Shown one piece after another: positions 1 through 64,000 of a DNA stretch of 64,000 nucleotides (position 1 is the stretch's first letter; each line of letters begins with the position of its first letter). The translations under genes were made by a program, and so were the position numbers. This DNA comes from Vulcanimicrobiota bacterium (GTDB taxonomy: Bacteria > Vulcanimicrobiota > Vulcanimicrobiia > Vulcanimicrobiales > Vulcanimicrobiaceae): the NCBI GenBank assembly GCA_019232905.1, contig JAFANA010000098.1:1-64000 (forward strand), in the 5' to 3' direction. Under the pieces are notes generated by a model that was given only the letters and a program-made list of their open reading frames with translations, did not search any database and was not told where the DNA came from.

Positions 1-73
1 GCACTCGCACATGTGCATGCCTCCCACGCCGGCAGAAAGCAGCACTTCGCTTCAGCGGAAAGCCGCCCCCGCT

Positions 74-658
74 CTATTCGAGACGCCGGATTGCCATGAT
101 GGCAACGTCGTCCCCGACGTTGCCGGGACGCAGTTCTGCGAAGGCGCACTCGCGACGGCGCTCGACCAAGCCATCGGTATACAGCACGATGCGATCGCCC
201 GGATTCATCACAAATTCGCGCGACGTACCGGTACGCAGCGGAAAGCCGAGTAAAGTTCCGCCGATCGATACGAACCGCGGCACGCCGCGCTGCACGAGCA
301 ACGGCGGCACGTGACCGGCATTTGCGAGCGAACATTCTCCCGTGCGCGGATCGAGCCAGCCGCAAGTCACCGTAGCTGTCGTGTCGAGACGCTCGACGTC
401 ATGGATACGGCTGTTGTGAAGTGCGGCCCCTGCCACGCGTGCGTCGAGCGGCAAGATCGACTGAAGCTCTCGAAGCACGTCGAAGCAAACGCCGTTTCTT
501 CCATGCTGAGGAGCACAATTGCCGGCTGCGCGAAAAGTTTTGATGCCTCGCACGCGATCGTCCCGACTAGCGTCTCTCAAACCCGAACCGAGAACGTCCA
601 TTGCCCATACTCTTCTTGCGGATACCTCCCGTAAATATCGTACGCGCGCCAGAGACAC
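74..658 (-). pseudogene. SpoIIE/PP2C-type serine phosphatase, truncated or degenerate
   Basis: C-terminal motifs LDPRTGECSLANAGHVPPLLV, GDRIVLYTDGLVERRRE and GDDVAIMAIRR are recognisable, but the N-terminal catalytic motifs are not, and the segment between LVERRRE and GDDVAIM is very short. Confidence 0.5.
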
Positions 659-1269
659 GTGAACGTTTGGACACCGGGTTTGATGCTGAACTGAAAGCGA
701 TTGATTTCTGTAGCAATGTCATTGGGAAACAAGATGTGATTGTACTGCGCGCCGATGACGCGATAATAAACGCCGTTCACGGTTCGCCCCTCGGCGTGGC
801 CCGGACGTAACGCGTTGTACGCGGAATCTTGTGGAACCAGCAGTTCGAGCAGCAGCGCCGGCGTCAATTTGTCGCCTTCATTTGCCAGGCTTACGACGAC
901 CATCGCGTTGATCCAGTCCCGGCGGTCGGAGGGGTATTTGAATTCGGACCACTGCGTTGCCCTGAACTTCGGCGTGCGCAGCGCGTCGTCGATCATGCGC
1001 CGGTTATTGTATAAGTCTTGTTTGATCGCGCTCAACGATCGGCGCGCGACGTAAATTTGGTACGCAACGGCGATTAACGTGAGCACCGCAATCGCCAACG
1101 CCCACGTCGCAATGGTTGCCGTCGCGTGTGCGATCGGATCCTGGTTAACGATTGAGACCGGGATCGGCCCTTGGGCCCGGTCAACGATAACGTGTTGCAC
1201 GCCCGCGGCATGATGCACGACGGGATGTACCGTCTGATGCACCGCAACATGCGTAATCCGATGCTTCAT
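577..1269 (-). CDS. hypothetical protein with one transmembrane segment
   Basis: Uninterrupted 230 aa ORF with hydrophobic segment ATIATWALAIAVLTLIAVAYQIYVA. Confidence 0.65.
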   Translation of the reverse strand: MKHRITHVAVHQTVHPVVHHAAGVQHVIVDRAQGPIPVSIVNQDPIAHATATIATWALAIAVLTLIAVAYQIYVARRSLSAIKQDLYNNRRMIDDALRTPKFRATQWSEFKYPSDRRDWINAMVVVSLANEGDKLTPALLLELLVPQDSAYNALRPGHAEGRTVNGVYYRVIGAQYNHILFPNDIATEINRFQFSIKPGVQTFTCLWRAYDIYGRYPQEEYGQWTFSVRV

Positions 1270-1337
1270 TGGCCTAGCACGTCCATTAGAGTTCTCATTC
1301 CCATCCGCGGTGGTAAAACAACCTACTGGTTCCTTCT

Positions 1338-2102
1338 TTAGCCTTTAATCGACTGTGCCGTCAGGATCAAATTATCCGGCGAGACCCGTATCAGCCCTTG
1401 ATGCGTGCTGTCCAAATCGGCAATGAGAAAAAACGAAACTGCGATCAACACCGGCAGAACGAAATGACCGGCCACGATGCCCATTCGCAGCCTCGTGTCG
1501 TACCCGATGAGCGAACAGCAGCACAGAGCGATCGCGAACATCAACACCCATGCTTCCGTCGGGATCCGATTGTTCCACGCGGCGGCTGCATAACGTTGGG
1601 AATCGACCACGTCGCTCATACTCGAAGCGACCAGAGCCATGACGCCGCTCTGTCGCGCGGAGACCGCGCGCTCAACGATCGCCCACATTTCGCTTTGAAT
1701 CGTGGTACTTGCCGAACGATGCTCTTCTATAATAGACTCGGTACCCGCCGCATATGTCGCTATGCGCTCGCCGGTATAGCGACGCAAAAGCTCGCGCACG
1801 CGCGTTGCGTCGGCCGCCGGCAAGAAATCCGCTCGCAAATACGCGGTTTCAATCGTATTTGCTTCCGTCGCTTCGTCTCGTTTGCGGTCATCGTAGCGTC
1901 CGACTGCCATCGAGAAACTAAATCCAATAATCAGTGCCAGCAGTGTAAGTGAGCTCGTGAGCACGAGGTTCAACTCCTCGCGTTCATCCCGGTTCATCGG
2001 ACCGCGCCGCTCACGGACATACCGTCCGGCGTAAGCGGCCAACAACATGAGCACAAGTGCAAGTATGAAAAAAAAGAACGGCTGATCGAGCGGTCTGGTC
2101 AT
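1338..2102 (-). CDS. DUF4239-like (bestrophin-like) membrane protein
   Basis: From MTRPLDQPFFFF: several TM segments and the motif LTLLALIIGFSFSMAVGRYDDRKRDEATEANTIETAYLR typical of DUF4239. Confidence 0.7.
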   Translation of the reverse strand: MTRPLDQPFFFFILALVLMLLAAYAGRYVRERRGPMNRDEREELNLVLTSSLTLLALIIGFSFSMAVGRYDDRKRDEATEANTIETAYLRADFLPAADATRVRELLRRYTGERIATYAAGTESIIEEHRSASTTIQSEMWAIVERAVSARQSGVMALVASSMSDVVDSQRYAAAAWNNRIPTEAWVLMFAIALCCCSLIGYDTRLRMGIVAGHFVLPVLIAVSFFLIADLDSTHQGLIRVSPDNLILTAQSIKG

Positions 2103-2163
2103 GGCACGATCTTTGCACTGAGAACGCGCGCGAGCTATCCGATACCCGCAAAGAGCCCTAGCG

Positions 2164-2216
2164 AATAAGCACACAAGCGCCCGCTTATTTGCTGCAACTT
2201 TGCGCGGGCTTTTTTT
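2164..2216 (+). promoter_or_regulatory. putative transcription attenuator/terminator in the leader of the LuxR-type gene
   Basis: GCCCGC (2179-2184) pairs with GCGGGC (2204-2209), followed by a T7 tract. AATAAGC (2164-2170) pairs with GCTTATT (2183-2189). The two helices share bases. Confidence 0.4.
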
Positions 2217-2291
2217 CTCAGTTGATAACTTTGCTTTAAGAGACGTCACGTACACTGACCGCTGTATCGCACGCCTTAGGGTCAGCTGCGG

Positions 2292-3551
2292 GTGAGAGAA
2301 ATAGCGCGCATCACAGCGATCGTCGGTGAAAGTTACACTCAATACTACACCGCTCACCGAGCGCTTCGCGAAGCAAATCTATCCACGTACGCTTTGCAAC
2401 TGCTGGCGGATTTTGCTGCGCTTCCAAAGGAAGGGCTTCGCTCGCAAACAGCGGCGGCTTGCGCATTTGCATCGATGCCTCGTAATGCTGAGGCGCTTTT
2501 AACCGAAGGTCGCAAAGAATCAAGTGTAGCCGGCGTCGTCGCGCGCGCGACAGTTTGCGCGCACCGTGGTGAATGGCGCACCGCAACTCAGCTTTTTCAC
2601 GAGGCAGCCGCGCGTCGCATCGAAGTTGAACCGGCGTACAGCCTCGCTGTGTTGGTACACACTTCGCGCTACCTCTTGTATCGGGGATCCTACGCCGAAG
2701 CGGCGCAACACCTTGACGCTGCTGCCGCCGAAGCAACGGCAACCTTGCCGCATTGGCAACAGGTAATTGCGCTCTTCCAGTGCGAACTCGCCGCGCGCCG
2801 CGGTGAGCAAGCACGCGCTCAGTTCCACATCGCTCGCTCGATCGCAACCGATGCGCACATCTTTCCGCAAGAGGCCGTCGCGCGCGCAACCCTCTGCGCA
2901 GCGCTCGACGACATGGCCGGACGGCTGCACCATGCCACGCCGGCGCTCGCATCCGAAGCATTGGATCGCGCGCAGCCGGTGATTGCGGCGTCGCTGCTCC
3001 ATCTCGCGTCATTTGAACCGCCTGAATGGAATGACACGATCTTCTGCCGCCTCGTACAGCGAACGATCAGCATGCTCTCTAGCGACCTTGCGGCGCTGCC
3101 GTTTCTCAGCACTGTTGCTCGACAATGTTGCAGCAGCCACAGTTCGATCGCGTCCGCCCGTCTCGATGCGGCCGCGGCGCACGACGATGCGCCGGCGCCT
3201 GCGGCGTTTGCCGCGCTTGCTCGAGCATTTACCGCGCAGCGAGCCGATCGCGCGGACGAGGCCATGGCGCATGCCGAGCGCGCAACGCGTCAATTTCAGG
3301 CGATTGGAGACGACCTCTACGCGCGCAAGGCGATGGATTTCATCGTTTCGGAACGCCCCCGCACACGCGTGTCGAATTCACCGCCGCCTTTGACGCGGCG
3401 GCAATCCGAAATCGTCGCACTGGTACAACGCGGTCTTTCCAACAAAGAAATCGCCATACACCTGCACATCTCGGAGCATACGGTGGAGCGACATTTGACA
3501 GCGATCTTCACGAAGTTAAATCTCCGCTCGCGCTACCAGCTTCCGCAGTAA
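2292..3551 (+). CDS. LuxR-family transcriptional regulator with TPR-like N-terminal region
   Basis: C-terminal LTRRQSEIVALVQRGLSNKEIAIHLHISEHTVERHLTAIFTKLNLRSRYQL is a LuxR HTH. Confidence 0.9.
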   Translation: MREIARITAIVGESYTQYYTAHRALREANLSTYALQLLADFAALPKEGLRSQTAAACAFASMPRNAEALLTEGRKESSVAGVVARATVCAHRGEWRTATQLFHEAAARRIEVEPAYSLAVLVHTSRYLLYRGSYAEAAQHLDAAAAEATATLPHWQQVIALFQCELAARRGEQARAQFHIARSIATDAHIFPQEAVARATLCAALDDMAGRLHHATPALASEALDRAQPVIAASLLHLASFEPPEWNDTIFCRLVQRTISMLSSDLAALPFLSTVARQCCSSHSSIASARLDAAAAHDDAPAPAAFAALARAFTAQRADRADEAMAHAERATRQFQAIGDDLYARKAMDFIVSERPRTRVSNSPPPLTRRQSEIVALVQRGLSNKEIAIHLHISEHTVERHLTAIFTKLNLRSRYQLPQ

Positions 3552-3684
3552 CGCGGCGTCGGACATTAACGAATCTCAAGGCGCATGGTGGATTCCAGGA
3601 TGTTCTGCGCAAGCACGGTCGTGAGACTCTAAATTCCAGCCCCGTCGCGGTGACGGGCTTCGCACAGTGTAACGAGGAGCAATA

Positions 3685-6600
3685 GTGAGTTGTCGGCTAT
3701 GGCCGGTACGCGCTTTTTTTGTTGTTGCCTTCACCGTTGTCGCCCCGTACATTTCGACGCCGGATGCTCTAGCGGAGAACGCCGGAGTTATCCGGGGCAT
3801 CGCGACGGACCAGAAAACCCACGCGCCTATCCCAAGCGTGCGCGTGACGGCTCGCTCGCCAAGCGCCACCTATTCGGCAATGACGGATGCGCGCGGGGTC
3901 TATGCGTTTCTGTCGGTGATTCCCGACACGTATACGCTCTCGTTCGAACGGAGCGGATATGGACCGGTATCGATTCCAGGCATTACCGTTCTGCCGGGTT
4001 CGAATCAAACGCAAAATGTTGCGCTTACGACCGAATTGCGTACGATCGCGTCGGTGCAGTCCTCGCGCTCGGCCGGAAGCGCATTTCAGCCGGGGATGAC
4101 GGCCGACACGTACACGGTGACGAGCCGGCAGATCACGATGGTCCAAGGGAAGGACTTCAATCCCGATCAGAACTCACTGCTGCGCAGTATTCCGAGCGTG
4201 ACCATCGATAAGAGCGGCACGGTCGCGATTCGCGGCGGCTTTGCATTCGAAGCTGCGTACGAATTCGAAGGTATCGACTACACGACACCAAACGCGAATC
4301 TGCAAAACACGCTGCAGAACATCGCGAACTTCAGCATGCTCAACGGCGTCGGCAGCGTCGAGTTGGTTCCGGGCGGCGGCGATGCGACTCATGGTAACTC
4401 TGGTACCGGGCTCGTCCTCCTCACGGCAAAGCACGGCACGTTTCCGGCATATGCTCGCGTCGACGCCGAAACGTATGTGTACCCGTTTCGCCATCAGCTC
4501 GGCATCGAATCCAGTTGGGCCGATCCGAAGCAACGCATATCCAACTACGCTTCGTTTCTCGGCATTCGGCAAGACTATCAGTACGGCTATCGCGGCACCG
4601 ACGCGGCCACGCTTGGGCCGCGAGGAACAAATGCGGCAACGCTTGGGTCGGCGGTCGACCCGAATCTCGTCTTCTATAGCCCGCAGTTTCTCTCGTCAAA
4701 CGACTTCGTCGACAACCTCATGTGGCGATTCGGTCGCGACCAGCGCGAGCGGCTTCAGTTCTTCATTCAGACCCAGGACATCCATCAACTGCTTGATTAC
4801 GGCGGCTTCTCGAACCTTCAATATATCTCGGGTGGAACGGCCGCCGGCAGTCAGGTAGGAACGTGCGCGCAATATCCTCCACCGCCCGTAGATATCAACG
4901 AAAATTCCGTGCTCCAAAATCTTGCCTGCAACATCATCCCGTTGTATCCCGGACAGCCGGCTCCATACTCGTATGTGACGCAGCCCGATCAGCTTTACAG
5001 CCCGTTTCTCGCGTACAAATTCGAGTACGCAGACTCGCTCTCGAGCAACGCATTGATCACGGCTCGCTTTTTTCGCGCCTTCTCGACGCAGCAGCAAGAG
5101 CTTCCGTCGCAGGGCGTCGAGGCATCACCGTACGGTGGAACGCGAACCGGCGCAGGCATCGACTTCGTCACATCGCTCGGAACCAAACATTTGATTAAGA
5201 GCGGTGTTATTTACGCGTTCTCGAGACCGTTCGGCGACGTATTTAACGCAACGTCCTATACCGCGTTCACCGCGTCTCCGGAATTCGTCATGTATCCGCT
5301 CACGCACAATGGACAGCAGGCCCCGCTTGGTACCGTGCCGCCGAACTTCAATCCGGCGACGCCGCAAGCGGGTTCAGTCGAGATGGATTTTTTCACGCCC
5401 GCTCAGTGCGCGCTGATCGTACAGCCTGTGCCGAGCTGCGGCTATCTTTACTCGTATTTTCCGAACGGCGTCCGCATGCCGCTCGAACACGACGTTCCAA
5501 CCGCCGCGCAACAGACCTACGGCGCGTACGTGCAAGACGACGTGACCTTCAGCGACCGCTGGAAAAGCGAACTCGGGCTACGCCTCGACGGCTATAACTT
5601 CCAAATTCCGCAAGATCCGAGCAATCCGCCCGGCATTGAAGCAACGGCGCACCAGCGCCTCTACGAGCCGCATGCAAGCCTGACGTACACGTTCGGGCGT
5701 CACGATCTCGTGCGCTTCGGCTACGGACGCACGCTTGCGATTCCGCTTCCCTCGCAGCTAGGCGCAAACGTTGATCGAGATGTTTATGCGTCTTTCGTAA
5801 AGGTGCCGTCCTACGATGCCTCAACGGGCGGCCCAGCAATGTACTGCGGGATCAGCGCGAATCAGCTCTGTACCAACTATGCGGATCAGCTCTATTGGTT
5901 AACGCGCGATTATCGCTTCGGCGCGCAGTCGTTGAGCCAGCCGCTCCACGGCGCCACGTTCACCAACTACGATCTTTCGTGGGCGCACGAATTTCCCGAC
6001 GGAAGTTCGCTCAAAATCACGCCGTTTTATCGCCGCGGCTACGATGTGATCGATCAAACCGCGTCGGTCATCGGGTTCAATCCTCAGACCGGCGCGTCGA
6101 TCGTCGGGAATCTCGTCTATTCGAATCTCGGCCAACAGGAAGCAACAGGCGTCGAATTGCTCTACACGCGCGATCGGCCGCTCGGCTTTTCCTATCAGAT
6201 CGGCGCCACCTACATCAATCAATTCGGGAATGAACCGCCGGGGGAATACTTGCTGCCGGCCGCACTCGCTGCGGGGCAGTTGTACCGCTCTCCGGACATC
6301 TCTCCGTTTCAGTTAAACGTTGCCGTCCAATATAAGAACCGGTACGGCCTCCGCATTAATCCGGTCCTCGCCTATAACGTCGGATATCCATACGGCAACG
6401 GATATTACACTGCCGTCTACTGTGGTGGAAAAGCCGTCATCGTTCCGTCGACCGATCTGACCACGCCGTTTCCATCGACCGGCAATTACGTCGATCCTGA
6501 AAATCCCGGAACCTGCACCCAACCAAATATCGCGGCAACACGCGGAAACGTCGATCCCGCCGTCGCCGGCGGTCTGTTGTCACGGGCCTATTTCAATCTC

Positions 6601-6873
6601 GATCTAGTGACGGAATACACGCCTCCCAAGCACACCAACATCACGTTCGGCGTCGCCATTCACAATCTCACGAATTACGTCGACAACGTTCCACAATTTA
6701 ACACGTGTTACGGTGCGCCGGTAGCAACCGGCATACACAACACCACGCTTCCGTGCACCTATAGCGCTCCCGCGTACGCCAATCCCGGATCGAACTTTAA
6801 TACCAATCCTTATGTCGTCTATCCGAACGGCGTACCATTGACCATCAATCTGTACGTGCAGGTGCGCGTATGA
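3685..6873 (+). CDS. TonB-dependent receptor with N-terminal carboxypeptidase-regulatory-like domain
   Basis: 1062 aa; signal peptide, IRGIATDQKTHAPIPSVRVTARSPSATYSAMTDARGVYAF (CarboxypepD_reg), plug-like SLLRSIPSVTIDKSGTVAIRGGFAFE, beta-barrel C-terminus; SD gaggag before GTG start. Confidence 0.9.
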   Translation: MSCRLWPVRAFFVVAFTVVAPYISTPDALAENAGVIRGIATDQKTHAPIPSVRVTARSPSATYSAMTDARGVYAFLSVIPDTYTLSFERSGYGPVSIPGITVLPGSNQTQNVALTTELRTIASVQSSRSAGSAFQPGMTADTYTVTSRQITMVQGKDFNPDQNSLLRSIPSVTIDKSGTVAIRGGFAFEAAYEFEGIDYTTPNANLQNTLQNIANFSMLNGVGSVELVPGGGDATHGNSGTGLVLLTAKHGTFPAYARVDAETYVYPFRHQLGIESSWADPKQRISNYASFLGIRQDYQYGYRGTDAATLGPRGTNAATLGSAVDPNLVFYSPQFLSSNDFVDNLMWRFGRDQRERLQFFIQTQDIHQLLDYGGFSNLQYISGGTAAGSQVGTCAQYPPPPVDINENSVLQNLACNIIPLYPGQPAPYSYVTQPDQLYSPFLAYKFEYADSLSSNALITARFFRAFSTQQQELPSQGVEASPYGGTRTGAGIDFVTSLGTKHLIKSGVIYAFSRPFGDVFNATSYTAFTASPEFVMYPLTHNGQQAPLGTVPPNFNPATPQAGSVEMDFFTPAQCALIVQPVPSCGYLYSYFPNGVRMPLEHDVPTAAQQTYGAYVQDDVTFSDRWKSELGLRLDGYNFQIPQDPSNPPGIEATAHQRLYEPHASLTYTFGRHDLVRFGYGRTLAIPLPSQLGANVDRDVYASFVKVPSYDASTGGPAMYCGISANQLCTNYADQLYWLTRDYRFGAQSLSQPLHGATFTNYDLSWAHEFPDGSSLKITPFYRRGYDVIDQTASVIGFNPQTGASIVGNLVYSNLGQQEATGVELLYTRDRPLGFSYQIGATYINQFGNEPPGEYLLPAALAAGQLYRSPDISPFQLNVAVQYKNRYGLRINPVLAYNVGYPYGNGYYTAVYCGGKAVIVPSTDLTTPFPSTGNYVDPENPGTCTQPNIAATRGNVDPAVAGGLLSRAYFNLDLVTEYTPPKHTNITFGVAIHNLTNYVDNVPQFNTCYGAPVATGIHNTTLPCTYSAPAYANPGSNFNTNPYVVYPNGVPLTINLYVQVRV

Positions 6874-8108
6874 AGCGCGTAACGGCGATTATGTTCGCAC
6901 TGCTCCTTTCCGCGTGCGGGGGAACCAGTGGCGGCAATCAGACGCCGCCCGTTCAAGGGGTCGATCCGGTTGGTTCGAACGTGTTGCAGTTCGCCGTCGG
7001 GATCGCGACGATTTCGCAAAATAACGGTGCAGTTATCTCGCACGGGCTCAATACCGTCGAGACGCTTCGTCAACCTGACGGCCTTTCCGGATTGCTCAAC
7101 GACGCACCGACGATTACCGGGCCGACGACATTTTCGATCTCCACTAGCACGACGGCAAATGCGCCGCTCGTTGCAACGTCTCTGCCCGCAACCGCCGGCG
7201 GGGGCGGCGGGCTCGATGCGGGCGCCGATTTCGGAACGAACCGCATCTCGCAAGCAACGCTTGACGACGGCCAGTACATCCACTTTTTCGGCGGCCCGGG
7301 CTCGAGCGTCGTTCCTACGACCGCGACAAGCGCCGGCGCATTTGGATACGGGTTCTGCCCCTGCAATTCATCGAGCGCTCCGGTCAATGGTACGCCGCAA
7401 CTCTACGTTGCGTACTCGCTGCCGATCTACGGCGGCTCGTCCGTCCTCAGCACGATCGGTATCGCGCAATACTACGGCGGACCACCCGCGTTTCCAGCAA
7501 TTTCGCCGGAAATCGCGCAAGCCGGGTTCACCGGTTACTCGATGGGGTTCACTGATTTCGCCGTAGCGCCCGCGCTGGGTTCATATAGCTTGACTGTGGC
7601 TATTCCGCCGGATGCAACTGCGCCGAACACCAATCCCGGCGCGTCACTCTCCGCGACGGCGCAACTTACCTCATTGGGCGGTCTTCCACTCTTCGCGACA
7701 CCCGCATTCCAAAGCGACGGCAACGGTGGCGGAAGCGTCGCCGTTTCGATCCCCGCCGGAGCGATGGAAGCACTCGTCTTCGTTCAAGCGATCGGGACGC
7801 AGAACTCGACCGCTACGGATTCGTGTACGCTCAGTCACGCGTCGACGTCGTTCTACACGATTCGCGCGAGTGGAATCGGCGCGCAATCGGTCACCCTGCC
7901 GGATACGCTCGGACCACCTGCCACCTCGGGTGCTGCGACGCCCACGTTATGTCACGGGCAGAGTTATGCGGTCTACGCTGCCGGTTTTGACTACCCGGCG
8001 TTCGAAGCAGCGTATCCGCAAAACGTCTCGCAATCGCCGGTTATTACCTCGACGTCCGGGCAGGCCGACATCACCACATCCGACGCGCTTGCGGGTACGT
8101 ATCCATGA
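6870..8108 (+). CDS. lipoprotein of unknown function
   Basis: Lipobox LLLSACGG; ATGA overlap with preceding gene. Confidence 0.8.
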   Translation: MKRVTAIMFALLLSACGGTSGGNQTPPVQGVDPVGSNVLQFAVGIATISQNNGAVISHGLNTVETLRQPDGLSGLLNDAPTITGPTTFSISTSTTANAPLVATSLPATAGGGGGLDAGADFGTNRISQATLDDGQYIHFFGGPGSSVVPTTATSAGAFGYGFCPCNSSSAPVNGTPQLYVAYSLPIYGGSSVLSTIGIAQYYGGPPAFPAISPEIAQAGFTGYSMGFTDFAVAPALGSYSLTVAIPPDATAPNTNPGASLSATAQLTSLGGLPLFATPAFQSDGNGGGSVAVSIPAGAMEALVFVQAIGTQNSTATDSCTLSHASTSFYTIRASGIGAQSVTLPDTLGPPATSGAATPTLCHGQSYAVYAAGFDYPAFEAAYPQNVSQSPVITSTSGQADITTSDALAGTYP

Positions 8109-10105
8109 AACTGACTCGCGTCGCACTTGTGATGCTCGTTGCAATCGTGGCCGCATGCGGCGGTGGCGGAGGCGCGCCGTCCGGTAGCACCGTCGGATAC
8201 GTGCCGTCTCCCGCTCCCGGTGCGTCACTCTCGCCGCAAGCCGTCAACGTGTCCGTTTCGATTCCGCTCGCCGCTGCGCAGCATCGAACGCGCGCATATC
8301 TCTCACCAAACACGCAATCGCTCGTCTTGCAATTGACGTCGGTGAACGGCGTCGCAATACCATCGCAACAATCGACGACGATCGATACGTTTGCAGGCGC
8401 GCCGAATTGCGCACCGGCAGGATCGTCGCTCGTGTGCACGGGCACCGTTACCGGCGCGAACGGAAGCGATGTCTTTTCCGTGACCGCGTACGCGCAACCG
8501 AACGGAACGGGGGGCGTGCTCTCCTCAGGATCGTTCGCCGCGCAGATCGGTACGACGTCAAGCACGCTTTCGATCAACAATGCGGTTTCGCTCACGCTCT
8601 CCGGCGTTATCACTTCGTTGTCGCTGACCGCAAGCCCGTCGACGCTGCTTATAGGATCGCCGTCGTCTGCGAATGTCGTCGTAAACGCGACTGATGCATC
8701 AGGCGCGGTGATCGTCGGGCCGGGTGCCTATACGTCGCCGATCTCGTTGACGTTCACGAACGGAACGTCGGACTTCGGTTTCGTCACCGCATCGAACCCA
8801 TCGCCGCAAAGCGCGCTAGCGCTCACGGCACCGACGACTTCGCTCGCGGTGGCTTACGACGGAAATCCGTCCGTCGCACCCGGAGCGATCAGCGTTCAAG
8901 CACAGACGCAGGGGCCGTCGGGCACGCTTACGAGCAACGCGACGATTGCGGTTCTTCCGGCGACACCCGTTCCGACGAGTACACCGCCTCCGGGATCCGT
9001 CGACATCTACGTCTTGAACGCCGGCGCAACCGGGACGGGCGCTACCGTTACGGAGTACGCGTCGAACGGGAGCGGAAACGTTGCGCCGAGTCGCACCCTC
9101 GCACTGAGTTCGTCCCTGTATGCCGCGGGCTTCGCCGTTGATTCAAGCGGCTCGGTCTACGTCGGATATTACGACAATGCGACGTTTACGCCGGACGCAG
9201 GTGACGAAATTGACGTGTATGCGCCCGCCGCAAGCGGCAATGCGACGCCGGCGCGACGCATTCTCACGGATCCGGTCTCGCAGACGACGCTCGATCCCGG
9301 CGTCATTTGGGTGGACTCGTCAAACCGCATCATCACGCTCGTCGATACGCAACTCGACAATCAAGGCGGTTTATCGGCCGTCGGGATCTATGCTGCCGGT
9401 GCGAACGGTGCCGTTGCACCAACGCATGCGTGGAACTTCGATTACACGCTCGGACCGTACATCAACGGATACAATGCCGGCGGCCAAGGATACATCGGCG
9501 GTCTGACGATGGACGCAGGCGAAAACTTTTACGTCGCGGGCGCGCTGTATAACCTGAACGTTGTCGCCGGAATCTTCGGGGCGAGCGCGGCAGCAGGGAG
9601 CGGCGGCGTCGTACCGATCTCGCGCACGATTCCGAGCGATTCAACGACGACGCTTCCGTCGCCGCCGGACCTTATCACGGGTCTCGCGCTCGACGGCAGC
9701 GGATTCGTTTATGATGCGCAAACGACCGCGCCCGGCGGCGGCGGACCCGGCGCAACGGTAACCGGTGCAATCAACGTTTTTGCACCGGGCGCAACGTCGG
9801 GAACGACCGACACCGCGCCGTTACGCACGATATCTTCAGCTGCACTGAATTCAACGCTGCCCCCATCGGGCACGGAGACGCGGCTGCCGCTCGCGATCTT
9901 CGGCAGCACCATCTACGTTGCAAATCAAGCGCAAAACACGGTGCTCGTTTTTCCAACGAGCGCTTCCGGATCGATCGCGCCTTCGGCGACGATCTCCGGA
10001 TCGTCAACGGCGCTCAATGCGCCGATCGGCATTGCGGTTGCGACGAACGGCGGCACACAACATTCCGGCGCGCGCGTGCGTCCGGAAAAACACCCTCATC
10101 CATGA
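8105..10105 (+). CDS. lipoprotein with C-terminal NHL/beta-propeller-like repeats
   Basis: Lipobox VAACGGGG; repeated VDSSGSVYVGYYD / LDGSGFVYDA-type motifs; ATGA overlap with preceding gene. Confidence 0.75.
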   Translation: MKLTRVALVMLVAIVAACGGGGGAPSGSTVGYVPSPAPGASLSPQAVNVSVSIPLAAAQHRTRAYLSPNTQSLVLQLTSVNGVAIPSQQSTTIDTFAGAPNCAPAGSSLVCTGTVTGANGSDVFSVTAYAQPNGTGGVLSSGSFAAQIGTTSSTLSINNAVSLTLSGVITSLSLTASPSTLLIGSPSSANVVVNATDASGAVIVGPGAYTSPISLTFTNGTSDFGFVTASNPSPQSALALTAPTTSLAVAYDGNPSVAPGAISVQAQTQGPSGTLTSNATIAVLPATPVPTSTPPPGSVDIYVLNAGATGTGATVTEYASNGSGNVAPSRTLALSSSLYAAGFAVDSSGSVYVGYYDNATFTPDAGDEIDVYAPAASGNATPARRILTDPVSQTTLDPGVIWVDSSNRIITLVDTQLDNQGGLSAVGIYAAGANGAVAPTHAWNFDYTLGPYINGYNAGGQGYIGGLTMDAGENFYVAGALYNLNVVAGIFGASAAAGSGGVVPISRTIPSDSTTTLPSPPDLITGLALDGSGFVYDAQTTAPGGGGPGATVTGAINVFAPGATSGTTDTAPLRTISSAALNSTLPPSGTETRLPLAIFGSTIYVANQAQNTVLVFPTSASGSIAPSATISGSSTALNAPIGIAVATNGGTQHSGARVRPEKHPHP

Positions 10106-10123
10106 GAGAGCGAGTACTACCGA

Positions 10124-11560
10124 ATGAGAAAGCACGTACAGGGACTCATCGCGGCAGCCGTACCACTCATTTTTCTGACCGCATGCGGTGGCGGCAACAC
10201 ACCTTCGCCGCTAGTCCCGAGTCAAACGGCGGCCAATCAAGCCTCGGATAATGGCGGAACGGTTTTGCAGCCGCAAGATCTCGGCCCCGCAAGTCTCCAC
10301 GCTGCCGGCGCGACATTCCCGGCGGAAGTCTACAACCTAGCCTCACAGCCGGCCGGTGTGGCGACCGGAGCGCAAGCATTGCCCGGAGCCGGCTCACTGT
10401 TCGCCTCGTACGGCGGAACCGGACACATTTATTACTGCCTCACGGGAAGCGGTTTCGGAAAGAAGATGTTCATCGGCGATAATATTCCCGGTGTGACCGC
10501 ACCGTGCGCAGCGCTCGGCGCCACACCGACAGGCGCAGGCGGCCGGACCGATCCTCTCGATTTCGTCGGTTCCGATCAAGCATTGAAATCGACGGAATAC
10601 GCGGACTTTAAAACAAATCGACTCGCTGCGCACGGTCAACCGTTCGAGTTTCCGTCCGTCGGCGGCCCGATCGTCTTCGGATATAAGCAGACCGATCTTC
10701 CCGGTTTGGGTGCCGCGCGTCTTCGCCTCTCGCGCTGGACCTATTGCGCAATCGCGAACGGCACGGTCAGAAACTGGGACGATGCTGCAATTACGAAAGA
10801 CAACGGCGTATCGGTGACCGGTGGAAAATCGCTCGCCATCACGTTCTTCTATCGCAGCGATAGCAGCGGCACGTCGTTCCTCTTCCAGAATCACCTCAAT
10901 TCCGTCTGCGGAAGTGCGTGGCCGGCTCCCTATAATGCCGCGCCGTATCAGAGCGCAGGACGCAACGCGCAGTGGGGACGCGGTACGAATACGACGTGGC
11001 TTGGGCCCACGACGACCGGCTTCCAAGGCGCATCCGGCAATCCGGGCGTGTTGAACGGCATTCAAAAAACGCTAGGCGCGACCGGCTATGTCGAAGGCGC
11101 GTATGCGGCTCGTTCTGCACGGCCGGTTGTAAGTCAAGCGGTGCTTCGCAATAACGCGGGAGACTTCATCGACCCGACCGTTCCAGCGGATGTCGCGGCG
11201 GCGCTCGCCAACGTTACTTCGCTCAACATCACGTTTGGCGGCGCGTCCGACGGTATTAATCTCGGGACCGTCGGCGACACCCGTACGGATTGCATCCTCT
11301 ACGTCGATCCGAGCCACTTCTCGAATCCGTCCGCGGCAACCGCATACCCGATCGTCGGCATCAGCTATCTGATGTTCAACGGTGCGCATAACACGCATCT
11401 TGCCGACGTCAAACGCCTGGTCAACTTCATCGTCTCACCAACCGGCAACTCGATCACCTCGAAGTTTGAATACTCCCCGCTTAGCTCGAGTATTCAATCG
11501 GTAACACGCGCCGCAGTGAACGGAACCGGATCCTATTCCTTCAAACCGTGCGTGCAATAA
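10124..11560 (+). CDS. PstS-like substrate-binding lipoprotein
   Basis: Lipobox FLTACGGG; LHAAGATFPAEVY, DFVGSDQAL and FYRSDSSGTSFLFQNHL are PstS-type motifs. Confidence 0.85.
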   Translation: MRKHVQGLIAAAVPLIFLTACGGGNTPSPLVPSQTAANQASDNGGTVLQPQDLGPASLHAAGATFPAEVYNLASQPAGVATGAQALPGAGSLFASYGGTGHIYYCLTGSGFGKKMFIGDNIPGVTAPCAALGATPTGAGGRTDPLDFVGSDQALKSTEYADFKTNRLAAHGQPFEFPSVGGPIVFGYKQTDLPGLGAARLRLSRWTYCAIANGTVRNWDDAAITKDNGVSVTGGKSLAITFFYRSDSSGTSFLFQNHLNSVCGSAWPAPYNAAPYQSAGRNAQWGRGTNTTWLGPTTTGFQGASGNPGVLNGIQKTLGATGYVEGAYAARSARPVVSQAVLRNNAGDFIDPTVPADVAAALANVTSLNITFGGASDGINLGTVGDTRTDCILYVDPSHFSNPSAATAYPIVGISYLMFNGAHNTHLADVKRLVNFIVSPTGNSITSKFEYSPLSSSIQSVTRAAVNGTGSYSFKPCVQ

Positions 11561-12384
11561 GCGTCGCTCTTGCGATGCTATTGACGGCCTGCGGCGGTGG
11601 TGTTTCGAGTGCACCGCCGCCGCAGGGCGCCCTTACCGCCAACGTTCGGTTCGTAAACGTTTCCCCCGATGCGGGCGTGCCCGATCCGTCGAATTCGCAA
11701 AACGAACTCATTCTTTTCTCGAGCGCCGCGGCGCAAGTCACCGTTGACAGTGCGCAAGTCGCGACGCTCGCCGGAGACAGCGGACTATCGACGACCTCGG
11801 GCGGCACGACGCCGGTCGTTCCAAGCGTCACCGCATATACGACCATTCCCGCCTCGTCGCATGCAGTTGCCTATGTCGATCCTTCCGCATATACAGCTAG
11901 CGGATTCTTACAGATTTCGACGACGCTGCAGACGATGAAAGCCGGCGGTTACTACACAATCGTGCTTGCCGGATCGTATTGTCTAGGCACGCTGCAGTTC
12001 TATCAATTCGCCGATACGCAAACGACGTCCGGGCGCGTGGTGATGTACAACGTCGCGCCTGACAATCCGGGCGCGATTCAATTCGGCACGTTCCCCACTG
12101 CGACCGGTGCACCGCTCTCTGCGCTCGGAACGGCTGCGCCTGGCGCGCGCGCGGAGGGAAGCATAAGTGCGACCGGCATCGGCGCGTACGCCGGCAGCGG
12201 CGGAACGTTCCAGCTTCTTCCGAGTGCGGTACTAAGTTTCGATACAAACAACGCCGTGCCGTATAACGCGCTCACCACGTTCGCGCTGTTTTATCGCGAC
12301 GGAATTCCCCAAAATGCGAGCAGTGTCGATTGCTCGACGAAAGCGGCGACAACGCCGTTTCTTCAAGGAGCGATGACGAATTGA
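11548..12384 (+). CDS. DUF4397-like lipoprotein
   Basis: Lipobox LLTACGGG; ANVRFVNVSPDAGVPD plus YVDPSAYT..L..T-type pattern; overlaps preceding gene. Confidence 0.7.
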   Translation: MRAISVALAMLLTACGGGVSSAPPPQGALTANVRFVNVSPDAGVPDPSNSQNELILFSSAAAQVTVDSAQVATLAGDSGLSTTSGGTTPVVPSVTAYTTIPASSHAVAYVDPSAYTASGFLQISTTLQTMKAGGYYTIVLAGSYCLGTLQFYQFADTQTTSGRVVMYNVAPDNPGAIQFGTFPTATGAPLSALGTAAPGARAEGSISATGIGAYAGSGGTFQLLPSAVLSFDTNNAVPYNALTTFALFYRDGIPQNASSVDCSTKAATTPFLQGAMTN

Positions 12385-13442
12385 AGCGATGGCTCGTCGC
12401 GCTCGCCCTTTTGGCCGCAGTAGGTTGCGGCGGCGGCAGCGGTTCCGGGCCCGCTCCCGTGCCTACGGCAACCGGTACGCCGTTCGTTCCGCAATCGCCG
12501 AATCCACCGCAGCATCTTTACGTCGGCTACGCGTCGATTCAAAGCGGCTCAGCCGACTACGCGGTCGCCGTTTACCAATTGCCGCTCACATCCGCAAGCG
12601 CGCCGGTCACAGTCTTTCCTGGAGGCAACAATCTGCAAGCGTTCGCGGTCGATGAATATCGCGGTACGATCGCGGAAGTCGTCGGATCAGGCACGTTCGG
12701 TGTCGCGACGTTGGAAATCGTTCCCTCGATCGGCTCACCGGCGGCTGTCTCGATTCCGCCCGGACCGGCAACTTTGCAGGCAGCGCTTGCGGGGGCGATG
12801 GATTTCGATCCGGGCGGAAATCTCTGGATCCCGACGACGCAAGACCTACGGGAATTTTCGCCGCCCTTTCAAACGTACAGCACGGTCGCAACCGTTATTC
12901 CAAACGGCGTTCCGTCAACATCGTACGCAAATTTTGTCGCGGGCTTTCCGCAGTTCGATCCGTCAGGAACGATGTACGTCAGCACACCGGGTGCGCTTTT
13001 TACATTCAGTCCGCCCGCGTTTTCAGCGGGACCGAAGCGCATTGCACCCGGCTTTACGTTCGGTCAATTCGCGTTCGACGGTTTGGGAAACACGATCAGC
13101 ACGTTCAGGTTTCCATCACTGCCGACGCCGGCTCCGAGCGCGACGCCGCTTCCGCAAACCGGGCTCGGTGTTTTTTCCTTACCGCTTTCCTCGCTGAGTA
13201 CGCCGCAGTTTCTCCTATCGCCGCCCGACATACCCTCAAATTTGAGCGCATTTACGAGCGATGAAATCGGGGGCATCGGGAACGTCTACATCGGCGACTC
13301 CGCTGACGGCTCGATCTTCGTCTATCCCTTGCCGCTCACGCCGTCGTCGACGCCGGCGTTACACGTACCATGTCCCGCGCAACTCGCGGCGCGCTGCACG
13401 GCTCCCACGCTTGCGTACTTAACCTTCTACGTGGGGCCTTGA
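12381..13442 (+). CDS. beta-propeller-like lipoprotein
   Basis: TTG start overlapping upstream TGA gives LKRWLVALALLAAVGCGGG lipobox; FDPGGNLWIPTT and FDPSGTMYVSTPG repeats. Confidence 0.7.
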   Translation: MKRWLVALALLAAVGCGGGSGSGPAPVPTATGTPFVPQSPNPPQHLYVGYASIQSGSADYAVAVYQLPLTSASAPVTVFPGGNNLQAFAVDEYRGTIAEVVGSGTFGVATLEIVPSIGSPAAVSIPPGPATLQAALAGAMDFDPGGNLWIPTTQDLREFSPPFQTYSTVATVIPNGVPSTSYANFVAGFPQFDPSGTMYVSTPGALFTFSPPAFSAGPKRIAPGFTFGQFAFDGLGNTISTFRFPSLPTPAPSATPLPQTGLGVFSLPLSSLSTPQFLLSPPDIPSNLSAFTSDEIGGIGNVYIGDSADGSIFVYPLPLTPSSTPALHVPCPAQLAARCTAPTLAYLTFYVGP

Positions 13443-13445
13443 GGA

Positions 13446-14240
13446 CTACGGATCGTACCCTAGTGAACCGTCGAACGCGGTTCCAAGCGGCGATTTCGTA
13501 TCGAAATGGAATGCATCGAAGACATATTCCGCGCTAATCGTCGAGAATTGACTGAAGACGCGATAGGTATACTCCCAATTCACTTGACGAATCACGTTAT
13601 AGCCGTTGATATTCTGAACGGCGATCGTGTAGTCGATCAACTTTTGTCCGCGTTTTCCGGAATAATCGTAGAGGAACGTTATCCACTGGCTCACGATCGC
13701 ACGGCGCACTTCGAAATTTTTGCGGTCGATCCAAATCGCTTTGAGCGCGGCGCGATCCTCCGGCGCGTCCGGAATCACGAGATGCGCCGCCGGCCTTCCA
13801 TCGATGGTCTCATCGCCCTGGTCGATACACACATGGCGATAATTCCGCGTGTCCGCGATCACCGGGAGCGTCTCATCAGTCACCGTATCGTCGAACGAAA
13901 GCCAGGACGCGCGGTGCGCACCGTACGGACCGAGTACCGGCGGTCCCGGCTCCAGCACGCGGGTGAAAAACGGGTGTACCCACCGGTCGTCATCGATGTA
14001 CGCGAGACCGTCGTCGCGATACGTGACATTCGCATTTGCGAATTCGTACCGGTGACCGTCTTGCGTGATATGAATCAGTTCCGAATACGTGATGAACGGT
14101 GAATGCGGAGCAGCGGCGCTGTGCTCCATGGCTTGATAGAGGAGTTCCCAACACGGGTCGACGTTTGCTGCACGCGCAAAAGCCGTGCAGCCGAGAAAGA
14201 GAACCGCGGCGGCGAGGCCGCCGATAGACCGGATCGTCAT
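13446..14240 (-). CDS. secreted hypothetical protein, possibly LolA-like fold
   Basis: Signal peptide GGLAAAVLFLGCTAFARA; 264 aa ORF; resembles the 37554-38306 product. Confidence 0.65.
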   Translation of the reverse strand: MTIRSIGGLAAAVLFLGCTAFARAANVDPCWELLYQAMEHSAAAPHSPFITYSELIHITQDGHRYEFANANVTYRDDGLAYIDDDRWVHPFFTRVLEPGPPVLGPYGAHRASWLSFDDTVTDETLPVIADTRNYRHVCIDQGDETIDGRPAAHLVIPDAPEDRAALKAIWIDRKNFEVRRAIVSQWITFLYDYSGKRGQKLIDYTIAVQNINGYNVIRQVNWEYTYRVFSQFSTISAEYVFDAFHFDTKSPLGTAFDGSLGYDP

Positions 14241-14356
14241 CGGAAGTACCTCTGGGGCTTCCTATCGTCTCGCAACGGAGAGCGTGTGACAATAGTCTGA
14301 GCCAGAAGTGAAAAGGGTCCATTCGGCCCGCCACGAATTCGGGGTGGCTCTTTCTT

Positions 14357-14429
14357 GGGGACGTAGCTCAGCTGGTAGAGCGCCTGCTTTGCAAGCAGGA
14401 TGTCAGGGGTTCGAGTCCCCTCGTCTCCA
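14357..14429 (+). tRNA. tRNA-Ala(TGC)
   Basis: Cloverleaf GGGGACG...CGTCTCCA, anticodon loop TTTGCAA, T-arm GGGGTTCGAGTCCCC. Confidence 0.97.
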
Positions 14430-14436
14430 GAATTCC

Positions 14437-14473
14437 GAAAAGCTTTGCAATTGCAGAGCTTTTCTTTATTTTA
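14437..14473 (+). terminator. Rho-independent terminator after tRNA-Ala
   Basis: 12-bp stem gaaaagctttgc/gcagagcttttc with aatt loop, then tttatttt. Confidence 0.85.
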
Positions 14474-14566
14474 ATGAATTTTGATAGTGTAGAACTTAAA
14501 GGAAACGAATCGCGCTCCGCAAATAAGGGCGGGTCGCTCCGTCGTTAGTCGCGGTTGGGAAATTTT

Positions 14567-14642
14567 GGGGGCATAGCTCAGCTGGTAGAGCATCACGCTG
14601 GCAGCGTGAGGGTCAGGAGTTCGAGTCTCCTTGCCTCCACCA
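14567..14642 (+). tRNA. tRNA-Ala(GGC), CCA encoded
   Basis: Acceptor GGGGGCA/TGCCTCC, anticodon loop CTGGCAG, encoded CCA. Confidence 0.96.
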
Positions 14643-14655
14643 TTCGTTTCTTAAC

Positions 14656-14684
14656 AAGCCCGAAAGCAATCGGGCTTTTTGTTT
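14656..14684 (+). terminator. Rho-independent terminator after tRNA-Ala
   Basis: aagcccg/cgggctt stem followed by T-rich tract. Confidence 0.8.
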
Positions 14685-14723
14685 TCCCGCCCGGCAGGCA
14701 AACGCACGTGCTATACTTCGTGA

Positions 14724-15100
14724 GCGAAGTACGCCGGGTGACCGCGCTCGTTCCGCATCAGCGGGATGGTGAGGAAAGTCCGGGCTTCACAGGGCAAGGT
14801 GCAGGATAACGTCCTGTCGGCGCAAGTCGAAGGAAAGTGCCACAGAAACATACCGCCCGCCGCGCTCGTCGCGGCGAGCAAGGGTGAAATCGTGAGGTAA
14901 GAGCTCACGGAGTTCCACGGTGACGTGGACTCGGGTAAACCCCACCTGAAGCAAGATCGCTCGATACGCACCGTAAGGTGCCGGATTGCCCGTCCGTGCG
15001 AGCCACATCGCATTGAGGTGCGCGGTGACGCGCACCCCAGAGGGATGGTCGCCGCCGGTGGAAACACCGGTACAGAATCCGGCTTATAGGCGTGCTTCGC
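14724..15100 (+). ncRNA. rnpB: RNase P RNA, bacterial
   Basis: Conserved GAGGAAAGTCCGGGCT, CAGGGCAAGGTGCAGGATAACGTCCTG, GAAAGTGCCACAGAAACATACCGCC and ACAGAATCCGGCTTATAGGC; P1 helix gcgaagtacgcc/ggcgtgcttcgc closes the molecule. Confidence 0.96.
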
Positions 15101-15121
15101 GTGTATCGCCAATCACCGCTC

Positions 15122-16891
15122 ATGCGCCCGCTCTGGCAGGCATTTATCGTGCTGCTCGCGCTGATCGGCCTCACGAACATGGTCGGCGGGCTGTTCAATA
15201 TTCATGACGCCGGGACGTTCGGATTCGACCAGCCGGCATCGCTTCACGGGACCAGTTTTATCGTGCGCGCCGTCGCACCGCGTTCACCGGCGGCGGCGGC
15301 GAACGTGCGCGCCGGCGACACGCTCAGCTATCGCCCGAATCTCGCAAATCGCATCATCGCATTCGCGACCGTACCCGGAGACACGATGGCGCTCAACGAC
15401 GGCATGCGTACCGTGACCCTAACCGCCGTCCGCGACGAAAGCCCCGTTCCGTGGGCATTGATTGCGCTCATCGACATCGCGAAGCTCGCCTTTATTTCGA
15501 TCGCACTCGTCATCGTGTGGCGACGTCCCGATGATTCCGCTGCGCGTGCACTTGCGCTGTTCCTCGTCTGTTTCGGTGCCGCAATCAACTTTGATTACGT
15601 GCTTCTTCCGAGCATTGCGGCGCGCTTCTTGGCGTTATCGTTCGAACAACTGACATTTTTGGCCGGTGCACTAGGTGCGCTCGCGTTCGCTTGCCGCTTT
15701 CCCACGGCACCTTCCGGCGGACTGCGACTCGCGATATCGCGCACGATCCTCCCGTTCGCGATCGTTGGGTACCTCGTTACTGCGCTCTCATATCTCCTAA
15801 CGTTTGGCGGAGCAAATTCACTGATAGCGCGGGCAAGTGGGTTTCTCTACGTAGCGCTTTATGCTGCGATCATCTTCGCAACGCTCGCTGCGCTGACTGA
15901 TTCCTACCGCCAAGCAGAACGCGAGCAACGTGCGCGAATGCGCTGGGTGATTGGTACGCTGGCGCTTGGATTCTCGGGATTGATTCTGCTCTTCATCGGG
16001 CTGCTGCTCACGCCCCAAACGCGGTGGATCCAGTACCTCGGACTCACGATACTCGCCATCCCATTCGGTCTCGGTTACGTGATCTTACGCCATCGCGTCA
16101 TCGATATCGGATTCGTCATCAACCGCGCCGTCGTGTATACGGCTGTTTCAGTCGTCGTCGTCGGCGCGTTCATCGTATTCGAGTGGCTACTCGGACACAT
16201 CGTCGAAGCGAATAGCCGAGCTTCCGCGATAATCGAACTCTGCGCCGCGCTCGTGCTCGGCTTATCGGTGCGACTCATTCACACGCGCGTCGATCGGTAC
16301 GTCGACGATCTCTTCTTCCGCGAACGTCATATCGCCGAAGCGGCGATCCGGCGATTCGCCCACGAAACGGGTCTGATCACCGACCCCGATATCTTGATTC
16401 GGCGCACGGTCGAGGTCGCGGAACGCAATGCGCGTTTACTCGGCGCGGCGTTTTTTGCGCGTTCCGGTCCGCGCTACATTGCGCTGCATTCGACATTCCC
16501 GCGGACTGCGCCCGACCTGGATGAGAACGATCCCGCCGTTCTCGACATGCGTGCCTGGCACGATCCGGTCGATCTCCAGGGCGAAAGCGCAGTGCCGGGC
16601 ATTGCGGCATTTCCGATGATGGTGCGAGGGCAGCTCGCCGGCTTTTTGGCATGCGGCGAAAAGACGACCCATGAGGCGCTGGCGCCGGACGAGCACGATG
16701 CGCTCCGCGTGCTTGCGCGCGACGCCGGGATCGCTCTTGACTCCCTGCGTATCGCCCGAATCAAGCAAGAGCTCGCATACCTGACCGACGATGGGGCGCT
16801 GCCGCCGGACGTCCGCTTGCGGCTCTCTGCCCTGCTCGACGGTGACACGGCGCCGCAACCTGCGGGGGCGAGCCTGCGTTCTATCCAATGA
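15122..16891 (+). CDS. membrane sensor-like protein: PDZ-like, multi-TM, GAF-like C-terminus
   Basis: FIVRAVAPRSPAAAANVRAGDTL is PDZ-like; about 8 TM; YVILRHRVIDIGFVINRAVVYT motif; GAF-like C-terminus. First ORF codon (15092) lies inside rnpB, so ATG 15122 is preferred. Confidence 0.8.
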   Translation: MRPLWQAFIVLLALIGLTNMVGGLFNIHDAGTFGFDQPASLHGTSFIVRAVAPRSPAAAANVRAGDTLSYRPNLANRIIAFATVPGDTMALNDGMRTVTLTAVRDESPVPWALIALIDIAKLAFISIALVIVWRRPDDSAARALALFLVCFGAAINFDYVLLPSIAARFLALSFEQLTFLAGALGALAFACRFPTAPSGGLRLAISRTILPFAIVGYLVTALSYLLTFGGANSLIARASGFLYVALYAAIIFATLAALTDSYRQAEREQRARMRWVIGTLALGFSGLILLFIGLLLTPQTRWIQYLGLTILAIPFGLGYVILRHRVIDIGFVINRAVVYTAVSVVVVGAFIVFEWLLGHIVEANSRASAIIELCAALVLGLSVRLIHTRVDRYVDDLFFRERHIAEAAIRRFAHETGLITDPDILIRRTVEVAERNARLLGAAFFARSGPRYIALHSTFPRTAPDLDENDPAVLDMRAWHDPVDLQGESAVPGIAAFPMMVRGQLAGFLACGEKTTHEALAPDEHDALRVLARDAGIALDSLRIARIKQELAYLTDDGALPPDVRLRLSALLDGDTAPQPAGASLRSIQ

Positions 16892-16943
16892 TAAGGACCT
16901 GGGCCCTACGCGCAGGCCCCGAATTTCAATCCCAGGAGTTACT

Positions 16944-17351
16944 GTGAGCGACCAACGTTTTACCCAGGACATGACCGTAGACCAGGCCTTCGCGCTGCAC
17001 GCCGGTGCGCGCCGCGTGTTCGCGCGCTTCCATCTCGGCGGCTGCTCGAACTGCGCGATTAGCGAAACCCACACGATCGCCGGCATCAGCGAGGACTACG
17101 GCATCCCGCTTCCGATGTTGCTCGACAGTTTGAATGCGCTTTTCGACGGCGGTACCCTTAGCGTCGGTGACAAGGTCCGCATCCCGGATGAGATCCGCTC
17201 GAAGATTCCGCAGCTCGCGAACGTGCCGGAAATCGGCGAAATCACGAGCGTCGAGCACGGCGCTTACATGGCCGAGTTCGGTGAAGTGCGGCTGCAAGGC
17301 TTGGCCGAGGATTTCGTTCCGGTCGAAGCCACCGCGACGAAAGCTTCTTAA
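16944..17351 (+). CDS. DUF1858-domain protein
   Basis: FTQDMTVDQAFALHAGARRVFARFHLGGCSNCAISETHTIAG is a DUF1858 motif with CxxC; GTG start with SD aggag. Confidence 0.8.
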   Translation: MSDQRFTQDMTVDQAFALHAGARRVFARFHLGGCSNCAISETHTIAGISEDYGIPLPMLLDSLNALFDGGTLSVGDKVRIPDEIRSKIPQLANVPEIGEITSVEHGAYMAEFGEVRLQGLAEDFVPVEATATKAS

Positions 17352-17354
17352 GCG

Positions 17355-17753
17355 TTAATCGAGGAGCTTGCGGTTCGAAAAGTTCTCCTCGATCCCGTGC
17401 CAATGCGTAATGGACGGCTCGCCTGCTTTCCAGCACAAGTAGATGGGCTGGCCTTCGCGCGTCGACGGGAAATCGATCGTTCCTAAGTCGATATCTTTAA
17501 CGATGCATCCAAACGACTCGATCCGGTGGATCAGCCGCACGATTTCGCTTTTGAGTTCGCCGAAGCGCGGCGGCGGAAATGGAGAGCGCAGGCCCGCAAG
17601 ACGCGAAACGCGCGGCGGTGTGTTGCTACGCAGCGCAGGATCGTTTTCCAGGAGCTTGATCGCGAGATCGCGGCGTTTTTCCAACAGCTCATCGACGAGC
17701 GGTGCAACCTTAGGAATGAGGGCGTTGGCCCGCTCAGGCGAAAAGAACTTCAT
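17355..17753 (-). CDS. DUF2203-family protein
   Basis: MKFFSPERANALIPKVAPLVDEL... IDFPSTREGQPIYLCWKAGEPSITHWHGIEENFSNRKLL is characteristic. Confidence 0.88.
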   Translation of the reverse strand: MKFFSPERANALIPKVAPLVDELLEKRRDLAIKLLENDPALRSNTPPRVSRLAGLRSPFPPPRFGELKSEIVRLIHRIESFGCIVKDIDLGTIDFPSTREGQPIYLCWKAGEPSITHWHGIEENFSNRKLLD

Positions 17754-17777
17754 GCTCCAACGCTCCCTCTGCCAACC

Positions 17778-18629
17778 GTGACGGCGGCACGCATCATCTT
17801 CGTTGCCGGACTCTCCGGTGCCGGTAAAAGCCAGGCGATGAAGACGTTTGAGGACTTGGGCTTTTACTGTGTAGAACACCTTCCTCCGGCGGCACTGGAT
17901 CAAACATTGAACGTGCTTGATGCGGCGCGCGTTTCGGATGTTGCGGTCACGTTGGACGCGCACGGCGACGTCATGCTCGGCGACGCGATTGCGGCGATCG
18001 AACGAGCGCGCGCGCAGCGCGACGTTTCGCTCGTCTACATGGAAGCGCGTAACGACGCGCTCGTACGCCGCTTCAGCGAAACGCGTCGCCGGCACCCCTT
18101 CGCCGAACGCGGCTCGCTGCGTGAAGCGATTGCCGCGGAACGTGAAGCCTTGCTTCCTTTGCGGGAGCGAGCGACGATGACCATCGATACGACCGCGCTC
18201 ACGCACGGCGACCTCAAAGAACGCCTCGCAGCCACCTTTGCTCCCGAGCAACGCGCGCAGTTGACGGTGACGCTCGTTCCGTTTGGCTTCAAATACGGAC
18301 TTCCGCTCGATTTGGACTTACTCTTCGACGTGCGATTTTTACGAAACCCGAATTATGACGACACCCTGCGCCCGCTGACCGGGGAAGACCCCGCCGTGGC
18401 AGCATTTATCGAAGCCGACGCAGCATGCAAGCCGTTCGTGGCGAAACTGATCGACGTCATGGATTTCCTGTTGCCGCGCTATATCGCGGAGGGTAAGGCG
18501 CAGTTAACGGTCGGCATCGGTTGCACCGGCGGCCGCCACCGCTCGGTCTACATTGCACGCTGCTTGTACGATCATTTGGCTGCCAATGACCGTCTCGCAC
18601 TGGCGGTCGACCCGCGGGATATCCGTTGA
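17778..18629 (+). CDS. rapZ: RNase adapter RapZ / YvcJ NTPase
   Basis: IFVAGLSGAGKSQAMKTFEDLGFYCVEHLP (Walker A) and VGIGCTGGRHRSVYIA C-terminus. Confidence 0.95.
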   Translation: MTAARIIFVAGLSGAGKSQAMKTFEDLGFYCVEHLPPAALDQTLNVLDAARVSDVAVTLDAHGDVMLGDAIAAIERARAQRDVSLVYMEARNDALVRRFSETRRRHPFAERGSLREAIAAEREALLPLRERATMTIDTTALTHGDLKERLAATFAPEQRAQLTVTLVPFGFKYGLPLDLDLLFDVRFLRNPNYDDTLRPLTGEDPAVAAFIEADAACKPFVAKLIDVMDFLLPRYIAEGKAQLTVGIGCTGGRHRSVYIARCLYDHLAANDRLALAVDPRDIR

Positions 18630-19972
18630 TGCGCCATCGTTTAATGAAGCCGCTGCAGTGGCTAATCCCCGGACTCGGGATCAAACGCTGGCTGCTCGTT
18701 GCAATCTTTGGCCTCTTGATTCTGCTCGACGGTGTCGATCGGTGGCTCGTTGCCGAAGGCGTGTCGCTACCGCTCAACGAGATGATCGACAACATCGTCG
18801 ACGATTATTTCTCGCCCTCGTATCTAACGTACATCTTCGTCGGCCTCGGCATCTTGTTGATGGTCGCCGGTGTCGGTCAGTGGCTTCGCTCGATCGTTCG
18901 CGCGGCATCATCGGGCGCCGGAATTCTCGATACGCTTCGCGCGCGCCGGTTGGAACAAGGCTACAACATCGTTGCCGTCGGCGGTGGTACCGGACTCTCG
19001 ACGTTGCTGCGCGGTCTCAAACGCCGCACGTGCAACTTGACCGCAATCGTCACCGTAAGCGACGACGGCGGTTCGTCGGGGAGATTGCAAAAGGAACTCG
19101 GCGTGTTGCCGCCCGGCGATATTCGCAACTGTTTGGTGGCGCTCGCCGACGATGAAGCGCTCGTGACCGATCTTTTCCGTTACCGGTTCGAAGAAGGCGA
19201 AGGCCTCACCGGACATTCATTCGGCAATCTCTTCCTCGCCGCCATGACCGGTATCACCGGCAATTTTGATAAGGCGGTGAAAGAATCGAGCCGCGTGCTC
19301 AATATCGTCGGCCGCGTCCTTCCCGCGACGCTTTCGATCGTGCGTCTATGCGCCGAGCTCGATGACGGAACAATCGTCGAGGGCGAGTCGAATATTTCCC
19401 AAGCGAACCGCCCGATCCGGCGCGTGTTTTTCGATCCGGATGTGGTCGCGCCGCTGGATGAAGCGCTCGAAGCAATCCGGAAGGCCGATGCGATCGTGCT
19501 CGGACCCGGATCACTGTTTACGTCGATTCTGCCGAACTTTTTGATCGAGCGGATCACGCAAGAAATTGCGCGCGCGCGCGGCGTGAAGATCTATGTGTGT
19601 AACGTCATGACGCAGCCGGGTGAAACCGACAACATGACGGCGGCGGATCACGTCGAGGCGCTCTTCGGCAACGCTGGTGCGCGCGTCTGCGATTACGTCG
19701 TCGTTAACGACGAACCGCCGTCGAAACTCCGTCAAACGTACGCCGAAGAGAATCAGATTCCGGTCGCACCGGATGTCGAGCGCATCGAAGCGATGGGCCT
19801 GACTGCCGTAAAAGCCGACATGATCAGCGAAATCGAGAAGGTTCGTCACGACCCGGACCGCCTGGGCGACGTAGTCTTGGGCGTGATCGATCGCGCCGTC
19901 GCGGAACGCGCGACGTTCGTGCGACCGGCGAGCTCCTACGCTAAGGCGGCGGTTGCTGCAGGGCGACGTTGA
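18626..19972 (+). CDS. yvcK: YvcK/CofD-like gluconeogenesis factor with N-terminal TM helices
   Basis: NIVAVGGGTGLSTLLRGLK, TVSDDGGSSGRLQKELGVLPPGDIRNCLVAL, GPGSLFTSILPN; two hydrophobic segments precede the domain. Confidence 0.95.
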   Translation: MMRHRLMKPLQWLIPGLGIKRWLLVAIFGLLILLDGVDRWLVAEGVSLPLNEMIDNIVDDYFSPSYLTYIFVGLGILLMVAGVGQWLRSIVRAASSGAGILDTLRARRLEQGYNIVAVGGGTGLSTLLRGLKRRTCNLTAIVTVSDDGGSSGRLQKELGVLPPGDIRNCLVALADDEALVTDLFRYRFEEGEGLTGHSFGNLFLAAMTGITGNFDKAVKESSRVLNIVGRVLPATLSIVRLCAELDDGTIVEGESNISQANRPIRRVFFDPDVVAPLDEALEAIRKADAIVLGPGSLFTSILPNFLIERITQEIARARGVKIYVCNVMTQPGETDNMTAADHVEALFGNAGARVCDYVVVNDEPPSKLRQTYAEENQIPVAPDVERIEAMGLTAVKADMISEIEKVRHDPDRLGDVVLGVIDRAVAERATFVRPASSYAKAAVAAGRR

Positions 19973-20291
19973 GCTCGAACGGTTTTCCAGGTTCCGCGTT
20001 GGAGCTCGAGTTTACGTCTTTGTAGCCTTGTGCGCGAACCACGTAGTCGATGGTGCCGCTCGGCACTTGAGCGATCGTGAAGTTTCCTTGCGCGTCGGTC
20101 GTGGCGGTAAGCACCGTGTCGATGATCACCGTCGCGTTCGCCACAGGCGCGTGGGTCGTAGCGTCGGTAACCTGGCCTTTAACGCTCGCGAATTTTGTCG
20201 CGGGTGGGAGATCGCCGTTGTCGCAAGCAGAGAGCGCAAGCGCCAGAATTCCGGCGGCGAAGAGCGACCGTGCGACGTTTCTCATACTCAT
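19941..20291 (-). CDS. carboxypeptidase-regulatory-like domain lipoprotein
   Basis: Lipobox LALSACDN; VKGQVTDATTHAPVANATVIIDTVLTATTDAQGNFTI. Confidence 0.8.
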   Translation of the reverse strand: MSMRNVARSLFAAGILALALSACDNGDLPPATKFASVKGQVTDATTHAPVANATVIIDTVLTATTDAQGNFTIAQVPSGTIDYVVRAQGYKDVNSSSNAEPGKPFELNVALQQPPP

Positions 20292-20344
20292 TGAACGTTC
20301 TAGCGCGTAGGTTCGGTCCCTCGTTACATTGAAGCGCTCAGGCC

Positions 20345-21751
20345 ATGTCGATGACAGCTCCTTCGGGCCGGGCAGCCGGGCCCACGTACTGCGAAAACGC
20401 CCTCGAAGCAATCGGTAACACCCCGCTGGTCAAACTGAACAAGGTGACTGACGGCGCGGAGTGTCTCGTACTCGCGAAGATCGAATATATGAATCCGGGC
20501 GGCAGCGTGAAAGACCGGCCTGCAATCGCGATGCTCGATCAAGCCGAGAACGCGGGACTTCTGAAGCCCGGCGGAACGATCGTCGAACCGACGAGTGGGA
20601 ACACCGGTTCCGGTCTTGCGATGGCGGCGGCAATCCGCGGCTACCGTTGCATCTTAGTAATGCCCGACAAAATGTCGAAAGAGAAAATCGATCTTCTCAA
20701 GGCATACGGAGCGGAAGTCGTCGTCACGCCGAGCAACGTTCCGGCCGATTCGGCCGAGTCGTACTACGGCGTGGCCAATCGCCTCGCATCGGAAATCCCG
20801 GGCGCATTCCAACCGAATCAATTTCACAACCACCACAATCCCGAAGCGCACTATCACACGACCGGTCCGGAAATTTGGCGTCAAACGAACGGAACGATTA
20901 CGCACTTCGTTGCCGGAATCGGAACGGGGGGCACGATCTCGGGCACCGCGCGTTATCTTAAGGATCAAAATCCGAAGATTCACGTAATCGGCGCCGATCC
21001 GGAGGGCTCGATTTACTCGGGTGACACGCCGCGGTCGTATGCCGTCGAAGGCATCGGCATGAATTATCTGCCTGAGACGGTCGACTTGAAAGTGATCGAC
21101 GAAGTCGTGCGCGTTTCCGATCGCGAGTCGTTCCTGATGGCGCGGCGTATAACGCGAGAAGAGGGTCTGCTCGTCGGTGGATCTTCGGGAACGGCCGCCG
21201 TCGCCGCCGTGAAGCTTGCGAAGACACTGCCGAAAGATGCGATCGTCGTCGTGATCTTCCCCGACTCGGGCCGCGGCTACATGTCGAAGATTTTTAACGA
21301 CGACTGGATGATTGCCAACGGCTTCCTTTCCGAAGGCAAACGCAAGTCGACGGTCGGCGACGTACTGCGCAACAAGCGACCGCTACCACCGATGATCACG
21401 GTCAAACCAAACGACACCGTGAAGACGGCACTCGATCTTCTTCGCCAATACGAAATCTCACAGATTCCCGTGGTGGCAAGCCATGAAATGGTGGGCAGCA
21501 TCAACGACGTGGGCGTGATGCAAGCGGTCTTCGATCAAGCGGATATTATTCATAAACCGGTGAGCGACGTGATGGGTCGTCCATTCCCGACGCTCGAGCA
21601 ATATTCAGAAATCGAGAAGGCGTACAAACTTCTCACGCTTGCAAACCCCGCGGTCGTCATTACGGACGAAAGCGAACCCGTCGGCGTCTTGACGCGCCAA
21701 GACATCATCAGCTTCTTGTCGAGCTCGTCAGACGGCGGGAAGGCGCACTAA
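20345..21751 (+). CDS. cbs: cystathionine beta-synthase (PLP domain plus C-terminal CBS pair)
   Basis: AIGNTPLVKLNKV, GGSVKDRPA, PTSGNTGSGLAM, GTGGTISGTARYLK, C-terminal CBS domains. Confidence 0.93.
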   Translation: MSMTAPSGRAAGPTYCENALEAIGNTPLVKLNKVTDGAECLVLAKIEYMNPGGSVKDRPAIAMLDQAENAGLLKPGGTIVEPTSGNTGSGLAMAAAIRGYRCILVMPDKMSKEKIDLLKAYGAEVVVTPSNVPADSAESYYGVANRLASEIPGAFQPNQFHNHHNPEAHYHTTGPEIWRQTNGTITHFVAGIGTGGTISGTARYLKDQNPKIHVIGADPEGSIYSGDTPRSYAVEGIGMNYLPETVDLKVIDEVVRVSDRESFLMARRITREEGLLVGGSSGTAAVAAVKLAKTLPKDAIVVVIFPDSGRGYMSKIFNDDWMIANGFLSEGKRKSTVGDVLRNKRPLPPMITVKPNDTVKTALDLLRQYEISQIPVVASHEMVGSINDVGVMQAVFDQADIIHKPVSDVMGRPFPTLEQYSEIEKAYKLLTLANPAVVITDESEPVGVLTRQDIISFLSSSSDGGKAH

Positions 21752-21754
21752 TTC

Positions 21755-22921
21755 ATGAAGTTCAGCACCAAGGCGATCCACGTTGGGCAAGAAGCCGATC
21801 CCGCGACGGGCGCCACGATCGTTCCCGTTTATCAGACGTCGACCTACACGCAAGACGCGGTCGGCGAACATAAAGGCTTTGATTATAGCCGCACGATCAA
21901 CCCGACGCGTCTCGCGCTCGAGAAACAACTCGCGTCGCTCGAAGGCGCGGACTATGGATATGCGTTCGCGAGCGGAATGGCTGCAACGGCGGCGGTGTTG
22001 AACCTGCTTTCGGCCGGCGATCATGCGGTCGTCACCGACGATCTGTACGGCGGGACCTATCGGCTCTTCTCGCGCGTGCTCGAACGGTACGGGCTCGAAT
22101 TTACCTACGTCGACATGAGTGATCTCGATGCCGTGCGTGCCGCGATCCGGCCGAACACGAAACTGTTCTGGATTGAGACGCCAACGAATCCGTTGCTGAA
22201 ACTCATTGACATCAAAGGCGTCGTCGCGCTGCGTAAACCCGGGCAAATCGTCGTCGTCGACAACACGTTTGCCTCGCCGTATTTCCAACAACCGCTTGCG
22301 CTCGGTGCCGACGTCGTCGTGCATTCGACCACCAAGTACATCGGCGGCCACTCCGATGTCGTCGGCGGCGTCGCGATTACGAACGACAAAGAGATCGCCG
22401 ACGTGATCAAGTTTCATCAGAATGCCGTCGGCGGCGTTCCGGGCCCGCACGATGCGTGGCTCACGATGCGCGGAGCAAAGACGCTCGCGCTACGGATGCG
22501 CCAGCATGCCGAGAACGCGCAGATGGTTGCCGAGTATCTCGAAGCGCATCCAGAAGTCGATCGCGTCTACTACCCGGGACTTGCATCGCATCCGCAACAT
22601 CAACTTGCGCGCGCGCAAATGAGTGGCTTCGGCGGAATGGTCTCGTTCGTTCTCAAAGGCGAACAGTCGCGCGCGCTCGACTTTGCGCACCGTTTGAAGT
22701 ATTTCAGCCTCGCCGAAAGTCTCGGCGGTGTCGAATCGCTGATCTGTCACCCCGCGCGCATGACGCACGGATCGATTCCGAAGGAAGATCGCGAGCGTCG
22801 CGGGGTAACCGACGGCTTGCTTCGCCTCTCGGTCGGCATCGAAGACGCCGAGGATCTGCTCGACGATCTCCGTTCGGCGTTAGCCGCGGTCCCGCGGGTA
22901 CTGCACGGCACTGGCGTCTGA
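21755..22921 (+). CDS. cystathionine gamma-lyase/gamma-synthase family PLP enzyme
   Basis: STKAIHVGQEADPATGATIVPVYQTSTY, HSTTKYIGGHSDVVGG, SLGGVESLICHPARMTH. Confidence 0.94.
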   Translation: MKFSTKAIHVGQEADPATGATIVPVYQTSTYTQDAVGEHKGFDYSRTINPTRLALEKQLASLEGADYGYAFASGMAATAAVLNLLSAGDHAVVTDDLYGGTYRLFSRVLERYGLEFTYVDMSDLDAVRAAIRPNTKLFWIETPTNPLLKLIDIKGVVALRKPGQIVVVDNTFASPYFQQPLALGADVVVHSTTKYIGGHSDVVGGVAITNDKEIADVIKFHQNAVGGVPGPHDAWLTMRGAKTLALRMRQHAENAQMVAEYLEAHPEVDRVYYPGLASHPQHQLARAQMSGFGGMVSFVLKGEQSRALDFAHRLKYFSLAESLGGVESLICHPARMTHGSIPKEDRERRGVTDGLLRLSVGIEDAEDLLDDLRSALAAVPRVLHGTGV

Positions 22922-23449
22922 GAGCAACTGCTTCGCGGTCGCGCTGTTCATCTCACCGACTTGCGCGGTAACGGATAGCGCGACGCCGCGCACGCCGTCG
23001 ACCCAACAATAGACATACATGGTCGCCGCTTCGAAACCCGTACCTTCAGTCATTTCGAAGTACACGGCCGGCATGCCGTTCTTCAATGAGGTGCGTTCTT
23101 TGTCGCGGATCAGCGCGTCGCCGAATGCATTGCGCAGCACTTGTTCGTACGTCGCCTCAAAGCCGTCGAGTGGGCCTTCGTACGACTGCATCTGAATCAA
23201 CATCTTCTTGGGGCGTGCCGCGTCGCCGCTGACCCACGCGGCAACGACCTGCGGGTCTTCACTCAAATCGTCGAGCGAAACCCTGTGCTGGCCGACCGGG
23301 TGATAGGAAGGCGGGGCGACGAAGTGCATCGCGTCGTCGTTATATTCTTGGAAGTTGGGCTTGGGCGTCGGCGGTGCTTCCTGCGCAAATGCGCCCAACG
23401 GCACCAAAAGCAGCGCCGCGCACAGCAATAAACTACGTCGCGTCATCAT
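22880..23449 (-). CDS. secreted hypothetical protein
   Basis: Signal peptide MMTRRSLLLCAALLLVPLGAFA; C-terminus overlaps the 3' end of the convergent gene. Confidence 0.65.
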   Translation of the reverse strand: MMTRRSLLLCAALLLVPLGAFAQEAPPTPKPNFQEYNDDAMHFVAPPSYHPVGQHRVSLDDLSEDPQVVAAWVSGDAARPKKMLIQMQSYEGPLDGFEATYEQVLRNAFGDALIRDKERTSLKNGMPAVYFEMTEGTGFEAATMYVYCWVDGVRGVALSVTAQVGEMNSATAKQLLSDASAVQYPRDRG

Positions 23450-24480
23450 TCCTCGTCGAGTACTCCGGCCAGCGCCGGCATAGAGATTTCGTACCGGTAT
23501 CCCACGTTGCGGTGATCGTCGTCGAACTCCTCGTGGCGCACCTCGAGTCCCAGTTCGCGAATGCGTTCCGCGATAATCCGCGCGCCGATGTCGAGGGCGT
23601 ACTCGTCGCGCCGCCCGCAATCTAGGTAACGCAAGCGCAGGCGGCGGAGTTCCTCGTCGTGGTGCGGCACGCGTTCGACCGGATCGAACGAGAGCCACCG
23701 TTGAAAGACCTCCCCGCGAAGCTCGCCGGTGTGCAGATCGAACGGCAGATCGAGATCGAACGCCTTGTTCGAACGTGGCGAATAGGCCGCCGCGTACCCG
23801 AGCATCTCCATTGTCACGTACTCGCTCTGCGAACGCTTGTGCTTCTTCTCGAAGAGTTCGACGAACGCCGCGATGTCAAAGTTGTGTTTCTCTAACGTTC
23901 GCTGCACATCCGGAAACGCGCGCGTATGCGCATACTGAAAGTACGAATCACCGCTGTGCGAGGCAAATGCGGCGAAGACACCGGGATACTCCAGTACCAA
24001 GTGCATCGAACCGAAACCGCCGGACGATTTTCCGAGCACCGCACGTCCGCCTTCCCGCGCGATGGTTCGATACTGCGAATCGACGAGTCCGATTACATCA
24101 CGCGTTGCGTAGGTCGCGTAGTCGCCATTTTGAGTCGAGTTCACGTACTGCGACCCGCCGAACCGCGTAAAGCCGTCAACAATGACGAGCATCGCCGGCT
24201 GCATGCGCCGCTCGCGAATGAGGCGATCGATCCACTGCACGGCGTTCGTCTCCCAGGGGCGTCCGGACACGATGCCGAGCGCGTCGCCGGTATAGCCGTG
24301 CAGCAAATAGAGTACCGGATACCGGCGCGAACCCTCCGCGTCGTAGCCCGGCGGCGTGTACACGATAACCGGCCGAGCCGAAGGATCGCCGAGCGCGTTG
24401 TCGCGTAACGCGTCGCTTTCGATCCGGTCGATGTGCAGCTCGCCGTGTAATCCCAGCAGTTGCCCGTAGGTCATCTTCAT
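23446..24480 (-). CDS. esterase D/putative esterase-like alpha/beta hydrolase
   Basis: VIVYTPPGYDAEGSRRYPVLYLLHGYTGDA, GKSSGGFGSMHLVLEYPGVF nucleophile elbow; start 24480 or 24510. Confidence 0.85.
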   Translation of the reverse strand: MKMTYGQLLGLHGELHIDRIESDALRDNALGDPSARPVIVYTPPGYDAEGSRRYPVLYLLHGYTGDALGIVSGRPWETNAVQWIDRLIRERRMQPAMLVIVDGFTRFGGSQYVNSTQNGDYATYATRDVIGLVDSQYRTIAREGGRAVLGKSSGGFGSMHLVLEYPGVFAAFASHSGDSYFQYAHTRAFPDVQRTLEKHNFDIAAFVELFEKKHKRSQSEYVTMEMLGYAAAYSPRSNKAFDLDLPFDLHTGELRGEVFQRWLSFDPVERVPHHDEELRRLRLRYLDCGRRDEYALDIGARIIAERIRELGLEVRHEEFDDDHRNVGYRYEISMPALAGVLDEE

Positions 24481-24504
24481 AAGGTGCGGTAATTGGTTGG
24501 ACCA

Positions 24505-26853
24505 ATGCATGCCTGCCTCATGCTCCTCGCGCTGCTGTGGAGCTCGTGGAAGACATCGGCGATCGCGCATGACAACGGCACGCCCGTCTTTACCGTCGAC
24601 GGAAGCCCGTTTTATGTGTATGCCGCTTCCTTCTTCTACGAGCGCACGCCGCGCGACCAGTGGCGTACCGATCTCGAATCGTATCGAGCGCTCGGCATGA
24701 ATACGATTGATCTCTACCTCATTTGGAATTGGCACGAACCCGACGCGCACACGATCGACTTCGACGGCCACACCAATCCGCGCCGTGATCTGCACGCGCT
24801 ATTTTCCATGATCCACGAACTCGGCTTCAAGGTCATCGTTCGTCCGGGACCGGTGATCCGCAACGAATGGCGTAACGGGGGTTACCCGGATTGGCTGTTG
24901 GAGCGGCCCGAATACCAGATGCCGCTGCACGATATCCTCGAGGGCCGTTACCCCGCGACCGCAACGTTGCAGAACGCGCACGCGGACGCGGCGGCCGACG
25001 AATGGATGCACAATGCGACGCATCTTCGGTATGCGTCCGCGTGGTTGCACGATGTCCTCACCGAGATCGAGCCGTGGTCGAGTGACGTGATTGCAATTGC
25101 GCTCGACGACGATCAAGGCGCGTATCTCGATAACGATACGTGGCCGGCTCCGCACTGGCACGCCTATATCGATTGGTTAAAGTCGACCGCACAGTCCGTC
25201 GTCGGAACGCGCGTGCCGCTTTTTATCAACACGTATCAGATGAAAGTGACGGCGTCGGCTCCCGTGTGGGCCTGGGGCAATTGGTATCAAAGCGACGCCT
25301 ACCGGATCGAAGACCACGACATCGCCCAGCTTGCGTTTTCCACCGCGCTGCTGCAAACGCAGCCGGATCTTCCCGTCATGACGAGCGAATTTCAAGCGGG
25401 CTGGCTGCAAGGCGCGGACGAAACCGCTCCGCGTGCGGCCGCGCCGGAAAATACGACGCTCGCACTGCACGAGATGCTACAATTCGGAGCGCACGGCGTC
25501 GTCAATTTTCCGGTTCAAGATACCTTGAATCCCGCCGGCTATGAAGCGCCGTGGGCCAATTGGTTTTACGCGTGGGACGCGGCGCTAACGTTACAAGGCT
25601 CGCCGTCACGACGGTTCGTGCCCACCGCGGCATTCGGCCAGCTGATTAAACGGTACGGACCATTGTTAGCAACGTTGACACCGACGACCGATCTCGCGAT
25701 CGCGTGGTTAGGAAGTGCATACGATCCGTCGGTGATGACGAACGACCGTTTCGCAGCGCTCGCCGACGCGACGATCGCGCAACAGCAACGATGCCGTGCC
25801 CTAGCGCTTACGTGCCGGTTCGTCGATCTCCGTTACGCGTCGCATGATCAACTGCGCGGAATTCGCGCGCTCGTTCTTCCGAACATCGGCCCTTTAGCAT
25901 TCGAACCGTGCACGGCGGCGGTCTTGAACTCGCTTCGCAGTAAGATGGCAATCGGCTCGACCGTTGATGCCGTTCGACGGTACGTACGCTCAAGCACCGG
26001 CGGTATCCGAGACGCTGCGCTGCTGGTAACGCCCGAAGGCCAACCGGCTGTACTCGACGTTTTCAATCCAGGCACATCGCCGCGGCAGATAACGAAAACC
26101 ACGCTGTCATTCGATGGACGCTCGTTCACGGTCCCTGCAATGATTATTCGACCGGGCAGTGCAGTCGATATTCCATTTGGTCACGCATTCGAATCGGCCA
26201 TATTCCGGACTGCATCAAACGACGTCCCGATCACTTCGAAAGCATTTCTGAATAACGCACGCGGTTTTCAACCCGTTCCGCCGGGGACGGCTCGTGCGTA
26301 TGCCGACGACGTCTATCGCGACGGCAGCAAAACGTTCGTGCTCGACAACGGACTCGTCCGAGTCATCGTCTCGGCCGATGCAGGCGCGCGCGCATTTGTG
26401 TTCGAGGATCTGAAGACGCAACACAATCTGTTCACGACGATCGGCGCGCTGCGCGACGACGTCGCATCGCCGCAGCCGATGTCGCCGCGCGACTACATCG
26501 GCAAATACACGCACCCATTTCCGGCCGGCACATTCAATCGCAGCTACCAATGTGCGGTAGAACACCATCCGCCGCTTGCTTCGCTACTCTGCGCGTACGA
26601 CGCGCCCGACTTGGCAGCGACTCCGGTACACTTCGAAAAGGAATTTACACTCGCACCGAACGCGACGTCATTTACCGTGCGCCTTGGTGCGAGCGCCGAT
26701 GCAGCATCGATCTCCGCCGTACTGCCCGCACCATCGCAAGCCAAGCCGTACGATTTGTTCAGCTTCACGTACCCCGCAGGGCAGCCACGATGGGCCACGT
26801 TCTCGCTACAAGGACCCCCGACCGTCAGCGCGAATCCGGGCGGGTCACCCTAG
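24505..26853 (+). CDS. GH35-like secreted beta-galactosidase
   Basis: FTVDGSPFYVYAASFFYERTPRDQWRTDLESYRALGMNTIDLYLIWNWHEP... VIVRPGPVIRNEWRNGGYPDWL. Confidence 0.85.
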   Translation: MHACLMLLALLWSSWKTSAIAHDNGTPVFTVDGSPFYVYAASFFYERTPRDQWRTDLESYRALGMNTIDLYLIWNWHEPDAHTIDFDGHTNPRRDLHALFSMIHELGFKVIVRPGPVIRNEWRNGGYPDWLLERPEYQMPLHDILEGRYPATATLQNAHADAAADEWMHNATHLRYASAWLHDVLTEIEPWSSDVIAIALDDDQGAYLDNDTWPAPHWHAYIDWLKSTAQSVVGTRVPLFINTYQMKVTASAPVWAWGNWYQSDAYRIEDHDIAQLAFSTALLQTQPDLPVMTSEFQAGWLQGADETAPRAAAPENTTLALHEMLQFGAHGVVNFPVQDTLNPAGYEAPWANWFYAWDAALTLQGSPSRRFVPTAAFGQLIKRYGPLLATLTPTTDLAIAWLGSAYDPSVMTNDRFAALADATIAQQQRCRALALTCRFVDLRYASHDQLRGIRALVLPNIGPLAFEPCTAAVLNSLRSKMAIGSTVDAVRRYVRSSTGGIRDAALLVTPEGQPAVLDVFNPGTSPRQITKTTLSFDGRSFTVPAMIIRPGSAVDIPFGHAFESAIFRTASNDVPITSKAFLNNARGFQPVPPGTARAYADDVYRDGSKTFVLDNGLVRVIVSADAGARAFVFEDLKTQHNLFTTIGALRDDVASPQPMSPRDYIGKYTHPFPAGTFNRSYQCAVEHHPPLASLLCAYDAPDLAATPVHFEKEFTLAPNATSFTVRLGASADAASISAVLPAPSQAKPYDLFSFTYPAGQPRWATFSLQGPPTVSANPGGSP

Positions 26854-26863
26854 GGTGCCGTGT

Positions 26864-26947
26864 GGGGAAGTGGCGGAACGGCAGACGCAGCCGCCTCAAA
26901 AGCGGCCGGGGCAACTCGTGTGGGTTCAAATCCCACCTTCCCCACCA
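26864..26947 (+). tRNA. tRNA-Leu(CAA), CCA encoded
   Basis: GGGGAAGTGGCGGAA start, anticodon loop CTCAAAA, T-arm GTGGGTTCAAATCCCAC, CTTCCCCACCA end. Confidence 0.95.
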
Positions 26948-27057
26948 AGAACTCGCCCGTACTTACGGCGTTTCTCGTTTCACTGCGCTAGCACCGTGTT
27001 AACGAAGACGATTCGCGGCTATAAACGGATTGAGCTAAACGGGATAGCCACGAGTGT

Positions 27058-27084
27058 GGGGCCGGACTGTCCGCGTCCGGCCCC
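27058..27084 (-). terminator. strong GC hairpin downstream of the Kelch gene
   Basis: ggggccggac/gtccggcccc perfect 10-bp stem with 7-nt loop; no U-tract. Confidence 0.5.
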
Positions 27085-27098
27085 CGCTCTGAACTCGA

Positions 27099-28715
27099 TT
27101 ATGGCGTGAAGGCTTCGAGCGTATTGAGATACGTGGCGTCGTAGCCTCCGACCACATAAAGCGTGTTGTTGATGACTCCGGAAGCCGCACCGTAGCGCGT
27201 CGTCGGCATCGATGGTGCGGTCGTCCACGTATCGGTTGATGGATCGTAGACCTGGACGATATTCAGATTTCCAGTCGCTGTATTTCCACCAACCACATAT
27301 ATCTTTCCGTTGATCGTCTCCGCGACGGCTAAGTAGGTCGCAGTGGGCATAGGCGTTTTAGTAGACCACGTGTCGGTTGCCGGGTTGTAAGCCTCCACCG
27401 TATTCAGATACGTTGCTACGCTCCCGGACTGAGCTCCGCCAATTGCATAGAGAATGCCGTTCGCGACTGCGACGGCAAGACCCGAACGTGCGGTTGGCAT
27501 CGAGGTCTTGGCCGACCATGAGTCCGTCGCGGTGTCGTACGCTTCCACTTGAGCATGATCGGTGTAGCTGTAACCGCCAACGACGTAAAGGACCCCGTTC
27601 ACAACACCGACTGCCGCGGCGTCGCGATGAATTGGAGATGGCGCTAGCGTTGTCCAGCTATCACTGCCCGGATCATAGCGTTCGAGCGCACTGAAACAGC
27701 CTGCAAAATCACAACCTTCAACCGCATAGAGATAGCCGTTTGCAACTCCCACGTTCAGAAAATACCGAGGTGTGGGCATCGGAGATTTAGTGACCCACGT
27801 GTTGGTTGCCGGATTGTAAGCGACAAGAGCATTATCGACGCCGCTCGAACTCAGGCCCCCGACCGCGTATAAAACACCATTTATTGCGCCGCCACCCAAG
27901 AAAGCTGTGGCTTGGGGTAAGGACGACAGAGTCGTCCAAGCTTGGAAACACGGTGTCACGCCGGCGGTGCCACTCAGACCGCCGGTGTAGTTCGAACCGC
28001 CGCCTCCCATTGCGCCGGCAGTCACGAATGACTTGTCGTTCTCGGGAGTTCCCGCACGATCGGAGTTCTTGTACTGGCTTGCATTGTTGTCGTCGACGGG
28101 CTTGACTCCGAGTTGCGTATAGTCGCTATTGAACTGCGAGTATACGGCTGCACTCCAAGCCCAATTCAACTTCAAGCCGTTTTGTTGCGTAGTAGTGAAC
28201 GACGCGGTCCAAGTGACGTTCTGAATTCCACCGGGAAGAGCCGTCGTGACGGGAAATCCCACAGCACCCACGAGCACGTTCCCGCCGATCGACGAGGGGA
28301 CGGTCTCGCTCCAACCGCCGCCGTCATAAGCAACGCTGGCAGTTGTTGGGGATGGGTTGAACGTTACCGCGAAATTTGGGACCGTTACTGTATATGGCGT
28401 GCCACCCGCGGTAAAGGATACGGTAGCATTGTTCATGTTCACCGTAACCGGCGCGCTTGCTAAGCCCTGCGCCTTAATTACGCTAGTTAGCCAGATCGTG
28501 TCCCCACTTTCAATTGCGTTGCCGTTGAAATTTGCGCTGTTTGATAACGTACAAGACGAGGTGGCGGACATGGGTCTAGTAGCGTGCAGAGCATTCGATG
28601 CTGTGCTCGTCGCCGGCACGGTACCGTGACCTGAGCACGCTGCGAGCATGACAATGGTAAGCGCCGCCAACATTCGTCGGGCTGACGACGAAGTATACCT
28701 GTAGCGAAGATCCAT
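27099..28715 (-). CDS. Kelch-repeat lipoprotein
   Basis: Lipobox VMLAACSG; at least five repeats such as AVANGILYAIGG..., VEAYNPATDTWSTKTPMPT. Confidence 0.88.
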   Translation of the reverse strand: MDLRYRYTSSSARRMLAALTIVMLAACSGHGTVPATSTASNALHATRPMSATSSCTLSNSANFNGNAIESGDTIWLTSVIKAQGLASAPVTVNMNNATVSFTAGGTPYTVTVPNFAVTFNPSPTTASVAYDGGGWSETVPSSIGGNVLVGAVGFPVTTALPGGIQNVTWTASFTTTQQNGLKLNWAWSAAVYSQFNSDYTQLGVKPVDDNNASQYKNSDRAGTPENDKSFVTAGAMGGGGSNYTGGLSGTAGVTPCFQAWTTLSSLPQATAFLGGGAINGVLYAVGGLSSSGVDNALVAYNPATNTWVTKSPMPTPRYFLNVGVANGYLYAVEGCDFAGCFSALERYDPGSDSWTTLAPSPIHRDAAAVGVVNGVLYVVGGYSYTDHAQVEAYDTATDSWSAKTSMPTARSGLAVAVANGILYAIGGAQSGSVATYLNTVEAYNPATDTWSTKTPMPTATYLAVAETINGKIYVVGGNTATGNLNIVQVYDPSTDTWTTAPSMPTTRYGAASGVINNTLYVVGGYDATYLNTLEAFTP

Positions 28716-28926
28716 GACTGGGCTCCTTTGACGACCGGAAATCGCCAATAGAGCCGACATTGTGCGGCAAGAAGCGCACCACACTCGTCGGCCACAAGTG
28801 AATCATGTAAGTGTAACATCCGCGAGGTTACTGAAGTGAATGCCGAACGGAGCTCTCCACTAGTCCTGAAGTGCTTAGCAGCACATGCACCTGTCGAGCG
28901 TCTACGTGAAGTCGCCTGTTATTCTG

Positions 28927-29481
28927 TTAGACCCGTTCGTATCTCAATCGCACTGCATCTTCTCCGACGCGATCGCTGCCGATCAGTCGAAGTGATGGAC
29001 GAGTGCCTGCGAAGTACGGCTTTCCTTCGCCGAGTACGAACGGGCGGAAGTAGAGATGGTACTCATCGATCAAGCCGAGTCTCGTAAGGCTCGCCGCTAA
29101 CTCAGGCCCCGCGACGCCGATGTCGCCGTGGATTTCCGATTTCAAGTTGCGCACACATGCTTCAATGTCGCGATCGACGAGCGTGGCGTGAGGGCCGACC
29201 GACTTCAGCGTAGTTGACACGACCCATTTTCGTTGCGCGCGCCACGCGGACGCAAAGTCACGACGCAGCGTATCCCAGTCGGGTTGATCTTCATCCCAAT
29301 AGCGCATCGTTTCGTAGATGCGACGACCGTACACACCGGCGGCCAAACGGCTCTCGAGGTCGGTGAAGTGACGAAAAAGCGCGTCATCGGGCGGCGCATG
29401 CAGCGGCGGCTCCAGCGCGCCGTCCACCGCCGCGACGTACCCGTCGAGGGACTGCGCCATTGCGAAAATCAATTTTCCCAT
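28927..29481 (-). CDS. dihydrofolate reductase/RibD C-terminal family protein
   Basis: MGKLIFAMAQSLDGYVAAVDGALEP, DIGVAGPELAASLTRLGLIDEYHLYFRPFVLGEGKPYF. Confidence 0.87.
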   Translation of the reverse strand: MGKLIFAMAQSLDGYVAAVDGALEPPLHAPPDDALFRHFTDLESRLAAGVYGRRIYETMRYWDEDQPDWDTLRRDFASAWRAQRKWVVSTTLKSVGPHATLVDRDIEACVRNLKSEIHGDIGVAGPELAASLTRLGLIDEYHLYFRPFVLGEGKPYFAGTRPSLRLIGSDRVGEDAVRLRYERV

Positions 29482-29505
29482 ACGGCCAAACCTCCGGGCA
29501 CAGAC

Positions 29506-29550
29506 GAAGAAACAACAAGAAGCCGGACAACACCGTCCGGCTTCTTGTTG
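29506..29550 (-). terminator. Rho-independent terminator of the repeat-protein gene
   Basis: Perfect 16-bp inverted repeat caacaagaagccggac/gtccggcttcttgttg (29513-29550), 6-nt loop; minus-strand reading continues TTTCTTC. Confidence 0.75.
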
Positions 29551-29564
29551 CTCTACCGCAGGGG

Positions 29565-30920
29565 TCAGACCCCTTGTAGCAGTTTTGCCAAACCGAGTTT
29601 ACGTGCGGTTCTGCGTTTGCGAGCGCGTCCGGCGGCGAGGAGTTTCAGAAGGTCGCGACCGCCGCCGTCATCATCATCGTCCTCATCCTCGTCTTCGTCG
29701 CTCTCTTCGCCGCGATTCTTCACGAGATAGGCGAGCAATGCTCTGCGCAGCCTGCGCCGGCGGATCAGTCCGCGCGCGACGAGCGCGCGCAACAGCCTTC
29801 CTTCACCGCCGCTGTCGTCGTCATCGTCGTCGTCATCCTCGTCCTCGTCGCTCTCCGCACCGCGGCCCTTCACCAGCTCGGCGAGGAGTAACCGGCGCAT
29901 CTTCCTCCCGCGCAACATCCGCCTCGCGACTACGGAACGCGCAAGTTTCGCGACGTCGAAACCGTCGCCATCGTCGTCATCATCCTCATCTTCGTCCGAG
30001 TCTTCGCCTCGCGACTTCAGGAGTTTGCCGAGGATCGCGCGACGTAATGCACGGTGGCGCATCATGCGGCGACCGAGGAGCGCACGAAGCAAGGTCCGTT
30101 CGGAACCACCGCCGCCTTCGTCCTCGTCGTCGCCTTCGTCTTCGTCCTCATCGCTCGCGTCAGCGCGTGCTTTGAGAATCTCAGCGAGGAATAAGCGACG
30201 CAACTTGCGTGCGCGGAAAATTTTACCCGCGATGACGGCGCGCACGAGCTTACGCTCCGGTGAAGCATCATCCGAATCGTCGTCATCTTCGCTTTCACTG
30301 CGACTGCGAACGAGTTCCGCAAGCAATGCGCGGCGCAACAGACGCCGTCGCGCTATGCTTTTGCCGATGATCGCGCGCACGAGCACGCGGCCGCGGCCGG
30401 CATCGCTGCCTTCATCATCGTCGTCGGCTTCGTCGCTGTCGTCGTCTCCTTCTTCACCACGAGCGCTCAGCAATTTTGCGAGCAGCGCTCGGCGCAGCGT
30501 GCGGCGACGCATCATCCGTTTCCCGACAAGCGCGCGAACGATCATGTTGGTCGTGTCGTCGCTGTCGCTGTCGCCTTCGTCATCGGAATCATCATCGTCG
30601 CTTTCTTCACCGCGGCCGCTTACCAGCGCAGCCAGCAGTGCCCGACGCAACTTCGCGCGACGTACCAGACGCCGTCCGACTAAGAATCCAATGAGTTTAC
30701 GCTCGTCGTCTCCACCTTCATCCGTATCGTCATCTGAGTCTTCGCTCTCACTCTCTCCCGAACCGCGAAGTAACTCCGTGAGAAGCAATGCGCGCAAACG
30801 GGTGCGGCGCCTGCGACTGCCGAGCAACACGGCCGTTAATTTGCGGCGGTCGTCGTCGCTCAGCTTTTCCTCTGTTCCGTTCAGGGTATCTGGATCATAC
30901 GTGGTCGTCATGTCCAACAC
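29565..30920 (-). CDS. tandem-repeat polyampholyte protein: basic amphipathic modules alternating with acidic Asp/Glu/Ser linkers
   Basis: Single long ORF with nine modules like RLLRALVARGLIRRRRLRRALLAYLVKNRGEESDEDEDEDDDDD. GTG (30920) with SD gaggag, or ATG (30911), as start. Confidence 0.85.
   Translation of the reverse strand: MLDMTTTYDPDTLNGTEEKLSDDDRRKLTAVLLGSRRRRTRLRALLLTELLRGSGESESEDSDDDTDEGGDDERKLIGFLVGRRLVRRAKLRRALLAALVSGRGEESDDDDSDDEGDSDSDDTTNMIVRALVGKRMMRRRTLRRALLAKLLSARGEEGDDDSDEADDDDEGSDAGRGRVLVRAIIGKSIARRRLLRRALLAELVRSRSESEDDDDSDDASPERKLVRAVIAGKIFRARKLRRLFLAEILKARADASDEDEDEGDDEDEGGGGSERTLLRALLGRRMMRHRALRRAILGKLLKSRGEDSDEDEDDDDDGDGFDVAKLARSVVARRMLRGRKMRRLLLAELVKGRGAESDEDEDDDDDDDDSGGEGRLLRALVARGLIRRRRLRRALLAYLVKNRGEESDEDEDEDDDDDGGGRDLLKLLAAGRARKRRTARKLGLAKLLQGV
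29568..30857 (-). repeat. nine diverged protein-coding repeat modules of about 31-53 aa
   Basis: Repeats conserved at protein level ([LV]RA[LV][LV][GA]..[MI].R...LRRALLA[EK]L[LV]..RGE[ED]S[DE]n); DNA copies are diverged. Confidence 0.85.
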
Positions 30921-31020
30921 TAACTCTCCTCGCTCATGGCGATGGAACACATACGTAACCTAGCCATAGTAGTGAGTTGTTAGCGCAAGAGTCTATCCAA
31001 ATTTGCTGTGAATCTCGAAA

Positions 31021-31530
31021 TTATCGGATAGCGGTCGTAATGTCGAGGGTGACGTCGACGGGATTTCCGATGACCGGATCAAGCTTCACGATCTTCATTC
31101 CAAACGCGTGACGATCGATTTTGCACGTAGCTCGATAGTGCGGACGTTCGGCGGTTCCGAGCGACATGACGGCAAGCGTCTCACTCTGTGCTACGCCGTG
31201 AATGGTTAACATGCCCGTCATCGTAAACCCGCCGGGGGCCGGCGCGATGTTCGTGCTCTGAAATGTCCACGTCGGATAGCTCTTCGTGTCAAACCAATCG
31301 CCGCCCGTGAGAGCCGCATCACGATCGGAGTCGTCGGTATGCAAATGCGTTGCATCGAGTTGCGCGCTTACATTCGTCGGCACGGTAGAACCGGGAGGCA
31401 GCTCGATGCTGCCACGTACAATCGGGACAGTACCGGTCACATGTTCGACGAAAACATGTTCGACGGAAAATTGTGCGCTTGAGTGCGCCGGATCGATTGC
31501 GAGGACGACGCCGAGAATGAACGCGAGCAT
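31021..31530 (-). CDS. YceI-family protein
   Basis: IDPAHSSAQFSVEHVFVEHVTGTVPIVRGSIELPPGS ... FDTKSYPTWTFQSTNIAP. Confidence 0.9.
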   Translation of the reverse strand: MLAFILGVVLAIDPAHSSAQFSVEHVFVEHVTGTVPIVRGSIELPPGSTVPTNVSAQLDATHLHTDDSDRDAALTGGDWFDTKSYPTWTFQSTNIAPAPGGFTMTGMLTIHGVAQSETLAVMSLGTAERPHYRATCKIDRHAFGMKIVKLDPVIGNPVDVTLDITTAIR

Positions 31531-32597
31531 TAGTATCCAATCGTGAATTGAAGATTCATCGTATTATTCGTCTGCGGGTTGTGACTGATCACATCTTCGA
31601 TCGTAATACGAGAGTTACGTGACGGTCCGTAGCCGAGCAGCACCACACCGTCGCGACTAAACGTACCGGGCAATGTCTCGCTCGTTCCTTCGTACCGCGC
31701 GAGTGCAAAGAGGCGTCGTGAAAAGGCGAAGCGCAGCTGAGTGAATCCGCCGCTCGACGCCGCGCCGAATCCCGTTCCGGGATCCGAGTCCCAACCGGTT
31801 TGAATCAGCGATTCACTCGTCCAGGCTCCGCTCTGATAGACGAAGCTGTAGCCGGTGCGCGTGAAATGATCCAGCGAGCCGGGAAGCAGCGGGCGCTCAC
31901 CGGCATAGTGATAGAAGCCCGGCGTCACCGGTCCGATCGCATCGGTGATGAATTCCATCGTATCCGTTCCCGTCTTGGACAAACCGCTAAGACGATCGTA
32001 ACCAGGGCCGGCGAACAGTTGCGCGTTCAAACCGTGCAGCGTATCGCCAATCGTGAGTTTGCCGCCAACCTTCGGATCGAAGAAATTGAACGGATTTGTC
32101 CCGATCGTTTGATCGTAGATCGTGTAGTGCTGATATGTCTCACGAAAGGTTTCGGGATCCACCGGAAGCGGGAGCGTGAATGAACCGGCTTGGGCGTAAA
32201 ACGGAATCTTCGCGCTCCAGGGATTGATACGATCGCTGATCCATGCGTCGCGCAACAAGCCGGGCTCACCGCCGTCGACGACATATTGCTCGACGAAAAA
32301 GCTGCCACGCGTACCAATCGTTCCGGCCGTGAAGAGTTCGATCTCGTCAACGATTGCTTTCGGAAGGCCCTCGCCGTTGGGACCCGAGCCTTGATTCGCG
32401 CTCGAGTCGACGAGATTCACTTTTGTCGCGAGCGGCAACGCGGGGCCCGCCGAAACGACCGGAATCCGGTCTCCGGCTGCCAAAAAGTGCGCCCCGAATT
32501 CGTTCAGATGCGGGATGACGGTGTGGCACTTTTGACACGTCACGCCGTACTGATGCGCAAATAAGGCAATGGCGAAGACCGCGGACATTAGGTTCAC
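31530..32597 (-). CDS. outer-membrane-like protein with N-terminal c-type heme motif
   Basis: HQYGVTCQKCHTVIPHLNEFGAHF (CxxCH), then a long beta-barrel-like region ending in an aromatic residue (LQFTIGY); TAATG coupling to YceI gene. Confidence 0.75.
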   Translation of the reverse strand: MNLMSAVFAIALFAHQYGVTCQKCHTVIPHLNEFGAHFLAAGDRIPVVSAGPALPLATKVNLVDSSANQGSGPNGEGLPKAIVDEIELFTAGTIGTRGSFFVEQYVVDGGEPGLLRDAWISDRINPWSAKIPFYAQAGSFTLPLPVDPETFRETYQHYTIYDQTIGTNPFNFFDPKVGGKLTIGDTLHGLNAQLFAGPGYDRLSGLSKTGTDTMEFITDAIGPVTPGFYHYAGERPLLPGSLDHFTRTGYSFVYQSGAWTSESLIQTGWDSDPGTGFGAASSGGFTQLRFAFSRRLFALARYEGTSETLPGTFSRDGVVLLGYGPSRNSRITIEDVISHNPQTNNTMNLQFTIGY

Positions 32598-32608
32598 CGC
32601 CGAATAAT

Positions 32609-32624
32609 ATTAGGCATACCTAAT
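32609..32624. promoter_or_regulatory. putative DtxR/IdeR-type metal regulator operator
   Basis: Palindrome ATTAGG-CATA-CCTAAT in the 67-bp divergent intergenic region; extra half-sites TTAGG 32588-32592 and CCTAA 32637-32641. Confidence 0.5.
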
Positions 32625-32664
32625 TGATGTCAACAACCTAACGCGGGCGGGGAGGGTTTGGGAC

Positions 32665-33978
32665 ATGCCGCCGCTCAACTCGGACTCACCCATGCCCGAA
32701 CTCGAGGCGCGTCCGCGCACGTTCATTCCCGGCCCCTTACGGGGCTCGATCGACCTCCCCGGCGACAAGTCCATCTCCCACCGGGCGCTCATTACTGCCG
32801 CGGCATCAGCGCGTCCGATCGAGATCCGAAACCTGAACCCCGGGCGCGACGTCCGCGCGACGCGGGAAGCGCTCGTTGCCCTCGGGGCGCGGATCGAAGG
32901 TGACGGCGCGTTCGTGCGCGTCAGTGGAAGCGGATTGCGGGAACCGATGGGCGAGATCGACTGCATGAACTCGGGCTCGACCGCGCGCATGGTGCTCGGC
33001 GTCTGCGCCGGCGCCGATGTACCCGCGCGCTTCGACGGCGACGCCTCGCTGCGCCGGCGTCCCATGGAGCCCGTTGCGGCGCAACTGCGCGCCTTCGGAG
33101 CGCGCATCGACACGACCGGCGGGGTGTTGCCGATGACGATTTCCGGAACGCCCGAAATCGAGACGCGGCGCTTCATCCTGATCGCGCCGTCGGCACAAAT
33201 TAAATCGGCGCTGCTCTTTGCCGGCCTCTACGCGAACTCGAGTGTTGAGATTCTCGGCGACCGTTCGTCGCGCGATCATACGGAACGGCTGCTGCGCTAT
33301 CAAGGCGCCGACATCTCCTGGGATGGTCGCACAATCGCATTGCGCAGCGGCATCACGCGCGCTGAGCCGATCGACGTCGCGGGCGATTTCTCGTCAGCGG
33401 CGTTTTTCATCGTCGCCGCGACGGTGACACCGGGCAGCGAGCTGACAATCCGGCACGCCGGCGTCAATCCGACGCGCACCGGGTTGCTCGACGCACTACT
33501 CGACATGGGCGCCGACATCGAACTGCGCAACGCGCGCGAGGTATGCGGTGAGCCCGTCGCCGATCTCATCGTGCGCCATGCGGAGCTGCACGGGACGACG
33601 ATCGATGCCGATCGCGCACTGCGCGCGGTCGACGAGATCCCAATTCTCGCCGTCGCCGCGGCATTCGCACGCGGCAATACGAAGATCACGGGCGTTCGCG
33701 ACCTGCGCACGAAAGAATCGGATCGCGTGGCCGCCATCGAACGCCTTCTCGGCGCTGCGAGAATTACCGTCGACGTCGCCGCGAACGGACTGGTGATCGA
33801 GGGCGGAACGCCGAAGGGAACGGGTGCAGTGGTCGAAACGCATGACGACCACCGCATTGCAATGGCCACGGCTGCGCTCGCGGCAGGCGCCGGTCCCGTC
33901 GCCGTGGACAGTGATGCGAGTATCGACGTCAGTTTTCCGGCGTTCATCGAAACGCTACGGAGTGTGCAAGTCGCGTGA
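32665..33978 (+). CDS. aroA: 3-phosphoshikimate 1-carboxyvinyltransferase (EPSP synthase)
   Basis: LRGSIDLPGDKSISHRALI, NSGSTARMVLGVCAG, DLRTKESDRVAAIERLL, THDDHRIAMATA. Confidence 0.96.
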   Translation: MPPLNSDSPMPELEARPRTFIPGPLRGSIDLPGDKSISHRALITAAASARPIEIRNLNPGRDVRATREALVALGARIEGDGAFVRVSGSGLREPMGEIDCMNSGSTARMVLGVCAGADVPARFDGDASLRRRPMEPVAAQLRAFGARIDTTGGVLPMTISGTPEIETRRFILIAPSAQIKSALLFAGLYANSSVEILGDRSSRDHTERLLRYQGADISWDGRTIALRSGITRAEPIDVAGDFSSAAFFIVAATVTPGSELTIRHAGVNPTRTGLLDALLDMGADIELRNAREVCGEPVADLIVRHAELHGTTIDADRALRAVDEIPILAVAAAFARGNTKITGVRDLRTKESDRVAAIERLLGAARITVDVAANGLVIEGGTPKGTGAVVETHDDHRIAMATAALAAGAGPVAVDSDASIDVSFPAFIETLRSVQVA

Positions 33979-35165
33979 ATCAGCAACCGGTTTACACCGC
34001 GGATGAATTCGAATCGGAAGCGCGTTATATCGACACGCTGATCTGGGAAGCGCTTGCGATCGAGCCGGGCAGCAAAGTGCTGCTCTGCGGATACGGACCC
34101 GACGGCGCATACGCCCGGCGCGCCGTCGACGCGCGCGCAAAAATCACCGTCATCGAACACCGCAACGACGCGATCAATCAAAACGCAAAACTCGATGCAA
34201 AATTGCTGCGCGGCAGCACGTCGGTCATTCCCGCAAAAGATAATTCGTTCGATCTCGCGATCGCATTCCATTACCTGCACGAAATCGATCCGTTCTTTCA
34301 CGCGCAAGTGCTAGCGGAACTCGCGCGTGTCGCGCGCCGGGTTGCGGTCGTTGAGCCGGCGCCGCCGGCAGATCCACTAGGCAAACGCATCGCGTTATTG
34401 TATTCGCAAGCCAAACGCGAACTCGGACAGTTCGAATACTATCAACCGCTGGAATATTGGAAAAAATTATTACAGTCGGTAAAGGCGGACGTTTCGCAGC
34501 ACGTCTTTGCGTTTGCGAAAGTACCGCCGCGCGAGTATCTCTACGACACGGTCGAATTGATGCTGCACACGATCGAGATGGAGGACGCGCCGCCGGAATA
34601 CGTCGAGGAATTGCGCCAGATCGCGAAGCGTTCCGACGCGCAGATCCTCCCGCCGCCGCGCTACGTGCTTGTCGGCGCAGCCGCGGGCGAGTTAGTGTTG
34701 CCGAAGTTTACGCAACGTCCGGCGACGTCAGTAACCGCGAAACCGTCGAAGGCCATTCCGGCTGCAAAGGCGCGCGCTGAGGTTTCGCAAGAAGCGGGTT
34801 ACGAATTTCCGCCGGTACCCGCGCCGGCGGGGAACGTCACGCCGCCGGAAACGATCACGCCGCCTGCTGCGGCTCCGCCGGTCGCACCAGCGCCACCCGC
34901 ACCGCCTGCGCCTGCCGTAACGGGATTTGGGCCGTCCACCGACACGCCCGCACCAGGATTTGGCGTGCCGGGACTGCCGTTCGGAACGCCGGCGCCGGCC
35001 GTTCCCGCACCGGAGACACCGGCTGCCGCGTCGCCGTTCGGCGTTCCGTTCGCCGTACCCGGAGCGGAAACACAAAGCGGCTTCGGGCTTCCGCCCGAAG
35101 GCGTACCGCCGTCATCGACGTGGCAATGGGAACCGCCGGAAAATCCCGACGAACAGAAACCGTAA
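33975..35165 (+). CDS. class I SAM-dependent methyltransferase with Pro/Ala/Gly/Phe-rich C-terminal tail
   Basis: KVLLCGYGPDGAYARRAVDARAKITVIEHR, DNSFDLAIAFHYLHEIDPF; tail PAPGFGVPGLPFGTPAPAVPAP...SPFGVPFAVPG. Confidence 0.8.
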   Translation: MNQQPVYTADEFESEARYIDTLIWEALAIEPGSKVLLCGYGPDGAYARRAVDARAKITVIEHRNDAINQNAKLDAKLLRGSTSVIPAKDNSFDLAIAFHYLHEIDPFFHAQVLAELARVARRVAVVEPAPPADPLGKRIALLYSQAKRELGQFEYYQPLEYWKKLLQSVKADVSQHVFAFAKVPPREYLYDTVELMLHTIEMEDAPPEYVEELRQIAKRSDAQILPPPRYVLVGAAAGELVLPKFTQRPATSVTAKPSKAIPAAKARAEVSQEAGYEFPPVPAPAGNVTPPETITPPAAAPPVAPAPPAPPAPAVTGFGPSTDTPAPGFGVPGLPFGTPAPAVPAPETPAAASPFGVPFAVPGAETQSGFGLPPEGVPPSSTWQWEPPENPDEQKP

Positions 35166-35498
35166 CTAGGTGTGATTGAACAGTAAGCGGATCGCTGCGC
35201 CTGCGGTCCGCACCGCAGCAACGGCTTGCGGAATTCGCATCTCGGCAATGCCGTCGTTCATCGTACGGATCGCAGCATTCGCGCGAACGAGCAATGCGTC
35301 CAGCGCGGCGACGTCTTCATTGATCTGCTGCATGTTGCTTTGCGCTCGCGCAAATGCGGCAAGCAACGGCTGCGCTTTCATGCGTTCGACGTGATTCTTC
35401 ACGATGCGCGCGGCGCTCATCGCGCGCACGGCGCCGTACGCGATTAACACAAGCGCAAGCACGACGCAGATCACGAGGACCCAGGCCGGCCACGCCAT
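35166..35498 (-). CDS. small membrane protein, DUF948-like
   Basis: N-terminal TM AWVLVICVVLALVLIAYGAVRA followed by coiled-coil-like region. Confidence 0.6.
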   Translation of the reverse strand: MAWPAWVLVICVVLALVLIAYGAVRAMSAARIVKNHVERMKAQPLLAAFARAQSNMQQINEDVAALDALLVRANAAIRTMNDGIAEMRIPQAVAAVRTAGAAIRLLFNHT

Positions 35499-35504
35499 CG
35501 ATAA

Positions 35505-35735
35505 TTAAGCGGCGGACTCGCCGGAAGACGACGACCCGGAGTCGCTGGACGAACTCGACGAGCGCGAATCGGTAATGTAGAACCCCGAACCGTTGAAGAT
35601 AATCGGCGCAGGATTGAAGACGCGGCTCATCTGCCCGCCGCAATGCGGGCACGGGTCGGAGTGGGTGTCGTTAAAACCGTGGCGGACTTCGGTGTCCTTG
35701 CCACAGGCGGCGCAGCGGTAATCGTAGAGCGGCAT
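35505..35735 (-). CDS. FmdB-family zinc ribbon protein
   Basis: MPLYDYRCAACGKDTEVRHGFND...CPHCGGQMSRVFNPAPIIFNGSGFYITD with Ser-rich tail. Confidence 0.93.
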   Translation of the reverse strand: MPLYDYRCAACGKDTEVRHGFNDTHSDPCPHCGGQMSRVFNPAPIIFNGSGFYITDSRSSSSSSDSGSSSSGESAA

Positions 35736-35788
35736 ACGGCTTTGTTTATACCAGAGCTAGCAGTCCCGGTCAACGACTGCCAATGTAG

Positions 35789-36286
35789 CTAAAAGTAAGG
35801 AAGCGCGCTCTCGTGATGCTCGACGAGACCCTTGAAATGGATGAGGGCATCGCAGAGCACCCGTTCAAATTTCCGGCCGTTTTTCCACGAATCCATCATC
35901 ACACCGACCGCTCCGCCGTACGCCGGGTAGGCGAGTCTGACGTGGATCCTCGCGCGTGATGTTTTGCGCTCGATGCGAAAATCGATGCGCCGTCGCACGG
36001 AAAATGCGCCGACGAGCGAGAGGTGATAATTCGCAATGAATTGGTCGACTTCGTACAGCTGTTCTTCTTCGCCGGGAAGCGTCGAGCGGACGGTCACTTC
36101 GGAGCCGAGCGCGAGAGAAGCCGTGGGATCAGCAGCGGCAGCGCTGCGAATGCAAGAGAGCCAGACGGGCCACTTCTCGACCGCACACAGAAGCGCGAAC
36201 GCATCTTCGACGGGAGAGTCGATATCCAGGCTTGCGCTGTACGACCGCAGCCCGGGGCGGGCAAGGGCATCGGTCATGATAGCCAT
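35789..36286 (-). CDS. SRPBCC/polyketide cyclase-like protein
   Basis: SASLDIDSPVEDAFALLCAVEKWPVWLSCIRS... typical START-like N-terminus. Confidence 0.7.
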   Translation of the reverse strand: MAIMTDALARPGLRSYSASLDIDSPVEDAFALLCAVEKWPVWLSCIRSAAAADPTASLALGSEVTVRSTLPGEEEQLYEVDQFIANYHLSLVGAFSVRRRIDFRIERKTSRARIHVRLAYPAYGGAVGVMMDSWKNGRKFERVLCDALIHFKGLVEHHESALPYF

Positions 36287-36352
36287 GGACCGACACCTTC
36301 GTCACACTACTGCTAGTGCCTGCTAAAAGTCGCAGACACTAGCGGTAGGGGT

Positions 36353-37534
36353 TCAGGCGCCTAGTTCCTTCTTTCCACGGCCCACGAAACGCGCGAAGGC
36401 TACGAGGGTCTCGACGCCGATCGGCAATGCGGCTTCGTCGATGCGGAATTCGGCGCTGTGTCCGGGGTAGATCGACTGCGCGGCTTCGCTGCGAATGCCA
36501 AGGCGTACGTGGACGCCGGGAACGCGTTGGGCGAAATAAGCGAAGTCTTCGCCGCCCATGGTTGGTGCCAAGCGCTCAACGCGTACATCGCCGCGTTCGC
36601 GCATGTGCGCTGCGAACGCTTCGGCAAGTTGCTGATCGTTGACGACCGGCGGATACCCGCGCACGATGCGAATCTCTGCGCTCGCGCCGTACGCAGCCGC
36701 AACGTTGTCGACGATGCGTCGAACGCGCGCCTCGAGTCCGTCGCGAATCGCAGGGTCGTGCGCGCGTAACGTGCCGGACATTTTGACTTCGTCTGCGATG
36801 ACGTTGTTCCGGTAACCGCCGCTGATCGTTCCGATCGTAACGACGACGCTCTTGAGTGGATCCGTTTCGCGCGCTGCGATATTCTGCAATGCCAGCACGA
36901 TTGCACCGGCGACGGGAATTGCGTCGATCGCGGTGTGCGGATACGCGCCATGCCCGCCTTTTCCGCGCACCGTAATGTAGAGTTCATCGGCCGACGCATT
37001 GACCGGGCCGGGCGTGATGCCGATCTCACCCGGCGCAATGCGCGGATCGACGTGCAGCATTGCGACGGCTTCCACTTTCGGATCGTCGAGCGCGCCTTCC
37101 GCAATCATCGGTTCCGCGCCGCCGGGCCCTTCTTCCGCCGGCTGAAAGAGCAATACGGCCGTCCCGGCAAATGAGTCGCGTGTTGCTTGCAACACGTGCG
37201 CTGCACCGAGCAGCATCGCGGTATGCGCGTCATGTCCGCACGCGTGCATCTTGCCTTCGACTTCCGATGCGAATGGAAGGCCGGTGCGTTCCGTAATCGG
37301 CAGCGCATCCATGTCGGCACGCAAGCCGGCGACGTGTCCCGGAAGCGCGCCACGCACGATGCCGACGACGCCCGTCTTGGCGACCCGACGATGCGGGATG
37401 CCGAGCGCGTCGAGTTCTGCCTCGACGAGCGCGCTCGTTCGATGCTCTTCGAAGCCGAGCTCGGGATGGCGATGGATCGTGCGGCGCAGTTCGACCACGC
37501 GATCGATGACGGTTGCGGGAAGGTCCTGGATCAT
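36353..37534 (-). CDS. M20 family amidohydrolase/peptidase
   Basis: [60 protein letters not shown]. Confidence 0.95.
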
Positions 37535-37553
37535 TGGGCAACTCGTTCTAACA

Positions 37554-38306
37554 ATGACCGGAGCCGACCTCGCGCTCGCCGCGCTGATCAATCGCGCTGC
37601 GCAAGCCTACACATATCACCGCCCGACGTACGTGACCTACACCGAGAACAGTCATATCGAGGGGTTTGGTCAGAAACGCGACATCAATCGTTCGATCTCG
37701 GTTCGCGTCGCCGATGACTATGCCGTGATGCGCGACCTGCCGCAAGGCGGTCAGAACGTCGGCGAGGCGTTTCCGATGATCCCGTTCTTTGATGCTTTTT
37801 CGAACTTCCGCTTTTGTTACACGGCTCCGAACACCAAGAAGATCGACATCACGTTTACGCCCGGCGCTGCGGAATATTTAAAGACGCCCGACCCTGACAC
37901 AAGCGTTGATATCGTCGTGCCCTATTTCAGTGAACTGGCACCGCACTATGCGCCCGATTCAACCGAGACTGCGCTGCACTTTCTGAACGACCCGACGCCG
38001 CGAACCAAAGACTACTTGTATGCAAGCGAAGTTGTCGAAGATCCGGCTTCGCAACTGCCGTCGCACGTGACGATGAAACAAAACAACGGGGATATGATTA
38101 TCGGCCTGGATTATTCAATGGTGCAAGGCTATTGGATGATCACGCGTGGCACGTACACGGCAACGGAACATACCGTAATCGGCTTCTCATTCAAGGTGAC
38201 CGCCACGACCACGTTCTCGGATTTCTCTTTTAGTGACACGGCGCCCGATCCGCTCTTGGCCGGACCGCCGAGTCCGCACCCGGCAGCAACGTGTGCGCCG
38301 AGCTGA
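37554..38306 (+). CDS. hypothetical protein resembling the 13446-14240 product
   Basis: 251-codon [37 protein letters not shown] resembles YSELIHITQDGHRYEFANANVTYRDDGLAYI. Confidence 0.6.
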
Positions 38307-38314
38307 TTGCGAAC

Positions 38315-38611
38315 TTATTCCTTGTCCGGACGCGATAACATGGCCATGAGCGAGAGCTTGGAATCTTGCATCAGGCGGGCAAGTTTTACCGCGCAATAGC
38401 CGCAGAACACGAACGACGGAACGGCGATCATCAATAACGTCGCTACCATGAAGTTCGATTGATCCGAGCTCAGAAAGTCACTCGAGGCGGCAAGCGCCCA
38501 ACGCGCAGCAATGACGCACAGCACGCCGACAATGGGCGCGCCGATCATCCAAACGAGAAGCCGCGGCGCCGCTTTACGCGCCCGTTCTTTTTTGTACCAG
38601 TCGCTTAGCAT
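38315..38611 (-). CDS. small membrane protein with two TM segments
   Basis: LLVWMIGAPIVGVLCVIAARWALA and FMVATLLMIAVPSFVFCGYCAVKLA. Confidence 0.6.
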   Translation of the reverse strand: MLSDWYKKERARKAAPRLLVWMIGAPIVGVLCVIAARWALAASSDFLSSDQSNFMVATLLMIAVPSFVFCGYCAVKLARLMQDSKLSLMAMLSRPDKE

Positions 38612-38706
38612 GGTTATTCTTCTAAAATATCGTCGAAGGGACGTAAAGTAATTACTTGCCTGGATAACAGACTAGTCCGAACGTTTTCTACACGTTTTGT
38701 TCGCGT

Positions 38707-38719
38707 TTCACAATGTGAA
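38707..38719. promoter_or_regulatory. palindrome upstream of the sensor-like gene
   Basis: TTCACA-A-TGTGAA perfect 6-bp arms about 80 bp upstream of 38799. Confidence 0.3.
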
Positions 38720-38798
38720 TCTTTGTAAAGCATGCGGCCAAGCAAGCATTTTAGATGCAAACGCAAGGTCGCATTAGACCGCTGAGGAAGGTAGCGTC

Positions 38799-40526
38799 GT
38801 GAAGTTGCCCGGGATCGTATTGCTCTGTGCCGGTCTTGGCATTCCCTTGGCACTACTTGTGTTCGTTCTACCGGTCACCTGGGGCTATGCCGGCTTCAAT
38901 TACGACTTCACCGGCCCGCGCGAGGGCGTCGTATTCTATGTTGATCCGCTGGGGCCCGCGGCGAAAGGCGGTATCCGGCTGCACGACCACGTGGTCGAAA
39001 CACCGGCGGGATGGGGATTCATCTACGACGAGGCGGGAACGGCGGGAACAACCATGATCTACCACGTCGTTCGGCCGGACGGCGTACACGACGTCCCGCT
39101 GACCTTCGTACGTTTTTCCGGCGATCTCGCGGTTCAAGAACGCATCTCGACCTGGTTGGCCGCGCTGACCGCGCTTGAGGCTTGGATCATTGCACTCCTC
39201 GTTATCCTTCGCGCTCGCGACTCTCAAACGGCGGTGCGTGCAGCACTCGTTTTGCTTTATGCCGGTGGAAGCGCGTTTGTTGCTGGTGCGGCGAATGTCT
39301 GCGGGAATACAATACTTGCGTTCTTCCTCTTATTTGTAGGACCGCTGCTGCGGGGCGCCATGATTTGGGCCGCGTTGTCGTTGCTGACAACACTAACGCC
39401 GGTGCGTTCGGCATTGCGAAACACACTCGCGCGTCTCGGACCCGTCGCCCTCGTAGCCTCATGCGTCCAAGAGATAGCTCTAACGCTGCGATTACCGGCC
39501 TTTGCAGCGTTGGGCACGCTGAAGTCCGCGGACTTCATCGAACTCGCACTCTTTGCCGTAGTTGTCGCTGCAATCGTCGACGCGTTAATGACCGCACCAG
39601 CATCGTATAGAGCAGCTACGCGCTGGCTCGGCGGATCGTGGATCGTCGCAGTGATTTGCGTCGCGATTCCCGATGTTGCAGAGTTGAGCGGGCACACGAT
39701 GAGCGTTCACGCGCACGATATCTACGAAGCGATATCCGTCTTCTTTCTCTCGTTCGGCGTCGCGTATCCGATCTTGCGCCATCGGCTCGTCGACCTGAAC
39801 TTGATCGTATCCCGCGCTACGATCTTCACGGTCGTATCGCTGATCATCGTCTCGCTCTTCGTCGGCGCCGAGTGGGCGATCGGAAAGGTCTTCGAAGAAC
39901 GCGTCGGTTTCTCGAGCGAGCGCGGCGGCATGTTGGCGCAGCTCACGACACTTGCCGTCGTGCTGATCCTCGGAATTTCGGCTCGTTCGATACACTCGTT
40001 CGTCGAAGAACGTCTGACGCAAGTCTTCTTCCGCAAGCGAATCGAAGGCTTAGCGGAAATCCAACGTGTCGCGCGCGAAGCCGATGCGGCAACCGACGCC
40101 TACGCAATGACGAACATTGCGGTTCGGACGATTATCAAGACGCTCAATCCGCTCGGATCCGCATTCTACATCTGTGCGAGCGGTGAATATAGGCGGACGA
40201 GCGCGGGAGGCAAAGAGATTTTTCCGCCGGTCTATGAATTCAACGACTCAACGACGTTACGTCTGCGCCGCTGGCAAGAACCATTTGAAGCGGACGATCA
40301 ATCCGATGACCGCCACCACGTCTTATACGTTCCGATGACCGTACGCGGCGAAATGATCGGTTTTCTTTGCTGCGGCCCGAAGCCGGATCACACCCTGTAC
40401 GCAAAAGATGAAATCGCAGCACTTTCGCTTCTCGCGCACCACGTCGGTCTGGCAACGGCGTGGCTCGACGGCGCGCCGCTCAATGCGCGCGTAGGAATAG
40501 CTTCGCCTTCATTTTCACCCGCGTAA
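38799..40526 (+). CDS. membrane sensor-like protein: PDZ-like, multi-TM, GAF-like C-terminus
   Basis: VVFYVDPLGPAAKGGIRLHDHVV PDZ-like; YPILRHRLVDLNLIVSRATIFTVVS motif shared with the 15122-16891 product. Confidence 0.78.
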   Translation: MKLPGIVLLCAGLGIPLALLVFVLPVTWGYAGFNYDFTGPREGVVFYVDPLGPAAKGGIRLHDHVVETPAGWGFIYDEAGTAGTTMIYHVVRPDGVHDVPLTFVRFSGDLAVQERISTWLAALTALEAWIIALLVILRARDSQTAVRAALVLLYAGGSAFVAGAANVCGNTILAFFLLFVGPLLRGAMIWAALSLLTTLTPVRSALRNTLARLGPVALVASCVQEIALTLRLPAFAALGTLKSADFIELALFAVVVAAIVDALMTAPASYRAATRWLGGSWIVAVICVAIPDVAELSGHTMSVHAHDIYEAISVFFLSFGVAYPILRHRLVDLNLIVSRATIFTVVSLIIVSLFVGAEWAIGKVFEERVGFSSERGGMLAQLTTLAVVLILGISARSIHSFVEERLTQVFFRKRIEGLAEIQRVAREADAATDAYAMTNIAVRTIIKTLNPLGSAFYICASGEYRRTSAGGKEIFPPVYEFNDSTTLRLRRWQEPFEADDQSDDRHHVLYVPMTVRGEMIGFLCCGPKPDHTLYAKDEIAALSLLAHHVGLATAWLDGAPLNARVGIASPSFSPA

Positions 40527-40531
40527 TAAAG

Positions 40532-40564
40532 AACGAGCCCGGCGCAATTGCCGGGCTCGTTTTC
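40532..40564. terminator. terminator hairpin, possibly bidirectional
   Basis: aacgagcccggc/gccgggctcgtt 12-bp stem with gcaatt loop, T-run following on + strand. Confidence 0.75.
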
Positions 40565-40567
40565 ACA

Positions 40568-40658
40568 TGGCGGAGAGGGTGAGATTCGAACTCACGGTAC
40601 CCTCATCAGGTACGCCCGCTTTCGAGGCGGGTGCCTTCAACCACTCGACCACCTCTCC
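40568..40658 (-). tRNA. tRNA-Ser(CGA), CCA encoded
   Basis: Minus strand GGAGAGGTGGTCGAGTGGTTGAAGGCACCCGCCTCGAAAGCGGG...CTCTCCGCCA; long variable arm. Confidence 0.95.
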
Positions 40659-40687
40659 CCAACTTGTGCTTTGCAGAGCGTCCGTTA

Positions 40688-41170
40688 CTACCCCGTTTCT
40701 GACGGGATACCTTCATTTACCGGTTTCTCACGCTTTTGCCGGAAGTAAGCTTGGAGCTGCGCTGCCGCTTCCTCTTCCAAAACGCCGGTGGTGACTTCCA
40801 GCCGGTGATTCGTTTTCGGCGAGCGCAAGATGTCGAATGCGCCGCCGTCCGCACCGCCTTTAGGATCGCGCGCGCCGTACACGACGCGTTTGATTCTCGC
40901 GGCAATCATCGCGCCAGCGCACATCACGCACGGTTCTTTCGTGACGTACAACGTCGCGTCGGATAGACGCCACGCGCCGAGACGTTCCGCCGCTTCGCGC
41001 AGCAGAATCATCTCTGCGTGTGCTGTTGCGTCGGGGCGCGTTTCCTTTTCGTTTTTTGCTTCAAGAACGAGATCGCCGGAGACGAGCACCGCACCGATCG
41101 GCACGTCACCCGCGTCTGCAGCGCGATCGGCAAGCTGCATCGCGCGGCGTAGGTACTCTTCGTCCGTCAT
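40688..41170 (-). CDS. tadA: tRNA-specific adenosine deaminase
   Basis: GAVLVSGDLVLEAKNEKETRPDATAHAEMILLREA, EPCVMCAGAMIAARIKRVVYGARDPKGGA. Confidence 0.94.
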   Translation of the reverse strand: MTDEEYLRRAMQLADRAADAGDVPIGAVLVSGDLVLEAKNEKETRPDATAHAEMILLREAAERLGAWRLSDATLYVTKEPCVMCAGAMIAARIKRVVYGARDPKGGADGGAFDILRSPKTNHRLEVTTGVLEEEAAAQLQAYFRQKREKPVNEGIPSETG

Positions 41171-41188
41171 TGCGTTTGAGAAAGAAAT

Positions 41189-41261
41189 CGCGCCCGAGAT
41201 GACTCGAACATCCAACCTTCGCCTTCGGAGGGCGACGCTCTATCCATTGAGCTACGGGCGC
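41189..41261 (-). tRNA. tRNA-Arg(CCG)
   Basis: Minus strand GCGCCCGTAGCTCAATGGATAGAGCGTCGCCCTCCGAAGGCGAAGG...CGGGCGC. Confidence 0.93.
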
Positions 41262-41274
41262 ATGATCCGCTCCG

Positions 41275-41502
41275 TTATTCCGGAGCGCTTCCCGATGCGG
41301 GAAGATGTTTGAAGAGATCGAGTTTATGATCGACCAGCGAGCGATAAAACTTGCGCACGCAGTCGGGATGACCGAAGAAATACGTGCGCGCATAGGCGAG
41401 ATCGTCGCCCGAGCTATCCGGCACGTAGTGCGAGATCTCGATCTCCTCCATCTGGTTTCGATCGACCGGATGAGGACAGAAATCGCACGGAATCGTGGAC
41501 AT
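41275..41502 (-). CDS. small cysteine-containing protein of unknown function
   Basis: MSTIPCDFCPHPVDRNQMEEIEISHYVPDSSGDDLAYARTYFFGHPDCVRKFYRSL. Confidence 0.6.
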   Translation of the reverse strand: MSTIPCDFCPHPVDRNQMEEIEISHYVPDSSGDDLAYARTYFFGHPDCVRKFYRSLVDHKLDLFKHLPASGSAPE

Positions 41503-41557
41503 TAAAACACCTCTAGAACGGGAACGGCCGCCACGAGGGACGGCCGCACCCCAAAAC

Positions 41558-41633
41558 TGGTGACTCGGGTGTGATTTGAACACACGACCAAGGGCTTATG
41601 AGTCCCCTGCTCTACCACTGAGCTACCGAGCCA
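41558..41633 (-). tRNA. tRNA-Met(CAT), CCA encoded
   Basis: Minus strand TGGCTCGGTAGCTCAGTGGTAGAGCAGGGGACTCATAAGCCCTTGG...CGAGTCACCA. Confidence 0.85.
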
Positions 41634-41723
41634 TGCCGCAGATTTGGTTTTTCGACACCTGACTGTACCAGAACCCTCCCCGGCGTGCAACGTCTGAGGG
41701 AGGTAGCGGCAGGGCAACCGGCT

Positions 41724-43091
41724 TTAGCAGCCGCTCGAACTAAAGAGCACGTGCGCTTCCGTTCCGCCGACCCGAAGCGGGTTCGTCACCGGGCGTCGTT
41801 CCATGTCGACGTACGCAGAGGCCGGCAAGGGCAGCGTCGCGTTGACGGTCGACGTTGAATCGTTCGCGACGACGTATCCGCCGCTGTACCGGCGGACATA
41901 TAACGAGCCGCTGCGGGCGTAACCTCCGCACGGAGTTCCGATGCGCGCGTTAACCGTAGCGTATTCCGGAAAGGACGATGGTACGCCATACGGGCCGCTC
42001 GTTACATAAAACGCAGCGTGGCCGAGATTACCGAGCAAGAACGAAGCCACCGCCCAGGAGAGTTGAGCTGATGTGATTCGGGCAGTCGCGCAACACCCCG
42101 AGTCGGACGGATAGAATTTGTCGATCACGAGAAACGTCCCATGCGCTTGCCAGAACGTCATGGACCGGAGCGTGCGTCCGAGCAATCCTCCTTGCACGTA
42201 CGTTCCATAGCCGCCGAAACCGGCTTCGTCGAGATTTGCATCAGCGTACTGTGCCAGCATTTGCTCGTTGGGATCGGCGGGATCATTCGTCGGGTGATTG
42301 ATAACCAGGCGAAGCGGATGCCGCAAGAATGCCGCACGGCCGACGAGCGTTTGTTTTGCCATCTTCACCCAGGTTGCAACATCGGATGCCCACTTGGGAT
42401 CGGCATTTGGAAAGCCCCCGCTGTTCCCACCCCACCGCCGGATAAATCCCGTGAAATGCGGACCGGTGTAAACGCCGCAACCGTACCATCCGGGCTTTTG
42501 ACCGCCGTCGAAATCGTAAAACAGCGTTTGGTCTGCCCCAACCGCCGAATCGCTGCGTTCGATCGCCGCCTGCGCGGCAACGTTCATTTGATATGCGACC
42601 ACAGCGGGATTGCTGATGTCGAGCGGAACCGCATCCGGCAAGCCGGGTTGATATGCAACCGTCGTCGTCGGCCGGTTCTGCGCATCGCAATCGTAGACAA
42701 TCCAATCCGGGTGGTTCGCTTGGAACCATGCGAGATGGCTTCCGCCAATCGTATTGGTGTCGATGTTCGGATTGTCGGCGCCCTGATAGGTATACAGAAT
42801 CGGGACCAGATGTGGATTTCCCGCGAGCCACGCGCCGGCGGTGGCACCGTGGCGGCCGGCGCCCGCACCCCACACCCAACTCACGCGACTCGCCGCCGCC
42901 GTTGCCTGCACGGCGTTCATTTCCGTGTCGAAGACTTGCAACTGTGTCAGCGCGCCCAAAGAAGAGACCGTCGCGGGTAGTGCCACTCGTGGTACCTGTG
43001 GCGACGACAGTCCCGCGTCGACGCCCGTGCACGCGCAAAGCGTCCCGCAGCCGAAGAGAGCAAGGGCATGCACAATAGCAGAGAGTCGCAT
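41724..43091 (-). CDS. secreted/lipoprotein hypothetical, glycoside-hydrolase-like TIM-barrel candidate
   Basis: Signal with LALFGCGTLCACTG; VPILYTYQGADNP, WIVYDCD, LFYDFDGGQKPGW, ANLDEAGFGGYG resemble barrel strands. Confidence 0.5.
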   Translation of the reverse strand: MRLSAIVHALALFGCGTLCACTGVDAGLSSPQVPRVALPATVSSLGALTQLQVFDTEMNAVQATAAASRVSWVWGAGAGRHGATAGAWLAGNPHLVPILYTYQGADNPNIDTNTIGGSHLAWFQANHPDWIVYDCDAQNRPTTTVAYQPGLPDAVPLDISNPAVVAYQMNVAAQAAIERSDSAVGADQTLFYDFDGGQKPGWYGCGVYTGPHFTGFIRRWGGNSGGFPNADPKWASDVATWVKMAKQTLVGRAAFLRHPLRLVINHPTNDPADPNEQMLAQYADANLDEAGFGGYGTYVQGGLLGRTLRSMTFWQAHGTFLVIDKFYPSDSGCCATARITSAQLSWAVASFLLGNLGHAAFYVTSGPYGVPSSFPEYATVNARIGTPCGGYARSGSLYVRRYSGGYVVANDSTSTVNATLPLPASAYVDMERRPVTNPLRVGGTEAHVLFSSSGC

Positions 43092-43170
43092 CAAACGCCT
43101 CCAGGCAAAGTGCTTCCATGTTAACCGGACAAGGGGCGAACACAAACGAGCGAGCGGTTGAGAAACAACA

Positions 43171-43202
43171 AAAAGAACCTCGGCAATTACCGAGGTTTTT
43201 TG
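43171..43202 (-). terminator. Rho-independent terminator after tRNA-Arg(ACG)
   Basis: aacctcgg/ccgaggtt stem; minus strand ends in CTTTTTG. Confidence 0.75.
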
Positions 43203-43206
43203 CGAA

Positions 43207-43283
43207 TGGCGCGGTCGGAGGGACTCGAACCCCCAACCTACAAGTTCGTAGCCTGTTGCTCTATCCAATTGAGCTACGACCGC
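43207..43283 (-). tRNA. tRNA-Arg(ACG), CCA encoded
   Basis: Minus strand GCGGTCGTAGCTCAATTGGATAGAGCAACAGGCTACGAACTTGTAGG...CGACCGCGCCA. Confidence 0.95.
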
Positions 43284-43369
43284 GTGTTGCTTCGTGGGCG
43301 ACCTCCGTAGATACGGGGTCGTTTTTTCTTTCCCTGCTTCGCCGATATATGCGAGGCAAGGCGGCGATT

Positions 43370-43459
43370 CGGAGAGAGAGGGATTCGAACCCTCGATACG
43401 ACTTTACATCGTATAACGGTTTAGCAAACCGCCGCCTTCAGCCGCTCGGCCATCTCTCC
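43370..43459 (-). tRNA. tRNA-Ser(GCT)
   Basis: Minus strand GGAGAGATGGCCGAGCGGCTGAAGGCGGCGGTTTGCTAAACCG...CTCTCTCCG; long variable arm. Confidence 0.95.
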
Positions 43460-43800
43460 ACACTGAACTCGATCGCAATGCCGTCGATGCGGGTCAGCGG
43501 CGAACGGTTCGCTTCGCCCACGCGCCGCGCCTGCCCGCCGACGGGCGCAATGAGCTGCCAAGATCCTCGCCGCGGCCGTGCGCGTTGTGTTTTTCCCGGC
43601 GCTGCGAGATCGTCGTCGGCTGTTCTCGACGAGCGGTCGCGCGAGGTCACCGAATACGCGATGGTAAAATCAGCCGACGAGATGCTGTGCTTCGACATGA
43701 ACCGTCAAACCACAACGCTGACGCCGGTAAGGTCGTCCGACGTTCTCGACGTCACGCTTCCGATTGTATGCGAGATACACGCGGCGTCGCGGAGGGAATC

Positions 43801-44370
43801 ATGATCCTGCGCCGCGCAGCACGCCGGCTAAAAGCGGGCGTCGACCGCATCCTGGGACGAAACACGCTCGCGGCGCGGTTACCGGGCATCGCGCTCGGAC
43901 GTGAAGTGATCGTTCTGGGCGAGAACAAGTTCACATACGGAAAGAATTGCTTCATCGACGTCCGAGCGTACCTGAACTGCGCGGGCGGCCTGTGGAACGA
44001 CTACCGCGGGCACATTGCGATGGGCGACAACTGCGAGATCGGACCGTACTCCGTACTGCACGGTGCCGGTGGAATAACGCTTGGTAACGGCGTGCATCTC
44101 GGCCCACACTGCGTATTATATGCTCATACGCTGCAGCGCGACCGTGAAAATCCCGAAGCGCCCCCCGTGATGAACTTTGCGCCGATCGTACTCGAAGATG
44201 GTGTGATGGTCGGATCGAACGTAGCGATCAGCTTCGGCGTTCGAATCGGCCGCAATTCGATTATTGCTCCGGGATCGAGCGTGGTGTCCGACATACCGCC
44301 GAATAGTTACGCTGCCGGATCGCCTGCGCGCGTCTTCATGGTAGCGGCGAAAAAGGAATCGGCCGGTTAA
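43801..44370 (+). CDS. left-handed beta-helix (hexapeptide) acyltransferase
   Basis: Hexapeptide repeats IAMGDNCEIGPYSVLHGAGGITLGNGVHLGPHCVLYA...VGSNVAISFGVRIGRNSIIAPGSSVVSDIPPNSYAAGSPARV. Confidence 0.9.
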   Translation: MILRRAARRLKAGVDRILGRNTLAARLPGIALGREVIVLGENKFTYGKNCFIDVRAYLNCAGGLWNDYRGHIAMGDNCEIGPYSVLHGAGGITLGNGVHLGPHCVLYAHTLQRDRENPEAPPVMNFAPIVLEDGVMVGSNVAISFGVRIGRNSIIAPGSSVVSDIPPNSYAAGSPARVFMVAAKKESAG

Positions 44371-44624
44371 CTTACACGGTTAGCGGCGTTTGCAAGAGTC
44401 CTTTCGAGCGCGTTTGCGATCTCGCCGATGTTCGTAAGCTTCTCTATCTCTTCGGGCGCCAGTTGCACGCCGAAGCGCTCCTCTAGCGCGAGAACCAAAA
44501 ACAATTGGCGCGTTGAATCCCACTCTCCCACAGTGTCGGGCGAAGAATCCTCCGTAATCCCGCCGTCCGGCAAGCCGAAGACCTGCGCGGCGACTTCACA
44601 AACAATATCTAGCGTCGAGTTCAC
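44367..44624 (-). CDS. acyl carrier protein
   Basis: VNSTLDIVCEVAAQVFG...GEWDSTRQLFLVLALEERFGVQLAPEEIEKLTNIGEIANAL, Ser of WDS as phosphopantetheine site; GTG overlaps FkbH stop. Confidence 0.88.
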   Translation of the reverse strand: MNSTLDIVCEVAAQVFGLPDGGITEDSSPDTVGEWDSTRQLFLVLALEERFGVQLAPEEIEKLTNIGEIANALERTLANAANRVS

Positions 44625-46480
44625 GCGGTAAAACTCCCGAGCGACGTTACAGTGACCCATTGAGGAATGTCAATCGTTCGATCGAGCGGGAATTCCCACG
44701 TTGAACTCGCCGTGTCTCGGGCGATGCACGTGAACCCGTGATCTTCGTAGAAGTTTTGCGCCGGTGCGTTCTTCGGCGTCTGGATAAACGTGCCGATCAG
44801 CCGCGACGCTCCGCGAGCTCGCGCCTCATCGGCTAGTTGGGCGACTAAAGCGGTCTCGATACCGCGGCCGATGACGCGACAGCTCAACAAAAACGTATCG
44901 ATTTCGCACGCGTCGCCATCGTCGCGCGTGATAGCAACGCCGACGATGCCGTTGTCCCCAAAGCGGTCCTTCACGCGAATGGTTCGTATGGTATAGGATA
45001 CGTCGTCCACGAATCGTGCGATGTGCTCTTGTGAGTAGCGGCGGGTCGTGAGGTTGAACTGATTGGTCTTTTGCGTAAGCTGTGCGGTTCGAGCCAGCGT
45101 CACGGGAGAAACCGAAGCGATCTCGGCTTCCTGCTTCAGAGATACCAGGAACGCTTCTTTTGATGTTACGGTGGAGAGCAGCTCATCTCGCAACTGCTGC
45201 TCGCGATAGTACTGCGTCCGTGCAGCGTCTTCGCTCGAGACCTCGAGACGCTCAAACGGCGGAAAATCGAGGATCGTTTGCGCGAAATGCACCGGCTCGC
45301 CGGGCAACTGAATGATGCGTATTTCGGGGAGCGCCGCCTGAACTTCGGCGCATTCAACGGGATTGTCGTCGATGAACGCAACGGCATCGAGCCCGACATT
45401 GAGTTGCGCCGCGAGCGCCCGCAGATTTTCGCTCTTGCTCTCCCAGTTGATCCGAATCGCGGCGAAGTGTTCCGGCCGCAACAGCATGTCCGGGTGACGC
45501 TGCAACACCTCCATGGCATCGGTTTCGTTGTTCTTGCTGCAAATCGCAAGAATTATTCCACGTTCGCGAAGCGCGAGCAGCGCGCGCTGCAACGAGCGGT
45601 ATGGCGTACCCGCAAGCTCGCTGCCCATGCGAATCCCGGCGAAGCCGTCCTCGCCCACGATACCGCCCCACAGGGTGTTGTCCAGGTCGACGGCGGCCAC
45701 TTTTGCAACGACGCCGCTAAGCGGATGAATGAAACGCAGCCAAGCATCGGCTAGATGGCGCAGATTTGCTGCGGTAGCGGGAACGCGATAGCGTTCCCAC
45801 TTGAGGGCATCCCACCAGGCACGCCGCCCGTGGCGTGCGACGAGGGCATCGTAGTCGAGGACGTACACGCCGCGATGGCTGCTCGCCGCGCTCGACATTC
45901 GTTCGTTCACCGAAGCGATCGCCTTGCGTTGACCGAACGTGGACGATTCGCGCACGCCGAGCGGCGTAGTGTCCGGTTGATCGAGCGAGTGAACGATCAG
46001 GCTCGCTTCGCTGTGCTTACGAAACGCGGTGATGAGCGAATGCAGGTGCGTGAACGCCGCATCGCCCTCGTCGCGCATCGCTTGCTCCGAAAGGTTCGCC
46101 GGTTCCCATAGCGCGGGTGCGATTGATGCGGTATTCGTCGCGAGGATGACGATCTGCGGATTGCCGCGGTAGAGCGCGCTCTGCGGGTCCAAGATCTCGG
46201 CGGCGTAGGCATTGAACTCGCCAAGCTGCACCATGAGGTCGATGCCGTTCGTGTAGGCGGCGGCACGCAATAGCGGCACGAGCGGTTCGACTGCAAAGGT
46301 GCGCGCAATAAAGACGCGCTGCGGTGTCAACGTCACTGCGTCGCGATGTCGCTCGAACTTCGAAATGACGTGCAGAGCTGTCGAAAGATCCGGCGTTTCC
46401 AGCCATGCGCGTCGAAGCGCCGCAAAAGCCTCCGCGGAGCGACGGGATTCAAAGAGTCGGTCAAGCTCTTCACGCGTCAT
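44621..46480 (-). CDS. FkbH-like HAD-IIIC phosphatase/acyltransferase
   Basis: KVAAVDLDNTLWGGIVGEDGFAGIRMG, ILAICSKNNETDAMEVLQRHPDMLLRPEHFAAIRINWESKSENLR, FIDDNPVECAEVQ, C-terminal GNAT-like domain. Confidence 0.93.
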   Translation of the reverse strand: MTREELDRLFESRRSAEAFAALRRAWLETPDLSTALHVISKFERHRDAVTLTPQRVFIARTFAVEPLVPLLRAAAYTNGIDLMVQLGEFNAYAAEILDPQSALYRGNPQIVILATNTASIAPALWEPANLSEQAMRDEGDAAFTHLHSLITAFRKHSEASLIVHSLDQPDTTPLGVRESSTFGQRKAIASVNERMSSAASSHRGVYVLDYDALVARHGRRAWWDALKWERYRVPATAANLRHLADAWLRFIHPLSGVVAKVAAVDLDNTLWGGIVGEDGFAGIRMGSELAGTPYRSLQRALLALRERGIILAICSKNNETDAMEVLQRHPDMLLRPEHFAAIRINWESKSENLRALAAQLNVGLDAVAFIDDNPVECAEVQAALPEIRIIQLPGEPVHFAQTILDFPPFERLEVSSEDAARTQYYREQQLRDELLSTVTSKEAFLVSLKQEAEIASVSPVTLARTAQLTQKTNQFNLTTRRYSQEHIARFVDDVSYTIRTIRVKDRFGDNGIVGVAITRDDGDACEIDTFLLSCRVIGRGIETALVAQLADEARARGASRLIGTFIQTPKNAPAQNFYEDHGFTCIARDTASSTWEFPLDRTIDIPQWVTVTSLGSFTA

Positions 46481-46565
46481 AAGCCCGACCATTTTACGGT
46501 CGTGTTCCAGACCAGTGAAGGTCCGTCCGTGACCCGGTCGTAGGGCCGATCAGTCCCGTCGCGCT

Positions 46566-47114
46566 CTACGACGACGGCGCCGTCGGTCCAGTCATGGGGG
46601 GTTCGTCGACGAAGACGGGTTGTTCCGCTGCGGTTTTCGCGGGGCGGCGGCTGCGTGCCAGCAGGCCATCGACGCCGAGTACGCGGCCCGTCGGCAATAC
46701 TAGATTGATCGCGCTCAATGCCAGTGCGGCCGCGTCGAGGCCCGACCACATGCTCAAATGTCCGAGTCCGCCTTTTGCGCTCAAATAATTCAACGCGAGC
46801 AGCACACCGATGAAGCCCCCGACTCGCGTGAAAAACCCGAGCAGCAGCAAACAGCCGGTGATGACCTCACCGAGGCGAACGAGTTCGGCAAAGAGCGATG
46901 CGTTGGGCAACACGACGCTAGTAAGGAACTGTTGGTACGGACCGCTCGTGTGCTGCACGGCGTTGTTGACGAACTGCATCATCATGCCGGTCGGCGGCAT
47001 GAAGTCTTGGCTCTGCGTGAATTTCGGGATGCCGTGCATCAACCAAAATGCACCCGCGTAAATGCGTAACAGCGCGAGCCAAAATCCGTAGGTGGACGAA
47101 GACGGCAATCTCAT
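46566..47114 (-). CDS. DoxX-family membrane protein
   Basis: LLRIYAGAFWLMHGIPKFTQ, LGEVITGCLLLLGFFTRVGGFIGVLLALNYL. Confidence 0.85.
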   Translation of the reverse strand: MRLPSSSTYGFWLALLRIYAGAFWLMHGIPKFTQSQDFMPPTGMMMQFVNNAVQHTSGPYQQFLTSVVLPNASLFAELVRLGEVITGCLLLLGFFTRVGGFIGVLLALNYLSAKGGLGHLSMWSGLDAAALALSAINLVLPTGRVLGVDGLLARSRRPAKTAAEQPVFVDEPPMTGPTAPSS

Positions 47115-48247
47115 GCGACACCCTCCTTTGTTGCCGATGCGAGGCGCGCGATCAGCGTCGCTGCATCCCTCGCGGCATTCGGTTTTCCGTAGCGACGTGC
47201 TGCTTGAATCATTCGCTTGCGCCGGGTCGAATCCGTCATCACGTTCATCAGCAGCTGCGGCAGATCGTGCATCGTCCGCGCCCGCACGGCGGCGCCCCAT
47301 TCGGTCAGCACCTTGACGTTGCGTTCTTCCTGACCGGGCAACGGCTTGCAAAGCACGAGCGGGACTTCGGCGGCGAGCGCCTCGGCCGTGCTGAGCCCGC
47401 CGGGCTTCGTGACGAACGCGTCGGCCGCGTGCATGTAGTCGTAGACGTTCTCGACGAAACGCAATACACGCACCGGATACTCCATGCCCTCGGCGACGCT
47501 TAAAACGCGCGTCTCCACGCGTGAATTTCGTCCGGCAATGACGACGGCGGCGATCGGCGCCTCTACATCTTTCATCGCGCGCAACATGTTTTCGAGCGGC
47601 GCGAAGCCGAGGCCGCCCCCCATCATCAGGGCGATTTGACGGTCGGGCGGCAGCCCGAGCCGCTCGCGCAGCGATTCGATCGCTTCGTCGGTACGCGCAA
47701 ACCGCGGATCGACCGGTATACCGCTGGTCATGATACGCTCGGGGCGCACACCCCGCGCGATCATCGTATCGCGGATTGCATTGGTGCTTACGCAATACGC
47801 ATCGAGGTTATCGTGAATCCAAAACGTGTGCACGGCGAAATCGGTAACGATTCCGACCACGGGCGGCGCGTCGGTGAACATCCGCTTGTACTCGGCCATG
47901 GCGCCCGCCGGAAAGGCGTGCGTGCACACGACCACGTCGGGCTGCTCGCGTTCGAAGAGCTCGCGCAGATTGCCGGCCGTGAACTGATGCGCCCACGTCC
48001 GGAACAATCCCACTTCGGTCGCGCGCTCCGCGCGGTTGTAGATGTAGCCGTACATTTGCGGTATCGTCTTGACCATTTGCAGATAGCCTTCCGATACCAC
48101 GCGCGACACGACGAGCGCAGCGTACTTATACGAATCGACGACGCTCGTGCGTGCCGCGGGATCGATCTCATGCAACGCGGCGCAGACGGCTTTCGCAGCC
48201 GAAAGGTGACCTGCGCCGACGTTTGCGGAGAGAAAGAGGACGCGGAT
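47111..48247 (-). CDS. MGDG synthase/UgtP-type diacylglycerol glycosyltransferase
   Basis: In-frame reading gives VIRVLFLSANVGAGHLSAAKAVCAALHEID...YGYIYNRAE...TKPGGLSTAEALA. N-terminus lies upstream of the first TTG (48175); ATC at 48247 inferred as start. Confidence 0.87.
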   Translation of the reverse strand: MRVLFLSANVGAGHLSAAKAVCAALHEIDPAARTSVVDSYKYAALVVSRVVSEGYLQMVKTIPQMYGYIYNRAERATEVGLFRTWAHQFTAGNLRELFEREQPDVVVCTHAFPAGAMAEYKRMFTDAPPVVGIVTDFAVHTFWIHDNLDAYCVSTNAIRDTMIARGVRPERIMTSGIPVDPRFARTDEAIESLRERLGLPPDRQIALMMGGGLGFAPLENMLRAMKDVEAPIAAVVIAGRNSRVETRVLSVAEGMEYPVRVLRFVENVYDYMHAADAFVTKPGGLSTAEALAAEVPLVLCKPLPGQEERNVKVLTEWGAAVRARTMHDLPQLLMNVMTDSTRRKRMIQAARRYGKPNAARDAATLIARLASATKEGVA

Positions 48248-48549
48248 TACGTCTCGCCTCCGCCTTCGTCTCCGGCTTCTTCGGCGAACACCAGAAATTC
48301 GTCCAGAATCTCTTGCGCGAGGTCGTCATCGTCGAGAAGGTTGCCCTCGAGATCGGTGACGATAAACTCGCTTTCGCCCTCTTCGTCTTTGGGCTCGTGC
48401 ATCAGTACGGCATACGATGATCCGTCATCGGGATCTTCGAGAATGCCCACGACTTCGAACGGCAGCTCGCCACCGTCCTTGGTTTCGATGTAGAGCACTT
48501 CGCTCAATTCGAGCGGGCCGCTCTTGGCTTCACCGTTGTTGGACGTCAT
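48247..48549 (-). CDS. DUF1292-family protein
   Basis: LPFEVVGILEDPDDGSSYAVLMHEPKDEEGESEFIVTDLEGNLLD. Confidence 0.8.
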   Translation of the reverse strand: MTSNNGEAKSGPLELSEVLYIETKDGGELPFEVVGILEDPDDGSSYAVLMHEPKDEEGESEFIVTDLEGNLLDDDDLAQEILDEFLVFAEEAGDEGGGET

Positions 48550-48566
48550 GACTAGCTCCTATATCG

Positions 48567-49565
48567 TTAGTGCAAGCACCGCGCCACATTGGCCTGATGC
48601 TCAGCAAGCGTCTTCGCAAATACATGGTGCCCGTTCCCGCAATAAACGTAATAAAGTGCATCGGTGGGGGCCGGGTGGAAGGCGGCTTCGAGGGACGCAT
48701 GTCCCGGATTGGCAATCGGTGTGGGCGGAAGCCCGGCGTGCAGATAGCTATTATAGGGCGACTGGATCTTCAGATCGCCGAATGAGAGCTCGGTCTTATG
48801 CTGCGGCAACGCGTATTCGATGGTAGCGTCGACCTGCAGCGGCATATTGAGCCGCAACCGGTTATAGATGACGCCGGCGATGATCGGCCGGTCGCTATCG
48901 ATCTTCGCCTCACGTTCGACGAGCGACGCGACAGTAACGCCTTGCGGCACGGTCACGTGCAACGCTCGCGCGCGCGTACTTGCGTCGGACGGCAATTGTT
49001 TGGAGAATTCATCGGTGAATTGCTTCTCGATCTGCGGTCCCGTCGCATCGAGCGGCACTAAGTAGGTACTGGGAAAGAGAAATCCCTCGAGGTTCTGCGT
49101 CTTCGTTCCATCCACATCGAACGGCGTGCTGAGAAAATACCGTCCGAAATTCGTTCCCGAACTCACCCCGGCGGACTGTAAGCGCTCCGCAATTTGCGAC
49201 GCAGTAAAGCCTTCGGGAATCGTCACCCACGTGGCGATTTGCGCGCCGCCGGTTACGAGCGCGTGCAAGACTTCGGCGGGCGTCTGGTGTGGCGCAAACT
49301 GGAATTCGCCGGCATGCACGTCCGCGTCGGCATGTTGCATGCGGGCAAGCAGACGAAATGAGGCGGTGTTCGAAATCACACCTGCGCCGGTCAGCTGGTC
49401 CGCGACATCACCAAGCGTCGAACCGCGCGGAACGATCACTTGCGTCGACCGTACGGGGTGCGAGCGGTCGCCGTAGAGGCTATAGAAAAACCACGCCGCA
49501 ATTGCGACAACGACCAGCGCGACGGCAACGGTGATGCCGCCGGCTACGCGAACGGTACGCGTCAT
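48567..49565 (-). CDS. mltG: endolytic murein transglycosylase MltG
   Basis: IPEGFTASQIAERLQ...LEGFLFPSTY...SLVEREAKIDSDRPIIAGVIYNRLRLNMPLQVDATIEYAL...YNSYLHAGLPPTPIANPGHASLEAA. Confidence 0.95.
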   Translation of the reverse strand: MTRTVRVAGGITVAVALVVVAIAAWFFYSLYGDRSHPVRSTQVIVPRGSTLGDVADQLTGAGVISNTASFRLLARMQHADADVHAGEFQFAPHQTPAEVLHALVTGGAQIATWVTIPEGFTASQIAERLQSAGVSSGTNFGRYFLSTPFDVDGTKTQNLEGFLFPSTYLVPLDATGPQIEKQFTDEFSKQLPSDASTRARALHVTVPQGVTVASLVEREAKIDSDRPIIAGVIYNRLRLNMPLQVDATIEYALPQHKTELSFGDLKIQSPYNSYLHAGLPPTPIANPGHASLEAAFHPAPTDALYYVYCGNGHHVFAKTLAEHQANVARCLH

Positions 49566-49984
49566 CGCGCCTCGTTCCGCCTGCGCGCGAGAAACGTTTC
49601 CAGAATCAACGCGGCCGCCATCTTATCGACGACCTCTTTGCGCTTCTTGCGCGATACATCTGCGGCGATCAGCGTCTTGGTCGCCTGCGCCGTCGTCATG
49701 CGTTCGTCCACTCGGTGGATGGTACCCGAAAACACGCCGCGGAGTTGCTCGACGAACGTGTCCATTTTCTGCGCCGCGATTCCGCGTTCGCCGCCCAGCG
49801 AAACCGGATCGCCGACGACGAGCTCGCGCACCATGTATGACTCGAAGTACTCTTCGAGCTTCGCCAAATCGGCGCGCAGATTCGAACGTTCGACGGTGCC
49901 GACCGGCAGCGCAAAGGTTCCTGTCGGATCGGCGACCGCGACGCCGATCCGCTTGCTGCCCACATCGAGCGCCATGATGCTCAC
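49562..49984 (-). CDS. ruvX: Holliday junction resolvase RuvX/YqgF
   Basis: MALDVGSKRIGVAVADPTGTFALPVGTVER, VVGDPVSLGGERG, RVDERMTTAQA. Confidence 0.94.
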   Translation of the reverse strand: MSIMALDVGSKRIGVAVADPTGTFALPVGTVERSNLRADLAKLEEYFESYMVRELVVGDPVSLGGERGIAAQKMDTFVEQLRGVFSGTIHRVDERMTTAQATKTLIAADVSRKKRKEVVDKMAAALILETFLARRRNEAR

Positions 49985-50709
49985 TGCTGGAGTGCTGCTT
50001 TCGGTCGGCGACCCAAGTGATGCACGATGAGCGCATCGACGGCCTGCGCGACGTGTGGGCGCGCCATCAGACCTGCTCCGCGCTGTCCGCGCGGCGTCGC
50101 GAGTTCCGCAAGATTGCGCAAATCGGCGGCATCGAGTTCGATGAGATCGCGCCAGCGTTCGCGACAACGCGAGCAAATGAATCCACCGGCCTCGCCGTCG
50201 ACCCAGGCATGTTCGTCCTCAAAGGCAAGTCCGCATCGTACGCACGCGTCGACGGGCGGTTCGATTCCAAGCGCCGAGAGCAATCGGAGCGAAAACCGGG
50301 GTACGAGCGCGCGCGGCGTATTGCTTGCGGCGATCGCGCTCAACATTCCGGAAAGCAACGCATAAACGTCAGGTAGTGCAAGTCCCGGCTCGCAGAAGGC
50401 ATCGATCAATTCTGCGACGAGTTGGGCAACGGCGAATCGTTCCGGTTCGACGAGCGACTGCCACGGCGCATTGACGATATCGGCGTGCACGATGACGTCC
50501 AGCGAACGGCCGCGATGCATTTGAAGCTCGCATTCGTTCCCGAACTCCAAGCGGCCCGCGAGATGGCTTTTTGCGCGGCGCACGCCTTTCGCGACCGCGT
50601 CGAGTTTGCCGCTCTCGGTCGAAAAGAGCGTGACGATGCGATCCGCTTCTCCCAAAGGGCGGGCGCGCAACACGATACCGCGAGTCTTATACGAACGGCC
50701 CGAAGGAAT
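49981..50709 (-). CDS. recO: DNA repair protein RecO
   Basis: YKTRGIVLRARPLGEADRIVTLFSTESGKLDAVAKGVRRAKSHLAGRLE; CVRCG...CSRC zinc motif. ATT (50709) inferred as start; the only upstream canonical ATG is at 50814 inside cdd. Confidence 0.88.
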   Translation of the reverse strand: MPSGRSYKTRGIVLRARPLGEADRIVTLFSTESGKLDAVAKGVRRAKSHLAGRLEFGNECELQMHRGRSLDVIVHADIVNAPWQSLVEPERFAVAQLVAELIDAFCEPGLALPDVYALLSGMLSAIAASNTPRALVPRFSLRLLSALGIEPPVDACVRCGLAFEDEHAWVDGEAGGFICSRCRERWRDLIELDAADLRNLAELATPRGQRGAGLMARPHVAQAVDALIVHHLGRRPKAALQQ

Positions 50710-51082
50710 GCGGCAAAAGCTCCGCGGCGGTCGTCTCGATCGCTTCGTCTGAAGCGGTAAACACGACCACCATGTTGGGATTGAATTCGGCGAGCACCTG
50801 ACGGCACGCGCCACATGGACTCGTCAGCACGCCCTCGGGTCCGGCAATTGCGATGGCAGTGAAGTCGCGAAACCCGGCAGAGACGGCGGCGAATATCGCC
50901 GAGCGTTCCGCGCACATCGAAAGTCCGTAACTCGCATTCTCGACGTTCGATCCGACGATCACGTTACCGTCGCCCGCATCGAGCGCCGCGCCCACCCGAA
51001 AGTTCGAATACGGCGCATAGGCCCGTTCGCGCGCATCGCGCGCGGCGGAAAGCAATTCGTCGAGATCAGGGGACGACATCAT
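50687..51082 (-). CDS. cdd: cytidine deaminase
   Basis: RERAYAPYSNFRVGAAL, GSNVENASYGLSMCAERSAIFAAVS, SPCGACRQVLAEF. Confidence 0.95.
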   Translation of the reverse strand: MMSSPDLDELLSAARDARERAYAPYSNFRVGAALDAGDGNVIVGSNVENASYGLSMCAERSAIFAAVSAGFRDFTAIAIAGPEGVLTSPCGACRQVLAEFNPNMVVVFTASDEAIETTAAELLPHSFGPFV

Positions 51083-52385
51083 GTTCGGCCCCTTCGCCTT
51101 CGCCCTCTTCTTCCGCCACCGGCGGCCGCGTAAAGACACGCACGCTCAAGATTCGGCGTCCGCGTGTACGCTCGACTTTGAAGCGCGTCCGCGAATCGGC
51201 TTCGATTTCCTCGCCTTCTTTCGGCAGCCGGCCGAAGAGACCGACGATATAGCCGCCGATCGTTTCGAAGTCTTCGGTTGGAATGTGGGTGCCGAGTTCC
51301 GCGTTCACGTCGTCGATATTCGTGCCCGCTTCCACGACCGCTTCATTTTCGGAGATGACGTGAATCGGTTCTTGCTCGTCGATGTCGTGCTCGTCGCGAA
51401 TCTCGCCGACGATCTCTTCGAGCAGATCTTCCATCGTAACGAGGCCGGCTGTGCCGCCGTATTCATCCATGACGATCGCCATCGAATACTTTTCGCGCTG
51501 CATGTCGCGAAGCAGTTCGGCGATTTTCTTGGTCTCCGGAACGTGCTGCACGGGACGCATCAGCGCGCGCAGGCTCGTTTGCGAGAGCGTCCCGTTCGAA
51601 AGCGCAATCAGCAATTCGCGATCGTGGACGACGCCGATAATGTCGTCCTTGGATTCCTGGTACACGGGCAGTTTCGAATAGCCTTCGGCGATAACGACGT
51701 CGAGCGCGCGGCGCGGCGAGTCGTCGATCGAGACGGCGATGACTTCGGGACGAGGCGTCATAATTTCGCGCACGATCGTATCGCCGAACTCGATGACCGA
51801 ATGAATCATCTCCCGTTCTTCTTCTTCGATGACGCGCTGTTCGGCGCCGACGTTCACGAGCGCGCGAATATCTTCTTCCGTCACGTACATGTGCGTCGAA
51901 TGCTTGACGCCGACGATCCGCAACAACACGTTCGCGATAAAAATGAAGACGCTCGTGATCGGGGTGAGGATCGCGTTGGCCAAGCGCATCGGCTTGCCGA
52001 GGAAGAGCAAGTACCGCTCACCGGCAGAGCTCGCCACCGTCTTCGGGATGATCTCGCCGAAAAGCAGCAGCACGACCGACATCAGGACCGTCGACCAGAC
52101 CGCCGGGTCCGGCAGGCCGAGATCGATCATGATCGCGGTCGCGAGCGAGTCCGCCGCGAGGAGCGCGACCGTGTTGCCGATGAGGATCGAGCTCAACATG
52201 TGGCTCTTGTCGTCCACGAGCTTCAAGACGTCGTCGGCGCCGCGGACCTTCCGCTCGATGAGCGCACGGGCGCGGAGTCGTGAAACGGCGACGAGCGCCG
52301 TTTCCGACGCCGAGAAGAACGCAGAAAAGCAAACTAGGACAACGAGGGCTGCGACTTCCAGCCAGTTCGGGTGGGCCGTCGTCAT
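51066..52385 (-). CDS. CNNM/CBS/CorC-domain hemolysin-family membrane protein
   Basis: SAFFSASETALVAVSRLRARAL, IMTPRPEVIAVSIDDSPR, VMDEYGGTAGLVTMEDLLEEIVGEIRDE. Confidence 0.94.
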   Translation of the reverse strand: MTTAHPNWLEVAALVVLVCFSAFFSASETALVAVSRLRARALIERKVRGADDVLKLVDDKSHMLSSILIGNTVALLAADSLATAIMIDLGLPDPAVWSTVLMSVVLLLFGEIIPKTVASSAGERYLLFLGKPMRLANAILTPITSVFIFIANVLLRIVGVKHSTHMYVTEEDIRALVNVGAEQRVIEEEEREMIHSVIEFGDTIVREIMTPRPEVIAVSIDDSPRRALDVVIAEGYSKLPVYQESKDDIIGVVHDRELLIALSNGTLSQTSLRALMRPVQHVPETKKIAELLRDMQREKYSMAIVMDEYGGTAGLVTMEDLLEEIVGEIRDEHDIDEQEPIHVISENEAVVEAGTNIDDVNAELGTHIPTEDFETIGGYIVGLFGRLPKEGEEIEADSRTRFKVERTRGRRILSVRVFTRPPVAEEEGEGEGAEHDVVP

Positions 52386-52460
52386 CGATGCAGGCCTCGA
52401 ATGAGGTCGCCCGGGCGCGGCCCGCAGCTTCGGTAGGGGTCTTTCTTCAAATCGGCGCCA

Positions 52461-53165
52461 TTATAACACAAGGTGTGGACGCGCCAAGAGGTAGATTGCC
52501 AGAGCGGCAACGGTACCGAGCACGGCCCCGGCGACCACCTCGGCCGTCGAGTGGATGTTCGCCTCCACGCGCGTCTGGGCCACGAGGAAGGCGATAAAGT
52601 AGGCGAGGAGTGCCGGCAGGGGGCGCTGGTAGAGGAATGCGAGCAGCGTCGCCGCCGCAAACGACAGCGCAGCATGGCCGGAGACGGCGCCTCCCTGGAG
52701 CGCCGAGCCTCGACCGACCCAAGCCTTCGCGAAGATCGTCACGATCGCGACGGCAAAGAGCACGACGAAGGCCAGGTTGCTCGGCACAGTCGCGACCGCG
52801 GCGAAGACGCGCTGGCCGCCGTTGATGATGCCCTGGTAGAACACGAGGTAGCCGACGACGATCGCGGCGATCGACGTGACGAGCACGGCCCCCGCCGCCG
52901 CATCTTTCGCAGTCTTCGCGAGCGGATGATGAGTGACGGTCAGCAGATCGACGATCGCTTCAACGGCCGTGTTGATCAGTTCGAGTGCGAGTACGACCGC
53001 GATGATGATAACGAGCGCGACCACGTAGTAGCGGTCGAGCCGCAAGAACAGCGAAGCGAGGACGACGAGCAGCGCAATGATGAAATGCACGCGCATATTC
53101 TGCTGCGTGCGCGCCGCGTACATGATGCCTTCAAATGCGTGATTGAACGAACGCCAGAACTTCAT
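52461..53165 (-). CDS. diacylglycerol/undecaprenol kinase fused to PAP2 phosphatase
   Basis: N-terminal MKFWRSFNHAFEGIMYAARTQQNMRVH...LELINTAVEAIVDL (DgkA) and C-terminal GGAVSGHAALSFAAATLL...EANIHSTAEVVAGAVLG (PAP2). Confidence 0.9.
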   Translation of the reverse strand: MKFWRSFNHAFEGIMYAARTQQNMRVHFIIALLVVLASLFLRLDRYYVVALVIIIAVVLALELINTAVEAIVDLLTVTHHPLAKTAKDAAAGAVLVTSIAAIVVGYLVFYQGIINGGQRVFAAVATVPSNLAFVVLFAVAIVTIFAKAWVGRGSALQGGAVSGHAALSFAAATLLAFLYQRPLPALLAYFIAFLVAQTRVEANIHSTAEVVAGAVLGTVAALAIYLLARPHLVL

Positions 53166-53169
53166 GTCG

Positions 53170-53616
53170 CTACGTCTCGTACGGCCACGGCATGCCGATT
53201 GCATCTGCGAGCCGCCGTTCTTCGCGTTCCATGACGTCGCGCTCTTCGGGCTCCATGTGATCGTGTCCGAGCACGTGCAGCAGGCCGTGAATGAGCAAAC
53301 GATCGATTTCGCGTTGTACGGGCGCGTCGTAATCCGCCGCTTGACGTCGCGCGGTGTCGATGCTGATGACGATGTCGCCAAGTAGCCGTTCTTGTGAAAA
53401 GGGTTCGGGTTCCAGCGGAAAGCTCAGTACGTCCGTCGGCTTGTCTTTGCCGCGGTGCTCGCGATTAATCTCACGAATCGCATCGTCGTTCACGATCGTC
53501 ACCGAAATCGCGGAATCCGGCTCGCCGACGGCATTCAACAACGTGCGCATGGTCGCTTTGAGCGCGCGCGCATCTACGCCGCTTCGACGCACTTCATTGC
53601 GATAGTGTACGTGCAT
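53170..53616 (-). CDS. ybeY: endoribonuclease YbeY
   Basis: NREHRGKDKPTDVLSFPL...LLIHGLLHVLGHDHMEPEERDVM. Confidence 0.96.
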   Translation of the reverse strand: MHVHYRNEVRRSGVDARALKATMRTLLNAVGEPDSAISVTIVNDDAIREINREHRGKDKPTDVLSFPLEPEPFSQERLLGDIVISIDTARRQAADYDAPVQREIDRLLIHGLLHVLGHDHMEPEERDVMEREERRLADAIGMPWPYET

Positions 53617-54547
53617 ACGCCCGAATGATGTGCGCAACGAGCGGATGACGGACCACATCGGTTTCAGTAAGTTCGACGACACCGATATCATCGAGACGTT
53701 CCAAACGTGCGGCGGCGTCACGTAAACCACTGCGCGCCCCCGACGGCAGATCGATCTGCGTCACGTCGCCGTTGACCACCATCTTCGAACCCGTTCCTAA
53801 GCGCGTCAGGAACATCTTCAACTGATCGGGCGTCGCGTTCTGCGCTTCGTCGAGAATAATGAATGCGTCGTTGAGCGTGCGTCCGCGCATGTATGCAAGC
53901 GGCGCAACTTCGATCGTTCCGCGTTCGAGATATTTCGCAACCACGGTACCATCGAGCAGATCCTCGAGCGCATCGTAGAGCGGACGCAGATACGGGTCGA
54001 CTTTTTCGCGTAAGTCGCCCGGAAGAAAGCCGAGCTTCTCACCCGCTTCGACCGCAGGGCGCGAAAGAATAACGCGCGAGACCTCGCGGTTTTTCAGCGA
54101 TCGAACCGCCATGACGACCGCGAGAAACGTCTTGCCGGTTCCGGCCGGACCGATGCCGATCGTCAAGGTGTTGCGATCGATCGAGCTCACGAGTGCGCGC
54201 TGCCCGGGCGTTTTCGGACGGATCTCTTTCCCGCGATGATTGCGCAGCAACGTTCCCGGCAGCGCTTGTCCGCCGGGCGCTTCACGTACGTCCGAGACCG
54301 CGAGCGCGACATCGTCCGGTGTAATTTGCGCACCGTCCACCGCAGCGTCGAGCATGCGCCGCACGGCGTGTTCCGCGCGATCGACGTTCTCTTGTTCGCC
54401 CGCGAGCAGCAGCCGGTTTCCGTCGGCGCGCACCCTGACGTCGAGGCGATGCTCGAGCGCCGAGAGATTTTGATCGAACTGTCCGAAGAGACGGACGTGG
54501 TCGGTTAGGTCACTTAGATCGACGGTTCGCTGTGCCGTGGACTCCAG
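53594..54547 (-). CDS. phoH: PhoH-family ATPase
   Basis: GPAGTGKTFLAVVMAVRSL, SRPAVEAGEKLGFLPGDLREKVDPYLRPLYDAL, FIILDEAQNATPDQLKMFLTR. CTG (54547) with SD GGAG inferred as start. Confidence 0.92.
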   Translation of the reverse strand: MESTAQRTVDLSDLTDHVRLFGQFDQNLSALEHRLDVRVRADGNRLLLAGEQENVDRAEHAVRRMLDAAVDGAQITPDDVALAVSDVREAPGGQALPGTLLRNHRGKEIRPKTPGQRALVSSIDRNTLTIGIGPAGTGKTFLAVVMAVRSLKNREVSRVILSRPAVEAGEKLGFLPGDLREKVDPYLRPLYDALEDLLDGTVVAKYLERGTIEVAPLAYMRGRTLNDAFIILDEAQNATPDQLKMFLTRLGTGSKMVVNGDVTQIDLPSGARSGLRDAAARLERLDDIGVVELTETDVVRHPLVAHIIRAYARTLSQ

Positions 54548-54939
54548 ATCGATTGCTCCTGCAAAGCTTTGGGCGGGCCGAGCACTTCGGCCGCGATGAT
54601 CGAGCGGACGAGACTCCCTCGTTCGAACATACCACGAAAGCCCCCGGTTCCATGCGGCTGCACGACCGCAGGTGCGGTGATTGCGGGTGCCGGCGGCGGC
54701 GGACTGCTCGCGATCCGCCGCGTCACGATCGGCGGTGCAACGGGCACGGCCGTGGGCCTCGGTGACGGCGGCGCAGCGACGGGCTGAGGCACGGGAGCGG
54801 CTGTGCGGCGCGTTTGCACCGTCTGCGCCGCGCGCCGCGCCTTCCGCGCGTTCGAGATGATGCTGCCGATTGCGCCGATAAGGAGCAAGACGATCCAAAT
54901 CAGCGTATCGACGGGCACCGCCGCGAGAATCGGCGTCAT
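54514..54939 (-). CDS. single-TM Pro/Ala-rich protein of unknown function
   Basis: [43 protein letters not shown]; overlaps both neighbours. Confidence 0.6.
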
Positions 54940-55946
54940 CGAGTACCCGGCGGCTGCGGCGGCGGATTCTCCGGCGGCTGCGCGCCGTCGACACTTCCGC
55001 CGATCGCGTCGCGCATCGTCGTATCGGCTTGAATGTTCTTCAAACGATAGTAATCCATGACGCCGAGGTTGCCGTTCTTGAACGCATCGGCGATGGCGAG
55101 CGGAATTGAAGCCTCGGCTTCAACGACCTTCGCGCGCATCGCTTGCGTCTGGGCCTTCTGCTCTTGTTCGGATGCCATTGCCGCGTATTGACGCTCCGAA
55201 GCTTTGGCTTGCGCAATGCGGCGATCGGCCTCGGCTTGCGACGTTTGCAATTCGGCGCCGATATTTTTGCCGACGTCCACGTCCGCAATATCGATCGACA
55301 CGATTTCGAACGCCGTTCCGGCGTCGAGCCCTTTGGTCAGGACCGTCTTCGAAATGCGGTCCGGATACTCGAGCACTTCTTTGTGATCGACTGCTGCACC
55401 AACGGCCGAGACGACGCCTTCGCCGACGCGGGCGATGATCGTTTGTTCGCCGGCGCCGCCGACGTAGCGGTCGAGATTGCTGCGGACCGTCACACGAGCC
55501 TTGACGTTGAGCTGAATGCCGTTCTGCGCGACGCCTTGAAAGATCGGCGTTTCGATGACCTTCGGAACGACGGACGTCTGCAGGGCTTCAACGACGTTAC
55601 GTCCCGCAAGATCGATTGCGGCCGCGCGCTGCCATTCAAGCGGAATTTGCGCGCGCTGCGCCGCGATCATCGCAAGTGTCACGTTCTCGACGTTACCGCC
55701 GGCAAGATAGTGCGATTGCATTTGATCGACCGTAAGATTCAACCCCGCTTTACGAGCGCGAACGTAATTCGTCACGATAACGCCTGGCGGTATGCCGATC
55801 AAACGCATACGCACGAGCGAGACGATACCGAGCGGCACGCCCGCTGCAATCGTTCTGATCCAGAGACCGATTGGAAAATAATATAAGAATGCAAAGAACA
55901 GGATTACTGCGACGAAGAAGATGACCGCCGCGCTTACTGCTACCAC
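54936..55946 (-). CDS. floA: flotillin-like protein FloA
   Basis: GTG start; [53 protein letters not shown]...[29 protein letters not shown]. Confidence 0.95.
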
Positions 55947-55961
55947 GTTTGCGAAGTCTCC

Positions 55962-57281
55962 TTACTTATAGCTCGGGAGCGTTACGGGCTCTACGAAGAT
56001 GCGCGCGCCTTCGACGCGCGTGACGCGAACCGGCGTCCCTGCCGGAATGAACTCGCCTTCGGTCAGCACATCGACGCGATGCCCGTCGATCGACGCGATT
56101 CCCGCGGGTCGAAGATACGATGCCGCTGTGCCGACGGCCCCGCGTAGCGACGAAAAATCGGCGCTCGTGACGTACTCGGGGCCTTGCGCCGCCGCGAGGG
56201 TCAATTTCTGCATCCACGCGTTCTGCGGGAAGACGCGCGTCAAGAAGGCGAACGCGATGACGGTGAGGATAATCGAGGTCGAAACGCTTTCGACGGCGAT
56301 GAAGAAAAACGGCACGCCGAATGCGAGCAGCACGGCTGCAAGCAAGGCGAGTGCGCCGAGTATGCCCGGCGCACCATGGCCGGGCACGACGTGCAACTCC
56401 CACAGGATGCCGATCAATCCCAGAATCGCGAGCGCGATCACGAGGCCGTTCGAGAATCCCGCATAGACGTGCGTCCCGAAGAACAGCGCGAGCGCCGCAA
56501 CGCCGATCGTCCCGGCGATACCATGCAGCGTTTGCATCTCGAGAATGAGTCCGAGCGTACCGATCGTGAGCAAGAGCGTGCTCACGGCGGGTGCCGTCGC
56601 AAAGCGCGCGAGATCTTCCGCCCACGTGTATTGCGGCGAGATGCGCGGTGCATCGCTGAGGTGCTGCGTTGCAAGCGCGGCATCGAGCGTCGGTGCTTGT
56701 CCTTGCGCAATACCGGAACGCAGCGCGTCGGCTGTGTTCAGCGTTAAGTACGTATCCGACGGTTTATATTCCGGAACAGAAACGCTCGGATCGACCATCG
56801 CGCCGGCGAGAACCGGATTGCGATGATTGCGCTGCGCCGTCGATTGGAACTCCGCTTTGAGCGCGGAGACGATTTCTTTGTCGGTCGGATGCGGTTGAGC
56901 CGCACCGATCGATGCGCCGGGCGCCATGATGATGGTGTTCGAAGCTAGCGATATCAACGCGGCCGATGAGTACGCCCGCCGCGAGATATACGCGATCACC
57001 GGCTCCTTCGCCGTGTAGATCGCATCCTTGATGCGAAACGCATCTTCCAGTAAGCCGCCGGTGCTGTTGACGTCGAGCACGAGTGCGCGCGCGTGATTGT
57101 CGTTTGCCGTGGAGACGGCGCGTTCGACCAGGTGCGCCATCCCGTCGTCGACGGTGCCGTTAACCGGCACGACGACGATCGGCGCCGCGGACTCGGCGGT
57201 AGCAGCAAAAGCGCTCAGCGCATAGCCCGCCAAGCCGAAGGCGACCAGCGCGAGCGCGACCCAAGCGCGAAGAGTCCTCAT
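55962..57281 (-). CDS. NfeD-family protein with ClpP-like domain
   Basis: IVVVPVNGTVDDGMAHLVERAVSTANDNHARALVLDVNSTGGLLEDAFRIKDAI...SAALISLASNTIIMAPGASIGAA. Confidence 0.92.
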   Translation of the reverse strand: MRTLRAWVALALVAFGLAGYALSAFAATAESAAPIVVVPVNGTVDDGMAHLVERAVSTANDNHARALVLDVNSTGGLLEDAFRIKDAIYTAKEPVIAYISRRAYSSAALISLASNTIIMAPGASIGAAQPHPTDKEIVSALKAEFQSTAQRNHRNPVLAGAMVDPSVSVPEYKPSDTYLTLNTADALRSGIAQGQAPTLDAALATQHLSDAPRISPQYTWAEDLARFATAPAVSTLLLTIGTLGLILEMQTLHGIAGTIGVAALALFFGTHVYAGFSNGLVIALAILGLIGILWELHVVPGHGAPGILGALALLAAVLLAFGVPFFFIAVESVSTSIILTVIAFAFLTRVFPQNAWMQKLTLAAAQGPEYVTSADFSSLRGAVGTAASYLRPAGIASIDGHRVDVLTEGEFIPAGTPVRVTRVEGARIFVEPVTLPSYK

Positions 57282-57320
57282 GTCTGGTGCTACCTTCGCT
57301 ACATCTGAAGGTTACAATGC

Positions 57321-57351
57321 AAGAAGAGCCCGGCTTAGCCGAGCTCTTCTT
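57321..57351 (-). terminator. hairpin spanning the yqeY stop codon
   Basis: 14-bp stem AAGAAGAGCTCGGC/GCCGGGCTCTTCTT with the TAA stop as the 3-nt loop; one G-U pair. Confidence 0.5.
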
Positions 57352-57778
57352 TTACGATCTCACTGATCAGTTTGCCGTCCGCCACACCGCGGAGTTGCGC
57401 CATCGCCGCTTTCATGACGGCACCTTGGTTCACCGCTCCGTCCGGCAGTTCGGCGATAATCGCCTTGACCGCTCCGCGAACTTCGTCCGGTGACTTCTGG
57501 GCCGGCATGTAGGCCATCAAGATGTCGCGCTCCGTGCGCTCCTTGTCGGCCAGATCCTGGCGGCCCGCCTTTTCGAACTCGGCAAACGAGTCGTTGCGTT
57601 GCTTGACCAGCTTCTGAACGACCGCCAGCTCGTCCGCGTCCGACAGTTCGCTTCCGGCTTCCGTACGCTTGTAGGTAAAGCCGGAAAGCACAGAACGGAG
57701 CGTATCGAGGCGGACTTGATCGCGCGCCTTCATCGCCTCCTTGAGATCGGAGGAGATGCGGTCTTTGAGGGCACCCAT
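57335..57778 (-). CDS. yqeY: GatB/YqeY domain protein
   Basis: DLKEAMKARDQVRLDTLRSVLSGFTYKRTEAG...LMAYMPAQKSPDEVRGAV...MKAAMAQLRGVADGKLISEIVKEEL. Confidence 0.94.
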   Translation of the reverse strand: MGALKDRISSDLKEAMKARDQVRLDTLRSVLSGFTYKRTEAGSELSDADELAVVQKLVKQRNDSFAEFEKAGRQDLADKERTERDILMAYMPAQKSPDEVRGAVKAIIAELPDGAVNQGAVMKAAMAQLRGVADGKLISEIVKEELG

Positions 57779-57781
57779 GAA

Positions 57782-57952
57782 TTAAGCGCGGCGTTTACGA
57801 GCTGCCGCGGACTTTTTCTTGCGGCGGACGCTGGGCTTTTCGTAGTGCTCGTGCTTGCGCGCTTCGGCGAGAATCCCCGCCTTTTGGGTGGCCTTTTTGA
57901 AACGGCGCAGCGCGCTCTCAATCGATTCGCCTGGAGCTACGCGTACTTCCAT
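57782..57952 (-). CDS. rpsU: 30S ribosomal protein S21
   Basis: [55 protein letters not shown]. Confidence 0.96.
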
Positions 57953-58040
57953 CGTGTGTTGACCCCCCTTTCGCGCTGTGCGAAGCACAGCAAAAAAATT
58001 CTACCGGACTCGTCGAGCCCGGTACCTGCCGTACTTTAGC

Positions 58041-58379
58041 TTATCCGGGCGGCCATGTCAAATGACGGCCCGCGAGCACGTGCACGTGCGTATGATCGAC
58101 AGTCTGTCCGCCGTCCGGCCCGGTGTTGATGACGAGACGATAGCCGTCGCGGCCATGTTCGCGTCCGAGGCGCGCCGCCGTTGCGATCAGTTTCGCCATG
58201 AGCGCGCCATCGGTGCCCGGCGACATCTCATCGATGTTGGAAACGTGGCGGACGGGCATCACGAGCAGATGCGTCGGGGCCTGCGGGTTCACATCCTCGA
58301 TCGCGACCACGTCGTCGTCGCGAAGTACGACCTTTGCCGGAATCTCGCCCGCGATGATCTTGCAAAAAATGCAGTCCAA
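58041..58379 (-). CDS. HIT-family (HINT-like) protein
   Basis: MDCIFCKIIAGEIPAKVVLRDDDVVAIEDVNPQAPTHLLVMPVRH...DHTHVHVLAGR. Confidence 0.95.
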   Translation of the reverse strand: MDCIFCKIIAGEIPAKVVLRDDDVVAIEDVNPQAPTHLLVMPVRHVSNIDEMSPGTDGALMAKLIATAARLGREHGRDGYRLVINTGPDGGQTVDHTHVHVLAGRHLTWPPG

Positions 58380-58389
58380 GCGTTGCCTC

Positions 58390-59916
58390 CTATTTAATGA
58401 TGAACGTCCAGGACTTCGTCGTAGTATTGCCGGCCCGGTCGGCGACGCGCACGGTGACGTGCACTTGTCCGCCGGGATAGGTGTACTGCGGCATGTATTG
58501 CACGTACCGTTCGGTGCGCACCGTATTCGCCGTAACGTCGCGCCCGTTGACCCAGAGAATGATGCTCGAGGGATTGACGGGTACGGCCTCCGTTGCGAAC
58601 GTCGCGAATATCGCCGGACGGTGCGTGTTCACGACGGCATTTTGATCCGGCGCAAAATCGTTGATGCCCGGCGGGCTGCCGGCGACCGAAAGGGTGCGCG
58701 ACGCTTGCGCGTCGGGAGCATCGGCGCCGTCGACGCGTAGATGCGCAATTATCGGTACGTCGCTGAAGTTGGCCGCGCGCGGCAGATTATACGTGCCGAC
58801 GTAGACGCCGGGGTTGCGCTCGGCCATTGACACGTTGGTCACATACGGGCCGATGTCGAACGTCGCTGCGCCGTGCGGCGTACCGTGGACGGTGACGGTC
58901 ATCGAATCACCGGCTTTGAGCGGACGGTCGGCGTCGAGATCGACGCTCGAAATAGACGCGCCTGATGCCGCCGTTTGCGGCGTGTCGACCTTGCGGCTGA
59001 GCAGAATCGAGCGTACCTCGTTCGTCTCGATGTTGTAGCGAACGCTCGCGATATCGCCGACTTTCACATCGGACATCTGCGCCGGTTTGCCGTTGAGCGA
59101 GAGTTGCGTCGTGCGCGACGGCGCGACGACGTGACCGTCGGTCAAGACGAAACGGTCGGCCGTCGCGGCTGCAACGGCGCCGTAGAACGAGCCGAACGCG
59201 TCTTCCACGCGCATCACGTGGCCGCTCTTATCGATATAGAGCCGCGCGAAGTCGCCAGGACGCACGTCGCCGAGCTCACCCGGGTCGGTGACATTCGCGT
59301 TTACGTCGTGCATTTCGACGACTGCATTGCGCGTGATCGGAATCGTCTTCACGGTTGCGTTCGTTGTCAGCGTCACCGTCGGCGGATCGGAGTTTACGTC
59401 AATTGCGGCGACCGTTCCGAAGCGCTCGATCTGATTGCCGCGCTGCACGACGCCGGCGTTGCTGCGTCCGACGAGTTCCGCATCGATCGACACGGTGTTC
59501 GTGCGCCGGTCGTACGTGGCTTGCGCGCCCAACACATCGGTAAAGAAGCGCAGCGGCGCGTACAGGACGTCTTTAAGTTCGACCGGCGCCGCATCGAGCG
59601 CGAGCGTCGCGGTGCCGTTATGCGCGACCGCGCTGCCGAGTGTTAGCGACACGACGTTTGCGCCGACTTCGGTCCAAATGAGTTTGCCGGTGCGATTGAA
59701 TTGCAAGCCGAGCGCCTCGATCGTGCGACGCACCGGAACGAATAGATGCCCCTGGATGAACCGCGGCGGCGGTTCGAGCGGCAGGCGCGAGTTGTTGATG
59801 ACGATCGAAATACCGGCCGGAGGCCTCGGCGTTGCTTTCGCCCGCGATTTCGCCGGCGGCGCCGCGGCGGTGAGCGCAACTACTAAGACGAGCGCAAGCG
59901 CGCGGGTCGGCGTCAC
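58390..59916 (-). CDS. secreted protein with copper-amine-oxidase-N-terminal-like domain
   Basis: GTG with SD ggag; signal peptide; ISIVINNSRLPLEPPPRFIQGHLFVPVRRTIEALGLQ...YAPLRFFTDVLGAQATYDRRTNTVSI. Confidence 0.82.
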   Translation of the reverse strand: MTPTRALALVLVVALTAAAPPAKSRAKATPRPPAGISIVINNSRLPLEPPPRFIQGHLFVPVRRTIEALGLQFNRTGKLIWTEVGANVVSLTLGSAVAHNGTATLALDAAPVELKDVLYAPLRFFTDVLGAQATYDRRTNTVSIDAELVGRSNAGVVQRGNQIERFGTVAAIDVNSDPPTVTLTTNATVKTIPITRNAVVEMHDVNANVTDPGELGDVRPGDFARLYIDKSGHVMRVEDAFGSFYGAVAAATADRFVLTDGHVVAPSRTTQLSLNGKPAQMSDVKVGDIASVRYNIETNEVRSILLSRKVDTPQTAASGASISSVDLDADRPLKAGDSMTVTVHGTPHGAATFDIGPYVTNVSMAERNPGVYVGTYNLPRAANFSDVPIIAHLRVDGADAPDAQASRTLSVAGSPPGINDFAPDQNAVVNTHRPAIFATFATEAVPVNPSSIILWVNGRDVTANTVRTERYVQYMPQYTYPGGQVHVTVRVADRAGNTTTKSWTFIIK

Positions 59917-60925
59917 TTCTCCTCCAACGCTTCGGCGTAGATGTTCGCTGTTTCGCGCGCGGTGCGTTCCCACGAGAGCGTTCGCACGACACTCTTGCCG
60001 CGTTCGACAAGGTCGCGGCGCAGACTTTCATCGTCGAGCATCCGCCGCATCGATTCAGCGGCGGCTTCCGCATCGCCGACTGCGAACGGCAATGCGACAT
60101 CGGAAATCGGCTCCGGTATCGATTCGTCCGTCGCAATCACCGGACATCCGACCGCCATCGCCTCGACGAACGGCAAGCCGAATCCCTCGAGCATCGATGG
60201 ATGAACGAGCGCAACGGCCCCTGCGTAATAGGACGCAAGCTCTTGATCGCTCACGTCGCCGAGCGCAATTGCCTTACGCCGCGGCGTCGAAAGACGCTGC
60301 AGTTCACCATCGAGATCGTCTTTGCCGGTCAAGTAGAGATCGACTTCATACTCGTCGGGCAATGAAGACCACGCGCGCAAGAGTGTCGGGATGTCTTTAT
60401 GCAGCCGGTGATTGCCGACGTTCAAAAAATACGGCCGCTCACCCACGAAGGGAACCGTCGGATCGAAGAAGCGCTCGCGCGGTGCGAGCGGCACGATGCG
60501 AATCTTCGCCGGATCGACGTTAAAGAAGTGCACGAGGTCGGCAATCGTGCGCCGGTCCGACGTGATGATCCGTCTGGCTTTCAGACACGCGCGCTTCACC
60601 ACCGTGTTGTAGTACGGCCGAATATAAAACCGAAAGAACTGCGGGAAGCGCAAGTGGATGAGATCGTGGATCGTGAACACGAAGCGGCCTTCGGCGAAGG
60701 CGGGCACGTAGTGGGCCATGTAATGCGCGAGTGCAATGCGATCGCGCCACATTTCGAACGGCAACGCGATCTGCTCGCTTATCCCGAGATTCTCGCCCTT
60801 CGTATATTCGACGTACTCGTACTGCGGGGCAACATGCGGCAGACGCGCGACGACCTCGTGGATGTACGTGCGCATACCGACGGAGATACGTCGTCCGCAG
60901 CGCGCGTCCAGACCGATCCGCTGTT

Positions 60926-60929
<4 letters not shown>
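59913..60929 (-). CDS. glycosyltransferase family 4/group 1
   Basis: MKQRIGLDARCGRRISVGMRTYIHEVV...FLNVGNHRLHKDIPTLLRAW...VHPSMLEGFGLPFVEAMAVGCPVIATD. Confidence 0.93.
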
Positions 60930-63333
<2,404 letters not shown>

Positions 63334-63342
63334 CTATTCGCC

Positions 63343-64000
63343 TTACTCCCGGGTCCGCACCTTGACGTAGCGCGCTCTCTTGCCGTAATCAATACCGATC
63401 GTGACCTCGGCTGCCGGGAAAGCGGCACGGGCGAGCGCCTCGAGGTCCGCAATAATGGGCGGCGCGGCTTCCATTAGAACGATGCCGTCGAGCGCAAGCA
63501 GGCGCGGCGCATGTTTAAGGAAGCGCCGGTACTGATCGAGGCCGTCCGCCCCGCCGTCGAGTGCGATGCGCGGTTCGAAGCTGACGGGATCCGGCGAAGG
63601 CGCGATGTCCTTGGTTGGTACGTAAGGCAGGTTCGCGACGATCACATCAAAGAACGGACGAAGCGCCGGCGTCGACACGTCACCGATGAAAAACGTCAGG
63701 CGCGGTTCTACACCAAGACGTTGCGCATTTGCCATCGCCACGAGCAACGCATCGGCGGAAACGTCGATCGCATTCGCGTGCACGTTGGTTCCGGTCTCCG
63801 CGAGAATCGAGCACGCGATCGCGCCGCTCCCCGTTCCCACATCGAGCACGCGCGGACGCTCTTTGTCATTGATGAATTCAAGCGCTTCGTCGACGAGATG
63901 CTCGGTTTCCGGCCGTGGGACGAGCACGCGATTGTCAACGAGAAACGAATGGCCGTGGAAGCCCGCTGTTCCGAGGATATAGGGTAGCGGCTCACCGGAG
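63343..64000 (-). CDS. prmC: peptide chain release factor N5-glutamine methyltransferase (partial, continues past window end)
   Basis: SGEPLPYILGTAGFHGHSFLVDNRVLVPRPETEHLVDEAL...DVGTGSGAIACSIL...VANLPYVP; reading frame open to the window edge. Confidence 0.93.
   Translation of the reverse strand, partial: SGEPLPYILGTAGFHGHSFLVDNRVLVPRPETEHLVDEALEFINDKERPRVLDVGTGSGAIACSILAETGTNVHANAIDVSADALLVAMANAQRLGVEPRLTFFIGDVSTPALRPFFDVIVANLPYVPTKDIAPSPDPVSFEPRIALDGGADGLDQYRRFLKHAPRLLALDGIVLMEAAPPIIADLEALARAAFPAAEVTIGIDYGKRARYVKVRTRE

Follow-up and report, generated by a model that had tools for sequence, protein, structure and literature searches.

A TonB-dependent receptor and lipoprotein operon of Candidatus Eremiobacterota as a candidate phosphate-linked uptake system

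What would a TonB-dependent receptor (TBDT) do together with a run of five lipoprotein genes in a bacterium outside the Bacteroidota? According to one paper, TonB-dependent transporters capped by lipoproteins seem to be restricted to Bacteroidetes (PMC10404256). The locus considered here lies in a window of 64,000 nucleotides, the whole stretch of DNA that was analysed, whose relatives are Candidatus Eremiobacterota MAGs. The Eremiobacterota are a little-studied group of soil bacteria, and the design of the gate encoded in the window recalls Bacteroidota uptake machines, with a partner lipoprotein, A, of no known family. A literature search on TonB-dependent receptors in Eremiobacterota returned nothing on the present locus. 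The home genome is a 3.29-Mb assembly in 144 contigs, 83% complete, and the home-genome counts given below derive from searches of its contigs.

The six ORFs originally proposed between 3685 and 13442 were all recovered on the + strand, namely a TBDT gene followed by lipoprotein genes A to E. The lipoprotein signals were likewise verified, with LSAC-GG in A, VAAC-GG in B, LTAC-GG in both C and D, and AVGC-GG in E. As had been described, four of the five junctions overlap, by 4, 4, 13 and 4 nt: ATGA is shared by TBDT and A (6870-6873) and again by A and B (8105-8108), C and D overlap by 13 nt, and D and E share TTGA (12381-12384). B and C are separated by an 18-nt gap, with no overlap. The start of E was placed at the TTG at 12381 and not at the mechanical TTG at 12330, because a 4-nt D/E overlap is possible in every relative having both genes (13/13 loci). 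A 4-nt TBDT/A overlap is available in 14 loci and a 1-nt overlap in two more, and the 13-nt C/D overlap was seen again in several relatives. Since the D/E, TBDT/A and C/D overlaps recur across relatives, they exceed chance. ABC transporter genes are absent beside the operon, as the original prediction stated.

That prediction described the six genes correctly but overlooked a conserved gene upstream. This same-strand gene (2292-3551, 419 aa) encodes a LuxR-type (GerE HTH) transcriptional regulator matching PF00196 at 58 bits, and because it is conserved, the unit comprises seven genes, with the regulator as the first. In relatives, its homologue stands directly 5' of the TBDT or of a C-TBDT block. 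Ahead of the TBDT (or C-TBDT), a block of the form TTAAC-N16-GGGATGC-N20-TAGCAT is common to 11 relatives and is eroded in the intergenic region of the window (3552-3684, + strand). It could serve the LuxR-type regulator as promoter or operator.

At least 11 other genomes have the order LuxR-TBDT-A-B-C-D-E, variants included, and refutation by lack of co-conservation thus fails. The exact order occurs in G013, G044, G059, G069, G052, G074, G064 and G086. In G089, G010 and G043, C stands ahead of the TBDT; in a second locus of G052, the TBDT-A pair follows B-C-D-E; the loci of G083 and G079 are divided between contigs. More distant genomes (G099, G102, G017, G016, G015 and G101) keep TBDT-A, mostly with propeller-type lipoproteins; C is present there as a single gene or as two, and several of these loci also have a gene for a response regulator. 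A TBDT-A pair is also carried by G009, a complete genome of the same family as the window's host on one contig of 3,508,363 bp, where G+C is 0.64 around the pair vs 0.67-0.70 in the regions sampled. Among cultured bacteria, Vulcanimicrobium alpinum has a genome of 3.50 Mbp with 68.4% G+C (PMC9758169).

The receptor (3685-6873, 1062 aa) has a CarboxypepD_reg extension and a TonB beta-barrel by Pfam, with a plug and a TonB-box-like segment, DTYTVT, read from alignment. Its profile matched only scaffoldin in the PDB, through the extension. Lipoprotein A (6870-8108, 412 aa) is tied to such receptors across the class. A profile search of 148 related genomes with A gave matches in 66, all of the same class, and in the loci fetched, 49/52 A genes directly follow a same-strand TBDT; of the other three, one borders a contig end and two stand alone. 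In a quick FastTree tree of 55 TBDTs, in which some of the non-A rows sit on long branches, the A-linked receptors form one clade with SH-like support of 100, the sole interruption being a tandem TBDT next to an A pair. By these sequence comparisons, TBDT and A are a class-wide conserved pair. The A and TBDT trees also correlate (Spearman 0.65), a value that includes shared species history and is hence no proof of pairing.

In the home genome, an A gene follows 2 of the 13 TBDT loci examined (two of the 13 are cut by contig ends), namely the window's and one on contig C67. A first A-profile search had returned a single A there, and the second, divergent one, on C67, was recovered only by a broader profile, so further A genes may have been missed elsewhere. 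This second TBDT-A pair (L139:1836-6817) showed no match to C, D or E in the 9-kb stretch read. A different TBDT-lipoprotein arrangement is present on contig C31 (L146), where three lipoprotein-like ORFs, one of them B-like, lie upstream of another TBDT.

A itself resembles no described family. The window copy had no Pfam match, a Pfam scan of 28 A-family members gave neither SusD nor any other match except one chance hit, and a PDB profile search revealed no convincing relative. Kinship with rusticyanin or BamE was rejected, the PDB profile matches being weak, partial or driven by the signal peptide, and an AlphaFold model built from 5 sequences was discarded as too poor (mean pLDDT 36). From its conservation beside the receptor, A is probably a dedicated TBDT partner that acts as a surface lid.

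The link to phosphate comes from lipoprotein C (10124-11560, 478 aa). It had been called PstS-like, and this was borne out by a match to PF12849 at 81 bits (cut-off 27) and by profile matches to PDB PstS chains (6e-14); C stays under the PstS equivalog cut-off (TIGR00975, 123 bits vs 205). The window's C retains each of the eight residues that contact phosphate in E. coli PstS (T10, F11, S38, D56, R135, S139, G140 and T141), with a reference sequence and site list that we take to be those of the E. coli protein. A long-C gene stands immediately after pstS-pstC-pstA-pstB in G015, where all four pst genes score over their NCBIfam cut-offs. This is the only such case among the loci read, and the window operon has no pstC, pstA or pstB. 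With the complete site and the G015 locus, the hint of phosphate is stronger than the original prediction judged. On the opposing side, a scan of the operon and its immediate neighbours detected no phosphatase or phosphodiesterase gene, and no PhoB box was identified.

Linkage to C is confined to one branch of the receptors. A subclade of 21 TBDTs (support 100) inside the A-linked clade holds every C-linked locus, and C lies within 9 kb of 19 of them. The other two (G037 and G083) run into contig ends, and the tail of an A gene followed by B-C-D-E lies on a further contig of G083. Outside the subclade, C is linked to 0/23 TBDT-A pairs. Two nested evolutionary layers emerge from these sequences, a class-wide TBDT-A pair and, within it, a C-carrying TBDT subclade. 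The five lipoproteins, which had been described as one set, are unequal partners, A being ancestral and near-obligate with the receptor and C, B, D and E having been added in one branch.

The remaining three lipoproteins were assigned largely at family level. The two members predicted to be propeller-like, B and E, gave family-level, profile or model matches, yet both lack a propeller Pfam match over cut-off. B (8105-10105, 666 aa) falls below the SBBP cut-off in the window; SBBP was matched in 9/9 members of its family and NHL weakly in 7/9. The N-terminal half of B is beta-rich, and a structure model of moderate confidence gave Foldseek matches to beta-propellers, which points to a probable C-terminal beta-propeller at about 298-648. 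E (12381-13442, 353 aa) is a probable NHL-type beta-propeller, as its profile matches designed NHL propellers (Pizza6, 1.4e-7) and PknD. An assignment of E as 'invert_tail' (NF058595) was rejected, the match being below cut-off and confined to the signal region. B and E share no domain by hhalign. For D (11548-12384, 278 aa), the suggested DUF4397 likeness narrowly misses the cut-off in the window copy (28.2 bits against 30.6), and DUF4397 was matched by 6/6 D-family members scanned (best 1e-13).

The favoured reading of the operon is then an uptake complex of the outer membrane, driven by TonB, that has its own lipoprotein partner and is specialised for a ligand bearing phosphate; judged from sequence, the chances of this reading are evenly balanced. 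The TBDT would serve as the energised gate of the outer membrane, and A as its dedicated partner and probable surface lid; the near-invariant gene adjacency and the single TBDT clade are observed, the physical complex and surface position inferred. C would be an outer-membrane-anchored PstS-type protein capturing phosphate or a phosphoryl group, and the propellers B and E with the DUF4397-like D may be accessory capture or scaffold lipoproteins. A point against this reading is that free phosphate, being small, ordinarily passes through porins, so that the use of a TBDT would imply a larger ligand. TonB, ExbB and ExbD would power import, the Pst system would carry released phosphate inward, and the LuxR-type protein upstream probably controls the unit. 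Elsewhere in the home genome, ExbD was found three times, PstB (over cut-off) occurs with a PhoB/PhoR-like pair on contig C127, and PstS is on C136. Directly after pstB and this pair, a 547-aa ORF (L098:8339-9982) begins with what resembles a signal peptide, matches no NCBIfam model and is possibly an outer-membrane protein.

The same complex could instead import a substrate unrelated to phosphate, for example a glycan, a peptide or a metal complex, with C a repurposed PstS fold. Several C paralogues have lost phosphate-contact residues in part: the solo copies of G069, G089 and G043, the second copies of G052 and G079, and the G083 copy. These paralogues are mostly second copies, and with site residues lost in them, phosphate need not be the ligand throughout. 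The TBDT-A pair also lacks C in 23 loci, so the ancestral TBDT-A substrate was probably other than phosphate, and propeller and DUF4397 proteins would suit polymer capture as well. Against this, the site is whole in most operon copies of C, the window's included, and the long C of G015 follows pstSCAB; for the window operon, a non-phosphate substrate is rather unlikely, if a serious contender. The solo paralogues (L051, L049 and L060), which have lost several contact residues, adjoin apparent glycine-cleavage genes, judged by eye, and an intact operon copy is present in the same genomes.

PstS proteins are classically periplasmic, and the lipoproteins might face the periplasm, with the TBDT importing the ligand and C passing released phosphate to a Pst transporter. 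The sequence here gives no reading of lipoprotein orientation, and ExbD and PstB are present in the home genome. However, structurally solved TBDT-lipoprotein pairs are surface complexes (PMC10404256), and three more bulky propeller and DUF4397 lipoproteins would better suit surface capture; the periplasmic arrangement is improbable. The original prediction had proposed a dedicated outer-surface complex for capture or adhesion. As a conserved module, a dedicated capture complex of the outer membrane has good support from gene order, overlaps, TBDT-A pairing and C-linkage, and nothing positive emerged for adhesion. Beta-propellers can bind surfaces, the TBDT is of the CarboxypepD_reg type and a regulator gene adjoins, features that would also fit a role in surface adhesion, in sensing or in Oar-like, TonB-dependent export of proteins. 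Yet Pfam showed a CarboxypepD_reg extension and no STN signalling domain, and genes for an anti-sigma factor, a protease or a secreted cargo are absent from the unit; such a role in place of nutrient uptake is very improbable.

The phosphate-linked uptake reading can be set beside several known systems. PusCD of Flavobacterium johnsoniae are phosphate-starvation TBDT-lipoprotein complexes (PMC8115612). The window operon would share with them a TBDT and an outer-membrane lipoprotein tied to phosphorus acquisition; it differs in its phylum, in lacking SusC/SusD signatures, and in having a PstS-like lipoprotein where PUS loci have phosphatases. In BtuB-BtuG, the vitamin B12 system of Bacteroides, a seven-bladed beta-propeller lipoprotein lids the TBDT (PMC10404256). 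The window's TBDT likewise has lipoprotein partners, but A, the dedicated one, cannot be recognised as a propeller, B and E come in addition, and the ligand appears phosphate-linked. With the glycan and peptide importers SusCD and RagAB, it shares the CarboxypepD_reg-type extension and a dedicated, directly adjacent lipoprotein gene conserved as a pair. SusC/RagA NCBIfam models gave no match to the window TBDT or 8 relatives, and A has no SusD match by Pfam. Because these SusC and SusD signature tests fail, the TBDT-A pair was not assigned to the SusCD/BtuBG type. With PstS of the Pst ABC transporter, C has in common its fold family and the eight contact positions, but it is longer, an insert separating the S38 and D56 positions, scores below the equivalog level and lies in an operon that has neither permease nor ATPase. 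ElpS (Cc0171) of Caulobacter crescentus is a phosphate-starvation lipoprotein secreted by a type II system (PMC2996285); it is comparable by description as a phosphate-linked lipoprotein with a TBDT gene association, and its type II export sets it apart. By analogy, the present system most likely works like SusCD, BtuBG and PusCD, with another partner family and with C supplying phosphate recognition.

On a wider scale, we tentatively propose that Eremiobacterota evolved lipoprotein-capped TonB importers separately from Bacteroidota, A being a new family of lids, and that one branch recruited an outer-membrane PstS to form an energised phosphate or organophosphate gate; this history is plausible but doubtful. 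If true, a TBDT-lipoprotein pair would be class-wide in another phylum with an unrelated partner, a convergent invention. The C-linked branch could account for phosphorus scavenging by bacteria often abundant in oligotrophic environments, and A, a family of unknown proteins, gains a testable role. The + strand of the window also carries two tRNA genes and a class A RNase P RNA a short way downstream of the operon (14357-15102).
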